The translations under genes and the position numbers were made by a program. A model generated the notes under the pieces. The model was not told the DNA's origin, did no database searches, and worked only from the letters and a program-made list of their open reading frames with translations. A DNA stretch of 51,222 bases. It comes from Elusimicrobia bacterium CG_4_9_14_3_um_filter_62_55. Lineage in GTDB: Bacteria > Elusimicrobiota > Elusimicrobia > UBA1565. The stretch covers positions 1-51,222 of the forward strand of contig PFUL01000061.1 in the NCBI GenBank assembly GCA_002790095.1, read 5' to 3'. Positions 1 through 51,222 of the stretch are shown piece by piece. The stretch's first letter is position 1; every line of letters begins with the position of its first letter.

Positions 1-428
1 CCGAGCGAGAAGTTCTGGCGTCCGGCCGAGAGCGTCCAGTTCTTCCCTCCGAGGTTCTTGACCCGCACGAAGGCGTTTTCCAGAAACGGCAAGAAGCGGG
101 CGTTCGGGTATTGGTCGGCGATCCTGGCGAAAGGGGCCGAGAATGTTTTCGTGGAATCGGCGATGCCGAGGGCCCGGAAGCCGATGACGAGGTCCATGGT
201 CTCCGGTTCGGCCTTGTGGTCGCTCAGCGTGATGTCCTTAATGGCGAAGGCGAGCCGCGCGCTTTGCGAGAGCATCGAGCGGTCGTTGGCCTGCTGTGCG
301 TCGATGTTGAGATTGGTGTAGGAAAGCGCCCGCAGGCGGTATTCGGTGCTGATGTCGAGTTTAGAGGCGCGCGCGGGCGCAGCCAAAACGCAGGCGAGCA
401 GCGGGGTCAGAAGAAGCGGGCGTTTCAT
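1..428 (-). CDS. Porin-like outer-membrane protein, 3' end cut by the window
   Basis: The reading frame starts with ATG at 428 on the minus strand and stays open to the window edge, giving about 142 residues without a stop. The N-terminus (MKRPLLLTPLLACVLAAPARA) is a clear signal peptide. The mature part begins KLDISTEYRLRALSYTN and later has RVKNLGGKNWTLSAGRQNFSLG, the alternating pattern of beta strands and the G-R-Q turn seen in alginate-export-like and other outer-membrane channels. The most likely role is an outer-membrane porin or channel. It lies about 50 bases beyond the terminator of the next porin gene, so it probably has its own transcript, though I see no convincing promoter. The substrate cannot be told from this fragment. 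Confidence 0.6.
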   Translation of the reverse strand, partial: MKRPLLLTPLLACVLAAPARASKLDISTEYRLRALSYTNLNIDAQQANDRSMLSQSARLAFAIKDITLSDHKAEPETMDLVIGFRALGIADSTKTFSAPFARIADQYPNARFLPFLENAFVRVKNLGGKNWTLSAGRQNFSL

Positions 429-476
429 GCGGGGTTAATTTAGCAAATTGCCTTTTAGGTTAGACGGCATTTCGGC

Positions 477-511
477 AAAAAGAAACCCCCGGCGCGAGCG
501 CCGGGGGTTCT
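477..511 (-). terminator. Rho-independent terminator of the porin gene
   Basis: The strands form a GC-rich stem of about 12 base pairs (AACCCCCGGCGC on one arm) with a 4-base loop. On the minus strand it is followed by TTTCTTTTT. It sits 20 bases beyond the porin stop codon at 531, as expected for an intrinsic terminator of that gene. Confidence 0.85.
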
Positions 512-530
512 TTGATCGTTGGATCTGCGG

Positions 531-1988
531 TTAGAACTTAACCGAGATGTCCGAGTAGACGAACGTCGCCGGGCTGTCGGCCGCCACCTGCTCCTTGATG
601 AACCCGCCGGTGAAGTAGCGGGCCCAACCGGCGCTCAACGAGACATTCTCCGAGTGCCGCCAGTTCGCCGTGAGGGCGAGCTCGGTTCCGAGATGCTTGT
701 TGCCGGCCGCCGCTGCGGGCGTCTGGCCGTTCTTGGTGTCGTTGCGCTGCAGGCGGTAGTCCCACAACTGCACGCCGGCCGTCAACTGGTCGAGCGCTGC
801 CGGGGTGAAGTTCGTCCCGAGTCCCCAAACCACGCGGTTCGAGAGACCGTTGGTCCCCACAGCAGTGTTCGCGGCCGCCGGCGCGATCGAGCCGAGCGCA
901 TCTGGTCCCGCGGCGGTGCCGGCGAGGGTGAAGCGTCGGTTGATGACGCCGGGGCGCCAATCGGATCCGATGCCGTAGAACATATCCTGCGTTCCTGACT
1001 GGCTGTCGGATTGACCCGAGCCCCAACCGAAGCTGGCCCACGGAGCGATTCCGCCGACGTTGGCCACGTCGCCGTTGAAGCCGAGCTCCAACAGCGCCGC
1101 GTGTCCGGTGTAGTTCGACGACAGGATCTCCGCTCCCGCGCTGACGCCGCAGCGCGTCGACGCCGCTGTTGCGTTGCGGCATTCGCCCGCGTTCTTCGCG
1201 AGGTCGAGGTTGAACCAACCGCCCGCCGCCTCGCCGCGCAACTTCACGCCGTAGACGTACAGGTTGTCGTTCGCGCTGGCAACCGCGCCGGGGTTTCCGG
1301 CGGCGGCCAGATGCGCGACACGGTTCCACACGAAGGTGTTGACCTTCACGGGGAGACCCTTCCACCAAAGGTTGAAGCCCTTGATGTCGGTGTGCGCGTC
1401 CGCCGCGGCGCCCGCGCCCGAGCCGAGCGTGGAGCCGGTCATAATGCCGGCCACCCCGTCGAACATCATCCAATCGTTCTCGGTCTTAACGCGGACCGCA
1501 TCGATGGATTGGACGTCCTGCGTTTGTTCGTCACGAGGACCGACGTACCAGATCAGGTCGCCCGGTTGGCCGTACCACTGACGGCCGACCGTGGTGTCGA
1601 GGTGGCCGAACAGTTTGTCGATCGTGACGTTGGCTCGATCGATGTACGTGTTGCCGAGCACCCCGCCCGCGGCGGTGACCGATTGGCTGGTTCCCGCGCC
1701 CTGACCGGCTGAAGCTACCGAACCCCACTGCGTGTCGTTCTTGCGCAGGGTTACGTTCGCGTGGACGTCATCAAGCACGTCCCAGTCGCCATGCAGCATC
1801 GTGCGCATCCCGGCATTGCTGATTGCGTCATCAGCGGCCGAGCTGAAGTCCTGCACGTTGCGGGCGGAGTTGAACTGCCAGTCCAGGTTTCCCGAGACCT
1901 TCAGGTTCTTAAGAAGCTCCGCCGCGTTGGCCGAGCCTACCGGAAACATCAGGGCGGACGCTAGGACCGCTCCCATAAGTTTCTTCAT
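531..1988 (-). CDS. Outer-membrane porin (485 aa)
   Basis: The protein starts MKKLMGAVLASALMFPVGSA with a cleavage site near ANA-AE, so it is exported by Sec. The mature chain is rich in Gly, Asn and aromatic residues in alternating strands (for example NLDWQFNSAR, DTTVGRQWYGQPGDLIWYVG) and ends DISVKF. A C-terminal Phe is the usual BAM recognition signal of outer-membrane barrels. The start at 1988 is set by a strong ribosome site (AAGGAGGTC) about 8 bases upstream; the frame is open further upstream but with no such site. It is monocistronic, with a consensus sigma-70 promoter at 2183-2211, a leader of about 185 bases and a terminator after the stop. Its role is most likely general diffusion or solute uptake. 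I cannot assign a specific porin family. Confidence 0.8.
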   Translation of the reverse strand: MKKLMGAVLASALMFPVGSANAAELLKNLKVSGNLDWQFNSARNVQDFSSAADDAISNAGMRTMLHGDWDVLDDVHANVTLRKNDTQWGSVASAGQGAGTSQSVTAAGGVLGNTYIDRANVTIDKLFGHLDTTVGRQWYGQPGDLIWYVGPRDEQTQDVQSIDAVRVKTENDWMMFDGVAGIMTGSTLGSGAGAAADAHTDIKGFNLWWKGLPVKVNTFVWNRVAHLAAAGNPGAVASANDNLYVYGVKLRGEAAGGWFNLDLAKNAGECRNATAASTRCGVSAGAEILSSNYTGHAALLELGFNGDVANVGGIAPWASFGWGSGQSDSQSGTQDMFYGIGSDWRPGVINRRFTLAGTAAGPDALGSIAPAAANTAVGTNGLSNRVVWGLGTNFTPAALDQLTAGVQLWDYRLQRNDTKNGQTPAAAAGNKHLGTELALTANWRHSENVSLSAGWARYFTGGFIKEQVAADSPATFVYSDISVKF

Positions 1989-2182
1989 TCGGTTTTGACC
2001 TCCTTCTTTCGTTCGTTGCATCCCTTTCGGGGATACTTGGTTTTTTCCGTCTACTTCCACTTCCACCTAGCACACCCCTCGCCGCCGGCCTTGCAGCCTA
2101 GACGGGACCGCCGGTCGGCGGCGGGATGCTACGTTGTCCGAAGGAGATCTCAAAGAGATTCCCCTTCACTTCAACCGAGGGG

Positions 2183-2211
2183 ATTCTATCGAAGTCCCCC
2201 TCGCCTGTCAA
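2183..2211 (-). promoter_or_regulatory. Consensus sigma-70 promoter of the porin gene
   Basis: On the minus strand there is a perfect -35 box TTGACA (2206-2211), a 17-base spacer and a -10 box TAGAAT (2183-2188, five of six consensus bases). Transcription should start near 2176, giving a leader of about 185 bases before the porin ATG. That is long for this compact genome and suggests control at the mRNA level. Confidence 0.85.
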
Positions 2212-2323
2212 GAGTCCATATCAGGTATCTTTTCGAATGATAGAGGGGGTCTTTTGGTGTTGAGTGTTATTATGTCGCATTCCCCAATCCGCTACCTGAG
2301 AAATCGGCTTAAAAACAGGGCAT

Positions 2324-2357
2324 AAAAAAAGCCGAGCTTCCATGACAGAATCTCGGC
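2324..2357 (-). terminator. Rho-independent terminator of the TPR gene
   Basis: Arms GCCGAG (2331-2336) and CTCGGC (2352-2357) are extended inward by GAA/TTC across one mismatch, leaving a 7-base loop. The minus strand continues into TTTTTTT (2324-2330). It lies about 125 bases beyond the stop of the TPR gene at 2483, with no gene in between. Confidence 0.8.
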
Positions 2358-2370
2358 GAAAACACTCCTT

Positions 2371-2403
2371 CGAGAAAAGGCACGCCCCCAACAGCGTTTC
2401 TCG
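2371..2403. repeat. Inverted repeat of 7-base arms
   Basis: CGAGAAA at 2371-2377 is complementary to TTTCTCG at 2397-2403, around a 19-base loop. It lies between the TPR stop and its terminator, so it would be in the 3' untranslated part of that mRNA. It may only be a 3' stabilising hairpin. Confidence 0.4.
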
Positions 2404-2482
2404 AATCGGTTAAAGTATAAAGGAAATAGCGTTGCGCGTCAAGAGGTCCCCGTTGGAAAACGAAAACCTTCCGACGGAGAAA

Positions 2483-3133
2483 TCAGCCTTTTCGGGCCTT
2501 GGCCCACTCGGACCAATAGCTGTTCGGATAGAGGAATTCCATCCGTTCGAACGCGGACTTGGCCTTGTCGCGTTCGCCGAGGGCGATCAGGCACCGGGCC
2601 ATCGAGGCGTGAACCTGCGGGGCCAGGAAATGATCCTGATAGCCTTCGAGGAAGCTTTGGCTGTCGCCGGCGGCCCCCGTGCAGTCTCCCCCCGCCTCGC
2701 GGCTGAGCGCGAGTCCGGCGAGCGCCAAGGGTCTCAAATGAGCGTCCGTGTTGCGATCGGCGACCTTCTTGTAGGATTCCGCGGCGGCCTGGAAATCGCC
2801 CTTGTCGTAGAGAACGTCGCCGGTGAGAAGAAGCCCGAACTGCGCGGCGGGGCTAGCGGCGTGTTCGGCGCCGAGCTGCTCCACCTGGGAGATCGCCTCC
2901 GGCACGCGGCCCATATAGGCGTAGCTGGTCGCGACCGCGAGCTTCGACCAGGCGTCCTCGCGGGAGGCTTGCTGGCGGGTGTAGAATCCAACCCCGACGA
3001 GCAGCGCGGCGACGACGCCCAGCGCCGTCCAGGTCGCTTGCTGAGGATGCATGCGCAGCCAGAACGCCCCGCGATCGACGACCTTCGCGAGTTCGTTTTC
3101 CTTCGCCTGTTGTCTAGCCCAGCGCTTGCCCAT
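2483..3133 (-). CDS. Membrane-anchored tetratricopeptide repeat protein (216 aa), YfgM-like
   Basis: A basic N-terminus is followed by one membrane segment (about 32-52, ATWTALGVVAALLVGVGFYT) and an alpha-helical part built of TPR-like pairs (about 58-216; for example ASPAAQFGLLLTGDVLYDKGDFQAAAESYKKVAD). This is the layout of the YfgM/UPF0070 group: an inner-membrane anchor with a periplasmic TPR domain, linked in other bacteria to Sec-translocon chaperones. A ribosome site AAGGAG lies 10 bases before the ATG. The gene starts 22 bases after the 3' end of tRNA-Arg on the same strand, so it may be read through from the tRNA promoter. The YfgM assignment rests on layout and length only. Confidence 0.65.
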   Translation of the reverse strand: MGKRWARQQAKENELAKVVDRGAFWLRMHPQQATWTALGVVAALLVGVGFYTRQQASREDAWSKLAVATSYAYMGRVPEAISQVEQLGAEHAASPAAQFGLLLTGDVLYDKGDFQAAAESYKKVADRNTDAHLRPLALAGLALSREAGGDCTGAAGDSQSFLEGYQDHFLAPQVHASMARCLIALGERDKAKSAFERMEFLYPNSYWSEWAKARKG

Positions 3134-3155
3134 GCTCGATTGACTCCTTGAAAAT

Positions 3156-3227
3156 TGCCCCCGGAGGGAATTGAACCCCCATCTTGCCCTTAGGAGAGGC
3201 CTGCTCTATCCGTTGAGCTACAGAGGC
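3156..3227 (-). tRNA. tRNA-Arg (anticodon CCU)
   Basis: The minus strand folds into a complete cloverleaf of 72 bases. The acceptor arm GCCTCTG pairs with CGGGGGC (with G-U pairs), the D-arm is GCTC/GAGC, the anticodon loop is CTCCTAA with CCT as anticodon (3192-3194), and the T-arm is GGGGG TTCAATT CCCTC-like. CCA is not encoded. The upper anticodon stem has one imperfect pair. A decayed copy of its 5' half and promoter lies at 6395-6452 in the same orientation. Confidence 0.92.
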
Positions 3228-3246
3228 GCTATGCGGCGCCCGGGTG

Positions 3247-3255
3247 ATTGTAGCA
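3247..3255 (-). promoter_or_regulatory. Extended -10 promoter of tRNA-Arg
   Basis: The minus strand reads TGC-TACAAT, an extended -10 (TGn plus TACAAT at 3247-3252), about 20 bases upstream of the tRNA 5' end. No good -35 box is seen, which is common for extended -10 promoters. The decayed copy near 6436-6444 reads TGC-TGCAAT and has lost a key -10 base. Confidence 0.5.
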
Positions 3256-3287
3256 GATTCGACCCAATGCGCCCACGGGCTGCGGGC

Positions 3288-4454
3288 CTAAGGCGCGGCT
3301 GATCGATCGGAAACCAGCGTGAATGACGCCGACGCCGCGCAAAATAACGCAGCGATGAGTAAACCGGTCGCGTGGAGGGAAGTTGCGCGCATGAACGCTC
3401 CAAGGGCGATCATAAGAACGGTGGCGAGTCCCCCCTCGATCGCGCTGGCGACAGAAAGGACGGTGGCACGAGTCGTCGAGTCCTTGATGCGCTTGTTCAA
3501 TTCGATTCCTAGTGTCACGCTGTATGCGCCCCATAAGATACGCATCGCGAAGAAAAGAGGGACGACGACAAATACGGTAGGCGTGTAGGCGAGGGCGGCA
3601 AAGAGCCCCGCAGCGGCGAGAGGGGAAGTGAATTTGAGGAAGGGCATGCTGGAGGAGAGATTGCCGGAGAGCTTCGCTCCGTAGCCGAAGGACAATACGC
3701 CGATCGCAAACACCCAGCCGAAATGGGCAATCGGCAGCCCTGATCCCTCGAAAAGTAGCGGAATCATCAACAGATATGCGGCGTAGAAAACCGCACCGAC
3801 GGTGTTTGAGGCCATCAGGAAGCCCATGTGTGTCTTGGATTCTCCGAGAATTCGCCGTAGTAGCGATTTCGGGGAACCCGCTTCCCCAGGGTGTTTCTCT
3901 TGGGCATGAGGTTTCTCATCAATGAATAGCAGGACAAGAACCGCGAGGATCGCAGCGGCGGCGGAAGCGACGAACGGGATGGCGAAATGGGAGTCATATG
4001 CGAAACTGCCGACGATGAACGCGGTGAACAGGGAAACTGAGCTCCAGAAAGAAAGTCCTCGAAGCGTTTCGTCAAAGCGTTCTCCCTCTCCGGACGCCTC
4101 TAAATTGTCGTGGAGCAGTGCGGTGTACGCTCCCGAGTCGAAGGTTTCGGCTATCCCGAATAGAACCTGAGCGAGAACGAGGATCGGGAATGCCGTATGC
4201 GAGACGAACAGGATGAGGCTGATCACCGTAAGCCCAAGCCCGATGAGGACCGAGGTCTTTCTGCCCGCGCGGTCGGCGACGAAGCCCGTCGGAATCTCAA
4301 AAAACATCGTCGCGATGGTCTTCGCGCTCAAGAGGAATGCGACATGGAGCGGAGAATTCACGACATCCTTCATGTAGATGACCAAAATTGGGACATGGAA
4401 GAGAGCAGACTTCAATATTGACGTTATGTAGAATCGGTGGATCATCGCAATCAA
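3288..4454 (-). CDS. Major facilitator superfamily transporter (388 aa)
   Basis: About 12 hydrophobic segments run through the protein. Between segments 2 and 3 is the MFS loop motif: FEIPTGFVADRAGRKTSVLI matches the family pattern of G-x-x-x-D-R-x-G-R. Length is normal for MFS drug or solute exporters. The start is either TTG at 4454, overlapping the upstream stop as TTGA, or ATG at 4445. It overlaps the PqqD-like gene, so the two are translated together. The stretch is visibly less GC-rich than its surroundings, as in the whole segment from 3262 to 6394. The substrate is unknown. Coupling to a PqqD-like protein makes export of a modified peptide possible, but that is inference. Confidence 0.8.
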   Translation of the reverse strand: MIAMIHRFYITSILKSALFHVPILVIYMKDVVNSPLHVAFLLSAKTIATMFFEIPTGFVADRAGRKTSVLIGLGLTVISLILFVSHTAFPILVLAQVLFGIAETFDSGAYTALLHDNLEASGEGERFDETLRGLSFWSSVSLFTAFIVGSFAYDSHFAIPFVASAAAAILAVLVLLFIDEKPHAQEKHPGEAGSPKSLLRRILGESKTHMGFLMASNTVGAVFYAAYLLMIPLLFEGSGLPIAHFGWVFAIGVLSFGYGAKLSGNLSSSMPFLKFTSPLAAAGLFAALAYTPTVFVVVPLFFAMRILWGAYSVTLGIELNKRIKDSTTRATVLSVASAIEGGLATVLMIALGAFMRATSLHATGLLIAALFCAASASFTLVSDRSAAP

Positions 4455-4795
4455 GTCACGGGATGGAAGAGATGACGATTCGTGGAAAGGAACTCGACCG
4501 TATCGGTGACGGAAGGCGTATTGGTGTCAAAACTCTGGCGAAGGACTTCCGAGAGAGTCTTGCGGCCGTCCATAGTTCCAAGAATTTTGAACGCGGTCTC
4601 GCTAAATTTTAGAATTTTCACTTCTGCGCGGTCTCGGCCGTCGGAATCCACCCGTTGGAAGCCGAGGCGGCAATCGGACGGCGATAATTCCTTCCAATCG
4701 ACCGGCGTCATGCCTGGAAGGAAGCTGAGGCGCAAATCGCTGATCAACCTCGGCAGATCGTAATCGAATCGCCTGAGCTCCACGTGTCTAGCCAA
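4451..4795 (-). CDS. PqqD-like small protein (114 aa)
   Basis: The second half (about 57-114, VKILKFSETAFKILGTMDG then RKTLSEVLRQSF and TDTVEFLSTNRHLF) follows the PqqD pattern: a strand, 'N/S-E-T-A-x-x-I-L', a G-R turn, a helix with a regularly spaced acidic/hydrophobic face, and a final 'F-L-x-x-x-x-x-L' helix. PqqD domains are winged-helix recognition elements that bind leader peptides in ribosomal peptide pathways. The first half has no recognised domain. The start is TTG at 4795, or GTG at 4783. The gene begins 75 bases after the ATPase stop and overlaps the MFS gene by 4 bases. No radical SAM enzyme or obvious precursor peptide is nearby, so it may be a remnant or act in trans. Confidence 0.45.
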   Translation of the reverse strand: MARHVELRRFDYDLPRLISDLRLSFLPGMTPVDWKELSPSDCRLGFQRVDSDGRDRAEVKILKFSETAFKILGTMDGRKTLSEVLRQSFDTNTPSVTDTVEFLSTNRHLFHPVT

Positions 4796-4870
4796 GATAT
4801 TCCCAAAAGCGGAGGTCTCAACGTTCTTGCCGCGCCGTGTTCTTTTTCCACTGCGGGGTCTCGCACGATT

Positions 4871-6235
4871 TCATACTTTCAAAAACAGTTTTTCTATCTT
4901 CTTCAAATCCAGATGAAGAGCTCCTGCCGATTCTTTCTTGAAGCTTCGGGCGACCACGCAGAAATGAGACTTGCCGGGGAGACCGACTCCAGCGGCTTTC
5001 TCCTGAAGTTTGTGAATCAGATCTGAAGCGTCGACGTTATCGCTCCACTTGACCTCACAAAAAAGATTGTCATTCTCGCCAATTCCGATCAGGTCAATCT
5101 CGGCGTCCTTATCCCACCAGCGTCCGATTTTGATCAGCCGGAACGGAAGCCGGCCGGCCCTGTCCAGGATTTGCAGGACTTCACGGGCCACCTGCTCAAA
5201 GATTGGGCCCACGAACTCGTCCAGGCGCGGTCGGAGGACTTGGTCCATGACCCAGTCTTGACGACCTTGCTCGATCGCTTGCATATGCGGGTAAACAAAT
5301 CGGAACCAGAACCGGAAAAAGTGATCCGAAAGACGATAAATGCCCCTGCGGGACTTGCCCGGACTCTTCTCCGTAACAGGGACCTCTCGCTGAACCAGAT
5401 GAAGGTCGATTAAGACCCCGAGATATTTCGCCACCACGCCCTTGTCCAGCCCCGTGTCATTGATGATGTGCCCTATCTTGGTGTTCCCTTTGGCGATCGA
5501 TTCTAGGATGGAGAAATAAGACCGCGGCTCACGAACCTCTTGGCGCAGAACGAATTCCACGTCTCGATAGAGCGCGCGCTCCGGACTCATGATCTTTCCT
5601 CGAATGTTGTGCCGGAAGTCTTTGTGCCGGTCATACTCCACGAGGTAAGCCGGCGTCCCCCCGAACACCGAATAGGCCTCCACGGCGTGGCGCATCGGTC
5701 CTAACTGAGGGAGCGCGTCCGCGAATTGAAGAGGCTTAAGGAGCGCCTGAGTCGTCCTGCGGCCATAGAGAGGAGACTTCGATCCCATCAGGCTTTCCAT
5801 CATGGCGATGCTCGATCCGCAGAGGATCAGAAAAATATTGGTCTTACGGAGTTTCTGGTCCCAATGATACTGGAGCAAGGAAGGAAGGGAGTGATTGGCT
5901 TCGACAAGATAAGGAAATTCATCCAGGGCTATGACGACCCGCTCTTTCGATTTATCGGCGAGGTAGGAGAAAAAAGCGTCCCATTTCGTGAAGGGATTGG
6001 TTTTGAGGAGTCCATCTTGGAAATGGTCCGCCAGCACCTCAGAGAATTGTTTGAGTTGGAGAGCCTCGGATTCTTCGCGGGCTAAGAGACGCACCCCGAA
6101 TTGCGACTTGATGAAGCGGTCGATAAGCTCGCTTTTCCCGACCCTGCGTCTGCCGTAAAGCAAAAGGAACTCCGCCCGATCGCTTGATGCGATCTGCTTG
6201 AGAGTTTTTAGTTCCTGTTCTCGCCCCAGCCACAT
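4871..6235 (-). CDS. AAA-type ATPase of the DUF234 group (454 aa)
   Basis: The N-terminus MWLGREQELKTLKQIAS leads into a Walker A motif GRRRVGKSEL (about 27-36), a Walker B ALDEFPYL (about 104-111) and a sensor-like ILCGSSIAMM. After a winged-helix part (about 270-300, IGHIINDTGLDKGVVAKYLGVL) comes the C-terminal DUF234 region with E-I-D-L-I-G and F-C-E-V-K-W. That is a PD-(D/E)xK-like nuclease signature. Proteins of this type are scattered in archaea and bacteria, often as mobile or defence-like genes of unproven function. The ATG at 6235 is directly downstream of paired palindromic repeats (6245-6271). The base composition differs from the flanks. Confidence 0.8.
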   Translation of the reverse strand: MWLGREQELKTLKQIASSDRAEFLLLYGRRRVGKSELIDRFIKSQFGVRLLAREESEALQLKQFSEVLADHFQDGLLKTNPFTKWDAFFSYLADKSKERVVIALDEFPYLVEANHSLPSLLQYHWDQKLRKTNIFLILCGSSIAMMESLMGSKSPLYGRRTTQALLKPLQFADALPQLGPMRHAVEAYSVFGGTPAYLVEYDRHKDFRHNIRGKIMSPERALYRDVEFVLRQEVREPRSYFSILESIAKGNTKIGHIINDTGLDKGVVAKYLGVLIDLHLVQREVPVTEKSPGKSRRGIYRLSDHFFRFWFRFVYPHMQAIEQGRQDWVMDQVLRPRLDEFVGPIFEQVAREVLQILDRAGRLPFRLIKIGRWWDKDAEIDLIGIGENDNLFCEVKWSDNVDASDLIHKLQEKAAGVGLPGKSHFCVVARSFKKESAGALHLDLKKIEKLFLKV

Positions 6236-6244
6236 ATAGTTTGC

Positions 6245-6271
6245 CTACTCTTAAGTAGTCTACTCTAGAGT
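6245..6271. promoter_or_regulatory. Tandem palindromic repeats upstream of the DUF234 ATPase, possible operator
   Basis: CTACTCT occurs twice (6245-6251 and 6260-6266), each leading into a palindrome: the CTTAAG core in the first and ACTCTAGAGT (6262-6271) in the second. They lie 10-36 bases before the ATPase start codon, where an operator would be expected. No matching regulator can be named. Confidence 0.4.
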
Positions 6272-6340
6272 TTCCTAATCATACCATGAGATTCAAAAGA
6301 TTTCCAGGGGGTATGTCGGAGGGGTTTCCATGGATAAAGA

Positions 6341-6370
6341 AGGAAAAACCATTGTTTTTCAATGATTTCC
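6341..6370. repeat. Imperfect hairpin with T-runs
   Basis: AGGAAA (6341-6346) pairs with TTTCCT-like sequence (6366-6371) around an inner stem CATTG/CAATG with a TTTTT loop. On the minus strand the inner stem is followed by GTTTTT, so it could be a weak terminator for the XRE gene 120 bases upstream. The stem is short. Confidence 0.35.
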
Positions 6371-6394
6371 TTCCGTCTGTATATTGGAGTGTAT

Positions 6395-6452
6395 GCTCCT
6401 ATCCGTTGAGCTACGGGGGTGCTATGCGCTCGGGTGATTGCAGCAGATTCGC
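6395..6452 (-). pseudogene. Decayed 5' half of a tRNA-Arg gene with its promoter
   Basis: About 58 bases match 3203-3261 in the same orientation. A 14-base run (ATCCGTTGAGCTAC) is identical, GCTATGCG is identical, and CGGGTGATTG and AGCAGATTCG match apart from single changes. The D-arm and part of the acceptor arm of a tRNA are present, but the sequence breaks off before the anticodon arm and no T-arm follows. The matching promoter -10 is damaged. The similarity continues weakly to the stop codon of the next gene (GGCCTAA at both sites). Confidence 0.7.
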
Positions 6453-6488
6453 TTGGGCGGGAAGTCGCGCGAGATTTCCCGCAGGGGC

Positions 6489-6833
6489 CTAAACCGCGAC
6501 CAACTTCTGGATGAGCGGAAGTGCCTGCTTCGCCTTGCTTTCGGCGACGCAGAAAGGCATGAATCGCAGGCCCAAGGCCTCCGCCATCTTCGCGATCCGG
6601 TCCATCGATGCTTTCTGAAGGCCATGGCCCATTAAGTCGCGGGAGATCGCGCTCTTCTGCGTCCCCATCGCCTTCGCCAGGTCGGAGTAGGTCCAATGCT
6701 TCTTCTCCAGGGCATTAAGGAGTTGGACTTCCAGCTTGAAGAACTCGTAGCTCTCCTCATGGCGCTTGCGGTAGGCCGCATCCTCCATCTTGCGTGCCAG
6801 CAGGCCCTTTGTCTTCCCCTTCGATTTTAGCAA
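6489..6833 (-). CDS. XRE-family helix-turn-helix regulator (114 aa)
   Basis: A helix-turn-helix fold is visible at about 46-95: WTYSDLAKAMGTQKSAISRDL followed by a recognition region and MAEALGLRF. This is the Cro/C1 type found in antitoxins such as HigA and in small regulators. The first 40 residues are charged and helical. It starts 8 bases after the helicase stop, so it is probably the second gene of that transcript. No toxin partner is adjacent, so calling it an antitoxin is not justified. Confidence 0.7.
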   Translation of the reverse strand: MLKSKGKTKGLLARKMEDAAYRKRHEESYEFFKLEVQLLNALEKKHWTYSDLAKAMGTQKSAISRDLMGHGLQKASMDRIAKMAEALGLRFMPFCVAESKAKQALPLIQKLVAV

Positions 6834-6841
6834 AGAATCTG

Positions 6842-9706
6842 CTACCCGCCGAGCTTCGCGAGGACCGCGAGCAGGGGCTTGAGGCTCTTGAGCAACTCGA
6901 CAGCGGCCCTGGGAACCGTGAGCTTGAACTCGCCTTCCTCCTGCGCCACCCGCACCTTCAGCGGCACGCGTTCGTCCGCCGCAACGGTGGGGGCGCCGAG
7001 CGCCGCGAGGGCCTTGGCCGCGGGGGCGAGGTCGAACTCCAGCGCGGGCGCCGCCGGCGCCGGGGCGTCTTGCGGCTCGGCGACGGCCGCCACCGAGTCG
7101 TCGGCCGAGGCTTCGGGGGCGGGCTCTTGGGCCGCGCCTTCGGACTCGGCGTCGTCTGCCTCGGTTTGAGCCGCCGTCTCGGGGAAGAGCATCCGCATCT
7201 TATCCATAAACGAGGACGCCTGGTCGGGGCTGAAGCGCACCGAGTCGAGCTTCTTGTCGAAGAGCCCGGAAAACAGCGCCCTCTTCTGGCCGGCCAACTC
7301 GAAGATGCGCGACTCGATGCTGTCGGCTGACACGAAATGCAGCGCGGCCACGGAGCGCTTCTGGCCCATCCGGTGCACGCGCCCGACGCGCTGCTCGAGC
7401 ACGGCCGGGTTCCACGGGATCTCGAGATTGACGACGGTATTTGAGGCATCCTGGAGATTGAGCCCCACCGAGCCCGAGTCGGTCGAGAAGAAGACGCGGC
7501 ATGCCGGGTCCTCGGTGAAGCGGCGGATGAGCGCGGCGCGCTTCTTCTGGGACACCGACCCGCAGAATACCACGGACTCGGCGTTTTTCTCGGCCAAGAG
7601 GTCGCGGATATAGAGGTCGGCAAGCCGGATCATCCGCTCCCAGGAGCTGAACACGACGACCTTGCGTCCCGGCTCGTCGAGCAGATCGGCCATGACGCGG
7701 CGGAACTCCTCTAGTTTCGGCGAGCGGATCTTCTCCTTGAGCGCGGGCGTCAGGCGCGGCGCGCTCAGGACATCGAGTTCGAGGGGCTTCCACTCGTACT
7801 GCCCGTAGGCGTTGGAGACGATCCGCATCGTCGTCAGGAGCATGAACAAGAGCTGGAGGTCCTCGCGGGTCAGCCGCTTGTACTTCTTGAACTTGTTCAT
7901 GAGCCTGTTGACGCGCAGGAGCAGGCCGTTGTGGACGTCCGCCTGCTCGGGGGTGATGGGGGTCCAGAACACGTTGTCGGTTCGCCCCGGGAGCTGGGTC
8001 AGCACCTCGGCGCGCGTGCGGCGGATGAGCCGCCGGCCGAGCCGCGCGCGCAGGTGGTCGAGGTTCTCGTAGCCGGTGACCCGACCCTCGTCGTCGACGC
8101 GGGCATAGGTCGGCATGAGCTTCCACGGCGCGCCCAAGGCGCGCGGGTCGAGGAACTCCATGATCGACTGGAGCTCGGCCAAGCGGTTCTCCAGCGGCGT
8201 GCCGGTGAGCACGAGGCGGTGCGGACTCTTGAGCCGCTTGATCGCGCGCGCGATCTTCGTGTCCCAGTTCTTGATGCGCTGGGCTTCGTCGAGGATCACG
8301 AGCTCCGCGCCGAGGCCCAGGACCTGATCGAGGTCCCGGTAGAGAAGTTCGTAGTTGACGATGAAGAAGAACTCGCTTCCCTCCCCGTAGAGCCGGGCCC
8401 GTTCCCGCGCCGGTCCCGCGATCACGCGCGCGCGCTCGCCGGTCGTCTTCTCGATCTCGTGCCGCCACTGGAGCTTGAGCGAGGCCGGGCATATCACGAG
8501 CGTGCGTTTAAGTCCCGCCAGGCGCTTGAGGAGCAGGGCCGTTCCGATCGCCTGCACCGTCTTGCCCAGGCCCATGTCATCGCCGATAAAGGCGCGTCGC
8601 TTCTTGGCGGCGAACAAGATGCCCTCGCGCTGATAGCGGTGCAGACGCACACGCATGCGGCCCGCGCTTTCGCGCCAGTCCCGGCTCTTGGGCGGCGACT
8701 TCGCGATCCGTTCGACGCGGTTCTCCCATGCGTGCGCACGCGCCTCTTCGTTAAGTAGTTCGCGCACGGCCGGGTCGATGCGCACGGGCGCGCCGGAGCG
8801 GTCGAGCCGGCGCACGAGTCGCTCGAAATGCCGCTTCTGCCCGACCGGATCGCGGCCGTTGCGCATAAAGCCCTCCGTGTCGAGTGCGCGCGAGACATCC
8901 GAAGCGGCGGCGCCCAGCCCCGGCGGCAGATGGAAGCGGACCGCCTCGGTCGGACCGGGCAGGTCCCGATGCGTCTGGCGCGGGCCGAGATAGGCCGAGG
9001 GGGTCTTGCTCCGCCTTTCCTCATCCGCGAGCAGGCGCCGCTTCGGGCGCGACGCGAGCGCGCGCTTGACCCGCTCGACGTGCTTGCAGGTGCCCAACTC
9101 GTTGACGCGGAAGTCGACGCACTCGCAGGAGGCGTGGGCGAAGGCCGCGTCGCGCACGATGACCCGGTAGGCCGACGGCCCGCGGTCATGGTCGCCCGAG
9201 GCGACGCGGTAGGCACCGAGCAGCCCCTTCGGACACGCGACGATGCGCAGGCCCTGCTCCATGGACCGGGCCTCGCGCTCCTTGCGCTCGCGCTCAGCCA
9301 GTTCCCGCAGGTAGCCCTCGCGCTCCTCGGGGTCTCGCGGCGCGAGGGGCTCGTCGGCCGCCGGCGGGGGCTCGCCGAGATCGGGCTCCGAGCCGGTCTC
9401 GGCCTGCTGCCAGGCCAACAGCGCCGCGACCGCATGCTTGCACATCGGCTCCCAGTCGAAGGGGCAGGAGCAGCGCGCTTGCGGCAGGCTGCAGGCGTCG
9501 AAGTGGATCTCGACCTGATAGGGCCGCTGCGTCTCGCCGCGGACCTCCGCCCGGATCTCCCGGCCGTCGCTGTCGAGCGACACAACGCGTCCGTCGCGGT
9601 AGTACCGCGTCCCACGAGCGAGGACCCGCCGCGAGGCCCAGGCGTGGAGACTATCGTCTACCGAAAACGGGTCTATGAGGACCGGTTCGCCGAGCGTCTC
9701 TTCCAT
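6842..9706 (-). CDS. SWIM zinc-finger SNF2-family helicase (954 aa)
   Basis: Two SWIM-like zinc motifs precede the motor: C79-x-C81, then C89-x-H91 (CSCPFDWEPMCKH), and a second CxC...CxH at about 194-209 (CECVDF then GTCKH). The SNF2 core follows with Walker A DDMGLGKT (about 373-380), DEAQ (about 468-471) and the helicase C-terminal motif VGRVHRMGQ (about 765-773). The last 150 residues are acidic and Ala/Pro-rich. SWIM-SNF2 proteins use ATP to move along DNA and displace bound proteins or RNA polymerase. The RapA-like sensitivity to stalled polymerase is only an analogy. The ATG at 9706 gives the usual N-terminal SWIM layout. It heads a transcript that continues into the XRE gene. Confidence 0.9.
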   Translation of the reverse strand: MEETLGEPVLIDPFSVDDSLHAWASRRVLARGTRYYRDGRVVSLDSDGREIRAEVRGETQRPYQVEIHFDACSLPQARCSCPFDWEPMCKHAVAALLAWQQAETGSEPDLGEPPPAADEPLAPRDPEEREGYLRELAERERKEREARSMEQGLRIVACPKGLLGAYRVASGDHDRGPSAYRVIVRDAAFAHASCECVDFRVNELGTCKHVERVKRALASRPKRRLLADEERRSKTPSAYLGPRQTHRDLPGPTEAVRFHLPPGLGAAASDVSRALDTEGFMRNGRDPVGQKRHFERLVRRLDRSGAPVRIDPAVRELLNEEARAHAWENRVERIAKSPPKSRDWRESAGRMRVRLHRYQREGILFAAKKRRAFIGDDMGLGKTVQAIGTALLLKRLAGLKRTLVICPASLKLQWRHEIEKTTGERARVIAGPARERARLYGEGSEFFFIVNYELLYRDLDQVLGLGAELVILDEAQRIKNWDTKIARAIKRLKSPHRLVLTGTPLENRLAELQSIMEFLDPRALGAPWKLMPTYARVDDEGRVTGYENLDHLRARLGRRLIRRTRAEVLTQLPGRTDNVFWTPITPEQADVHNGLLLRVNRLMNKFKKYKRLTREDLQLLFMLLTTMRIVSNAYGQYEWKPLELDVLSAPRLTPALKEKIRSPKLEEFRRVMADLLDEPGRKVVVFSSWERMIRLADLYIRDLLAEKNAESVVFCGSVSQKKRAALIRRFTEDPACRVFFSTDSGSVGLNLQDASNTVVNLEIPWNPAVLEQRVGRVHRMGQKRSVAALHFVSADSIESRIFELAGQKRALFSGLFDKKLDSVRFSPDQASSFMDKMRMLFPETAAQTEADDAESEGAAQEPAPEASADDSVAAVAEPQDAPAPAAPALEFDLAPAAKALAALGAPTVAADERVPLKVRVAQEEGEFKLTVPRAAVELLKSLKPLLAVLAKLGG

Positions 9707-9819
9707 GCGCGTCCCCCCGCTGTTGCGACGGCGTCAGCCTAGCAAATTTTCTCGACCGTATTCCATCGCCGACTCAACACCGTCGGCAGGGGTTGTACCA
9801 ACGATCGCCTTGTCGCAAT

Positions 9820-10107
9820 TTATCGGGATTTCCAGTAATCCGGATGCCGGCGAAGATGCATAACGGCGAGAATCAGAATGTCCGCACCCTCTATCGCATA
9901 GATGACGCCGAACGGAAAACGGCGGGTCAGGCAACGACGGACATTCCCTTCGAGAACGGGCCACGCTGAGGGATGACGGACGATGTTTCCAATTGTGCAC
10001 CGAACCTCGATGGAGAGATCCCAACCGAGGCCGGTTTGAGAGCGTTCGTAGAATTCGACAGCCTCCTCGAATTCCGTCAGTGCCTCGGGATGAAAGGCGC
10101 AGGTCAC
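9820..10107 (-). CDS. RelE/ParE-type toxin (95 aa)
   Basis: The chain carries the ParE fold pattern: FHPEALTEFEEAVEFYERSQ, GLGWDL, IVRHPSAWPVL, VRRCLTRRFPFGVIYAIEG and a final AVMHLRRHPDYWKSR. ParE toxins act on DNA gyrase and RelE toxins cleave mRNA; the sequence alone does not decide which. The start is taken as GTG at 10107, which overlaps the antitoxin stop as GTGA and gives the normal family length. The open frame upstream would add a basic tail that does not match the family. Confidence 0.88.
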   Translation of the reverse strand: MTCAFHPEALTEFEEAVEFYERSQTGLGWDLSIEVRCTIGNIVRHPSAWPVLEGNVRRCLTRRFPFGVIYAIEGADILILAVMHLRRHPDYWKSR

Positions 10108-10331
10108 TGCCCGAAACGCTTTTGAATCTTCCCGAAAGCTTCGTCTGCTGCAACCGCCTTTATCGAACCGGACTTCAGTTCTTCGAGGCGCCGTCGGGCC
10201 GTTGCAAGCCAAGCGCCGTCGATCGCCTCATCTGTCGGGTTCAGCGTCTGAAGAAGCGAGTCGATGATGAACGCTCGTTCCTCGACCGGGAGTGAACCAG
10301 CTTCCTCGATGATCTCTTTAGGGCCGTGCAT
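10104..10331 (-). CDS. Addiction-module antitoxin (75 aa)
   Basis: A small acidic helical protein: EEAGSLPVEERAFIIDSLLQ, then a linker, WLATARRRLEELKSG and an end in EAFGKIQKRFG. This is the pattern of the TIGR02574-type 'addiction module component' antitoxins that pair with ParE/RelE toxins. It is encoded first and overlaps the toxin start by 4 bases, the usual order for such modules. A promoter ends 6 bases before its ATG. Confidence 0.85.
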   Translation of the reverse strand: MHGPKEIIEEAGSLPVEERAFIIDSLLQTLNPTDEAIDGAWLATARRRLEELKSGSIKAVAADEAFGKIQKRFGQ

Positions 10332-10337
10332 ATTTCC

Positions 10338-10366
10338 AGTGTATCAGGCCGTCCCCCCGTCCGCAA
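10338..10366 (-). promoter_or_regulatory. Promoter of the toxin-antitoxin operon
   Basis: -35 TTGCGG (10361-10366), a 17-base spacer and -10 TACACT (10338-10343) are on the minus strand. Transcription should start at or next to the ATG at 10331, leaving no room for a ribosome site. This predicts a leaderless mRNA. Confidence 0.5.
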
Positions 10367-10488
10367 GCGCCGAATACAACTAGCCCGAGTTTATAGTGGG
10401 CGTCGCCCTTCTATTTCAGCCCAGTCGAGAAATCGCGGTTTCCGGTTCCGGAAGGTTCTCATGGATAGAGCCATAGAAACCCTTCTTT

Positions 10489-10890
10489 TTATTCCCCGGG
10501 GTCGAGCGACTCCGCGTCGCGCAGGTCCTTCGGGCGGCCGGTGGCGCGCTTGTTGGCGAGCAGGCATTCTAGGGATGGGAACTTGACGGACACCCCGCCC
10601 AGCCGGCCTTCGTGCCGGTACGGGAAATCGACGAGTCCGGGTTCAAGCCCCTTGGGCATCGCTCCGAACTCGACGATCTTTCGCATCCACTCGTTGACGC
10701 CGTTGACGAGGAACTGCAGCTGAGACCGCAGCAGCGCCGACTCCCCGGCGTCCGGAGATTCCCCCATTTCGACCTCGCGCAAACGGATGGCCTTTTGTTC
10801 TGCCTCGTCGCGCAAACGGACGGCGTGCGAGAAGATCTCCTCGCAGAGCGGGATCGCCGCCTCCGCCTCATCGATCGTCCGGTATTTCAA
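10489..10890 (-). CDS. Chimeric ORF: DUF2203-like protein with a nucleotidyltransferase-like tail (133 aa)
   Basis: Residues 1 to about 95 look like DUF2203: IDEAEAAIPLCEEIFSHAV, a long helix, a second helix, then EPGLVDFPYRHEGR. In that family this is followed by a conserved core of Trp, Leu, Gly, Glu and His residues. That core is missing. From about 100 the chain instead reads VKFPSLECLLANKRATGRPK and DLRDAESL, the usual C-terminal signature of DUF6036/AbiEii-type nucleotidyltransferases. The gene starts with TTG overlapping the upstream stop (TTGA) and is the last gene of the acylphosphatase to EVE operon. It looks like a fusion across a deletion. Whether the protein is functional is unclear. 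Confidence 0.55.
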   Translation of the reverse strand: MKYRTIDEAEAAIPLCEEIFSHAVRLRDEAEQKAIRLREVEMGESPDAGESALLRSQLQFLVNGVNEWMRKIVEFGAMPKGLEPGLVDFPYRHEGRLGGVSVKFPSLECLLANKRATGRPKDLRDAESLDPGE

Positions 10891-11351
10891 TCCTTCTCTC
10901 CGGCCAGCGCGAGGACGCGTCGGAACTCCGAGTCGGTGACCGGCTGCACGGAGAGACGGGAATTGTTGACTAAAACCATCTTCGCGAGTTTCGGGTCCGC
11001 CTTAATCGTCTCCAGGGAAACGAGCGCCGGAAAGCGCCGGAGGAATTTTACATCGACCAAGGACCAGCGGGGATCTCGAGGATCGCTTTTGGGGTCGTGA
11101 TATTTCGACTTGGAGTCGAACTGATGGGGATCGGGATAAGCTTCCCGGAGTACTGCAGCGACGCCGGCGACACCCGACGGAGAGGCGTTCGAATGGTAAA
11201 AAAGACAGCGGTCTCCTTTTCGCATCGCGCGGAGGTTGTTGCGGGCTTGGTAGTTGCGCACGCCTTCCCACTGCGTGCGCCGACCGGGCGCTCTTGCAAG
11301 ATCGTCGATGGAAAAAACGCCGGGCTCCGATTTAATGAGCCAAAACGCCAT
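10887..11351 (-). CDS. EVE-domain protein (154 aa)
   Basis: The chain starts MAFWLIKSEPGVFSIDDLAR, continues with WEGVRNYQARNNLRAMRKGD and FYHSN, and ends in a conserved DPRWSLVDVKF. These are the hallmarks of EVE (PUA-like) domains, which bind modified bases in DNA or RNA. Length is normal. The start at 11351 is taken because the domain begins there; the longer frame upstream overlaps apt with unrelated sequence. It follows apt by 7 bases in the same operon. Confidence 0.9.
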   Translation of the reverse strand: MAFWLIKSEPGVFSIDDLARAPGRRTQWEGVRNYQARNNLRAMRKGDRCLFYHSNASPSGVAGVAAVLREAYPDPHQFDSKSKYHDPKSDPRDPRWSLVDVKFLRRFPALVSLETIKADPKLAKMVLVNNSRLSVQPVTDSEFRRVLALAGEKD

Positions 11352-11358
11352 CGGGGGA

Positions 11359-11889
11359 TCAGTACACCAGGAGGGAGTGCACGTCGCGGCCGGCGAGTTT
11401 GTCGCGCCCATTGAGAAACGCGAGTTCGACCAAGAAGCAAACGCTCACGACTTGGGCGCCCGCCTTCTCGAGCAATTCGGCGGATGCGGCGGCGGTGCCT
11501 CCGGTGGCGATCAGATCGTCGACCAGCAGCACCTTCTCCCCGTTGGGGGCGGCGTCTTCGTGAACCTCGACGGCGTCGCTGCCGTATTCGAGGTCGTAGG
11601 AAAGCGAGATCGTCTTATAGGGAAGTTTTCCCTTCTTTCGGACCGGAATGACTCCTGCGCCGAGTTTGAGCGCCAGCGCGGCGGCGAAGAGAAATCCGCG
11701 CGATTCGATGCCCGCGACGAGTTGAATCCCGCGGTCCCGGTAATGCTCCGCGATGCGCGTGATCGCGGCGTTAAACGCTTCCGGACTCGCGAGCAAAGGG
11801 GTGATGTCTTTGAATAGGATGCCCGGCTTCGGGAAGTCAGGGACGTCCCGGATGAAATTCTTGAGATCGACGGCGGCGTCGTCGGCCAC
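11359..11889 (-). CDS. apt: Adenine phosphoribosyltransferase (176 aa)
   Basis: It salvages adenine by joining it to PRPP to give AMP. The sequence has the family start IRDVPDFPKPGILFKDITPL, the flexible loop region with KGKLPY and, near 120-135, the PRPP motif VLLVDDLIATGGT. GIESRGFLFAA matches the conserved active-site strand. Length is typical and no key residue is missing. It lies between the sigma factor gene (8 bases) and the EVE gene (7 bases). Confidence 0.96.
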   Translation of the reverse strand: MADDAAVDLKNFIRDVPDFPKPGILFKDITPLLASPEAFNAAITRIAEHYRDRGIQLVAGIESRGFLFAAALALKLGAGVIPVRKKGKLPYKTISLSYDLEYGSDAVEVHEDAAPNGEKVLLVDDLIATGGTAAASAELLEKAGAQVVSVCFLVELAFLNGRDKLAGRDVHSLLVY

Positions 11890-11897
11890 GGTTCCTC

Positions 11898-12977
11898 CTA
11901 TTTTTTCTTGGCTTTCCGCTTCGCCGGCCTTTTGCCCGCGGCTTTCGCTTTCTTGACCTTGGCGCGGGCCCGCTTCGCGGCGGCGGCCTTCTTTTCCTTC
12001 GCGCGCCTCGCGCGGGCGTGCATGCCGTAGTCCGCCGTGCGCCGGCCTTCGGGAATAATGTTGCCGAGGATGTCCGTTCGGGGTTTGGGCATGTTCCAGC
12101 CCGGCTGGAGGTTCGGCGTGCCCATCGGACGGGGCTCGTTGAGTTCGATCAGACCCATCCGGTTCGCGACGCGGCGAAGGCGCAGGAGCGCGCGCTCTTC
12201 GATCTGGCGAATCCGCTCGCGGGAAAGCTTGAGACGCTTTCCGACTTCTTCGAGCGTCATCGGAGACTGGCCGGTCAGTCCGTGGCGGAGTTCGAGGATG
12301 ACGCGTTCGCGGTCGCCGATCTCGGTCAGCGCCTGCTGCAGTTCGTCGTGAAGCTTGAGAACCGAAATCAGATTCTCCGGGGATTGCGCCGAGGTTTCCG
12401 CGATCATGTCTTCCATGCGGATGTTGTCGTCCTCGGAGTCGATCGGATTTTCAAGCGAGCCGATCCCCTTCGCCGCTTCGGCGGCGTCGAGAACGCCGCG
12501 AACCTGGCGCGCGGTCCAGTGCATCTTCCTCGCCATTTCCGCGAGCGTCGGATCCCGGCCGAGCATCCCGTGCATCTGCTCCCAGGTTTTCAGCCACTTG
12601 CGCAGGGCTTCCCACGCGTGCGGAGGGATGCGGATGGTCTTCGATTGCTCTTCGACCGCGCGCCGGATGGACTGCTCAATCCAGTAGGAAGCGTACGTGG
12701 AGAAACGGTAGCCTTTCGACGGATCGAACTTATCGATCGCGTGCATCAGACCGAGGTTCCCCTCTTCGATCAAGTCCAAAAATTCGGTGCCTTGGCGGTG
12801 GTACTTCTTCGCGATCGGAACCACGAGGCGCAGGTTCGCCTCCATGATCCGCTGCTTGGCTTCCTTGTCGCCGCGCTTCGCCTTTTTCCAAAGCTTGTGC
12901 ATCTCTTCGCGGCTGACCTGCCCGAGTTTTTGGATGCCTTTGAAATATTGACTGGTGGCGTCGGTCGTAGGCTGCAT
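11898..12977 (-). CDS. Sigma-70 family RNA polymerase sigma factor with basic tail (359 aa)
   Basis: It has regions 2 to 4 of a group 1/2 sigma-70 factor. Region 2 (about 44-117) has NLRLVVPIAKKY and YRFSTYASYWIEQSIRRAV, the -10 recognition helix. Region 3 follows, then region 4 (about 205-275) with the helix-turn-helix LEEVGKRLKLSRERIRQIE. The long region 1.1 of primary sigma factors is absent, which is closer to RpoS-like or alternative group 2 factors. After region 4 the chain has a Pro-rich linker and a tail (about 305-359) made almost only of Lys, Ala and Arg, like histone H1. Such a tail is unusual for a sigma factor. A match to rpoD or rpoS by name is not safe. Confidence 0.88.
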   Translation of the reverse strand: MQPTTDATSQYFKGIQKLGQVSREEMHKLWKKAKRGDKEAKQRIMEANLRLVVPIAKKYHRQGTEFLDLIEEGNLGLMHAIDKFDPSKGYRFSTYASYWIEQSIRRAVEEQSKTIRIPPHAWEALRKWLKTWEQMHGMLGRDPTLAEMARKMHWTARQVRGVLDAAEAAKGIGSLENPIDSEDDNIRMEDMIAETSAQSPENLISVLKLHDELQQALTEIGDRERVILELRHGLTGQSPMTLEEVGKRLKLSRERIRQIEERALLRLRRVANRMGLIELNEPRPMGTPNLQPGWNMPKPRTDILGNIIPEGRRTADYGMHARARRAKEKKAAAAKRARAKVKKAKAAGKRPAKRKAKKK

Positions 12978-12992
12978 TGTTCTTCGCTGCTC

Positions 12993-13268
12993 CTAATATA
13001 TGTCGAACGGCGTCGGTATTCCGGTCGCGGGAATTTCCCGTTTGTCGATCGACTCCACTTCCGCGAACCGGTTGCCGGTGCGGAGCTCGCGTTCGAAGCG
13101 TTCGAGCGTCGCGCGTTCGTTCGCTTCGGCTTCCGCTTCCACGTTCCCCCCGGGAAGATTTCTGACCCAACCGAGCACACCCAACCTGCGGGCGGCTTCC
13201 GCGGCAAAAAATCGGAAGCCGACGCCCTGGACGCGTCCCCGGATGAGCATGTGGAAACGGATCGCCAC
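12993..13268 (-). CDS. acyP: Acylphosphatase (91 aa)
   Basis: It hydrolyses the carboxyl-phosphate bond of acylphosphates. The conserved start FHMLIRGRVQGVGFRFF contains the phosphate loop (GRVQGVGFR). Further on are GWVRNLPGGNVEAEAEA, with the catalytic Asn in RN, and VESIDKRE. The length of about 91 residues fits the family only if translation starts at GTG 13268; the longer frame runs into the tRNA gene. It starts the operon with the sigma factor 15 bases downstream. Confidence 0.92.
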   Translation of the reverse strand: MAIRFHMLIRGRVQGVGFRFFAAEAARRLGVLGWVRNLPGGNVEAEAEANERATLERFERELRTGNRFAEVESIDKREIPATGIPTPFDIY

Positions 13269-13370
13269 TAGCCCCTCACTCCACGCAATCGTACTAAAAG
13301 GAATTGGGGATGGGAAGAGGCGGCTTGAAGTGTCAAGGGGTGCGCCTTGACGCCGCCAACGGAAGGATGG

Positions 13371-13444
13371 TCGGGGCGACTGGACTTGAACCAGCAACCT
13401 CTGCGTCCCGAACGCAGCGCTCTAGCCGATTGAGCTACGCCCCG
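13371..13444 (-). tRNA. tRNA-Pro (anticodon CGG)
   Basis: A complete 74-base cloverleaf on the minus strand: acceptor CGGGGCG/CGCCCCG, D-arm GCTC/GAGC, anticodon arm CTGCG TTCGGGA CGCAG with CGG, and a T-arm with TTCAAGT. The discriminator base is A and CCA is not encoded. It is the second of two tRNA-Pro genes, 59 bases apart. Confidence 0.95.
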
Positions 13445-13503
13445 TAAATGGGGTCGACCATGGGGACCGACCCCGTTGCCCGCGGGTGGATCCCCTGAAA
13501 GTT

Positions 13504-13575
13504 TCGGGGACGAGGGAATCGAACCCTCGACCTCTCGCACCCCAAGCGAGCGCTCTGCCACTGAGCCAGTCCCCG
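13504..13575 (-). tRNA. tRNA-Pro (anticodon GGG)
   Basis: A complete 72-base cloverleaf: acceptor CGGGGAC/GTCCCCG, D-arm GCTC/GAGC, anticodon arm CTCGC TTGGGGT GCGAG with GGG, T-arm GAGGG TTCGATT CCCTC. CCA is not encoded. It is upstream of tRNA-Pro(CGG), probably on one transcript. Confidence 0.95.
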
Positions 13576-13587
13576 ATTGAAAAGAAC

Positions 13588-13612
13588 AACCGGCGCGACG
13601 CGCGCCGGGTTT
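13588..13612 (-). terminator. Terminator of the nuclease-HU-MerR operon
   Basis: Arms CCGGCGCG (13590-13597) and CGCGCCGG (13601-13608) form a perfect stem with a 3-base loop, extended by AAC/GTT. On the minus strand it continues as TTGTTCTTTTC. It lies about 15 bases after the MerR stop and just before the tRNA-Pro genes. Confidence 0.75.
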
Positions 13613-13624
13613 GGAGTATAGCAA

Positions 13625-14089
13625 TTACTGGGATAGGTCGGAAGTCAGCCGGTGCAGATCGTCGCGGACTTCCCTGAGAAGCTTGAGTACGGAGGCGGGC
13701 ATCGTCCCCGCCTGAGAAGCGGCGGCGAGACGTCCGCCGCGGCGGGCTCCCGCCAGTGCTTTCCGGGCCCCGTCGATCGTCAATTTCTGCCGTTGGAGGA
13801 GGTCCTTGATCCGCAGTCCCGTTTCCAGGTCCGTGCGCGTGTAGCGGCGGTGCCCGCCCTTTAAGCGAGTCGGACGCAGGATGCGAAAACGGGTCTCCCA
13901 ATAGCGGAGGGTGTGCTGAGGAATCTGAAGTATCCGACAGGCTTCCCCGATATTGAAGTACTCCCTCGCGCCGAGACTTCGGGGAAGCCCGGACGCGCCG
14001 ACCCCCGCCGCAATCCCCGACGCAGCAGAGAGCCGAGGCACCTCCTCGGAGTCGACTCGGTCTCCCGGAGGGAGCCGCGAATCCGGCAT
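13625..14089 (-). CDS. MerR-family transcription regulator (154 aa)
   Basis: The winged helix-turn-helix spans about 43-115: YFNIGEACRILQIPQHTLRY, WETRF, the wing GGHRRYTRTDLE, and LLQRQKLTIDGARKAL. This is a MerR DNA-binding domain, of the type that changes the DNA geometry of promoters with long spacers. The 40-residue N-terminal extension is unusual. The C-terminus (about 135-154) is a short helix, too small to bind a ligand. It overlaps the HU gene by 4 bases (ATGA), so the two are translationally coupled. Confidence 0.85.
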   Translation of the reverse strand: MPDSRLPPGDRVDSEEVPRLSAASGIAAGVGASGLPRSLGAREYFNIGEACRILQIPQHTLRYWETRFRILRPTRLKGGHRRYTRTDLETGLRIKDLLQRQKLTIDGARKALAGARRGGRLAAASQAGTMPASVLKLLREVRDDLHRLTSDLSQ

Positions 14090-14352
14090 CAGTCGACGAG
14101 AAGGTTCTTCGAGGCTTTGAAGCGTACGCCCCGCCGCGGCGGAACTTCGACCTGGTCGCCCGTCTTGGGATTTCGTCCGGTTCGGGCCTGTCTGGCCTTC
14201 ACGCGGAAGGTTCCGAAGTTGGAAATGACCACCTTTTCATCCTTACGGAGCGCCAAGCGAATGGTCTCGAAGGTGGTCTCGACGGCTTTCGAGGCTTCAC
14301 CCTTGGTCGAGAGCACCTTGGCGACGGCCTTGATGATGTCGAGTCTATTCAT
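14089..14352 (-). CDS. HU/IHF-family DNA-binding protein (87 aa)
   Basis: It is a full-length HU-fold protein: MNRLDIIKAVAKVLSTKGEA, a dimer core VISNFGTFRVK, the DNA-binding arm QARTGRNPKTGDQVEVPPRR and the end VRFKASKNL. The RNP in the arm carries the bending proline. Such proteins bend and compact DNA. The context after a MerR gene recalls the ihfA-merR pairs of other bacteria, but whether this is HU or IHF cannot be decided. It overlaps the nuclease gene by 8 bases. Confidence 0.93.
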   Translation of the reverse strand: MNRLDIIKAVAKVLSTKGEASKAVETTFETIRLALRKDEKVVISNFGTFRVKARQARTGRNPKTGDQVEVPPRRGVRFKASKNLLVD

Positions 14353-14896
14353 CGTCCTCCCCTTCCTTCTCTTTCTTTCCCTTCTTTTTGCCTTTTTGAA
14401 GGTCTTTGTAAATGTCTTCCGGCCTGAGATTCTTCAGTTCGTCTTTGAAAGACTTCACTTCATCTTCGGAAATCGGTTTGCTCAGTACCTGGCATCGCTC
14501 AAAAACGCGTTCCTTCACATACATTTTACAGCCGGCGCGCACCGCCACCGCGATGGCGTCGGAGGGACGGGCGTCCACTAGTTTTTCCTCGTCCTTTCGA
14601 ACGACGTGGATGTTCGCGTAAAAAGTGTTTTCCTTCAAATCGGTAACGACAATTTTGTCCACGTCCCATCCCAACGTTTGGTAGGACGCCAGCAGCAAGT
14701 CGTGTGTCAGCGGGCGAGGCAAAACGATGCCGGAAAACCGAACCGCGATCGCTTGCCCTTCGGCGAGTCCGATCCAGATCGGAAGGAGACGGTCGCCGTC
14801 GAGTTCTTCCAAAAAAACAATGCATTCGTTGGCGGTTGTCGCCAACGAATAAATTCTAACCTCATGAACGTCCGCGGAATCTTTTTTCTTCGCCAT
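14345..14896 (-). CDS. Bifunctional nuclease family protein (DUF151, 183 aa)
   Basis: The BFN domain covers about 10-135: VRIYSLATTANECIVFLEE, LPIWIGLAEGQAIAVRFSG, RPLTHDLLLASYQTLGW and RPSDAIAVAVRAGCKMYV. These match the family (PF02577), for which DNase and RNase activity has been claimed. The C-terminal part is charged and ends in a Lys/Glu-rich tail of about 30 residues. It is the first gene of a three-gene operon with HU and MerR. A good sigma-70 promoter lies 43 bases upstream. Confidence 0.9.
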   Translation of the reverse strand: MAKKKDSADVHEVRIYSLATTANECIVFLEELDGDRLLPIWIGLAEGQAIAVRFSGIVLPRPLTHDLLLASYQTLGWDVDKIVVTDLKENTFYANIHVVRKDEEKLVDARPSDAIAVAVRAGCKMYVKERVFERCQVLSKPISEDEVKSFKDELKNLRPEDIYKDLQKGKKKGKKEKEGEDDE

Positions 14897-14938
14897 CGCT
14901 ATTTGACGGTCCCCGCGGCGTCCGAAGCCCGATGGCAG

Positions 14939-14967
14939 ATTTTATTCGACTTTTTAAGATTTTTCAA
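14939..14967 (-). promoter_or_regulatory. Sigma-70 promoter of the nuclease-HU-MerR operon
   Basis: -35 TTGAAA (14962-14967), a 17-base spacer and -10 TAAAAT (14939-14944) on the minus strand. The predicted start near 14932 gives a leader of about 36 bases. Confidence 0.75.
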
Positions 14968-14971
14968 GACC

Positions 14972-14993
14972 CGGTTGAAATTCGGTTCAACCG
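14972..14993. repeat. Hairpin at the plsY stop codon
   Basis: CGGTTGAA (14972-14979) and TTCAACCG (14986-14993) are perfectly complementary around a 6-base loop. It spans the plsY stop codon and lies just upstream of the next promoter. There is no T-run on the minus strand, so it is not a standard terminator. Confidence 0.5.
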
Positions 14994-15571
14994 ATCTCTT
15001 GGTGGGAGAGTAGGAGCTTGATATTAGGAATATGCCTGTAAAGGATTAATAAACCCGCGCTTACGGCGAGAATTCGGGTTTCGACGGGTTGGGGAGTGAA
15101 GAGAATCAACGCCGGGAAAACGAGCGCGCAGGTCATCGAACCGATGGAAATATGTCCGGAAAGCTTTACCGCAGCGATGAAAACGACAAGCGTCAGGGAC
15201 ATCGGATAGGGGGTCAGCGCCAGGAAGACGCCCATCGAGGTGGCGACCGCCTTTCCGCCGCGAAACCCCAAAAAGGGGGTCCAGCAGTGGCCGAGGATGG
15301 CCGCCCCGCCGCAAACGGCCGAGAGCCACTGGAGGCCGGGAAACAAGAGACCGGCGGCGACCACGGGAATCGCTCCCTTTATCGAATCCCCAAGCAGGAC
15401 GATCATCGCGGCGAACGGGCCGGCCTCGTAGAGGACGTTGGCCGCTCCGGGATTCCCCGAGCCGCGCTCCAAAATGTTGATGCCGTTGAGGACTTTCGGC
15501 ACGATGAAGCCGAAAGGGACGGCGCCGCAGAGATAGGACGCCGCGGAAACCGCGGCGTATCGGATTTCCAT
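14987..15571 (-). CDS. plsY: Glycerol-3-phosphate acyltransferase PlsY (194 aa)
   Basis: It transfers an acyl group from acyl phosphate to glycerol 3-phosphate at the inner membrane, the first step of phospholipid synthesis. Family motifs are present: ERGSGNPGAANV (acyl-phosphate site), GDSIKGAIPV, and GHCWTPFLGFRGGKAVAT (glycerol-phosphate site). There are at least five membrane segments, as usual. The start at 15571 (MEIRYAAVS) gives the standard short N-terminus; an ATG at 15589 that overlaps the hflX stop would add six residues and couple the two genes. It is the last gene of the PilZ-miaA-hflX-plsY group. Confidence 0.93.
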   Translation of the reverse strand: MEIRYAAVSAASYLCGAVPFGFIVPKVLNGINILERGSGNPGAANVLYEAGPFAAMIVLLGDSIKGAIPVVAAGLLFPGLQWLSAVCGGAAILGHCWTPFLGFRGGKAVATSMGVFLALTPYPMSLTLVVFIAAVKLSGHISIGSMTCALVFPALILFTPQPVETRILAVSAGLLILYRHIPNIKLLLSHQEIG

Positions 15572-15582
15572 GGTTTGGCAGA

Positions 15583-16860
15583 TTAACATATCCCGCCGCG
15601 TTTTCTGAGGCGCGCCCAATTTTCCCCGGTGATCCTCAGGGTTAGGAGAATTCCGGCGTCGTCGGCCTTCTGGGAGAGTACCTGGGAAACCCGGTAGACC
15701 TCGTCGAGCAGTCCGGAGCGCTCGTGCGCGAGCCGGAGTTCTCGGAGCAGCCAGCGGTCATTGAGGATGTTCTGCGCGGCCCGGAGCGCATCCTCGATCC
15801 CCTCCCCCGATTTTGCCGAAACGAGCAGACGGTCGGGATCGTTCGCGCGCAGCGCGAGGCGTTCGCTTTCCCCGAGTAAATCCGCTTTGTTGACCGCGCG
15901 CACCCGGGGGATCCGGTCCGCCTCGAGTTCGCGCAGCACGGCTTCGACCGTTCGGCGCTGCTGCTCGGCGTGCGGCGCCAGAGCGTCTTCGAGGTGGAGC
16001 AGGCAGTCGGCGTGCGTGACCTCCTCGAGCGTCGACTTGAACGCGGCGATCAGCGAGGTCGGAAGCTTCGAGATGAATCCCACCGTATCCGTGAAGACCG
16101 CCCAGCCCCCGTCGGGCAGGGGGATGCGGCGCGAGGTGGAGTCCAGCGTGGCGAAGAGAAGATCGTCCGCGTACACCTGTTTGTCGGCCTTGCCGGCGAG
16201 ACGCGCGAGACGGTTGAGAAGGGTGGATTTCCCCGCGTTGGTGTAGCCGATGATCGCCACCCCCGGAACCGGCACGCGGGAGCGCTTGCGGCGGCGAACC
16301 TCGCGCTCCTGTTCGAGCTTCTCGATGCCCCGCTTCAGGTGATCGATGCGGCGCTGAATGTGTCTGCGTTCGTACTCGATCTTGCGCTCTCCGGGGCCTC
16401 GGGTTCCGATGCCTCCGACCTGCTGCGAAAAGGCGCGCCAACTCCCGGTAAGTCGTGGGAGCATGTAGGAGAGCTGCGCGAGTTCGACCTGAAGCTCTCC
16501 TTCCTTGGTGTGCGCCCGCTGCGCGAAGATATCGAGAATCAGACGCGTCCGGTCGACGACTTTGGCGTCGAGGGTTTTTTCCAAGTGGAGCTGCTGCGCC
16601 GGGGAGAGGTCTTCGTTGACGATCACGGTTTTCGCGCCGAGGCGCTTGGCCGCGGCGGCGGCCTCTTCGACCTTCCCCTTGCCCATCAGCGAGCGCGGGT
16701 TGAGGCGTTCGACCCTCTGCGTCACGGAACCGACCACCCGCGCCCCCGCGGTGTCCGCGAGACGTTCGAGTTCTTCGAAGCTCGCGCTTTCCAGCGCGAG
16801 TTCGCGTCCCCTCGGGTAGACGCCGATCAGAAGCGCCGCTTCGCGTTCCACGCCGCTCAT
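15583..16860 (-). CDS. hflX: GTPase HflX (425 aa)
   Basis: The N-terminal HflX domain (about 20-190) contains GARVVGSVTQRVERLNPRSL, GKGKVEE and RTRLILDIFAQRAHTKEG. The GTPase part has G1 GYTNAGKSTLLNRL (about 200), a switch region with TDTVGFISKLP, and a NKAD motif as G4. HflX binds the 50S subunit and helps to split stalled ribosomes. The start at 16860 is chosen because the domain begins there and the ATG overlaps the miaA stop (ATGA); the long open frame upstream is out-of-frame miaA. Confidence 0.95.
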   Translation of the reverse strand: MSGVEREAALLIGVYPRGRELALESASFEELERLADTAGARVVGSVTQRVERLNPRSLMGKGKVEEAAAAAKRLGAKTVIVNEDLSPAQQLHLEKTLDAKVVDRTRLILDIFAQRAHTKEGELQVELAQLSYMLPRLTGSWRAFSQQVGGIGTRGPGERKIEYERRHIQRRIDHLKRGIEKLEQEREVRRRKRSRVPVPGVAIIGYTNAGKSTLLNRLARLAGKADKQVYADDLLFATLDSTSRRIPLPDGGWAVFTDTVGFISKLPTSLIAAFKSTLEEVTHADCLLHLEDALAPHAEQQRRTVEAVLRELEADRIPRVRAVNKADLLGESERLALRANDPDRLLVSAKSGEGIEDALRAAQNILNDRWLLRELRLAHERSGLLDEVYRVSQVLSQKADDAGILLTLRITGENWARLRKRGGIC

Positions 16861-17762
16861 GCCGCCTTCCGGTAGGCGCGTTCGGCCCGGTCGGCGAGAC
16901 CGGGTCCCGGCTCCAGCCAAACGGTCGGGACCTGGCGGCGGAACCAGGTCCGTTGGCGTTTGGCGTAGCCGCAGGTGCTTCGGATCATCGCTTCGAGCGC
17001 CTCGCCCTCTCCCATTTCCCCCCGGACGCAGGCGACGGCCTCCGGATATCCGAGGCAGCGAAATCCCGGCTCGAGACCGAGATAGTGGGACGGGACGAGA
17101 CTGCGGACTTCTTCGAGAAGGGCGGGAAACATCGCACCCGCCCGGATTCGGATGCGTTCCCGCAGCGTCTCCGGTTCCCAGGAGATTCCGATAAAGACGG
17201 CCGGGTGCCGCGGAGGTCTTTGCGCCCGGTCCCAAAACGAGGAAATCGGCCGCCCGGTCAGCCGGTGGACTTCAAGTGCCCGCATCACCCGATTGATGTT
17301 TCCCGGCGGGATGCTCTTCGCGGCCGCGGGGTCCACCGTCTCCAGCTCCTTATGGAGCGACTCCCGCCCCTCCTCGTCGGCGCGCTTCTTAAGCGCTTCC
17401 CGCAGCGCGTTGTCTCGCTGCGGGAGATCGTCGAAGCCTTCGAGCAGGGCCCGGAGGTAAAGTCCCGCGCCCCCCGCGAGGATCGGAAGCCTTCCCCGCG
17501 AGCGGATATCCCGCAGGACGGGTTCTGCGAAACGGGCGTAGGAACCCGCGTCCGACGATTCTGCCGGGTCGAGGATGCCGATTCCGTGATAGGGGACGTC
17601 GAGATTCGGATCGGGTTTCGCGGTGGCGGCGTCGAGCTTTCTGTACAACTGACCCATGTCGGCGGAGAGAATCTCTCCGTTCAAGCGGCGCGCGAGTTCT
17701 ATCGCGAGATCGGTTTTTCCCGAGGCCGTCGGGCCGACGATCGCGAGGAGAATTGGGTTCAG
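16857..17762 (-). CDS. miaA: tRNA dimethylallyltransferase MiaA (301 aa), CTG start likely
   Basis: It adds the isopentenyl group to A37 of tRNAs that read UNN codons, in the same pathway as MiaB encoded nearby. The P-loop GPTASGKTDLAIE is followed by LNGEILSADMGQLYRKLD, YHGIGILDP, LAGGAGLYLRALLEG and a C-terminal GYAKRQRTWFRRQ. No ATG, GTG or TTG exists between the upstream PilZ stop and the P-loop. The only near-start is CTG at 17762, whose TG is shared with the TGA stop of the PilZ gene. A start at the internal TTG (17684) would delete the ATP site, and a start far upstream would overlap the PilZ frame. I infer a CTG start with translation coupled to the PilZ stop. Confidence 0.88.
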   Translation of the reverse strand: MNPILLAIVGPTASGKTDLAIELARRLNGEILSADMGQLYRKLDAATAKPDPNLDVPYHGIGILDPAESSDAGSYARFAEPVLRDIRSRGRLPILAGGAGLYLRALLEGFDDLPQRDNALREALKKRADEEGRESLHKELETVDPAAAKSIPPGNINRVMRALEVHRLTGRPISSFWDRAQRPPRHPAVFIGISWEPETLRERIRIRAGAMFPALLEEVRSLVPSHYLGLEPGFRCLGYPEAVACVRGEMGEGEALEAMIRSTCGYAKRQRTWFRRQVPTVWLEPGPGLADRAERAYRKAA

Positions 17763-18274
17763 GCTTTGGGGGGCCAGTGCGGCGCCTTCTGCGTCTTCGT
17801 GCAGAGGTAGTGGAAGCCGCAGTCGGGAACGCAGGCTTCCGGCAAGCCGAGGGAGACGCGGGTGTTGCAGTCCGCGTCGTCGTCGGCCATGCGCTGAATC
17901 GCTTTCTGGTACTTCTTGGCGATCTTCGTGAATTCAATGCCGACCGAGAATGTCTCGCCCTTCTTCGCCACGCGGACGACCCTCCCCTCGATCGGAAGAT
18001 GATCGAGGCCGGGGATCGTGAGCGTCATCTTGAAGCATTTCGTACGGGGCGGCGCCAAAAAAGTGATGAGAGCCAGGCCGCCCTGGGAAAGGTTGGTCAG
18101 GATTGCGGGCTGCGTTCGCAGGTGCTTGGGAATCGCGTCTTCCTTTCTCGCCCCTTTCGACGGCTTGTCATCGGCCGCGTAGCGGAGCACGATCGGTTCG
18201 ACCAGGTCGCTGACGACCGAAACGCGGGGCGCTTTGCGGCGCTCGGTCGAGCTCTTTCCGTTCGGGTGTTTCAT
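17759..18274 (-). CDS. PilZ-domain protein with a C-terminal cysteine cluster (171 aa)
   Basis: The PilZ part has ERRKAPRVSV (the RxxxR c-di-GMP motif; here R-K-A-P-R), ILTNLSQGGLAL (the usual D/NxSxxG motif) and EGRVVRVAKKGETFSVGIEF. PilZ domains bind c-di-GMP and control motility or exopolysaccharide. Residues about 135-165 add a region with four cysteines (DADCNTR, EACVPDCGFHYLC) that could bind metal; this is not part of the PilZ fold. The start at 18274 is the first Met before the domain. It is followed directly by miaA. Confidence 0.72.
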   Translation of the reverse strand: MKHPNGKSSTERRKAPRVSVVSDLVEPIVLRYAADDKPSKGARKEDAIPKHLRTQPAILTNLSQGGLALITFLAPPRTKCFKMTLTIPGLDHLPIEGRVVRVAKKGETFSVGIEFTKIAKKYQKAIQRMADDDADCNTRVSLGLPEACVPDCGFHYLCTKTQKAPHWPPKA

Positions 18275-18333
18275 CAAAACTACGATACTAAGAAACGGCC
18301 CGAGGGGCAAGTAGAGCGGCGGCCTAAAAAGGA

Positions 18334-18596
18334 ACGGAATACTTACGCGCTTTGGGCGCGTGGCTCGACGAATTGCTTCGCAATTCGCCGAGCTCCAACG
18401 GCAACGGCCCGGCCCTCCCGGGCGAACGCGCCTCCACGCATAAGAATAGAATCCCGAAGGGATTCCACGAATCAGTTGCAGGAGCGTGATGCGCGGGAGC
18501 GGCCGTTCAAGCGCGGTTGCCGTTGTCTTTCGAGCTCGCGTGTTTCCGCGAAGCGGAAACCGCGAGCCACGCGCCCAAAGCGCGTAAATATTCCGT
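18334..18596. repeat. Large cloverleaf-type inverted repeat (about 263 bases)
   Basis: Outer arms 18334-18367 and 18563-18596 are complementary at 33 of 34 positions (the arm starts ACGGAATA and ends GTGGCTCG). Inside, perfect hairpins occupy each side: CGAATTGC/GCAATTCG at about 18368-18387 and GTTTCCGC/GCGGAAAC at 18542-18560. An inner stem follows: GAGCTC (18390-18395 with 18532-18537) and CAACGGCAAC (18396-18405) with GTTGCCGTTG (18516-18525). Apical hairpins include GCCCGG-type (about 18408-18423) and GAATCCC/GGGATTC (18449-18465). No open frame or transposase is present. It begins 3 bases after the miaB stop. The outer pairing may extend imperfectly into the miaB end. This stretch explains the 325-base gap between PilZ and miaB. 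Confidence 0.9.
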
Positions 18597-18599
18597 TTA

Positions 18600-19889
18600 T
18601 TAAGCCGCCGTTCTCTCGGCCAGCGCCGTGCACTTCAGGGCGGTCGGGGAATGGCCGGTGACTTCGGCCTCGACGATGCTTCCGGGCTCTCCCGGGGCGT
18701 CGAGGCGTCCCTTGAAGTGGTATTGGGTTCGTCCGTCCGTCTTGTCTTCCAGCAGCAGCTTCACGCGGGTCCCGACCATCGCGCGCAGGTGCTTGCGCGT
18801 CCGGGCGTTGACCGCTTTGAGCAGGAGGTCCAGCCGGCGTTCGATCTCCGGCTCGGGAATCTTCCCCTCCATCGCCGCGGCGGGGGTCGTCTCGCGGGCG
18901 GAAAATTTGAAGCAGTAGGCCGAGCAGAAGTCGCCTTTCTCGACGAAATCCAAGGTCATGCGGAACTCGGCTTCGGTCTCGCCGGGGAAGCCGACGATCA
19001 GGTCCGTCGACAACGCCAGGTCGGGGATGAGGGTGCGCAAGCGTCCGGTCCGTTCGAGGTATTCCTCGACCGTGTAGTTGCGGCGCATCGCCTTCAGCAG
19101 TCGGTCGGATCCGCTCTGCGCGGGCAGGTGGAGGTGGGGCATCACCCGTCCGCATTCCGCCATCGCCGCGGCGAGCCGGTCGTTTAGATAAAACGGGTGC
19201 GGGCTTGTGAAGCGGATGCGTTCGACTCCGGAAACCGAATCGACCGCGCGGAGCAGGTCCGCGAAATCCTCGCCGGAAGGGGCCTTGTAGCTGTTGACCG
19301 TCTGTCCCAGCAGGATGATTTCCTTGGCCCCCGCGGCGACGGCTCGCCGGCTTTCTTCCAGAATCGTGTCGAAGGGGCGGTAGAGTTCGCGCCCCCGCAC
19401 GGAGGGGACGATGCAGTAGGTACAGGCATAGTTGCAGCCGCGCATGATCGTTACGAACGCGCTCGATTCGGAGTGCGCGGCGCCCTTCGGTTGATGATCC
19501 GGAAAAGACTCGCGTTCGGGTCCCCAATCGAAGCGCTCCCGGACGGCTTCTTCAAGCACTTGGGGATACTGCGGCATCGTCTTCGCGCCGACGACCAGAT
19601 CCACGTGCGGAAAGCGCTTGCGAATCCACGGCCCGATGCGTTCCGCCGCGCATCCCGCGACGATTAAAAAGCGGTTCGGGTCGGCCTGTTTCCAGGGGAG
19701 CAGGCGCCCGATCTCGGAGACGGCCTTATCCTCCGCGTGCTGGCGAACCGTGCAGGTGCTGAGAATCAGGGCGTCGGCCTCGTCCATGACTCCGGTCGGC
19801 GTAAATCCGCGGGCGAGCCACGGGCGCGCCATCTCTTCGGCGTCGGCGACGGACATCTGGCAGCCGAAACTGCGGATGAAGAGTTTCAT
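18600..19889 (-). CDS. miaB: tRNA-2-methylthio-N6-dimethylallyladenosine synthase MiaB (429 aa)
   Basis: It is a radical SAM methylthiotransferase that modifies i6A37 made by MiaA. The N-terminal UPF0004 domain has FGCQM, STCTVRQHAEDK and AGCAAERIG (three cysteines for the second cluster). The radical SAM motif is C-x3-C-x2-C in MRGCNYACTYCIVPSVRGRE (about 150). A TRAM domain closes the chain (about 365-429). The start at 19889 gives the standard MKLFIRSFGCQM. The stop is 3 bases before the cloverleaf repeat. It lies 10 bases after the ASCH gene. Confidence 0.95.
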   Translation of the reverse strand: MKLFIRSFGCQMSVADAEEMARPWLARGFTPTGVMDEADALILSTCTVRQHAEDKAVSEIGRLLPWKQADPNRFLIVAGCAAERIGPWIRKRFPHVDLVVGAKTMPQYPQVLEEAVRERFDWGPERESFPDHQPKGAAHSESSAFVTIMRGCNYACTYCIVPSVRGRELYRPFDTILEESRRAVAAGAKEIILLGQTVNSYKAPSGEDFADLLRAVDSVSGVERIRFTSPHPFYLNDRLAAAMAECGRVMPHLHLPAQSGSDRLLKAMRRNYTVEEYLERTGRLRTLIPDLALSTDLIVGFPGETEAEFRMTLDFVEKGDFCSAYCFKFSARETTPAAAMEGKIPEPEIERRLDLLLKAVNARTRKHLRAMVGTRVKLLLEDKTDGRTQYHFKGRLDAPGEPGSIVEAEVTGHSPTALKCTALAERTAA

Positions 19890-19899
19890 GGGAGTTCCG

Positions 19900-20280
19900 T
19901 CAGACCTTCTCGACGAGTTCAAAATAGGAAACCCGAACGAGTTCGGAGCCCTGCAGTTTCCGGCTGTTGGCGAAATCCGCCGCCCGGCGGCATTCGTCCA
20001 GCGTCAGGCCGAGCGCGCGCGCGACGGCTTCGTCGATGTCGCCCCACGGGATCGTGACGATCCGGGTGATGCGCACGGTGCAGCGTCCCCTTCCGTTCTT
20101 GTCGACCACCCGCACCAGGTCGCCTTCGTCGGCTTCCTGTGGATCGTAGGACGGGCTGGAGGTCGCGGATTTGTGTCCGCTGAGGATGCGCGCAATGAGC
20201 GCCTCGCCGAGGCCCTCATCTCCGAACCACCCGAATCGCATTTCTCTCACGGCCTTTTTGCTTGCAGGGAACAGCGTCAT
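19900..20280 (-). CDS. ASCH-domain protein (126 aa)
   Basis: The pattern RFGWFGDEGLGEALIARILS, GHKSATSS, the turn EGDLVRVVDKNGRGRCTV and TIPWGDIDEAVARA is an ASCH domain of the DUF984 type, a PUA-like fold thought to bind RNA or modified nucleotides. The start at 20280 gives MTLFPASKK; a GTG seven codons upstream (20301) is also possible. It lies 10 bases before miaB and probably shares its transcript. Confidence 0.85.
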   Translation of the reverse strand: MTLFPASKKAVREMRFGWFGDEGLGEALIARILSGHKSATSSPSYDPQEADEGDLVRVVDKNGRGRCTVRITRIVTIPWGDIDEAVARALGLTLDECRRAADFANSRKLQGSELVRVSYFELVEKV

Positions 20281-20320
20281 CGGCTTCCCATATTTTACCA
20301 CAACGGGAAGCGTAACGATT

Positions 20321-20329
20321 TGCTACGAT
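20321..20329 (+). promoter_or_regulatory. Possible extended -10 promoter of yceI
   Basis: TGC-TACGAT: TGn directly before TACGAT (20324-20329), an extended -10. It is 40 bases before the ATG of the YceI gene. No good -35 box is visible. Confidence 0.35.
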
Positions 20330-20369
20330 CCCGCACTGAATCGAAACCGCAGCTCTCTGGAGATTGACT

Positions 20370-20966
20370 ATGAAGACCTTCGCCCGTTGCCTGTTCGTCG
20401 CAACCCTCTTAGCCTGGGCCGTTTCCGGTGCCGACGCCGCGCGCTATGAAATCGACGCGGTGCATTCCTCCGTCGGATTCAAGGTCCGGCATATGGTGAT
20501 CAGCAAAACCTCCGGCGTGTTCGGGAAATTTTCGGGGTGGTTCGATTTCGACCCGAAAGATGCGAAGGGAAAATCCTGGAAAACGGAAACGGAAATCGAG
20601 GTCGCCAGCGTCGATACCGGAAACGGGAAGCGCGACGCCCATCTGCGCTCGGCCGATTTCTTCGACGTCGAGAATCATCCCAAAATGATCTTCCGGTCGA
20701 CGAAAATCGAACGCAAGGGAGACGATCTGTACCTGATCGGGGACTTGACGCTGAGGGGCACAACCAAAACGGTAAGGCTCACCCTCGAGTCTCACGGGAC
20801 GGTCGAGGACCAGCAGGGAAACCTTCACGCCGGGTTTACCGCGACCGGCAAAATCAACCGGCAGGATTTCGGGGTTTCCTTCAACAAGGTTTTGGAAACC
20901 GGCGGGCTCGTCGTGGACAATACGGTCGAGATCACGCTCGAGATCGAGGGGATCGAGAAGAAGTAG
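20370..20966 (+). CDS. YceI-family periplasmic lipid-binding protein (198 aa)
   Basis: A signal peptide (MKTFARCLFVATLLAWAVSG, cut near ADA-AR) leads into the YceI fold: YEIDAVHSSVGFKVRHMVIS, GVFGKFSGWFDFD, RDAHLRSADFFDVENHPKMI and GDLTLRGTTKTVRL. Family members form a lipocalin-like barrel that binds isoprenoid or amide lipids. The start at 20370 is supported by the signal peptide and a GGAG upstream. Its last 35 bases overlap the end of the convergent transglutaminase gene. Confidence 0.93.
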   Translation: MKTFARCLFVATLLAWAVSGADAARYEIDAVHSSVGFKVRHMVISKTSGVFGKFSGWFDFDPKDAKGKSWKTETEIEVASVDTGNGKRDAHLRSADFFDVENHPKMIFRSTKIERKGDDLYLIGDLTLRGTTKTVRLTLESHGTVEDQQGNLHAGFTATGKINRQDFGVSFNKVLETGGLVVDNTVEITLEIEGIEKK

Positions 20967-23931
20967 CCGTCCTTCGCTTGTCCGAAAGGGCCGATTCGAT
21001 CTCCGCGAGGAGGCGGTCGGCCCTTTCCGTTTCGGACTCGGGCAGGGCCCTGCCCGAGAATCGCTCCCGGTAATGAAGTTCCACGAACTCTTCCAAGGGC
21101 GCGAGGTCCGGCCGTTGGGCCAAAACAGTCCTTGCGAATTCACGGGGGGTCGCGTCGAGCGCGCGGACGAAGCCGCGTTCGGCGAGACGGCGCTCGACGC
21201 GTTGAAAGCGTCCGGCCGTTCGCGCGCGCCGTGCGCGGGAAACGAGAACCCGGATCGCGGCGATCAGCGCGAGCGCGAGCGCGAGCCAACCGCCGAGCCG
21301 CGCGCCGCGGGACGCGGCCCGTTCCAGCGCCTGTGCGTTCAGCGCGAGGCGGACGCGGTGGAAGGTGTCCTTTTGGACGAAGCTGTCGTAGCCGATCACG
21401 TGGCGGTACCAGCGGTACTGCGCGGCCGAGAACCACCGCCGGAGCTTGTTCCACGCGGCGTCCGTTCGGCGCTCGAGATCGGTCGCCGGGGGCGTCGCCT
21501 CGATCGTCATCCAGCCGATCTCTCCCCCGACCCAGGCTTCGGCCCACGCATGGGCCTGCCCTTGGCGGACATCGAAAAATTCCCCGTATTCGTTCCAATC
21601 GTCGGCGAGGAAGCCGGTAACCAGCCGCGCGGGGACTCCGGACGCGCGCAGGAGAATCGCGGCCGCCGTCGCGAAGAACTCGCAGTTGCCGCGCTTCGAG
21701 CGAAACAGAAAGTCTTCGAGGGAGCGCTGTTCGTCGTCCGAGTAGAGGTCGTAGTCGAAGGCGCTCAGATAGGCGACGATCGCCCGGCCCTTTTCGGAAG
21801 GGGTAGCGGCGCCGCGCGTGATTTCTTCGGCGAGCCTCCGAACGCGGGGGTCCAGTCCGCGGGGCAGTCCGAGGTAGAGTTTTTCCAAAAGACTGTCGTA
21901 GCCGGGCACGGAGCCGCCGTAGCCGCGCTGCGGATGAGGGCTCCCATGAACGCGGTAGGTGACGCCCATGAGGTACTTGGAGCCGAAGAACAGCGAGTCG
22001 TTGAGATCGAAGTACGCTCCCGCGTCGGGGGCGTCGACGGTTCTCGCCCCGTACGCCGTGAAGATGACCGCGGAATTCATGGGAAAGACGCGAAATTCCA
22101 TGGCCGGCGCCGGTCCGCCGGCCTGCCCCGGAAACCGGAGCCCGTTCGGCGCCCGGCGCGCCCAGGCCTTTCCCTCTTGGGCGAAGAAGGGTTTGCCGTC
22201 GTCTCCGCGATAGCGAAAGCTGATGTTCGCGCGGGTCCAGCGCCGGCCGGTGAACCCATCGAAGGCCATGCCGCGCACGCGCAGCGAGGCCGGGCGGAAA
22301 TTTCCAAGCGGCTTGATGCGCATCACCCGGGCGCTCGATTTCTTCAATTGACCGAACCATCCGAGGGACACGCTTTCCGTGAAGCCCGATACGAAATCCC
22401 GGCTGACCCTGCGCTTATCGAGACCCATCGCGATGAACGGATTCATGCTGCGCAGGGGCTCGATGCGGGGGGTCGCGGCGAACGCGAGGCCTGCCGCCGC
22501 GAGGCAGCCCCCCAAGGCGCCGGCCAGAGCCTGGGTCGGGAGTCGACTCGTCCCCGCCGAGGAATGCCGACGGTCTATGCGTCCTTCGCGTTCCGCAAGC
22601 ATCAGCCAAATGCCGGCGAACACCGAGTAGAGCAGGAAAGACGGGAAGTACGCCATCGAGACCGTCTGTCCCGACACGAGAAAGAACGCGAGGAAGTAAA
22701 TGAGAAAAATTTGACGGAGTTCGACCAGGCCCTTCGGCGAGAGCATGCGATTGGCGATCATGTACATGAGCAGATGGGTGTTCGCGAGCGTGATCCCGCT
22801 GGTGTGCCAATCGATCAGCAGAATATAGGCGAGGATGATCGCGGAGGTGATCTGCCAAATCCAATCCGGAACGCGGAGTTTGCGCGCTTCTAGCCAAAGC
22901 CCCAACGGATAGACCGCGCCGAAGCCGAAGAGCAGAGATCGGGGAATCTCATCGATCAGAAACAAAGCGGCATAAACGAGAACCCCGCCGCACCAGGTCC
23001 ACGCGAGCCGCTCCCTCGACGGGGTTTCGAGGGCGTCCTCCGCGGTGGGCGGCGGCGCGGGACGAACCGACTTCCCCTCCCCCAACAGCGCGAGGGCTTC
23101 CAGCAGCCGGTCGAGATGGCCGAGTCCCTTCCCGTATCCGACTTCGCGTTCGTCCGTTTCGAGGCGGACTTCCCCGCCGCGTCCGATGTAGTAGGCGCAG
23201 GCGGAGGCGGCGGCGACGATGCGGCCTTCCACCGCGGGGCCTGACCCGCCCTGCACGCGGATCGTGACTTTCGCGCCGGCGGTTTGGGCGAACTGATTGA
23301 CGAGCACCTTCCCCGTCCGCGCGGACAGCTTCCAATTGATGAGCCGGGAATCGTCGCTTTCGTCGTAAGCGCGGATCCCGTAAATCTCCTCGCCGGCGCC
23401 TTTCTTCGGCTTGGCGCGGCCGGAGGCCTCCGCGTCGGCGTCGAGTTCGGACGCGTCCCGCGCCTCCCTCGGACGGGGTACGGCGGTTCCAACGGCGTCT
23501 TCGACGGCGAGGGAGGCCTCTACTAATCCGAACGGAAATCGCGTCGATAGGCGCAGGTCCTGCAGGGCGTTGCGTCCTCGGTGCGGAAGGCGGGCGGAGA
23601 GATCGCCCGTGCGCGTTTCGCCCGGATCGAGACGGTCGAAAAGCACGGAGTCTCCGCCGTGGGCGGCGCGGATCAGGTGCACCGGATGGTTTCCGTCGTT
23701 GCGGAGGCTGACCCGAAGCCGGATGTCGGTGTCCGCGTAGGAGCGGTCCGGAAAACGGATCGAGACGTTCAGGTGCGTGAGCGCGCGCCGCGCGAGCAGT
23801 GCCGAAACGGCGAACGCCGCGACCATCACGCTGTAGAGCAGGTAGAGGAGGTTGTTGCCGCTGGCAAGCGCGGCGAAGAGCGTCAGGAAGACCAATCCAG
23901 CCGCGATCCGGCCGGTCCGGGTCGGACGCAT
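20932..23931 (-). CDS. Fused DUF58 protein and TgpA-type transglutaminase (999 aa)
   Basis: Residues 1 to about 290 are a DUF58 protein: two membrane segments (about 7-45), a beta domain, and the signature IRAYDESDDSRLINWKLSAR near 185-205. From about 305 a second protein follows without interruption. It has at least five membrane segments (about 312-475), then a periplasmic part with a transglutaminase core, RGNCEFFATAAAILLRASGV (catalytic C750) and GQAHAWAEAW (H794). The third triad position reads WMTIEATPP, giving E811 where TgpA-type enzymes normally have Asp. A last membrane segment (about 873-893) and a DUF4129-like cytosolic tail close it. In most bacteria these are two genes after moxR. 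It starts 5 bases after MoxR and the frame is unbroken. Confidence 0.88.
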   Translation of the reverse strand: MRPTRTGRIAAGLVFLTLFAALASGNNLLYLLYSVMVAAFAVSALLARRALTHLNVSIRFPDRSYADTDIRLRVSLRNDGNHPVHLIRAAHGGDSVLFDRLDPGETRTGDLSARLPHRGRNALQDLRLSTRFPFGLVEASLAVEDAVGTAVPRPREARDASELDADAEASGRAKPKKGAGEEIYGIRAYDESDDSRLINWKLSARTGKVLVNQFAQTAGAKVTIRVQGGSGPAVEGRIVAAASACAYYIGRGGEVRLETDEREVGYGKGLGHLDRLLEALALLGEGKSVRPAPPPTAEDALETPSRERLAWTWCGGVLVYAALFLIDEIPRSLLFGFGAVYPLGLWLEARKLRVPDWIWQITSAIILAYILLIDWHTSGITLANTHLLMYMIANRMLSPKGLVELRQIFLIYFLAFFLVSGQTVSMAYFPSFLLYSVFAGIWLMLAEREGRIDRRHSSAGTSRLPTQALAGALGGCLAAAGLAFAATPRIEPLRSMNPFIAMGLDKRRVSRDFVSGFTESVSLGWFGQLKKSSARVMRIKPLGNFRPASLRVRGMAFDGFTGRRWTRANISFRYRGDDGKPFFAQEGKAWARRAPNGLRFPGQAGGPAPAMEFRVFPMNSAVIFTAYGARTVDAPDAGAYFDLNDSLFFGSKYLMGVTYRVHGSPHPQRGYGGSVPGYDSLLEKLYLGLPRGLDPRVRRLAEEITRGAATPSEKGRAIVAYLSAFDYDLYSDDEQRSLEDFLFRSKRGNCEFFATAAAILLRASGVPARLVTGFLADDWNEYGEFFDVRQGQAHAWAEAWVGGEIGWMTIEATPPATDLERRTDAAWNKLRRWFSAAQYRWYRHVIGYDSFVQKDTFHRVRLALNAQALERAASRGARLGGWLALALALIAAIRVLVSRARRARTAGRFQRVERRLAERGFVRALDATPREFARTVLAQRPDLAPLEEFVELHYRERFSGRALPESETERADRLLAEIESALSDKRRTATSSRSPRSRA

Positions 23932-23936
23932 CGTCT

Positions 23937-24899
23937 TTACGAAGGAGGCGGGACGCGCTTGAGAATTTCCCCGACCAAGCGCTCCGCTTCCTGAACCCGC
24001 GCGAGCCCGTATTCCCCGCTTTCCAGCACGATGCGATGCGCCATCACCGGCGCGGCGATCCGCTTCACGTCGTCGGGAACGCAGTAGTCGCGGCCTTGCA
24101 CCAAGGCGTAGGCGCGCGCGGCGCGCAGCAGGGCCTGAGACCCGCGAGGACTCAGACCGAGGCGTACGCGTTTTTCCGCGCGCGTCTCCGAGGCGAGCGC
24201 GACGATGTACTCGATCAAGTCGTCGGCGGCGTGCACCGTTTCCACCCGCCGCTGGATGGAGACGATTTCCTCCGTGGTCAACGCGTGCTCGAGCGAGGCA
24301 AGGCGGGAGTCCATCTCCCCGCCTTTGAGCACGGAGATTTCGTCCGCGGGTTCGGGATAGCCGATCTGGACGCGCATCAGAAAGCGGTCGAGCTGCGCCT
24401 CGGGCAGCGGAAAGGTTCCATGGTATTCGACGGGGTTCTCGGTCGCGATGACGAAATACGGTTCTTCGAGAATGTGGGTGTGTCCTTCGATGGAAACCTG
24501 GCGCTCGTTCATCGCCTCCAGCAGCGCGCTTTGCGTTTTCGGCGTCGAGCGGTTGATCTCGTCGGCCAGAAGGACATTGGAAAAGATGGGGCCGGGCTTG
24601 AACTCGAAGCGCTGATCGCGCTGATTAAAGAGGGTGACGCCTACGATGTCCGAGGGCAGAAGATCGTTGGTGAATTGGATGCGGCGGAACTTCGCGTCGA
24701 TCGACTTGGCCAGCGCCAGTCCGAGCAAGGTCTTTCCGATGCCGGGGACGTCCTCGATGAGCAGGTGGCCCCGGGCGACCAAGGTCACGACGGTGCGCAG
24801 GACGACTTCCTCCTTGCCGACCAGCACGCGGTTGATGCCGTCGATCAGGCGGCGCAGCACAGGCGCGGTCGGCGATCGGGGTTCCACGGTGGTGTCCAC
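23937..24899 (-). CDS. MoxR-family AAA ATPase (320 aa), transglutaminase system
   Basis: It has Walker A EDVPGIGKTLLG (about 48-60), Walker B VLLADEINRSTPKTQ, sensor 1 VIATENPVEYHGTFPLPEA and a sensor 2 region with LSPRGSQALL. MoxR ATPases are chaperone-like proteins that act on VWA or transglutaminase partners. The start is placed at GTG 24899. An upstream TTG (24935) would be in frame, but it falls in the -35 box of the promoter at 24907-24935 and so would not be transcribed. This predicts a leaderless mRNA. Confidence 0.88.
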   Translation of the reverse strand: MDTTVEPRSPTAPVLRRLIDGINRVLVGKEEVVLRTVVTLVARGHLLIEDVPGIGKTLLGLALAKSIDAKFRRIQFTNDLLPSDIVGVTLFNQRDQRFEFKPGPIFSNVLLADEINRSTPKTQSALLEAMNERQVSIEGHTHILEEPYFVIATENPVEYHGTFPLPEAQLDRFLMRVQIGYPEPADEISVLKGGEMDSRLASLEHALTTEEIVSIQRRVETVHAADDLIEYIVALASETRAEKRVRLGLSPRGSQALLRAARAYALVQGRDYCVPDDVKRIAAPVMAHRIVLESGEYGLARVQEAERLVGEILKRVPPPS

Positions 24900-24906
24900 A
24901 TAAGTC

Positions 24907-24935
24907 AGTATGGAGGGGCTTTGGCGGAGTGTCAA
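24907..24935 (-). promoter_or_regulatory. Sigma-70 promoter of the MoxR-transglutaminase operon
   Basis: -35 TTGACA (24930-24935, perfect), a 17-base spacer and -10 CATACT (24907-24912). The predicted start is about 24900, at the GTG start codon of MoxR (24899). Confidence 0.7.
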
Positions 24936-24966
24936 TATTGGGGCTCTCCCGGTTCGCGCAGGCGAC

Positions 24967-24995
24967 TTGATTTCGCAACATCACCCTGTTACCGT
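24967..24995 (+). promoter_or_regulatory. Possible promoter of the exported Arg/Ser-rich protein
   Basis: -35 TTGATT (24967-24972), 17 bases, -10 TACCGT (24990-24995). The -10 is weak, but its end is 7 bases before the ATG at 25003, the same spacing as the other leaderless candidates here. Confidence 0.3.
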
Positions 24996-25002
24996 ATCGA
25001 CG

Positions 25003-25512
25003 ATGATTCGGTTTACGGCGGTTGTTTTAGCGGGATCCCTAGCGCTGGCCTCGGCCTCGTTCGCTCAAAGCGGCGGCGGCCTGCTCGACCCCAGGATCGG
25101 AGAGGACCCGACGATGACGCGTCCGGCCGCGGAAACCCCGCCCGAAGAGGCGATGCCCCCGTCCGAGGGGACGCAAACGCGCAAACCCGGAGCGGCGCCG
25201 GACGAAGAAGCCCCGCCCGAGGAACAATCGGCGAACCCGGAACCCGCCGAATCCGAAATCGCCGCTCCGCCTCCCGCGCCCGCGGTAAAGCCGCGACGCT
25301 CCCGTTCGAAAACCCGTTACTCTCGCTCGCGCCGGCGCCCGACCCGAACGAAATCCAAATCGTCCCGTTCGCGTTCGAAGCGGAGGCCGCCGGCGAAGAC
25401 CGTCGCCGCGGCGGCGAAGAAGCCCGAGCCTAAGAAAGCGGAAGAGCCTGAAAAGCCCAAGGATAAATATCCGCGGGTCCCGCTGACGCCGATGTCACCG
25501 GCCTTTCCGTAA
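25003..25512 (+). CDS. Exported low-complexity protein rich in Pro, Glu, Arg and Ser (169 aa)
   Basis: A signal peptide MIRFTAVVLAGSLALASASF is followed by an acidic Pro-rich part (about 38-85) and a very basic part made of Arg-Ser and Lys repeats (about 90-150, for example RRSRSKTRYSRSRRR). It ends PRVPLTPMSPAFP. No domain is recognisable. It is divergent from MoxR and convergent with BatE, 7 bases apart. Start at 25003 is set by the signal peptide. It could bind nucleic acid or acidic cell-wall polymers, but that is only from charge. Confidence 0.6.
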   Translation: MIRFTAVVLAGSLALASASFAQSGGGLLDPRIGEDPTMTRPAAETPPEEAMPPSEGTQTRKPGAAPDEEAPPEEQSANPEPAESEIAAPPPAPAVKPRRSRSKTRYSRSRRRPTRTKSKSSRSRSKRRPPAKTVAAAAKKPEPKKAEEPEKPKDKYPRVPLTPMSPAFP

Positions 25513-25519
25513 AGACGGC

Positions 25520-26278
25520 TCAGATCGGTTCCAGCGCGTCGGACTCGATCCATCCCTTCAATCCTTCTTTCGGGACGCCGATTTCGACCCACTGATTCTT
25601 GTTTCCGCCCAGGCGCGAGACTCGGCGGCCTTCGGGGACTTTGAAGCCGACGGGAAAGGCGGTTCCGGGACCGCTGCGGACCTCGGCTCCCGCGAGGACC
25701 ACCACCGCGGGATTTCTCAGACCCGTCGCCGTTCGGGACCCCCACCAGCCGGCCGCCGCGAGCCAGAGCGTCAGCGAAATCGTCAGGGGCGAGCGCAATC
25801 GCTCCCGCCATTCGACGCGCACCGTCCACAGCGTCGCGAGCAAAAGAGCGCCCCACAAAGAGAGAAAAAACAGCGCCTTGAGCTCCGTGATGCTCAAGAG
25901 ACGATACGCCTTCCAAAAGACGGGAGGCGTTCCCGCGGGAATCAGTTCCTCTCCCGCGCGCTTGAGCGCGAAGGAGAGGTTGTGCCGGATGTCCGGATCC
26001 CGCGGCGACAGTTGAAAGGCGCGGCTATAGCTCGCGATGGCGAGACCGAGCGATCCCGGCGTGCCTCTTCGCAAAAGCGCGTTGCCCAGATTGTAGTGGG
26101 CCGAGGCGCTGTCGGGGACGAATTCGGCGGTTTGGCCGTAGAGTTCGGCGGCTTCCGAAAAGCGGGAGGCTTCGTAGTGGACGGCCGCCTCGTGAAACGC
26201 CTCTTCCGGAGTGACGCGGCGGGTTTCCTGGGCGGTCGCGGCGGTCGCGGCCAGGATCAGGCAGGCGAGGCGAATCAT
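25520..26278 (-). CDS. batE: BatE-like TPR and SH3-type protein (252 aa)
   Basis: A signal peptide (MIRLACLILAATAATA) leads to TPR units (about 28-110; EAFHEAAVHYEASRFSEAAE and SAHYNLGNALLRRG). Two membrane segments follow (about 132-185) and a C-terminal SH3b-like part (VRSGPGTAFPVGFKVPEGRR to GWIESDALE). This is the BatE layout. It is the last gene of the Bat operon and overlaps batD by 4 bases. In Bacteroides and Leptospira the Bat proteins are linked to aerotolerance or oxidative stress survival, but their mechanism is not settled. Confidence 0.82.
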   Translation of the reverse strand: MIRLACLILAATAATAQETRRVTPEEAFHEAAVHYEASRFSEAAELYGQTAEFVPDSASAHYNLGNALLRRGTPGSLGLAIASYSRAFQLSPRDPDIRHNLSFALKRAGEELIPAGTPPVFWKAYRLLSITELKALFFLSLWGALLLATLWTVRVEWRERLRSPLTISLTLWLAAAGWWGSRTATGLRNPAVVVLAGAEVRSGPGTAFPVGFKVPEGRRVSRLGGNKNQWVEIGVPKEGLKGWIESDALEPI

Positions 26279-28122
26279 GCTTTAAAATCCTCCTCGAGCG
26301 CGTCGATGAGTTCGCGAACGCAGTCTGCGAGCCCTGAGGAGGTGGCGTCTCCGCTTTGAGACGGGGCGAAGCGGATGCGTTCGAGTTCCCGCCAGACGCG
26401 GCGCAATTGGTCGAGGTGGCCTTCCGGAGCGCCCGGGTTGCGGGACTTCAGGGCCTCCTGCGCCTCTTTCAGCGTGAGCCCGGACGCCGACCGGTCGAGT
26501 TTGTCGCCGAGATAGCCGCTGAGCGCGTCGCTGAGTTTTGCGGCGGCGGAGGCAGGGTCGGGCGCCGAGCGGGCTTCGCGCGCCAGAGAGCGGGCTCGCC
26601 CGATGGCGCCTCGCCGGCGCGCGCCGACGGGGTCTTGGAGCTGCCGGTCCCGGTAGAACGACCAGCCGAGACTGCCGATAAAGAGGAAGGCGGGGAATAC
26701 CGTCAGCGAACCGGCGGACGCGACCAAGGACGCCCAACGGGTCTGCGCCGAAGGTCTCAGCTGGTTGTGCAGATACCGAATATCTTCGGTGACCGTGGTG
26801 ATTTGCCCCCCGCCGTTTACGGCGGCTCCGAAAGAGATCGGCGCGGGGGCGGCCGCGGCGTCTCCGGGTTCGACGGAAAATTCAAGCGGTTTCGTTTTGA
26901 CGGTCCGGTATCGCCCGGTGTCGGGATCGAAAAACGAGAAAGGAATCGCCGGAAGGGTCAAGGTTCCGGACACCTTAGGCGTGAGTACGGTTTTGAAAAC
27001 CTTCGAGCCTGTGACGCCGTCGGCGTCTTTCGCCTGATTGAGCGAACCGACCATTTCGTAGGCGCGGAACTCATCGAGCGGGGGCAGTTCCAAATCCCCG
27101 ATCGCCTTCAGATTCCCCCGCCCCTCAACGCGAAGCGTCAGGTTGATCGCGTCCCCCACCTTCGCCGAACTGCGGTCGGCTTCCGCGTCGATCGTGAATT
27201 TACCCACGGCGCCGGTGAATCCCGACGGCTTTCCGGCTTCCGGAAGGCGGCGGGCCGTCAGCGTGATCGGCCGGGTCTTGAGAACCTGCACCTCCGACCC
27301 GATTCCCTGGGAAAAGAATTGCTGAAAAAAATCGGCCGCGAAAGGGTCGACGCTCCGGTTGCGCGCCACGCGGGTCTTGATCGTGCTCTCCCCGATCTGG
27401 AGTTTGCCGGGCTGGATCGGGAACAGCGCCATCCGAATTTCGGAGACCATGTAGCGGCGGCCTTCGTGGGTTTTTTCTGAGTGCGGGCCGGGAGGCAGGT
27501 CCTCGGTCAGCATTCCGTTCGTCACGGGTTCGGCCCATTCGGCGTTTCCTAGAAGCCGGACGGCGGTGTGAAAGCGCACCGTCAATATCGTTTGTTCGTT
27601 GACGTACGGCGAGGATTTGTCGATCTCGGCGGTCACGTACATGTCCGGAGCCTGCGATTCGCTGCCGGGGCGGGCCCGCGCGGGGGCGCGCGAACCCCGC
27701 GGCTGCGGCGCGGCGCGCGCGGGAGCCGCGGACGACGCGGGCGGCGTCGCCTCCGGGCGAAGGATCGTCACCTGAATCGGCTGCGATTGGGCCTGCTCCC
27801 GTCCGTTGGAGACGGATATCGGGGGGATGACGGCGTTTCCGATCAGGCGCGGAACCAGCACGAAGGTGTACTGGACGCTGCTGGAGATCCGTCCGTTGAC
27901 GAAGGAGAAATTGGTGCTCCGGCCGGCGTTGTGGACGTTGAAGCGCGGCATCGACGGAAGCTGGGGCGGAGGGAGGTTGCTTTGATCGCCGGCGACGACG
28001 AGGGTGAGCACCAACTGCTCGTTGATCGCGACCGAGTTCCGGTTCACGCTCGCCGATATGTCAAGCGCCGCGGACGCGGGGGCGGCCAGCAGGAGAAGAA
28101 GCGGGGCGAATCTCCTCACCAA
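26275..28122 (-). CDS. batD: BatD-like protein (615 aa)
   Basis: A signal peptide (MVRRFAPLLLLLAAPASA) precedes a large beta domain with the BatD start ISASVNRNSVAINEQLVLTL and a region rich in Ala, Pro and Arg (about 125-155). A second, similar beta repeat runs at about 160-440. A membrane segment (about 483-505) and a helical cytosolic tail end the chain. The layout of repeated immunoglobulin-like domains plus one anchor is that of BatD. It overlaps the BatBC gene by 7 bases and batE by 4. Confidence 0.88.
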   Translation of the reverse strand: MVRRFAPLLLLLAAPASAALDISASVNRNSVAINEQLVLTLVVAGDQSNLPPPQLPSMPRFNVHNAGRSTNFSFVNGRISSSVQYTFVLVPRLIGNAVIPPISVSNGREQAQSQPIQVTILRPEATPPASSAAPARAAPQPRGSRAPARARPGSESQAPDMYVTAEIDKSSPYVNEQTILTVRFHTAVRLLGNAEWAEPVTNGMLTEDLPPGPHSEKTHEGRRYMVSEIRMALFPIQPGKLQIGESTIKTRVARNRSVDPFAADFFQQFFSQGIGSEVQVLKTRPITLTARRLPEAGKPSGFTGAVGKFTIDAEADRSSAKVGDAINLTLRVEGRGNLKAIGDLELPPLDEFRAYEMVGSLNQAKDADGVTGSKVFKTVLTPKVSGTLTLPAIPFSFFDPDTGRYRTVKTKPLEFSVEPGDAAAAPAPISFGAAVNGGGQITTVTEDIRYLHNQLRPSAQTRWASLVASAGSLTVFPAFLFIGSLGWSFYRDRQLQDPVGARRRGAIGRARSLAREARSAPDPASAAAKLSDALSGYLGDKLDRSASGLTLKEAQEALKSRNPGAPEGHLDQLRRVWRELERIRFAPSQSGDATSSGLADCVRELIDALEEDFKA

Positions 28123-29867
28123 TCCTCCCGAACCGGAGTGGGGTCGTTCTTTGCGCTTTCCTGGTCCATGGGCTGGCGCTTCTGCGCCGCCCGCTCCTTT
28201 TCCCGGACGGCCTTCAAAAGACGCTCGGCGTCTTCCTTCGAGAATTCCTGTTCGCGGGGCCGGTCCTTTTGAGGCGGCTGCTTCTTCGCTTCGTCTTTCT
28301 TTTTCTCTTCTTCCTTCTTGTCTTCCTTTTTCTGCTGCTTGTCCTGTTTTTGATCCTGCTGGTTCTTGCGCGGACGAAGCGAGAGCACGAGATTGTGGCG
28401 GCAGTCCTCGTCCTTCGGATCGAGGATCAGGCAGCGCTTGTAGGCCGCGGCGGCTTCGTCGAATTTGTTCATCTTAAAAAGCGCGTTGCCGAGATTGTAG
28501 TAAGCCTTCGGAGCGATCGCACGCGCCCCCTTGCCGGCCGCGGCGGGAAGAGCCGGCGCTTCGGGGTTCGGATCGATTTTACCCACGAGTTCGGCGTAGG
28601 CGCCCGCCGAGGCATCGAGCTCCCCCATCTTGTAAAGAGCGGCGCCCGCGTTGAACAGCGCCTTGTTCTTTTCAGTTCCCGAATTCTTGTAGTGCTGGAG
28701 CGCCTTCCCGTAGTTGCCGTCCCGGTAGTCCGAGTTCCCCCTCCAGACGCCGACCTCGGCGGGCAGCGCGAGCGCCCCGGACGAGCCGAAGAGGAGGAGA
28801 AGGAAGGCGGCCGTGACGGATGGAATTTCCTTTCGTCGTCCCTTCGGAGCGGCCGGGGGAGGGCGCTTCTTCGGCAATTCGGGCCATGCGAGGGCGAGCA
28901 GAAGCGAGAGAAAGGACAGTAGCAGCGGAAAACGGTAGCGGTTGATGTAGCGGTTCGCCGATCCGCCCTGAATTTCACCTTTCTCCAAACCGTCGATCTG
29001 CCGCAGAATCTCCTCGATTTCCTCTTCGGTGGCCGTCGCCCGGAAATAGGAGCCCTTCGACGCCGCGGCGATCCGGATCAGCGAGGCCTCTCCCAGCCGG
29101 CTGATCACCGTTTTTCCGTTCGCGTCCTTCTTGTAGCCCACCACCTTGTCGTCGGGGTTCTTGACCGGGATGGGTTCCCCCTCCGGCGTTCCGGTGCCGA
29201 TCACGAAAATGCGGATGCCGGCTTCGGCGGCGGCTTGAGCGGCCTCCACGGCGCCCTTTCCGTGGTCTTCCCCGTCGGTAAGCAGGACGAGCGCCTTGTG
29301 CCCTTCGAACTTGGACAGCATTTCGGAAGCGACCTCGATCGCCTTTCCCACTTCGGTGCCGGGGCGCCGGATCATGCCGGGAAGCAGGCGGCGAAGAATC
29401 GATTTCGCCGCGTCGGCATCGTGGGTCAGCGGGCATTGCAGGAAGGCGTCTCCGGCGAAAGCGATGATTCCGACCCGGCTTCCGACAAGACCGTCGATCA
29501 GCTGCGCCATCGCGCTTTTCGCTCGCGCCAGACGATTCGGCTTGAGGTCTTCAGCGAGCATCGAGGTCGACGTGTCCAAGGCGATCACGACCTGGGTTCC
29601 CTTCGCCCGCGACTGAACCAGTTCAACCCCCCATTGCGGACCGGCGAGCGCCGTGAGGAGCAGGCAGAGGGCCGCCGCCCGAAGCGCGTTCGCCCGCGCG
29701 CGGACGGTCAGCGCGGCCGGGTCGAAAAGCCGAGACAGCGTTTCGGGATCGGCGAAAGCTGCGGCGAAGCGCTCCCGCCTGCGCGCGGCCCACCACGACA
29801 GTCCGGCGCAGGCCGCGAGGCCCGCGGCGGCGGCCAACAGATAAAAAGGATCTCGGAACAAATTCAC
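28116..29867 (-). CDS. BatB-BatC fusion: VWA protein with TPR domain (583 aa)
   Basis: Two membrane segments (about 8-27 and 62-80) precede a VWA domain with MIDAS DTSTSM (about 97-102), a T in GMIRRPGTEVGKAI and a D in LLTDGEDHG. A third segment lies near 312-330. Then a second hydrophobic stretch (about 350-368, VTAAFLLLLFGSSGALA) looks like the old signal peptide of BatC, and TPR units follow (about 370-480; KAYYNLGNALFKMNKFDEAA). The end (480-583) is a Lys/Glu/Gln-rich coiled part. BatB and BatC are separate genes in the known operons. Neighbours overlap on both sides. Confidence 0.88.
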   Translation of the reverse strand: MNLFRDPFYLLAAAAGLAACAGLSWWAARRRERFAAAFADPETLSRLFDPAALTVRARANALRAAALCLLLTALAGPQWGVELVQSRAKGTQVVIALDTSTSMLAEDLKPNRLARAKSAMAQLIDGLVGSRVGIIAFAGDAFLQCPLTHDADAAKSILRRLLPGMIRRPGTEVGKAIEVASEMLSKFEGHKALVLLTDGEDHGKGAVEAAQAAAEAGIRIFVIGTGTPEGEPIPVKNPDDKVVGYKKDANGKTVISRLGEASLIRIAAASKGSYFRATATEEEIEEILRQIDGLEKGEIQGGSANRYINRYRFPLLLSFLSLLLALAWPELPKKRPPPAAPKGRRKEIPSVTAAFLLLLFGSSGALALPAEVGVWRGNSDYRDGNYGKALQHYKNSGTEKNKALFNAGAALYKMGELDASAGAYAELVGKIDPNPEAPALPAAAGKGARAIAPKAYYNLGNALFKMNKFDEAAAAYKRCLILDPKDEDCRHNLVLSLRPRKNQQDQKQDKQQKKEDKKEEEKKKDEAKKQPPQKDRPREQEFSKEDAERLLKAVREKERAAQKRQPMDQESAKNDPTPVREDW

Positions 29868-30856
29868 GGGAGCCTCATCAGAACGGTCCGGCTCAGCAGC
29901 ATCTCGCCGAACAGCAGCAGCGCCGCGGGGATCAAAAACGGAATCAGGATGTCCGAGTAGGAGACGATCTCCGGGCGTTCGTATTCGGTCTTTTCGAGGC
30001 GGTCGATTTCGGCGTAGATTTTCGCGAGTTCCTCGGCGCTCTCCGCCCGGAAATATTTCCCGTCGGTTTCCGCCGCGATCTTGAGCAAGGAATCTTCGTC
30101 CAAGTCGTCCTTAATTCGCACCAGGCGGCGTCCGAGCAAAGGACTGTCTACGGGGACAAACGATTCGCCGCGTTTCGCCGTTCCGATCGTGTAGACCTTG
30201 ATGCCGAAGGCACGGGCGGTTTTCGCGGCGGTCAGCGGATCAACGAGTCCGGTGTTGCTGCGTCCGTCCGTCAGAAGGATGATGACGCGGCTTTTCGCCG
30301 GGCTCTCCTTCAGGTGATCCACCGCGGCCGCCAGTCCGTCGCCGATCGCCGTCCCCTCGCTGTGCGTCATGCCGGCGTAGACGCGGTCGAGAAATCCCGA
30401 AAGGGCCTCGTAATCGAGGGTCAGCGGGCACATCAGAAGCGGGTCCCCTCCGAAGACGAGCGCGCCGATGCGGTCGCTGACTCGCTTGCCGATGAAATCC
30501 ATCGCGGCGCGCTTCGCCGCGGTCATCCGGTCCAACGGATCGAAATCGACGGCGTTCATGCTGGTGGAGGTATCCAGGGCGAGCAGAATGTCGATCCCTT
30601 CCGTCGGCCCGGCGGATTCGCGGGAAACCTTTTGCGGCCGGGCGAGCGCGACGACCATCAACAAGAGCGCCGCGGCCGTCAGCGCCGGGGAGGTTCCCCG
30701 CACGACTCGGGCCTTCCACATCGGGGCGTGTCCGAGACTTTGTGCATCGGGAAATCGGAGCGTCGCGCGTCTTCCGCTCCAGCCGAAGAGTGCCGCCGCG
30801 CCCGCGGTGAGAACGGGCAGGGCGGCGAGCAGCCAAAGGGGTTCCTCGAATCTCAC
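29864..30856 (-). CDS. batA: BatA-like VWA protein (330 aa)
   Basis: N-terminal membrane segments (about 8-25, 55-75), a VWA domain with MIDAS DTSTSM (about 95-100), T in SEGTAIGDG and D in LLTDGRSN, and a C-terminal membrane segment (about 305-325). This is the BatA layout. The start is GTG at 30856, overlapping the upstream stop as GTGA; the longer frame upstream is out-of-frame sequence of the previous gene. It overlaps the BatBC gene by 4 bases. Confidence 0.9.
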   Translation of the reverse strand: MRFEEPLWLLAALPVLTAGAAALFGWSGRRATLRFPDAQSLGHAPMWKARVVRGTSPALTAAALLLMVVALARPQKVSRESAGPTEGIDILLALDTSTSMNAVDFDPLDRMTAAKRAAMDFIGKRVSDRIGALVFGGDPLLMCPLTLDYEALSGFLDRVYAGMTHSEGTAIGDGLAAAVDHLKESPAKSRVIILLTDGRSNTGLVDPLTAAKTARAFGIKVYTIGTAKRGESFVPVDSPLLGRRLVRIKDDLDEDSLLKIAAETDGKYFRAESAEELAKIYAEIDRLEKTEYERPEIVSYSDILIPFLIPAALLLFGEMLLSRTVLMRLP

Positions 30857-31740
30857 GGCAGGGCCTTCTCCGGGGAAGGGGCCGGGCGCGGCGTCAATCG
30901 GCGGACGATCGCGCGCGCGTCTTCCCGAGCCTTCTCGCTTTCCGATTCGCTCGGCGAATGACGGGCGAACTTGGCGAGATCGCATCGGTCCAGCAGCGCT
31001 TTGATCTCCTGGCGCGCGGCGGCGTCCGCGTCCGCGCGGACGAGGGCCCGGCGCAGGTCGTAGGTGGTCATCGTCAGAGCCGGAATCCGGACTCGGCGTT
31101 CGAGATAGCGGCGCAGGATGTCGGAAAGCGAATCGTAATATTCCTTGACCGGCATCGAGAGGTTGACGAGGGCGTCGAGTTCGGCGAAGGCGATTTGCTC
31201 GGGGGTGCGCGACTCCGCGGGCTTCGCCGTCTCCGGCAGGGGAGTTCCACGGCGGCGGGTTTCGACCCAATAGCCCAGCGCTCCTATGACGAGGACGGCC
31301 CCCAACAGGCCGAGCATCCACGGCCAAAGCACGGCTTCAAGCGGGGGTTTGATATCGCGCAGTTCCCCGCTTTCCCCCTCGACGGGTTTCGGCGGATTCA
31401 CGATCAAAGACAACGGCGGGCTCTCGATTTCCCGGACGGTTCCGCGGGCATCCTTGAGCGTCCAGCGCAGCGGCGGCAGAATCTGCCGGCCGAGCGCGAA
31501 CACGGAGAGGGTTACTCGGACCGACTTCCCGCCGTCGAGGTTCGCGACGTCCAGAATCTCGAACGATCCCTTTTCCTGATTGACGAGAGCCGGGTAGAGG
31601 CGAAATCCGTCGGGGACCGCGAGATCCGCCTCGACCGCCACCGCGCCGCCGATCAGCACCGGCGCCTCGGGCGCTTTCCAGTGCCACGCGTCCGCGGCGA
31701 ACGCGCGCGCGGCCAAGAGCGCGAAGAGTGCCGCCTTCAC
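30853..31740 (-). CDS. DUF4381-like or BatD-like accessory protein (295 aa)
   Basis: A signal peptide MKAALFALLAARAFAADA leads to a beta domain (about 17-120, EADLAVPDGFRLYPAL), one membrane segment (about 140-160) and a helical tail with YYDSLSDILRRYLERRVRIP. Tail and position between DUF58 and BatA match DUF4381-type genes of MoxR operons. The beta part resembles the BatD repeats. Confidence 0.7.
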   Translation of the reverse strand: MKAALFALLAARAFAADAWHWKAPEAPVLIGGAVAVEADLAVPDGFRLYPALVNQEKGSFEILDVANLDGGKSVRVTLSVFALGRQILPPLRWTLKDARGTVREIESPPLSLIVNPPKPVEGESGELRDIKPPLEAVLWPWMLGLLGAVLVIGALGYWVETRRRGTPLPETAKPAESRTPEQIAFAELDALVNLSMPVKEYYDSLSDILRRYLERRVRIPALTMTTYDLRRALVRADADAAARQEIKALLDRCDLAKFARHSPSESESEKAREDARAIVRRLTPRPAPSPEKALP

Positions 31741-32618
31741 CGGAACCTCCGCGCGCGCCGCCGGAAGAAGCGGATGACGGGATCGACGATGGGTTCGTCG
31801 GTGCGGACCTCGATCGGCTCGACTCCGGCGCTCGTAAACAGGGCTTTGAGTTTGTCGCGGCCGGCCCGGCGGCGTTCGGCGGCTTCGGCCCGCGCCGCGT
31901 TCGACGACGCTTCGAAAAGCACCGAGGTTCCGGTCTCGGGATCTTCAAGTTCGAGGTAGGCGCCGAGGGCCGGAATCCGAGTCTCGCGCGGGTCTTCGAT
32001 GAGCACCGGAATCAGATCGTGTTTTTTCGCCGTGTTCCGGAAGGCGCGCTCAAATCCCTCGCATTGGAAATCGGAGACGAGGACGACGATGCTTCGGCGG
32101 TGCAGGAGGCGGTTGAGCGTGTCGAGACTCGCGCCGATGTCCGTCCCGCGGCGCTCAGGTTCGAACGCGAGGAGGTCCCGCACGATCGCGAGCGCGTGCT
32201 TGTGCCCTTTTCGCGGCGGGATAAAGCGCTCCACGCCGTCGGTGAACAGAAGCGATCCCACCTTGTCGTTGTTCTTGAGCGCCGCGAACGAAAGCACCGC
32301 CGAAAGTTCCGCGGCGGCCTCACGCTTGAACCGCTTCGCGGATCCGAAAAACTGGGATCCGGAAAGATCGCAGGCGACCACGAGCGTCAGTTCCCGCTCC
32401 TCCTGATACTCCCGTACGAAAGGCTTTCCGGAGCGCGCCGTGACGTTCCAATCGATCGTGCGGATGTCGTCGCCGGGGACGTACTCGCGGACCTGGGCGA
32501 ATTCCATCCCCCGTCCTTTGAACGCGGAGAGATACTTGCCCGCGAACGTCTCGTTGACGAGGCGTCCGGTCTTGATCTCGATGCGGCGGACTTGCGCGAG
32601 CAGTTCAGCGGTCAGCAT
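31737..32618 (-). CDS. DUF58 protein of the Bat operon (293 aa)
   Basis: No membrane segment is present. The DUF58 signature GRGMEFAQVREYVPGDDIRT and IDWNVTARSGKPFVREY lies at about 35-70. It is followed by a VWA-like fold (VVACDLSGSQFFGSAKR; the MIDAS is DLSGS). DUF58 proteins are encoded beside MoxR and are thought to be its partners. It follows MoxR by 33 bases and overlaps the next gene by 4. Confidence 0.88.
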   Translation of the reverse strand: MLTAELLAQVRRIEIKTGRLVNETFAGKYLSAFKGRGMEFAQVREYVPGDDIRTIDWNVTARSGKPFVREYQEERELTLVVACDLSGSQFFGSAKRFKREAAAELSAVLSFAALKNNDKVGSLLFTDGVERFIPPRKGHKHALAIVRDLLAFEPERRGTDIGASLDTLNRLLHRRSIVVLVSDFQCEGFERAFRNTAKKHDLIPVLIEDPRETRIPALGAYLELEDPETGTSVLFEASSNAARAEAAERRRAGRDKLKALFTSAGVEPIEVRTDEPIVDPVIRFFRRRARRFR

Positions 32619-32651
32619 GTCGGTTTTCTCCGGCGGACGGGCCGGAACTCG

Positions 32652-33641
32652 TTACGGTACTTCGATCGTTTCGAAAACGCGTTTGACGATCTCTTCGGAG
32701 GAGATGTTTTCCGCCTCGGCTTCGTAGGAAAGGAGGACGCGGTGGCGGAGCACGTCGGGGCCGATCGATTTTACGTCCTCGGGCGTAACGAAACCCCGTC
32801 CGTTGAGGAACGCGAACGCCTTCGCCGCGGTCGTGAGGAAGATCGTCGCGCGGGGACTCGCCCCGTAGCGGATCATTCCCTGTAGTTTCGAGAGGCCGTG
32901 TTTTTCCGGCTCGCGCGTCGCGAAAACGATTTCGAGAATGTAGTTCTTCACCTTCTCATCGATGTAGATGGAGTCCGCCACCGCGCGCGCGCCGGCGACC
33001 TTTTTCGGTGAGATCACGGGAGAGGCTTTCGGGCGTACGGCCTGGGACATGCGCTCGAGGATCACGCGCTCCTCGTCCTTGCGCGGATAGGTGACGACGA
33101 GCTTCATCATAAAGCGGTCGACTTGGGCTTCCGGGAGCGGGTACGTCCCTTCTTGTTCGATCGGGTTTTGCGTCGCCAGCACCATGAACAAATCCGGAAG
33201 CGGGTAGGTCGTTTCCCCGATGGTGACCTGGCGTTCCTGCATCGCTTCCAGGAGCGCGCTTTGAACCTTCGCCGGAGCGCGGTTGATTTCGTCCGCGAGA
33301 ATCAGGTTCGAGAAGATCGGACCTTTTCGGACGAGGTATTTGCTCTCCTTGGGATTGAAGACCAAGGTCCCGGTCAAGTCGGCCGGCAGCAGGTCCGGGG
33401 TGAACTGGATCCGCTGGAATTGCGCGTCGATCGCCTGCGCGAGCGTGTTGATCGTCAGGGTTTTCGCGAGTCCGGGGACGCCTTCTAGAAGAATGTGCCC
33501 GTCGCCGATCAGCGCGACGAGAATCCGGTCGAGCATTTCCTCCTGACCTACGATGACTTTGGACAGTTCGTTCTTGAGTTCAGCGACAAAGACGCTTTCG
33601 CTCTGAACCCTATCGGAAATTTCCTGGATGTCGGATGCCAT
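32652..33641 (-). CDS. MoxR-family AAA ATPase of the Bat operon (329 aa)
   Basis: Walker A EGVPGLAKTLTI (about 53-64; the Lys is in AKT), Walker B LILADEINRAPAKVQSALLE, sensor 1 VLATQNPIEQEGTYPLPEAQ and an arginine-finger region. It is a full-length MoxR. It resembles the MoxR at 23937 but is a separate paralogue. The ATPase is likely to act on the VWA proteins BatA and BatBC. It lies 4 bases after the second HEAT gene. Confidence 0.93.
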   Translation of the reverse strand: MASDIQEISDRVQSESVFVAELKNELSKVIVGQEEMLDRILVALIGDGHILLEGVPGLAKTLTINTLAQAIDAQFQRIQFTPDLLPADLTGTLVFNPKESKYLVRKGPIFSNLILADEINRAPAKVQSALLEAMQERQVTIGETTYPLPDLFMVLATQNPIEQEGTYPLPEAQVDRFMMKLVVTYPRKDEERVILERMSQAVRPKASPVISPKKVAGARAVADSIYIDEKVKNYILEIVFATREPEKHGLSKLQGMIRYGASPRATIFLTTAAKAFAFLNGRGFVTPEDVKSIGPDVLRHRVLLSYEAEAENISSEEIVKRVFETIEVP

Positions 33642-33645
33642 TCGT

Positions 33646-34365
33646 CTAATTCCCCTTTTCGATCTGATTGAGTGTCGTTTGGAACAGGTCGCGGGCTTTA
33701 CGCTCCGCCTGTTGTTTCTTGTAGGACATCTTGGACTTGATCTCCTCGACCTGGTGTTCGTAATCGCGGCGGATTTTTTCCTGGTTTTCCTTATGCTGGG
33801 CGTCCCGTACTTCCTGAATGCGCCCGAGCGTGTGCAGCGCCTGAGTCCGGACGTCCGGATCGATGTCGACGAGCGCCTTTACGATGTAGGGCGTCGTCTT
33901 CGGTTCGGCGATCTCCCCGAGCGCGATCAGCGCGGCGATTCGGATGCTCTTCTCCGTGTCCCGAAGGGCGTTGACCATGTCCATCGCCACTTCGGGGCGT
34001 TTGATGCCCTGCATGATGGCGAGCGCGTTCTGACGGACGCTCGGTTCGGTGTCGATTTTGAGCGTCTCCTCCAGAATGCGAAACGACTGCGGATCCTGAA
34101 GTTGGTGCAGCAATTCGATGGCCGCCCAGCGCACCTGCGGATCAGAGTCCTTCGTCGAAAGACGGATTTTGGTTAATTCCAATTCAGACATGACCGGCGG
34201 CGGCTCTTGTTCCAGCTCCGGCGGCGGCGGCGGAATTTTCATCGCCAATTCCTCCGCCTGCTTCGCCGCGATTTCCTCGGGAGTCGGCGGGGGCGGGGTG
34301 TTCTGCTTCTGATAAAGATAGAAGAGCCCCCCGACGAATACGGCCAGCATGAAAAAACGACTCAT
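33646..34365 (-). CDS. Membrane-anchored HEAT-repeat protein (239 aa)
   Basis: A short N-terminal membrane segment (MSRFFMLAVFVGGLFYLYQ), a Pro-rich spacer (KIPPPPPELEQEPPPV) and HEAT repeats follow (about 60-180, DPQVRWAAIELLHQLQDPQS, SIRIAALIALGEIAEPKT, DVRTQALHTLGRIQE). A charged coiled-coil ends the chain. It is a paralogue of the gene upstream, with the same spacer. HEAT solenoids bind proteins, so a scaffold role in the MoxR-Bat complex is likely. The start ATG overlaps the upstream stop (ATGA). Confidence 0.82.
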   Translation of the reverse strand: MSRFFMLAVFVGGLFYLYQKQNTPPPPTPEEIAAKQAEELAMKIPPPPPELEQEPPPVMSELELTKIRLSTKDSDPQVRWAAIELLHQLQDPQSFRILEETLKIDTEPSVRQNALAIMQGIKRPEVAMDMVNALRDTEKSIRIAALIALGEIAEPKTTPYIVKALVDIDPDVRTQALHTLGRIQEVRDAQHKENQEKIRRDYEHQVEEIKSKMSYKKQQAERKARDLFQTTLNQIEKGN

Positions 34366-35057
34366 TGCTGCGCGGCCTGCTGTTTGCGCTGGAGTTCCGC
34401 CTGGCGCTCCTCGTACTCGCGAACCTTGTTCTCGTACTTCTCCAATTTTTGCTGGTTGCGGGCCGCGCGATCCGTGGCGAGTGTTTGACGCTTCGCCTCC
34501 AGTTCGTTGAGGGTGCGCAGCGCCTGAAGCCGCACGCCTTCGTCGACGTCGCTGAGAAGCGATCCGATCGAGGGCGCCGCCGACGGGTCGCCGATCTGAC
34601 CGAGCGCGTTGAGAGCGGCGAGACGGACGTTCGATTCGGTATCGCGCAGCGCGTTCGAGAGCGCCGCCACGACGTTGCGGTCTCCCGTCCTTTCCTGCAG
34701 AATCGCGATGACCTTTACTTTGTTTTCGGGACTGCCGTCCTGTTGGAGCATCTGATAGAGAATCTGGTCGGCCATCGGGTCGCGGGACTTCAGAAGCAGT
34801 TCGGCGGCTTCCCAGCGGACATCCGGGTTGGTGTCCCGGGTCGAGGCACGGATGCGTTTGAGTTGTGACGGCGAGAGCACGGGCGGCGGCGCTTGTTCGA
34901 TTTCCGGCGGCGGGGGCGGGATATCGAGGCTCTGCTGTTGGACGGCTTCCTCGGCTTCTTGCTGAAGAATTTGCGCTTGTTTTTTCGGTTTGAGGACGTA
35001 TTCCTGAGCGACATAGCCGAGCATCGCCAGGCCGATGATCATGCCGATATATTTCAC
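34362..35057 (-). CDS. Membrane-anchored HEAT-repeat protein (231 aa), first gene of the Bat operon
   Basis: The layout is as in the next gene: membrane segment (about 4-20, IGMIIGLAMLGYVAQEYVL), spacer DIPPPPPEIEQAPPPV, HEAT repeats (about 70-180, NPDVRWEAAELLLKSRDP, SNVRLAALNALGQIGDPSA, EGVRLQALRTLNELE) and a Gln/Lys-rich coiled end. The start is GTG at 35057 with GGGGG upstream. The N-terminal Cys of a lipoprotein is absent, so anchoring is by the segment. Confidence 0.8.
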   Translation of the reverse strand: MKYIGMIIGLAMLGYVAQEYVLKPKKQAQILQQEAEEAVQQQSLDIPPPPPEIEQAPPPVLSPSQLKRIRASTRDTNPDVRWEAAELLLKSRDPMADQILYQMLQQDGSPENKVKVIAILQERTGDRNVVAALSNALRDTESNVRLAALNALGQIGDPSAAPSIGSLLSDVDEGVRLQALRTLNELEAKRQTLATDRAARNQQKLEKYENKVREYEERQAELQRKQQAAQQ

Positions 35058-35106
35058 GTCTTGCCCCCGGTTGCCGTAAGCTCGGCGATCTTAAAAACCT
35101 CCAAAA

Positions 35107-35134
35107 ATTTAACATAAAACCTGTGGAGCCGCAA
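35107..35134 (-). promoter_or_regulatory. Possible promoter of the Bat operon
   Basis: -35 TTGCGG (35129-35134), a 16-base spacer and -10 TTAAAT (35107-35112) on the minus strand. Both boxes match four of six. The leader would be about 43 bases. Confidence 0.4.
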
Positions 35135-35153
35135 GAATGGACCCTTGGACCCC

Positions 35154-35191
35154 GGACACCCAGGCTTTAAGACCCTCGGCGCTCTGGGTCC
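35154..35191. repeat. Hairpin in the divergent intergenic region
   Basis: GGACACCCAG (35154-35163) pairs with CTGGGTCC (35184-35191) with one or two bulged bases around a 20-base loop. It lies between the Bat operon and the ABC transporter gene, upstream of both starts. No T-run follows on either strand, so it is more likely a binding site or leader structure. Confidence 0.4.
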
Positions 35192-35259
35192 AATGAGTTT
35201 TTCCTGTTCCCCCGTTGACCCTACTGACTCGCGGCTCTAAAGCCAATAATGGAAGTGCC

Positions 35260-38200
35260 ATGAGAGCTTCGAACGCCTTGTTGCGCCGCATCGCGGTTTC
35301 ACTCGTTGCTTCCATCCTTGTTTCCATTCCCGGACCCCGCGTCGCCTACGCCGTCGCGAGCGCGGCTCGCGGGACGGTTTCCGGGGTCGGCCTCCCTTCG
35401 GCTCCCCTCGGACTCGCGCTGGGCTCCCTCGCGGTTCCGGGTTCGGCTTCGCTGTCGCCGGCGGAATCGGCTCCGGGGTTGCGCTCCAGTCTTCCCCTTC
35501 TTTCCGCGCCGGGCCTCTCGGAGGCTCCCGGCGCCGCCGTTTCCCCCGCGGTCCGCGCCGCCGCTCCGTTATCAGCCTCTCCGAAATCCGCTGCCGCGCC
35601 GGCCGTAGAGAGAGACACCGTTTCCCCCGCGAAGGTTCCGGCTCGCGTGATTTCCGGCCGCGTCGCCGCGACGGCTTCCGAAGTCTCACCCGAAGCGCCC
35701 GCATCGGAAAGCGGCAAACTGCGAACGCTTTCAGAAACCGCGGCGTCCTTGGGCGCCCGCGTCGGTTCGTCCCCTCTCGAATCGCTCAAATCGGACGCCG
35801 CGTTCGACTCCGCGGCTCTGCGCTCCCCGTTCGTTTCACCCGTTTCCGTCGCGAACTCCGTCGGCCGCGGCGGACCCGCGCTATCCCGCTTCCAGGTCCG
35901 GAATCCGGCCGACGCTTCGGTGCCCGCCGTTCCCGCGAAAAAGGGGCCGACCGCGCGCGGACACCTGACGTGGTCTGCCTTCTTGGTCGCTCGGGGAGCT
36001 CTTTCCGCCTGGCTCGGCATGGAAGTGCTGAGCGGGTCCGTTTGGCTGTTCGGCTTTACCGTCGCGACCCCGGCGTCTTGGGTCGCGATTCCGTTGTTCG
36101 TCCTGGCCGGCGCCTCGGCGATCGTCGGGACGGGGTACGGCGTCCTCGGGCTGCGAATCGCCGGCGCGCTGCGCCGCGAGTTCAAGGGGATCGACGCGGA
36201 CGCCCGTCCTTCGCCTTGGTCCACTCCGATCGCCACCAAGGACGGGGTCGAGCCCGGCTTCGAACAACTGCCCGAGCACGCGAAGAAGGTCGTCGGCGTA
36301 CACGCGCGGGCTCGGGGCCGCGGTTGGGGAGCCTTCCGTTCGTATTTGAGGCAGGCCGCGAAGTTCCACGTTCCCTTCCTCCTTGGAGACATCGCCTATA
36401 TCGTTCGCGGCGCGGCGGCCGGGATCCGGGCGGGGCTCTCTCTGGTCAAGCGGATGGTCGTCGGAGACAAGCGCTTCCGCTTCGCGTGGCTCCCTCACAA
36501 GAGGCTTTTCTTCGGCGCGGCCGCGTTTCTGCTGCTCGACGGCTTTCTGAGCATGGGCATTCTGTGGCTGCTCCAGCCGCTGCTCGATACGGGCGTCGCT
36601 GCGGCCGCCAACGGAGTCGCCGCGTATCTGCCCAAGCTGTTTATGTTCTCGGGGGCGTTCGTCGCGCTCTTGATCGCTTACGCGTTCACCGAGCGCCAGC
36701 ACACGCTGCTCGGCGGGTTGGCGACCGTGTACACGGTCCGCGAACTGCGCAACGCCTTCCGGGCGAAGTTCACCGGCCTGGACATGGGGTTTCACTCGAT
36801 CAATAAATCCGGGGAGCTTTCGAATCGCCTGCGCGACGACACCGTCCGGCTCGCGAGCAAGGAGGTTCAGGTCCGCTACGCGCTTCCCCATTATCTGACC
36901 GTCGCCGTCATGAGCATCGCGACGATGTTCTATCTGATCCCCGCGCTCGCCCCCCTGGTCGTGGCGGTCGCGCTGCCGATCGGAATCATCAGCGGGATTT
37001 TCGGACAGAAGATCGCCTCCTACAGCCGGCAGCATCAGGATTTAAAGGCCGACATCACCGGCCACAGCACCGAGGTTTTCGAGAACGCGGACGTGATGAA
37101 GTCCTTCGCCGCGACCGAATTCGAGGCGGCGCGCTACGACCGAAAAGCCGACAGCGTGAAGTCCCTCGACACGCGAATCGCCCTTCTCTGGGCGAAGTAC
37201 ATGGCGATCAACGGCGGGGTCGCGGAGCTTTTTACGCGATTTCTGGTGTTCGGCATCGGCGCCTGGCTCATCGCGACCGTGGCCGGAATGAGTTTCGGAA
37301 CCGTCACGGCGTTCGCAGGCTTCGCCTACATGGTCACCTATTCGCTCAGCGGCATCGCGCAGAATTTCCTGAAGTTCAGCGCCGACGACGGGGCGACGAC
37401 CCGCATTCGGGAGATTTGGGACCAGCGGTCCAAGATCGTCGAACCCGAGACGGAGGATTCGCTCGGACGGCTTCAGGGCCGCATCCGCTTCGAGGGAGTG
37501 ACCTTCGCTTACGAGGACCGCGAGGGAAGCGGCGAAAAGATGGCGCCGGTGCTCAACGATCTTTCCTTCACGATCGAACCCGGACAAACCGTGGCGTTCG
37601 TCGGTGAGACGGCTTCCGGCAAGAGTACGATCACCAATCTCGTGATGCGCTTCTGGGATCCGGACGCGGGGAAAGTTACGATCGACGGAGTGGATCTTCG
37701 CGACATGAAGTCGGCCGACCTGCGGCGGAACGTTTCGATCGTCCTGCAGGACAACCGCCTGTTCAACGAAAGCATCCGCTTCAACGTCGCCTACGGTCTC
37801 GAGGGCGTCCCGGATTCGGAGATCGAGAAGGCGCTGCGCATGGCGCAGGCGGACTTCGTCTACGATAAGTCGCTTTTCCCGGACGGACTGGAGCAGAACG
37901 TAGGAGAGGGCGGCGGAAAGCTTTCCGGCGGTCAGCGTCAGCGCATCGCGATCGCCCGCGCGCTGCTGCGCCGCGCCCCGATTATGATCTTCGACGAGGC
38001 GACCGCGGCGCTCGACAACGAGAGCGAACGCGAGGTCCAGGCCGCGATGCAGAAACTGCTCGACGAGGGCGAAGGAAGGACCTCGATCGTCATCGCCCAC
38101 CGCCTTTCGACGATCCGCAACGCGGACAAGATTTTCGTGCTCGATCACGGGCGCATCGCCGAGAGCGGCAACTGGGAAGAGTTGATGGCAAAAAAGGGCG

Positions 38201-40512
38201 CGTTCTATAAGATGCGAAAAGCCCGGGAGTTGGAGGATCCCAGAGCCCCTCCCGCGACCGCCGCCGGTCAGTTCGCGGCGGCCGCCGTCTCCGCCGCGAT
38301 CGCCGCGGGCGCGGTGTTCGCGGGTCTGACGCTGCTCGAAACCTCCCTTCCTTGGCTCGCGGGAATGCTGGTCCCCGTCTTCGGAGCCGCCGCCCTCTCC
38401 GCTTTCTCCTTTCTTACGACCGGCCGCGCGATCGCCAAGGCCGTCCGGGCCGAGCGCAAAAAGATCGAATCCGAAGACCCGGCCGCGGCGTTCAAGCGCG
38501 GCGTTTGGTTCGAGCCGATCGCCACGGCCGAGTCCCGCTCGACGGCCTTCGGAACGCTTCCGGAACGCTATCGGAATTTCATCGATCTCCACGAAAACGC
38601 GCACCGCGACCGCGGCGTCGGCGAAGTCCGCGCGACCCTCGCGCAGCTGCGCGGAATTCCGGGATTGCTGAAGGCGCAGTTCTCCGCCGCCCGGGAGGGT
38701 TTCCGGGCGTGGCGCGTTTTGGTCAAGGAATTCGCGATGGGCGACGACGTGTCGCAGCCGTTCCTTAAGCGATACCGCGGACGCATCCTCGTGACGGCGG
38801 CCTTGATGGTCGCGCACGCGGCGATCAACACCGGCGGCGCGCATTTCGTCGGAAAGATTTTGGACGCCGGGGTCGCGATGGGACTGGCGCAGACCGCCAC
38901 CGCGTCCGCGCTGCTGCCGATGCTCGGCTGGCTCGCGGGAGCGCTGGCGGTCGGAGCGGTCTTCCAGTATTTCTACCTGCGCTACGGCGGCGTGATCAAC
39001 GCCGGAATCATCGCGGATTACCGCAAGGCTCTCAACCGTCACTTCGCGGCCCAGAAGCTCAAATTTTTCAAGAAGGAAGGCTCCGGCGAGCTTTCTTCGC
39101 ATCTCAACGGCGAGGATCTCGAGATGCTGGCCTCGAAGAACGTCGAGATCCGCGTTCCGCTGATGACGCACGCCGCCACCTTCGTCCTCGCTTCGATTCT
39201 GATGCTGTATACCGCCGGGCCGCTCGGGATCGGCGTGTATCTGCTGCCGTTCATCCTGGGCGGCGTCAATTCGATCTTCGGGGGACGCTTTGAGAAGGCT
39301 CTGACCAAAATGGTCGAGGTTCGGGCGCAGATTCTCGGTCTCGGGAAGGAATCGCTCGCGCTCACGAAGGTCGTGAAGGCCTTCAACGGCGAGGCGCAGG
39401 AAGCCCAACGCTACGGCAAGAAGAACTTGGAACTTACCGAGGTCGGGCGAGAGGTCTACCAGCTTCAGGCCAATCAGTGGATGTTCGAGAGTTCGCTGAC
39501 CGATTTGTTCACGAAGCACCTGATCTATTTGGCGGGCGCGTGGTTGATCGCCTACGGCGCGGGACTCAGCGCGGGCGGCATTATCGCGACGACGCTCGCC
39601 GCGTCTTACATCAAGGCTTCGGTGCAGGGGATCTCGAAAAACTGGATCGTCTTCAAGCAGAAGCGCGGAGGCGCCGCGTGGGTGACCGCGCAGCTGCGCG
39701 CCGCGCAGGAGGCGGCGGCACGCCCCGACGCCGGGTTGGACCGTCTGCCGGTTCCGGAGCTCGAAGGACGGATTCGCTTCGAGAACGTCGATTTCCGCTA
39801 CAGCGACGATGAAGACTCCGAATTGATCTTGAAGAGACTTTCGCTCGATATCGAACCCGGAGAGACGGTGGCGTTCGTAGGCGCCTCAGGTTCGGGCAAG
39901 AGCACGGCCCTGCACCTCGTGCAGAAGCTCTACGAGCCGCAGGCGGGCCGCGTGCTCATCGACGGACTGGACGTCGCGAAGCTGGACGGCGACGAACTCA
40001 ACCGTCAGATCGCCCTTGTGCCCCAAGAACCGCCGTTGTTCCAAAACACGATCCGCTATAACCTCCTCTACGGGATCGAGGCTTCGGACGCTGAAATCGC
40101 ACGCGCGTTGAAGATGGCGGACGCCGAGTTCGTCTACGGCCTGCCTCAGGGTCTGGAAACGATGGTCGGAGAAGCAGGCGACATGTTCTCCGGCGGCCAG
40201 AAGCAGCGGATCGCCATCGCCCGGGCGATTCTGCGCAACGCGAAGATCCTTCTGCTCGACGAGGCGACCTCCGCGCTCGACGGCGCGACCGAGGCCCGCG
40301 TGCAGCGCGCGCTTGGCGAATCCGAGAACGGTCGGCCGACGACCTTGGTCGTCGCGCACAATCTGAACACGATCAAGAACGCCCACCGCATCGTCGTGAT
40401 GGAGCGCGGACGCATCGTCGAGATCGGAAACCACGACGCACTTTTGGCGAAGGGCGGCCGCTACACCGAACTCTGGAACGCGAGCAAGGGGACGGCGAAG
40501 CCCAAAGAATGA
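35260..40512 (+). CDS. Tandem ABC exporter with signal-like N-terminus and two extra modules (1750 aa)
   Basis: One chain carries two ABC half-exporters. Residues 1-32 look like a signal peptide (LLRRIAVSLVASILVSIPGP, then AYA-VAS), followed by about 200 Ala/Pro/Ser-rich residues. Each half then has two membrane segments, a soluble module, an ABC membrane domain and a nucleotide-binding domain. NBD1: Walker A GETASGKST (782-790), LSGGQ (888-892), Walker B IMIFDEA (908-914). NBD2: Walker A GASGSGKST (1541-1549), FSGGQ (1643-1647), Walker B ILLLDEA (about 1664-1670). All catalytic residues are present. The soluble modules are alike (PIAT, LPE, then H and RG); the second has HEXXH as HENAH (1111-1115), the first has HARAR at 348-352. 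It is most like lipid or peptide exporters of the MsbA type. Substrate unknown. GGAAG precedes ATG 35260. Confidence 0.9.
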   Translation: MRASNALLRRIAVSLVASILVSIPGPRVAYAVASAARGTVSGVGLPSAPLGLALGSLAVPGSASLSPAESAPGLRSSLPLLSAPGLSEAPGAAVSPAVRAAAPLSASPKSAAAPAVERDTVSPAKVPARVISGRVAATASEVSPEAPASESGKLRTLSETAASLGARVGSSPLESLKSDAAFDSAALRSPFVSPVSVANSVGRGGPALSRFQVRNPADASVPAVPAKKGPTARGHLTWSAFLVARGALSAWLGMEVLSGSVWLFGFTVATPASWVAIPLFVLAGASAIVGTGYGVLGLRIAGALRREFKGIDADARPSPWSTPIATKDGVEPGFEQLPEHAKKVVGVHARARGRGWGAFRSYLRQAAKFHVPFLLGDIAYIVRGAAAGIRAGLSLVKRMVVGDKRFRFAWLPHKRLFFGAAAFLLLDGFLSMGILWLLQPLLDTGVAAAANGVAAYLPKLFMFSGAFVALLIAYAFTERQHTLLGGLATVYTVRELRNAFRAKFTGLDMGFHSINKSGELSNRLRDDTVRLASKEVQVRYALPHYLTVAVMSIATMFYLIPALAPLVVAVALPIGIISGIFGQKIASYSRQHQDLKADITGHSTEVFENADVMKSFAATEFEAARYDRKADSVKSLDTRIALLWAKYMAINGGVAELFTRFLVFGIGAWLIATVAGMSFGTVTAFAGFAYMVTYSLSGIAQNFLKFSADDGATTRIREIWDQRSKIVEPETEDSLGRLQGRIRFEGVTFAYEDREGSGEKMAPVLNDLSFTIEPGQTVAFVGETASGKSTITNLVMRFWDPDAGKVTIDGVDLRDMKSADLRRNVSIVLQDNRLFNESIRFNVAYGLEGVPDSEIEKALRMAQADFVYDKSLFPDGLEQNVGEGGGKLSGGQRQRIAIARALLRRAPIMIFDEATAALDNESEREVQAAMQKLLDEGEGRTSIVIAHRLSTIRNADKIFVLDHGRIAESGNWEELMAKKGAFYKMRKARELEDPRAPPATAAGQFAAAAVSAAIAAGAVFAGLTLLETSLPWLAGMLVPVFGAAALSAFSFLTTGRAIAKAVRAERKKIESEDPAAAFKRGVWFEPIATAESRSTAFGTLPERYRNFIDLHENAHRDRGVGEVRATLAQLRGIPGLLKAQFSAAREGFRAWRVLVKEFAMGDDVSQPFLKRYRGRILVTAALMVAHAAINTGGAHFVGKILDAGVAMGLAQTATASALLPMLGWLAGALAVGAVFQYFYLRYGGVINAGIIADYRKALNRHFAAQKLKFFKKEGSGELSSHLNGEDLEMLASKNVEIRVPLMTHAATFVLASILMLYTAGPLGIGVYLLPFILGGVNSIFGGRFEKALTKMVEVRAQILGLGKESLALTKVVKAFNGEAQEAQRYGKKNLELTEVGREVYQLQANQWMFESSLTDLFTKHLIYLAGAWLIAYGAGLSAGGIIATTLAASYIKASVQGISKNWIVFKQKRGGAAWVTAQLRAAQEAAARPDAGLDRLPVPELEGRIRFENVDFRYSDDEDSELILKRLSLDIEPGETVAFVGASGSGKSTALHLVQKLYEPQAGRVLIDGLDVAKLDGDELNRQIALVPQEPPLFQNTIRYNLLYGIEASDAEIARALKMADAEFVYGLPQGLETMVGEAGDMFSGGQKQRIAIARAILRNAKILLLDEATSALDGATEARVQRALGESENGRPTTLVVAHNLNTIKNAHRIVVMERGRIVEIGNHDALLAKGGRYTELWNASKGTAKPKE

Positions 40513-40525
40513 TTCCCGTTTGCGA

Positions 40526-40993
40526 ATGATCTTCAAACGGGCCCTCTGCCTCGGATTGGCCTTCGCCGTCGCGGCGAGCGCTCCCGGGCCGGCCGCGGCG
40601 CGGGTGATCGGGCGGATGGCGAATCCGACGACGCCCGCGGCTCCGTTTTCAGCGGCCGCGCCGTCCGCCGGGTTCCTCCCTCTTTCGTCGCCCGCGTCTT
40701 TCGCCGCCCCCCGGCTCGACGGGGCCCTGCCGTCCTTGACTCTCCAAATACCCGTTTCCGCGATCGCCGAAGGTCCTGCCGCCGAAGCCGCATCGTTTGC
40801 GGTTTCCAATCGGTCCGCGCTCCCGTCCGCCGATCCCGCCGTCGCCCATTCGGCGCTGCCGGTCCGGCCCCCGAACGCGCGGCGCGCGCCCGCCGGCGCC
40901 GCGTTGCGCTCGATCGGACGCGTTTCCGAGTCTCTCAGGGCGGCGCGTACGCTCGGCTCTGGGCCGCGGCCCAAAAGACCTAATCCGACCTAG
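40526..40993 (+). CDS. Exported Ala/Pro-rich protein (155 aa)
   Basis: A basic start and hydrophobic stretch (MIFKRALCLGLAFAVAASAP) end at an AAA-R site, so it has a signal peptide. The rest is Ala/Pro/Ser/Arg-rich with no domain. It resembles the N-terminal 230 residues of the ABC protein upstream and of the next gene in composition. It starts 13 bases after the ABC stop and is co-transcribed. The end (SGPRPKRPNPT) is basic. Confidence 0.55.
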   Translation: MIFKRALCLGLAFAVAASAPGPAAARVIGRMANPTTPAAPFSAAAPSAGFLPLSSPASFAAPRLDGALPSLTLQIPVSAIAEGPAAEAASFAVSNRSALPSADPAVAHSALPVRPPNARRAPAGAALRSIGRVSESLRAARTLGSGPRPKRPNPT

Positions 40994-41050
40994 GTCTCTT
41001 TTGTTCCTCCCGATTCCCCGGAGGACCTGAGAGCGCCCCTCCTTTCCTAT

Positions 41051-41056
41051 TATAAT
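41051..41056 (+). promoter_or_regulatory. -10 box TATAAT near the next start codon
   Basis: A perfect TATAAT lies 9 bases before the ATG at 41066. The -35 region (41028-41033, TGAGAG) is poor. A start near 41063 leaves 2 or 3 bases of leader, so leaderless translation is predicted. Confidence 0.4.
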
Positions 41057-41065
41057 CGTAGAGAT

Positions 41066-42424
41066 ATGAAGTCCCGTGATGCGTTCCGAAGGGTTATGGC
41101 CTCGGTCGCGGCGTTGGCCGTGTTCGCCGCCGGCCCGGTGTCGGCCGGCCCGATCGCTTCGGTCTCGGTGAGGACGCCGATCGGCGGCGCTCCCGTCGGG
41201 CCTGCGGGCTTCACGGTGGGCGCTCCCGCAATGACCTTTTCCCCTATGGGCGCGAGCCTGTCGGCCCCAACGTTGAGCGGGGGCGCGCTCCCGGGATTGC
41301 AAACGCTTTCCACGCCGGATTCCGTGACGCCGACCGCTCGTCCGGATTTCGCCTCCGCCCCCATTCCTCTGCCGACGACGGTTCCCAACGCGAACGCCCG
41401 CATCCCATCGATGCCTCCGTCCGCGCTCCCCACGACGGACGCCGCGCTTTCAGGAAGCGTGACGGGCCGGGGGGCGGTGCTCGGAACCCTTCCCATTGAC
41501 GCCGCCGTCAAGACCGCCGAAGGACTCCCGCGGGATATGGACTCGTCGTTAAGCACCGTGCGCGGAAAGCGAAATCAGCTGGGACTGCGCTTCGCGCAAT
41601 TGCGCCGCGCCTTCGGGATGCGCGCCGATGAGGGGTCGTTTTCTCCGGAAGGCGCCGCTGCGGGTTCGTTGAACGGCCGGGACGCCGGAGCGGTGCGCGT
41701 CTCTCTTAGCGCCGAGTCTTCCGCTGAGGCTGCTCCCTCGGCCTTTCGGAATGCGGGCGCTTCTTTCGGGAGCGGCGGGGCCTTTGCCCGCGCCCTCGCG
41801 CGTCTCGCGGAGCTGGTAGGACCCGCTCCGGCCTCGGGAAGGGCCCGGGCGCCGCGTGCGTTGACCGTCAATTTCTCAGGCGACCGTCTCGGGGTTTGGA
41901 TCTTCGGGGAGGCGGACTCATACGGCGCGAACGGCGCAGGCCCGGTGTTGGAAACGCCCGGCGCGGCGCGCGACCGCGTTCTGCGCGTCGCCGTTCCGAC
42001 ACCGGGAACCCTGTCCCTAATTCGCTCCCCCGCCGCCGCGAAACGGGCGCCGATGAACCTCTCCGCTGCCGGGACCGGCTTCTCCATCGTGGGAGTGGGC
42101 CTCTCGTTCGCGCGAGACGGCGTGGTTCGTTCCTTTTCCGATGACGGTCCCGTGCGCCGCTGGCTTCGGGCCGCGGTTTCCCGGTTGAACGCGGGCGCCG
42201 TCTCCGCGTCTTCAGCGGGGTTCTCCCGCCTCTCTCGGCGCTTCTTCCCGCGTGCGTCGGGTCGTTTGGTCCCCGATCCTTTATGGGCCTCTCAGTCGGC
42301 GAGCGGTTGGTCCGCTTGGTTGGCGTCCTTGATCGTTCCGCTCGTGGCGCTTTACTACTACTTCTCGGACGCGTGGACTCCTGGATTGGCGTCGGTTCCG
42401 GTCTCTTCCCGCCCCCGGGCTTGA
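41066..42424 (+). CDS. Exported Ala/Pro/Ser-rich protein with a C-terminal membrane segment (452 aa)
   Basis: A signal peptide (RRVMASVAALAVFAAGPVSA) is followed by a long Ala/Pro/Ser/Gly-rich region with repeated short hydrophobic turns (GAPVGPAGFTVGAPAMTFSP). A second region (about 265-370) has beta-like strands (LTVNFSGDRLGVWIFGEADS). A C-terminal membrane segment (about 412-435, SAWLASLIVPLVALYYYF) follows. This gives an inner-membrane anchor with an exported body. No known family is recognised. It is the third gene in a row with this N-terminal design. Confidence 0.6.
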   Translation: MKSRDAFRRVMASVAALAVFAAGPVSAGPIASVSVRTPIGGAPVGPAGFTVGAPAMTFSPMGASLSAPTLSGGALPGLQTLSTPDSVTPTARPDFASAPIPLPTTVPNANARIPSMPPSALPTTDAALSGSVTGRGAVLGTLPIDAAVKTAEGLPRDMDSSLSTVRGKRNQLGLRFAQLRRAFGMRADEGSFSPEGAAAGSLNGRDAGAVRVSLSAESSAEAAPSAFRNAGASFGSGGAFARALARLAELVGPAPASGRARAPRALTVNFSGDRLGVWIFGEADSYGANGAGPVLETPGAARDRVLRVAVPTPGTLSLIRSPAAAKRAPMNLSAAGTGFSIVGVGLSFARDGVVRSFSDDGPVRRWLRAAVSRLNAGAVSASSAGFSRLSRRFFPRASGRLVPDPLWASQSASGWSAWLASLIVPLVALYYYFSDAWTPGLASVPVSSRPRA

Positions 42425-42445
42425 TGCCGGCGTAAAAACCTCTAA

Positions 42446-42451
42446 TACTAT
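42446..42451 (+). promoter_or_regulatory. -10 box TACTAT near the RDD gene start
   Basis: TACTAT (overlapping TAATAC at 42443-42448) ends 7 bases before the ATG at 42459. No clear -35 box. The spacing fits a leaderless start. Confidence 0.35.
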
Positions 42452-42458
42452 CGTCGTT

Positions 42459-43250
42459 ATGGACCATCCGCCGCTCACTCCGGCCAAGCTGACGGACCGG
42501 TTTCTCGCGTATCTGCTGGATCTTTTCCCGTTCGTCTTCGGGTATTACGCGACGCTCTACCTTTTTATCGTCTATTTGCATCGATGGCCCTATTCTCAGA
42601 CGGCCATGCGCCGCGCCTTTATCGCCTGGCTGCTGCTTTACCTCGTCTATCAGACGCTTGGGAACCTCTCGGGAGCGACGGTCGGAAAGCGTCTCTTCGG
42701 CATCCGGGTCGTAGGCATGGACGGAAATCCGCTGGGATTCGTCCGCTCGTTCGTGCGCGGCTTCGGCTATCTGATCAGTTCCCCGCTGCTTAATTTGGGA
42801 TTCCTGTGGAGCCTGTTTCAAGCTGATTCCCGAACTTGGCACGATCTGCTGGCAGGGAGCGTCGTTGCCGAGGACAGAGCGAAGGATCCGGGCTCCGCCT
42901 TTCTGAGCGCCGTCGTTTCGTTAGTCGCCTTTCTCGCGATTATGGGCGGCAACGCATGGTTCTACCTGCTGCGGCCGAGCCCGTTCGACGAGAGGGCGAT
43001 TCAGCGGGCGCAGCAGGGACTTCAGGTGCTCGCGGCGGTGGAGGAGGCGCACCGGCGGCAAACCGGACGCTATAGCGAGAGTCTCGTCGATCTCGCCGAT
43101 GCCAGCGGAGACATCGCGGGATTTAAGCAATCGCTGCTCAAGATTTTCGAGCCGAACGGATTTGTTCTTCAAGTCGGTCCCGAGGGCTATCTTATCCAAG
43201 CACGCGCCAAGGACCGCCGCCGCACGCGGGTGGAAATATTCGGACCGTAA
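42459..43250 (+). CDS. RDD-family membrane protein with a pilin-like C-terminal domain (263 aa)
   Basis: The RDD domain spans about 8-145: LTDRFLAYLLDLFPFVFGYY with the R-x-x-A-x-x-x-D pattern, GATVGKRLFGIRVVGMDG and RTWHDLLAGSVVA (the final D-L-x-A-x-x-V). A fourth hydrophobic segment (about 150-170) is followed by a globular part (about 180-263) like the body of minor pilins: QRAQQGLQVLAAVEEAHRRQ, TGRYSESLVDLAD, then beta strands. RDD proteins are transporters or membrane regulators. The fusion is unusual. Its stop is directly next to the stop of the convergent glycosyltransferase gene. Confidence 0.75.
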   Translation: MDHPPLTPAKLTDRFLAYLLDLFPFVFGYYATLYLFIVYLHRWPYSQTAMRRAFIAWLLLYLVYQTLGNLSGATVGKRLFGIRVVGMDGNPLGFVRSFVRGFGYLISSPLLNLGFLWSLFQADSRTWHDLLAGSVVAEDRAKDPGSAFLSAVVSLVAFLAIMGGNAWFYLLRPSPFDERAIQRAQQGLQVLAAVEEAHRRQTGRYSESLVDLADASGDIAGFKQSLLKIFEPNGFVLQVGPEGYLIQARAKDRRRTRVEIFGP

Positions 43251-44897
43251 TTAAAATTCGGCGAGGACCCAGGGGCCGAAGGGTTCTAGGGAACGGAGTT
43301 CCGAAGGCGGGTTCAAGGTCAGGAAGTGTTTTAGTTCTTTCCGCGGCAAAGTGACGAAGGTCCGCGTCCCTTTCTGCGGCAGCGCGCGGATCGTGTTGTC
43401 GTCTCCGAAACGATCGGCGAAGCGCTCGAAGCGTTTCGCGTAATGCATTTCCCCTACCCAATTGACGACGTCCATGGGACGCCGCGTGTAAAACGGGATT
43501 CCGTGCGGGTAGCGGTCGTAGGCGATCAGTCTGGTTTGCTCGTCGCCGGGAATCGAGGCGAGCTTTCCGTTGAGCGCATGGCCCATGGTCCGAACGGACA
43601 ACTCGTCCGTCAGCCCCCGGGTTCCCGCGAGCAGGCAGAGGAAGGCGAGCAGGCCCGCGACCGCGGTCGGTGCGACGGAGGCCGTTCCGTCGTCGAGCCG
43701 GGAGGCTCTTGAGAAGGCGGCGAGCGCGGCGGCGAGAAGCGCGAGTACCCCCGTCGCGGCGGCCGTCAGCCGAAAGCCGACCGGAACGGGCGAGGGAATC
43801 CATCGGGCCGCGAAGGGCAAGGCGAGCGCGGCGGCGCCGAACAGCGCTCCGATCCCCAGCGCCGCCGTGCGCAGGAAACGCTCAAGTGCGCGTTCGCGCC
43901 TTAAGCGGGAGGCCAAATGCGCGGCGAGAATCGCCTGATGGGCGAACAGCGGTAGGATGTAGGTCGCCAGCTTCGAACTCGACGCCGAAAAAAATCCGAA
44001 GACCAGCGCCACCCACAGCGCGAGTTGCAGGTCGCGCGACTCAGATTGCCGCCAGCGCAAGAACGGCAGCAGCGCGGCGGCGGCGGCGAGCGGCGTCCAC
44101 GGCAGAAAGCCGGCTAAATCCACCGCTAAAAAATACCACCAGGCGCCCGGGCGGTTGTACTTGGGCGTGAGATAGCGCTGAAAGTGCTGTTCGATGATGA
44201 ACACGTGGAAGAAATCGGGATTCGCGCGTTCCATCACGGCGAACCATCCTCCGATCACCACGACGAAGGCGAGGGTTCCCCAGTTAAGCAGCAGCCCCTT
44301 CAGTCCCCGGCGGGTTTCGGGAAAGAGAATGAGGAGCGCGACGATCCAGGCGCCGGGAAGAACGACGCTGATCAGGCCCTTCGCGAGAAACGCCGCCGCC
44401 ATCGCGATCCAGGCCGCGGGACCGGCCCAGGAGGCGTCGGCGGGCTTGCGCAGGCATCGTAGGATGAGTCCCGTCGCCCAGAGCAGGCAGACGGAGAGAG
44501 CCAGATCGGTGGTAATCAGATGGGAGAGCCCGAAATAGAGCGCGGATGAGCCCAGGATCAGGACGGCGAATACCCCGGTTCTGCGGTCGTAGAGCCATGA
44601 GCCGATCCAGAAGACGCCGAGCAATCCCGCCAGGGAGAACAGCGCCAGCGGCAGGCGGGCGGCCCCTTCGCCGACGCCGAATACGGTGTAGGAGACGGCT
44701 CCGGCCCAATAGATGAGAGGGGGCTTCTCGACGTAATCGACGTAGTTGAGCCGCGGGGTCACCCAATCCCCGCTCTCGACCATCTCGCGAGGGACTTCGG
44801 CGTAGCGCGCGTCGTCGACCTCCCATAGGGGATGGGCCAGGTCCCAGAAGGGACTCGAGCAGGCGAGCAAAAGCGCGGCCGCGAGCAGTCGCTTCAT
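43251..44897 (-). CDS. ArnT-like membrane glycosyltransferase (548 aa)
   Basis: It is a GT39/GT83-type membrane protein with about 11-12 hydrophobic segments. The N-terminal periplasmic loop has the catalytic-type acidic motif WEVDDARYAEVPREMVESGD and KPPLIYWAGA, as in ArnT. Such enzymes take a sugar from a polyprenyl-phosphate donor and add it to lipid A or proteins. The C-terminal part (about 450-548) is a periplasmic domain. The start at 44897 is set by the signal-like start and a 4-base overlap with the dehydrogenase gene. The acceptor cannot be named from sequence. Confidence 0.88.
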   Translation of the reverse strand: MKRLLAAALLLACSSPFWDLAHPLWEVDDARYAEVPREMVESGDWVTPRLNYVDYVEKPPLIYWAGAVSYTVFGVGEGAARLPLALFSLAGLLGVFWIGSWLYDRRTGVFAVLILGSSALYFGLSHLITTDLALSVCLLWATGLILRCLRKPADASWAGPAAWIAMAAAFLAKGLISVVLPGAWIVALLILFPETRRGLKGLLLNWGTLAFVVVIGGWFAVMERANPDFFHVFIIEQHFQRYLTPKYNRPGAWWYFLAVDLAGFLPWTPLAAAAALLPFLRWRQSESRDLQLALWVALVFGFFSASSSKLATYILPLFAHQAILAAHLASRLRRERALERFLRTAALGIGALFGAAALALPFAARWIPSPVPVGFRLTAAATGVLALLAAALAAFSRASRLDDGTASVAPTAVAGLLAFLCLLAGTRGLTDELSVRTMGHALNGKLASIPGDEQTRLIAYDRYPHGIPFYTRRPMDVVNWVGEMHYAKRFERFADRFGDDNTIRALPQKGTRTFVTLPRKELKHFLTLNPPSELRSLEPFGPWVLAEF

Positions 44898-45931
44898 GGT
44901 CGAAGGACGACCTTTCCGAACTGTTTTCGGGCGGCCAAGTATTCGTGCGCCGCGCGGGCGTCGGCAAGCGGGAACACCCGGTCCACCACCGGTTTTAACT
45001 CTCCGCGCTCGAAAAGCTCCGTCAGTCGGCGAAATTCCTCGAAGGTGCCCATCTTCGCGCCCAGCAAACGCAGTTCCTTGAAAAACACGAACCGCAGATC
45101 GAGCGGGACTTCGGGTCCGGCCGTGGCGCCGCAGGTGACGAGAGAGCCTCCGGGGCGAAGGCAGCGAACCGCTTCGGGGAAGATTTCCCCACCGACGTGT
45201 TCGAGCACCGCGTCCGCTCCTCCTCGCCCGACGGCCGCGCGCACGGCTTTCGAGAGTCGTTCGGGCGGGCACGCGAGAACCGCGTCCGCGCCGAGGGCGA
45301 GGGCCGCTTCACGTTTCGCCTCGGAACTCGAGGCCGCGAGCACGCGGGCGCCGAGGTGCTTCGCGATTTGGACGGCGGCCGAGCCGACCCCGCTGCCCGC
45401 GCCGACGACGACGACGGTTTGTCCGGAGCGGACTTCCGCGAGAGTCTTCAGCATGTGGTATGCGGTCAAAAACGCGAGCGGATAGCTCGCCGCCTCCTCG
45501 AAGGAGAGGCGGGAGGGCATCGGCAGCAGATTCCTCGCGGGGACGACGATAAATTCCGCGTATCCCCCCCAGCCCCCGTCCGCGCCGAGGATGGCGTACG
45601 AATCACAAAGGTTGTCCTTCCCCTCTAAGCAGCGGGAACAGACGCCGCAGGAAATGCCTGGAGAGGCGACGACGGCGTCGCCCGGTTTGAGTCCGGGAGC
45701 CTCGGCGTCCGGTCCGAGCGCTTCAAGGATTCCAGAGACGTCATTGCCGAGGACATGGGGCAAAGAGATTGTATAGGCGGGATTCCCCTGCCGCACCCAA
45801 AGATCCAGATGGTTCAACGCGCAGGCCCTTACCCTTACGAGAGCCTGGCCGGGGCCGGGAACCGGGTCGGGGAGATCCCCGTAAACGAGTTTTTCAATGC
45901 CCCCAAAAGCGTCAAGCCGCGCGGCTTTCAC
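44894..45931 (-). CDS. Zinc-dependent alcohol dehydrogenase family protein (345 aa)
   Basis: It has the N-terminal GroES-like domain with ALNHLDLWVRQG, HVLGNDVSGILEALG and the structural zinc site CGVCSRCLEGKDNLC (about 95-110). The Rossmann motif VVGAGSGVGSAAVQIAKHLG lies near 170-190. Such enzymes oxidise alcohols or reduce quinones with NAD(P)H. The substrate is not predictable. Start GTG at 45931 is set by GGGGG upstream and the family start VKAARLDAFGGIEKL. It is in one operon with the DksA-like gene and the glycosyltransferase. Confidence 0.88.
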   Translation of the reverse strand: MKAARLDAFGGIEKLVYGDLPDPVPGPGQALVRVRACALNHLDLWVRQGNPAYTISLPHVLGNDVSGILEALGPDAEAPGLKPGDAVVASPGISCGVCSRCLEGKDNLCDSYAILGADGGWGGYAEFIVVPARNLLPMPSRLSFEEAASYPLAFLTAYHMLKTLAEVRSGQTVVVVGAGSGVGSAAVQIAKHLGARVLAASSSEAKREAALALGADAVLACPPERLSKAVRAAVGRGGADAVLEHVGGEIFPEAVRCLRPGGSLVTCGATAGPEVPLDLRFVFFKELRLLGAKMGTFEEFRRLTELFERGELKPVVDRVFPLADARAAHEYLAARKQFGKVVLRP

Positions 45932-45968
45932 TGTGCGGCCCCCAACCATCCGGACTCCGACGTGAGGT

Positions 45969-46520
45969 TTAGAGGAGCGTCGCGGTGGCCTTCTCCGAGG
46001 TGTTTTGGCATTGAATGCAGTATCGCGCGAAAGGCAAAGCCTTGATCCTGGCAATCTCGATCGGCAAACGGCACTGTTCGCACTGCCCGAAGGTGCCCTT
46101 TTCCATTTTGCGCAGCGCCCCTTCGATCTGATCGAGGGTCGTGCGGCCGTTGTCCGAGAGTTCGAACTGCAATTCCCGCTCGATGTTCATCCCGGCTTGG
46201 TCCGCCTCGTCGCCGACGTCTCCTCCGACGATTTCTATCTTTTGAGCGCTGTTCATCGCCTGCATGATTCTCTGCCGCTGTTCGATGAGAAGTCCGCGAA
46301 TCTTGTTCAGTTCTGGCTTGCTCAGGCTGCCACGGGCGAGCTTTTTGCGTTTGGGAGCTCCCTCGGGGGCGGTCGTCTTTAGATCCTCGACGGATTTTCG
46401 CTTGGCGGCGGATCGGCCGGCCGAACGGCGGGAGGGCGCTTTCGCGGCCTTCTTCGCCTTTACGGGTTTGGCCTTCCCTGAGGCCTTCGGATTTTTCTTC
46501 TTTGTCGGTTTCTTGGCCAT
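45969..46520 (-). CDS. DksA/TraR-like zinc-finger protein with a basic N-terminus (183 aa)
   Basis: The C-terminal zinc finger is CEQC (about 147-150) and CIQC (about 169-172), in the pattern FGQCEQCRLPIEIARIKALP. The coiled-coil part (about 70-130) has ARGSLSKPELNKIRGLLIEQ and GDEADQAGMNIERELQF, the DksA acidic tip region. DksA proteins bind the secondary channel of RNA polymerase and mediate the ppGpp response. The first 65 residues are Lys/Ala-rich, like histone H1, which typical DksA lacks. A good promoter lies 30 bases upstream. Confidence 0.86.
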   Translation of the reverse strand: MAKKPTKKKNPKASGKAKPVKAKKAAKAPSRRSAGRSAAKRKSVEDLKTTAPEGAPKRKKLARGSLSKPELNKIRGLLIEQRQRIMQAMNSAQKIEIVGGDVGDEADQAGMNIERELQFELSDNGRTTLDQIEGALRKMEKGTFGQCEQCRLPIEIARIKALPFARYCIQCQNTSEKATATLL

Positions 46521-46550
46521 GGAAAGTCCCTCTCGAGGAAATCGGACAAT

Positions 46551-46578
46551 AGTGTAATAACTTACCGGGACCTGTCAA
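46551..46578 (-). promoter_or_regulatory. Sigma-70 promoter of the DksA-like operon
   Basis: -35 TTGACA (46573-46578, perfect), a 16-base spacer and -10 TACACT (46551-46556). The start near 46544 gives a leader of about 24 bases with GAGAGGGA as ribosome site region. Confidence 0.7.
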
Positions 46579-46669
46579 CATTAAATTGATTCAATTCAGC
46601 CGCAACTATTTTGCAACGGACTAAGTCCGGATTCTATAATTTTTGCGGAGTCCGGCGGACGGCGGGGGA

Positions 46670-48292
46670 TCAGCGGTCCGGTTTCTTCAGCAGGTTTTGG
46701 AAGGTCGACGAGAGCATTCCGATCATCTCGTCCTTCTTCTTCAAGGAGGATTGAATGCTTTCCCGTTCTTTGAGCCATTCGCCGTAGTGGCGCTCGGTTC
46801 GCTCTTTCTCTTTGAGGACCCGGCTGAGGTGTTCAGAGAGCGTGTTGATTTGATCGCGAAGAGCGGTCGTCGACTCGTCGGTCTTGAGGCGCTTCTCGCG
46901 TTCGTCGTCGATGCGTTTCTGCATGTCCAGGATTTTTGCTTCCCAGCGGCGGTCGGAATCCGTTCGCGCGTCGATTTGCGAGGAGACCTTCCCCGCCTCT
47001 TCGGCGAGAGCCTGAGCGAGTTTGTCGCGTTCTTGAGCGAGTTGTCGGAAGCGATCGTCCTTCTGAAGGCTCTCCTGCTCCCGGAGCGAGGCCTCCGCCT
47101 TAAGCCTCTCGATCTCGCCTTGTTGAAACGCGATGCGCTCCTCCAACTCGCGGTGCTTCGCACGTTCCAGTTCGAGAGCGCGGTTGGCGTCCATCAGGCT
47201 TTCGCCTAAGCTGTGCTCCACTTCGCGGCGTTCCAGGCTGTAGGCGCGCAGTTCTTCGGAGCGCTGCTTGAGCGCCCGGAGCAGATCCCGCTTTTCGCGG
47301 TCAAGATCGGCGAGCATTTGATCCTTCGCCTCGCGCGGGCGTGAGACGATCGCATGAACTTCGTCCGCCAGGCGGTGCAGTTTCGACAGAGTGTCCGCGG
47401 CGCCGGATTGGCGCTCGCCGAATGAACTCAAGGACTCCTTGAGCTCCTCGATGCGTTTGGAAAACTGCTCTTCGAGCGCGGTGCGCTCCTTGAGGTGCTC
47501 TTGACGGATGCGGTGATGCTGTTCTTCGATCGTTTCCCGAAGCGCGTCCCGCTCGCGCTGGATCGAGGCGAGTCGATCCTGGTTTTCGTGTAATTCGACC
47601 GCGATGCGCCGGTCGATCGCCTCAAGCCGACCGGCAACCGTTTCCCCGAGGCGGTCGGCGAGCCCGGCCAGCTCGTCGCGAAGCGCTTTGTCTTCCAACG
47701 CCCTCCTGCGGTTGGCCTCAGGTACGGCTCGGCGAAGACTATCGACCTCGCCTGCGAGATCGTCCACCGGAGCGAGGGCCTTGCGGACCGCGGCCAATTC
47801 ATCCTTCAGGCGTCTTAGGTCGTCACGGACCCCCGAGAACTCGTGGGTGACCGATTCCAAGCGGGGCGAGACCGACTCACGGGTCGCCTCCTGTCCCTTG
47901 ATCGCGTCCTTTAGCAAAGAGGCCCAACTCGCGTGCATCTCATCGAGTCGCTTCTCGAGCGCTTCGACGCGACCGGCCGATTGCTGCTTGTTGTCCTCAA
48001 GATCGCGAAGCTCTTTTTCGCGCCGCAGTTCGGCCGAGATGGACTTTAGATGGCTCTCGACCTCTTCCCTCAGTTTTTCCTGGTGTTCGAGCTGTTTTTG
48101 AGAGGAGACGGCCTGTTCCCGTGAGCGAATGAGTTCGCGCTCAAGCGACTCCAGGCGATGCCGCATATATTCGACCATCGGGGATTCGTCGGGCTTCAGA
48201 AGGCCGGCCGGGGGCGGCGCGGGAGGCTTCGGCTCCATGGGGTTTCTCGGCACGGGAGGGAATTCCCGTTCGAAAGGGGATTCTTCTTCCAT
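46670..48292 (-). CDS. Long coiled-coil protein (540 aa)
   Basis: After about 35 Pro-rich residues (PPVPRNPMEPKPPAPPPAG) nearly the whole chain is heptad-like coiled coil rich in Glu, Arg, Lys, Leu and Gln (for example RHRLESLERELIRSREQAVS). No enzyme domain or membrane segment is visible. It is the last gene after the fibronectin-type and PorV-like genes, 1 base apart from the PorV stop. It may be a cytoplasmic scaffold. Similarity to any named family is not clear. Confidence 0.78.
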   Translation of the reverse strand: MEEESPFEREFPPVPRNPMEPKPPAPPPAGLLKPDESPMVEYMRHRLESLERELIRSREQAVSSQKQLEHQEKLREEVESHLKSISAELRREKELRDLEDNKQQSAGRVEALEKRLDEMHASWASLLKDAIKGQEATRESVSPRLESVTHEFSGVRDDLRRLKDELAAVRKALAPVDDLAGEVDSLRRAVPEANRRRALEDKALRDELAGLADRLGETVAGRLEAIDRRIAVELHENQDRLASIQRERDALRETIEEQHHRIRQEHLKERTALEEQFSKRIEELKESLSSFGERQSGAADTLSKLHRLADEVHAIVSRPREAKDQMLADLDREKRDLLRALKQRSEELRAYSLERREVEHSLGESLMDANRALELERAKHRELEERIAFQQGEIERLKAEASLREQESLQKDDRFRQLAQERDKLAQALAEEAGKVSSQIDARTDSDRRWEAKILDMQKRIDDEREKRLKTDESTTALRDQINTLSEHLSRVLKEKERTERHYGEWLKERESIQSSLKKKDEMIGMLSSTFQNLLKKPDR

Positions 48293-48293
48293 C

Positions 48294-49283
48294 TCAGCGC
48301 ATCCGGAACCGTCTGGAGGATTTCGGCGGAAGCGCCCAACTGAACCCGATGCGATGCGTGTTGCCGAGGATTCCGAACGGGACGAACGCGTAGTCGAAGC
48401 TGATGTTCCCGGCCTTCACGCCGAGTCCGAAGGAGACGCCGCGCAGCCCGTCGAGCCCGGTGAATTGATTCTGCATCGAGTAGCCGCCGCGCAGGAAAAT
48501 TCGCGCCTTCGCCCTCGTGTCGAGCTCCATTTCCCCGCCGAGCGACGCGTACGGGTGGCTGCTGACGGGCATCACGCCGTCGAGCACCAAAAGCAAAAAC
48601 GGGCGGGGCCGGATGGACGCACCCAGACGCGCGCGAAAGGGCAAGGTGTCCCTCTTTTTGTCGAATTTCTGTCCTTGGCCGATGTTTTGAACGGCGGCTC
48701 CGAAATTGTACGGGATGACCGCGTCGGTATAATGCGCCTGCATGCCGAAGTCCATCGCGAACGAACTGGCCTTGGCGATCATGTCGGATTGAAAAAATTT
48801 AGCGGTCATCCCCAGCGAAATGTCCCGCTCCGCGTCGGTCAGGTCCATGATGTTCTGCGCCCAACCGACTTCGTAGACGTAGTTTCGCGGATGGAAGGTG
48901 CCGATCGTGTTTCCGCTTAAATCGGTATTGACGATGGATCCCGCGTCCATGTAGCGTACGGCGCCTCCGAGGACGGAGGTCTCGGTGATGCGCTGGGCGT
49001 ACGACGCGTACTGCATCCGGATGCCGTCGAAATATTCGTTGTGCATCGCCGAGGCCGCGGCGCGGGGAATTTGGGCGAGGCCCGCGGGGTTCCAATAGAG
49101 GGCCGCGGAGTCGTTGGCGTCCGCGGTCAGGGCGCCCCCCATCGCGATGCCTCGGGGGTCGACGTCGAGATTGAGGAATTCCGAACCCGCGGTTCCCAGG
49201 GCCTTCGTCGTAAAATCAGTGCCGGCCGACGCGGGAGACGCGGCGATCAGGATCGCGGCGAGACATCGCAGTGAGCGGTTCAC
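48294..49283 (-). CDS. PorV/PorQ-like outer-membrane protein (329 aa)
   Basis: A signal peptide (RCLAAILIAASPASA) is followed by the family start TAGSEFLNLDVDPRGIAMGG and ALYWNPAGLAQIP, as in the PorV/PorQ (UPF0164) barrels. Repeated amphipathic beta strands run to the end. PorV carries cargo with a C-terminal domain in the type IX secretion system, and related barrels occur in phyla without a complete system. The start is GTG at 49283, overlapping the upstream stop as GTGA. The gene follows a cargo-like protein directly, which supports a paired role. Confidence 0.86.
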   Translation of the reverse strand: MNRSLRCLAAILIAASPASAGTDFTTKALGTAGSEFLNLDVDPRGIAMGGALTADANDSAALYWNPAGLAQIPRAAASAMHNEYFDGIRMQYASYAQRITETSVLGGAVRYMDAGSIVNTDLSGNTIGTFHPRNYVYEVGWAQNIMDLTDAERDISLGMTAKFFQSDMIAKASSFAMDFGMQAHYTDAVIPYNFGAAVQNIGQGQKFDKKRDTLPFRARLGASIRPRPFLLLVLDGVMPVSSHPYASLGGEMELDTRAKARIFLRGGYSMQNQFTGLDGLRGVSFGLGVKAGNISFDYAFVPFGILGNTHRIGFSWALPPKSSRRFRMR

Positions 49284-51222
49284 CGGATCACCACCAGCTT
49301 GCTTTTCTTTTTAGTGCCGCCGGACTCGATGACGGCGATGTAGAGGCCGCTCGCCACGGGGCGCCCGGCCTTGTTTGTCGCGTCCCAGGTCGCGACGCCG
49401 GAGGCGTTCGTCGTCGTCTCGTGGACTTCTCCGCCGTGGAGGGTGTAGATCCGGATGCGCGTGTTCGCCGGCATGCGGTCGAAGGTGAAGAATCCGTTGC
49501 GGGTCTTGTAGAGCGGGTTCGGGAAGATGCGGGAATTGGCGGTGTTCGCCTGCGGAGCCAGTTGCGCGAGCTGGAAGGTCGAGAGATGGTTGATTTGCGC
49601 GGTGACCGTCTTCCCCGCCTGATCGACGACGCTCGGGAGGGGGACGCAGGAAGAAGACGCCGGGTCCCAGCGGACGATTCCGAGCGTCGAGACGCTGCCG
49701 AGATTCGCCTCGCCGGGAACGTACTGGAGGCTCATCTCGAACGGGAAATCGGGCTGAAGGCTCGGGATCGGCGTGATGGTGATCGACGCGTCGATGCCGC
49801 CGCAGTTTTTCACCGAATCCGTCGTGACGAAGAACTGCGTGTCCTGCGGGAACGCGTGCGGGGGAATGCGGAAGCTGACCTGCCGGAGAATCCCCTCGGC
49901 TCCCGTCGCGCCGAGCGTGCCGCCCGCCGTCGTGATGCCTTGGATCGGAACCGGAAACGCGATCGAGCCCGGCGGACCGCCGCCGTTGTTGGTGACGCTT
50001 TGAGTCGACGTTTGAGCGGTTTCGCGGCCGAACTGGTCGTAGGCCGAGACGCGGAAATGATAGTTCTGACCGGTGATGAGATTCGAAATCGTCGCGGTGG
50101 TCAAGAAGAAATCACCGCCGAAGGTCGAGAACGTCGCGAAGTGCGCGGCGAAGTTGTCGCTGGAAAAGAGCACCTGATATTCGGTGAGAGCATGGTTCCC
50201 GTTCGCGTCCCACGTGAGCGTGATTCGGGACGGTTCGTTGATGGTGACGATCGGGCTCCCCGGCGCGGCGGCCAGGGTCACCGTGGTACCGAGCGCGGTA
50301 AAGCCCGTTCCCGCTCCGTCGCCGTTGAGCGCCTGGACTTCGAGAGTGAAGGCCGTGTTCGGCGTCAGGCCGGAAATCGACGAATCCAATTGATTTCCGG
50401 GCGACAAGGTCGTCAGCGTCTCGGTGAATTGCGTCAGGTAGCGAAGGACGTATTGCGTCTCCGGAGGATTCTGGTTTTCCCGCCAAAGCACGGTGAACCC
50501 GCCGGTCGACACGTTCGTGACAGGGGGTGTTCCGATCACCGGGGCCGCGGCCTGGGTAAAAACCGTCGTCCCCGGTGAAAGTTGTCCGGTGCCTCCCGGC
50601 AGCACCGCTCGGATCCGGACTCCGTAGGCGGTGTTCGTGGAGAGCTTCGTCTGGGTAAAGCTTGGAATCGTCGAGGTTCCCAGCAAAGCGCTGTTGCTGG
50701 CGTGGCGGATTTCATAGGAGCTCGCTTGGCCGACTTTCGCCCAGGACCAGAAAATTTCCGTCGGACTCTGAGGGGTGCCCGTCAGGTTGGCGATCTCGCT
50801 GTCCGGAGTCAGCACCGGGACCGTCGCGATGGAAACCGGACCGTCGCCGGCGATGTTGTAGGCCGACACCTTGATCATGTCCGAAGTGTCCGGTCCGAGA
50901 TTCCGGTGCAGGAACACTTGGGGAGACCCCGGGCCTCCCGAGTGGGCCACGGTCGCGACGAACACGCCGCTGGTCGCCGAATAGATGTTGTAGCCGTCGA
51001 AATCGACCCCGACCGTTCCGGAGACGCCGGTCCAGGTCCAACTGACCGAGGAGGACCCGACCGACGAGCCCGAGGGAGTTCCCGGGGTCAAGGTCGGCTT
51101 GTCCGGCGCTATTTGGACGAACTTGGAATCGGAGTATTGACCGTTCGCACCGACGCGGAGGGAGTACCAGCCGCGCGGCAATTTGAGGGCGGTGTCGGGA
51201 AGGGCGAAGGTCATGGACGAAT
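49280..51222 (-). CDS. Fibronectin type III-like secreted protein with a type IX-like C-terminal domain, 5' end cut by the window
   Basis: The frame is open to the window edge, so the N-terminus is missing. About 644 residues are visible in the part after an internal Met. Several fibronectin type III repeats follow each other (SVSWTWTGVSGTVGVDFDGY, PNTAFTLEVQALNGDGAG, ITLTWDANGNHALTEYQVLF). Then a unique region (about 430-560) and a C-terminal domain (about 565-644): FPNPLYKTRNGFFTF, RIRIYTLHGGEVHETT, WDATNKAGRPVASGLYIAVI, KSKLVVIR. The last matches the FlgD-like, Por-secretion type A sorting domains. It is probably a surface protein exported by a type IX-like route. The next gene is PorV-like. 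Confidence 0.85.
   Translation of the reverse strand, partial: SSMTFALPDTALKLPRGWYSLRVGANGQYSDSKFVQIAPDKPTLTPGTPSGSSVGSSSVSWTWTGVSGTVGVDFDGYNIYSATSGVFVATVAHSGGPGSPQVFLHRNLGPDTSDMIKVSAYNIAGDGPVSIATVPVLTPDSEIANLTGTPQSPTEIFWSWAKVGQASSYEIRHASNSALLGTSTIPSFTQTKLSTNTAYGVRIRAVLPGGTGQLSPGTTVFTQAAAPVIGTPPVTNVSTGGFTVLWRENQNPPETQYVLRYLTQFTETLTTLSPGNQLDSSISGLTPNTAFTLEVQALNGDGAGTGFTALGTTVTLAAAPGSPIVTINEPSRITLTWDANGNHALTEYQVLFSSDNFAAHFATFSTFGGDFFLTTATISNLITGQNYHFRVSAYDQFGRETAQTSTQSVTNNGGGPPGSIAFPVPIQGITTAGGTLGATGAEGILRQVSFRIPPHAFPQDTQFFVTTDSVKNCGGIDASITITPIPSLQPDFPFEMSLQYVPGEANLGSVSTLGIVRWDPASSSCVPLPSVVDQAGKTVTAQINHLSTFQLAQLAPQANTANSRIFPNPLYKTRNGFFTFDRMPANTRIRIYTLHGGEVHETTTNASGVATWDATNKAGRPVASGLYIAVIESGGTKKKSKLVVIR

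Follow-up and report, generated by a model that had tools for sequence, protein, structure and literature searches.

REPINs and BIMEs are inverted doublets of palindromic ends that enclose a variable linker and lack a target duplication; they lie between genes, occur in many copies and include one-ended remnants (PMC3116915, PMC2817692). The repeat family described here, one copy of which is a 263-base palindromic sequence in an uncultured member of the Elusimicrobiota, resembles them in all of these respects. Unlike REPINs, of which the GI doublets of SBW25 span about 71 bp between invariant 16-mers (PMC3116915, PMC2817692), its members are much larger, and each end (END in the following) carries two tandem hairpins (H1 and H2); RAYT genes bordered by such ends were not detected. 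Moreover, compensatory changes are reported across the doublet in REPINs (PMC3116915, PMC2817692), whereas those of the family occur within each END and not across the doublet.

Palindromic families that form head-to-head heterodimers are also represented by the CGTC- or GTAG-tagged REPs and the TIRYT repeats (PMC3733652). The Elusimicrobia family shares this organization and, with the tagged REPs, the preference for sites flanked by convergent or co-directional genes; a known transposase is likewise missing for CGTC REPs (PMC3733652). By contrast, its hairpins are longer than those of CGTC/GTAG REPs, no tag adjoins the stems, and a conserved outer tetranucleotide, ACGG, is located 7 nt before the H1 stem. 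As in bacterial MITEs (Correia, ERIC, RUP and others; PMC2229807), the elements are short, non-coding, dispersed and bordered by terminal inverted repeats, and some copies reside inside IS1595-type shells, which likens them to IS1595-family MITEs. Unlike bacterial MITEs, they have no target duplication at their own ends, an autonomous parent was not found, and hairpins within the ENDs covary. PATEs and other IS200/IS605 derivatives have subterminal hairpins at both ends and no target duplication, and so has the family; to our knowledge, however, the two ends of IS200/IS605 elements do not form an inverted pair of copies, as those of the family do.

The palindromic element between miaB and pilZ

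The window, i.e. the whole stretch of 51,222 nucleotides that was analysed, is contig C147 of an Elusimicrobiota MAG of 4.3 Mb (G000), which harbours about 26 related ENDs. The closest relatives of its MiaB protein are likewise encoded by Elusimicrobia MAGs. No other inverted repeat of high identity in the window approaches the length of that formed by the outer arms of the element (18334-18367 and 18563-18596), which pair at 33 of 34 positions, as the earlier note had counted, and can be extended to 35 nt at 97%. Terminal inverted repeats, a feature of MITEs, are thus present in this copy, as they are in 58 paired elements overall. The features of the locus are compiled in the table.

Table. 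Features of the element and of its neighbouring genes in the window
Feature	Position	Strand	Basis
PilZ-domain gene, downstream	17759..18310	-	PF07238
Whole inserted element, ACGG...CCGT, inverted END pair and linker	18333..18597	.	
Left END: ACGG-N5-TT, H1 (18345-18361) and H2	18333..18393	+	
Inner stem, left arm: GAGCTC, then CAACGGCAACGG	18390..18408	+	DNA and RNA folds, four-copy consensus
Central hairpin GAATCCC-GAA-GGGATTC	18449..18465	+	Folds, four-copy consensus fold
Right END, inverted: ACGG-N5-TT, H1 (18569-18585) and H2, loop CGAAG	18534..18597	-	
MiaB-type radical-SAM methylthiotransferase gene (radical-SAM/UPF0004)	18600..19922	-	PF04055, PF00919

Folded as DNA, the 263 bases reach a minimum free energy of -108 kcal/mol (z -15.2) and as RNA one of -167.5 (z -13.2), and in neither case was any of 200 shuffles as good. 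The order beyond chance that had been noticed earlier therefore lies 13-15 s.d. past the shuffles, and the sequence and its folds contain all of the parts described with it: side hairpins, the inner stem GAGCTC and the apical hairpin GAATCCC-GAA-GGGATTC. Hairpin parsing placed the H2 stem of the left END at 18363-18376 and 18380-18393 with the loop TTC at 18377-18379; the left arm of the inner stem finds its partner within 18516-18537, both in the individual folds and in the consensus fold of four home-genome copies. The GAA or TTC triplet loops are real in the window copy but lineage-specific, as H2 loops in a related genus mostly comprise 6-8 nt with ACG inside. With R1, a covariance model of one END, the left END scored 62 bits (E 8.9e-14) and the right END 54.2 bits (E 8.1e-12). 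Rfam returned only three tRNAs in the window and no RNA-family match for the element.

The element comes to within 2-3 nt of the miaB stop codon (18600-18602), in line with the 3 bases given previously. Seven relatives share the gene order miaB-pilZ. Between the aligned coding parts of the two genes lie 292 nt in G000, but the gap is nearly empty in three relatives of different species or genera (about 24, 18 and 10 nt in G002, G005 and G004, respectively), which indicates that the window element is an insertion at this site. In two further relatives (G001, G003) other palindromic inserts occupy the same place, with a gap of about 415 nt; the G001 insert includes an END that follows the plan of the family but differs in H1 (TTACGACCCTCGTGGGTCG) and matches R1 with 26 bits.

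A dispersed family with a common plan

When searched against its own genome, the 263-base sequence retrieved full or near-full copies with 77-86% identity on contigs C75, C64, C159, C19, C153 and C113, together with a tail of diverged or one-ended copies. The pattern TTACGCGCNNNGGGCGCGTGG, with up to 2 mismatches allowed, occurred at 21 sites in G000, 66 in G002, 127 in G007 and 8 in G005, compared with 0-1 for the reversed control. All genomes compared are MAGs. Of 341 Elusimicrobiota genomes, 6 had a stricter pattern, two of them at a single site with one mismatch, and no IMG/VR contig matched it; a viral origin was rejected on this basis. R1 detected 26 ENDs in G000, 81 in G002 and at least 93 in G007, and a few in other members of the host's GTDB family; outside that family, four genomes from a second family of its order gave 2-4 weaker matches. 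Several sets of identical ENDs are found at different loci of G002, stopping at contig ends, and are taken as a sign of recent amplification in that genome. Multiple copies at home and in relatives, the relatives' empty site and compensatory changes in H2 (see below) bear out the earlier proposal of a distinct, dispersed and MITE-like repeat family, and are contrary to the single copy without compensatory changes that the note had named as its refutation.

The 58 paired elements and many single ENDs share the plan 5'-ACGG-N5-TT-H1-G-H2-linker, followed by the same plan inverted. H1 reads ACGCGC(C/T)TCGGGCGCGT (general form ACGCGC..GCGCGT). In the aligned ENDs it is bordered by TT(T) and GG, and neither hairpin is adjoined by a GTAG or CGTC tag. 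H2 is usually a hairpin of 14-16 bp. Elements range from 194 to 1211 bp, usually from 194 to about 430 bp, and conservation breaks off sharply at their ACGG...CCGT ends. A search of all 58 elements for direct repeats (symmetric, 2-12 bp; asymmetric, 3-10 bp) revealed no target duplication at these ends, in agreement with the earlier note on the window copy. Based on simple gene calls the sites are intergenic, with 21 of 50 between convergent and 23 of 50 between co-directional genes, and the median distance to stop codons is 11 nt.

Individual members show additional features. The two ENDs of a 716-bp member in G002 (L075:296-1012, contig C16) enclose a full-length gene for a 144-aa DUF6998 protein (PF22522, E 1.2e-43), which looks like cargo. 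In G000, L013, L017, L018, L020, L023 and L006 have a second palindromic repeat, rich in A+T (around TTTTTACATATCGCGAGATATGTAAAAA), inside or beside them. Many copies in several genomes (L011, L021, L083, L085, L098, L102, L130 and others) contain in the linker, or have beside it, a perfect palindrome of roughly 20 bp, AACT(A/G)TCCNNNNGGA(T/C)AGTT, or paired variants of it, for example AACTCGCCCCGGGGCGAGTT. Finally, a long perfect hairpin (ACGTAACATAACTACGCGA...TCGCGTAGTTATGTTACGT) comes after the one-ended copy L080 (G007, contig C362).

Conservation of the two hairpins

The data set comprised 153 ENDs with 54 distinct H2 stems. ENDs were gathered by an H1 pattern, and H2 played no part in it. 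H1 stays almost invariant, which is partly built in because of this mode of collection. The alignment of 46 non-redundant ENDs contained one END per distinct stem and left out H2 with more than 2 mismatches or less than 11 bp; this omission raises the percentage of paired positions, and the compensatory changes in H2 are not created by it. H2 differs freely in sequence between ENDs but keeps its pairing. Double changes occurred at 14 of the 15 H2 pairs and amounted to 153 cells versus 52.6 after shuffling, a signal that collapsed in slid controls. Among 622 cells, mismatches of the G.T (8) and A.C (7) type were equally rare. If selection acted on an RNA made from one strand, one of the two types should predominate. 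Their equal rarity thus argues for conservation at the level of DNA and not of a strand-specific RNA, and the structured RNA considered in the earlier note is disfavoured by this strand symmetry. The mismatches point to a DNA palindrome or a hairpin of single-stranded DNA, or possibly to self-correction of a palindrome during replication.

Compared with shuffled pairing, left and right outer arms of the same element did not covary in G007 (p 0.89) or G002 (p 0.34), and in the six copies of G000 the excess was weak (p 0.06 overall and p 0.03 for H1). Selection on the whole cloverleaf is therefore unsupported in G002 and G007. The giant cloverleaf is mostly a by-product of two inverted conserved ENDs, since one hairpin-rich recognition sequence is present at either end of the element in opposite orientation. 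It folds as originally described, but the conserved unit is each END with its two tandem hairpins and not the whole. When H2 stems were grouped into classes, which were defined after inspection of the stems, only 2 of 37 doublets in G007 combined the same class, compared with 13.4 in shuffles; doublets of that genome thus have a defined left and right END. The same shuffle test gave no significant two-class pairing in G002.

IS1595-type shells and candidate mobilising enzymes

A minority of copies, mainly in relatives, is enclosed by IS1595-type shells. ENDs were located just inside CTCCAAGTTCCC-like termini in 14 of 45 cases in G002, 8 of 87 in G007 and 2 of 21 in G000 (controls: 1, 1 and 0), at a distance between terminus and palindrome of 23 to 53 nt in clear cases. 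Shell units are surrounded by 8-bp duplications at L070 (GGCCGCCC) and L012 (GTATCCGC) and, at shifted boundaries, at L103 and L023, and L111 shows a 7/8 match; as shifts of up to 3 bases were allowed, some of the 8/8 matches may be flattered. An element in G005 whose termini are of this kind codes for a transposase of the IS1595 family (PF12762, E 1.1e-20); the element has an imperfect duplication (7/8) and no R1 END. Most copies are without a shell, and the window copy lacks IS1595-type termini. The copies that do lie within shells indicate that an IS1595-family transposase can carry them as passengers.

Contig ends of G005 (L235, L240, L256-L261 and others) display two sets of near-identical termini (TCCATGTTCCCGGACTTTT...). 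These break about 120 nt inside an element, have tandem hairpins of their own with different sequences, and probably represent high-copy IS1595-type MITEs collapsed in assembly.

Genes of the PF01797 (RAYT/HUH) type are present in all eight family genomes (5 in G007, 6 in G000, 12 in G002). The R1 END was absent from all 30 RAYT loci examined, and a RAYT partner by adjacency was rejected on this basis; about half of the loci are flanked by other inverted repeats. At L159, L165, L168, L170 and L172 these repeats are 25-31 nt long and unrelated to the element, and such loci resemble the TIRYT arrangement (PMC3733652). IS110 was rejected as mobiliser, as G007, the genome with most pattern matches, has no IS110 gene and the sole one in G002 is broken and looks inserted between two ENDs. 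DDE_1 transposases were rejected because G007 encodes none. An autonomous parent transposon with the same ends was thus found neither among the RAYT and IS110 loci examined nor as a DDE_1 gene in G007. Identical copies collapse at the contig ends of the MAGs, and an autonomous copy could be concealed at precisely these places.

Discussion

We consider it quite probable that the palindrome in the window arose by insertion and belongs to a mobile family of non-autonomous palindromic elements that is MITE- or REPIN-like and mobilised in trans. The family is MITE-like in its size and inverted ends, and REPIN- or BIME-like as a doublet of hairpin-bearing ends. At each END, a trans-acting enzyme would recognise the sequence of H1 and the shape of H2, and it would move the doublet as a unit. 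For stand-alone copies, whose movement is deduced from empty sites in other species or genera, we favour as an unproven model mobilisation in trans through recognition of single-stranded DNA hairpins by an enzyme; the missing target duplication and shape recognition speak for such a single-strand (HUH-type) mechanism rather than for a DDE enzyme.

An alternative, in our view improbable, assignment is that the ENDs are the REPs of one of the genome's own tyrosine (HUH, PF01797) transposases and the elements RAYT-mobilised REPINs or BIMEs. Hairpin doublets, the lack of target duplications and the bias toward 3'-intergenic sites do resemble REPs (PMC3733652, PMC3116915), and every family genome has RAYT-type genes; yet these are equally present in genomes without the element, the 30 loci carry other inverted repeats or none instead of R1 ENDs, and the tags expected beside H1 or H2 are missing. 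Possible, if hardly probable, is that the palindrome forms the interior of an IS1595-family MITE, with stand-alone copies being old MITEs whose outer termini have decayed. The frequency of ENDs inside CTCCAAGTTCCC termini, which is above that of controls, the 8-bp duplications at several units and the G005 transposase with matching termini are compatible with this. However, most copies, including that in the window, have neither the termini nor any 8-bp duplication, the conserved part stops sharply at ACGG while its distance from the terminus varies, and the IS1595 element itself has no R1 END. IS1595-type transposition thus can account for palindromes carried as passengers within shells.

Selection for a function at the 3' ends of genes, as a structured RNA, terminator or mRNA stabiliser, would explain the very stable fold, the proximity to stop codons and the many convergent sites, and a T-rich stretch (TTCCTTTTTA) follows the pilZ-side end of the window copy in the reading direction of miaB. 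We nevertheless regard it as very improbable: neither strand is favoured by the mismatches, no T-tract is conserved beyond the ENDs, a terminator scan remained at chance level, and the miaB-pilZ gap of relatives works without the element. A single structured RNA is disfavoured by the Rfam result and the strand symmetry as well as by these empty sites. A further possibility, which we hold to be rather improbable, is that H2 perfects itself, its pairing being kept by template switching in replication instead of by recognition of the hairpin, and that the rest is ordinary MITE biology. The strand-symmetric, nearly wobble-free compensation fits this model, as do near-perfect H2 hairpins with short loops next to arms about 200 nt apart that do not covary in G002 and G007; mutation bias alone, however, does not predict two END classes per G007 element or a near-invariant H1. 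Template switching may act together with selection.

Returning to trans-mobilised palindromic elements as the preferred reading, it is rather doubtful that they represent an undescribed transposition system, in which each END combines a sequence-specific and a shape-specific hairpin, no target duplication is made, cargo can be carried and the enzyme is of unassigned class. We report the family as palindromic non-autonomous elements that are members of neither the REPINs nor the MITEs, because some defining features of each of these groups were not found, i.e. a GTAG or CGTC tag, a RAYT with these ends and covariation across the doublet (G002 and G007) on the one hand, and a target duplication and a parent transposon on the other. 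No relevant report on Elusimicrobia repeats of this kind was found in the literature searched; the family is a previously undescribed one of small, gene-less mobile DNA elements between the genes of uncultured Elusimicrobia.

As a note of caution, a striking fold of a whole element can arise as a by-product of inverted ends. The large natural data set of ENDs allows recognition of a DNA end by sequence to be told apart from recognition by shape, and if the enzyme is found, it can be tested whether hairpin shape alone serves as a recombination signal. The family also shows that REPIN/MITE-type repeats, dispersed and palindromic, flourish in an uncultured phylum.
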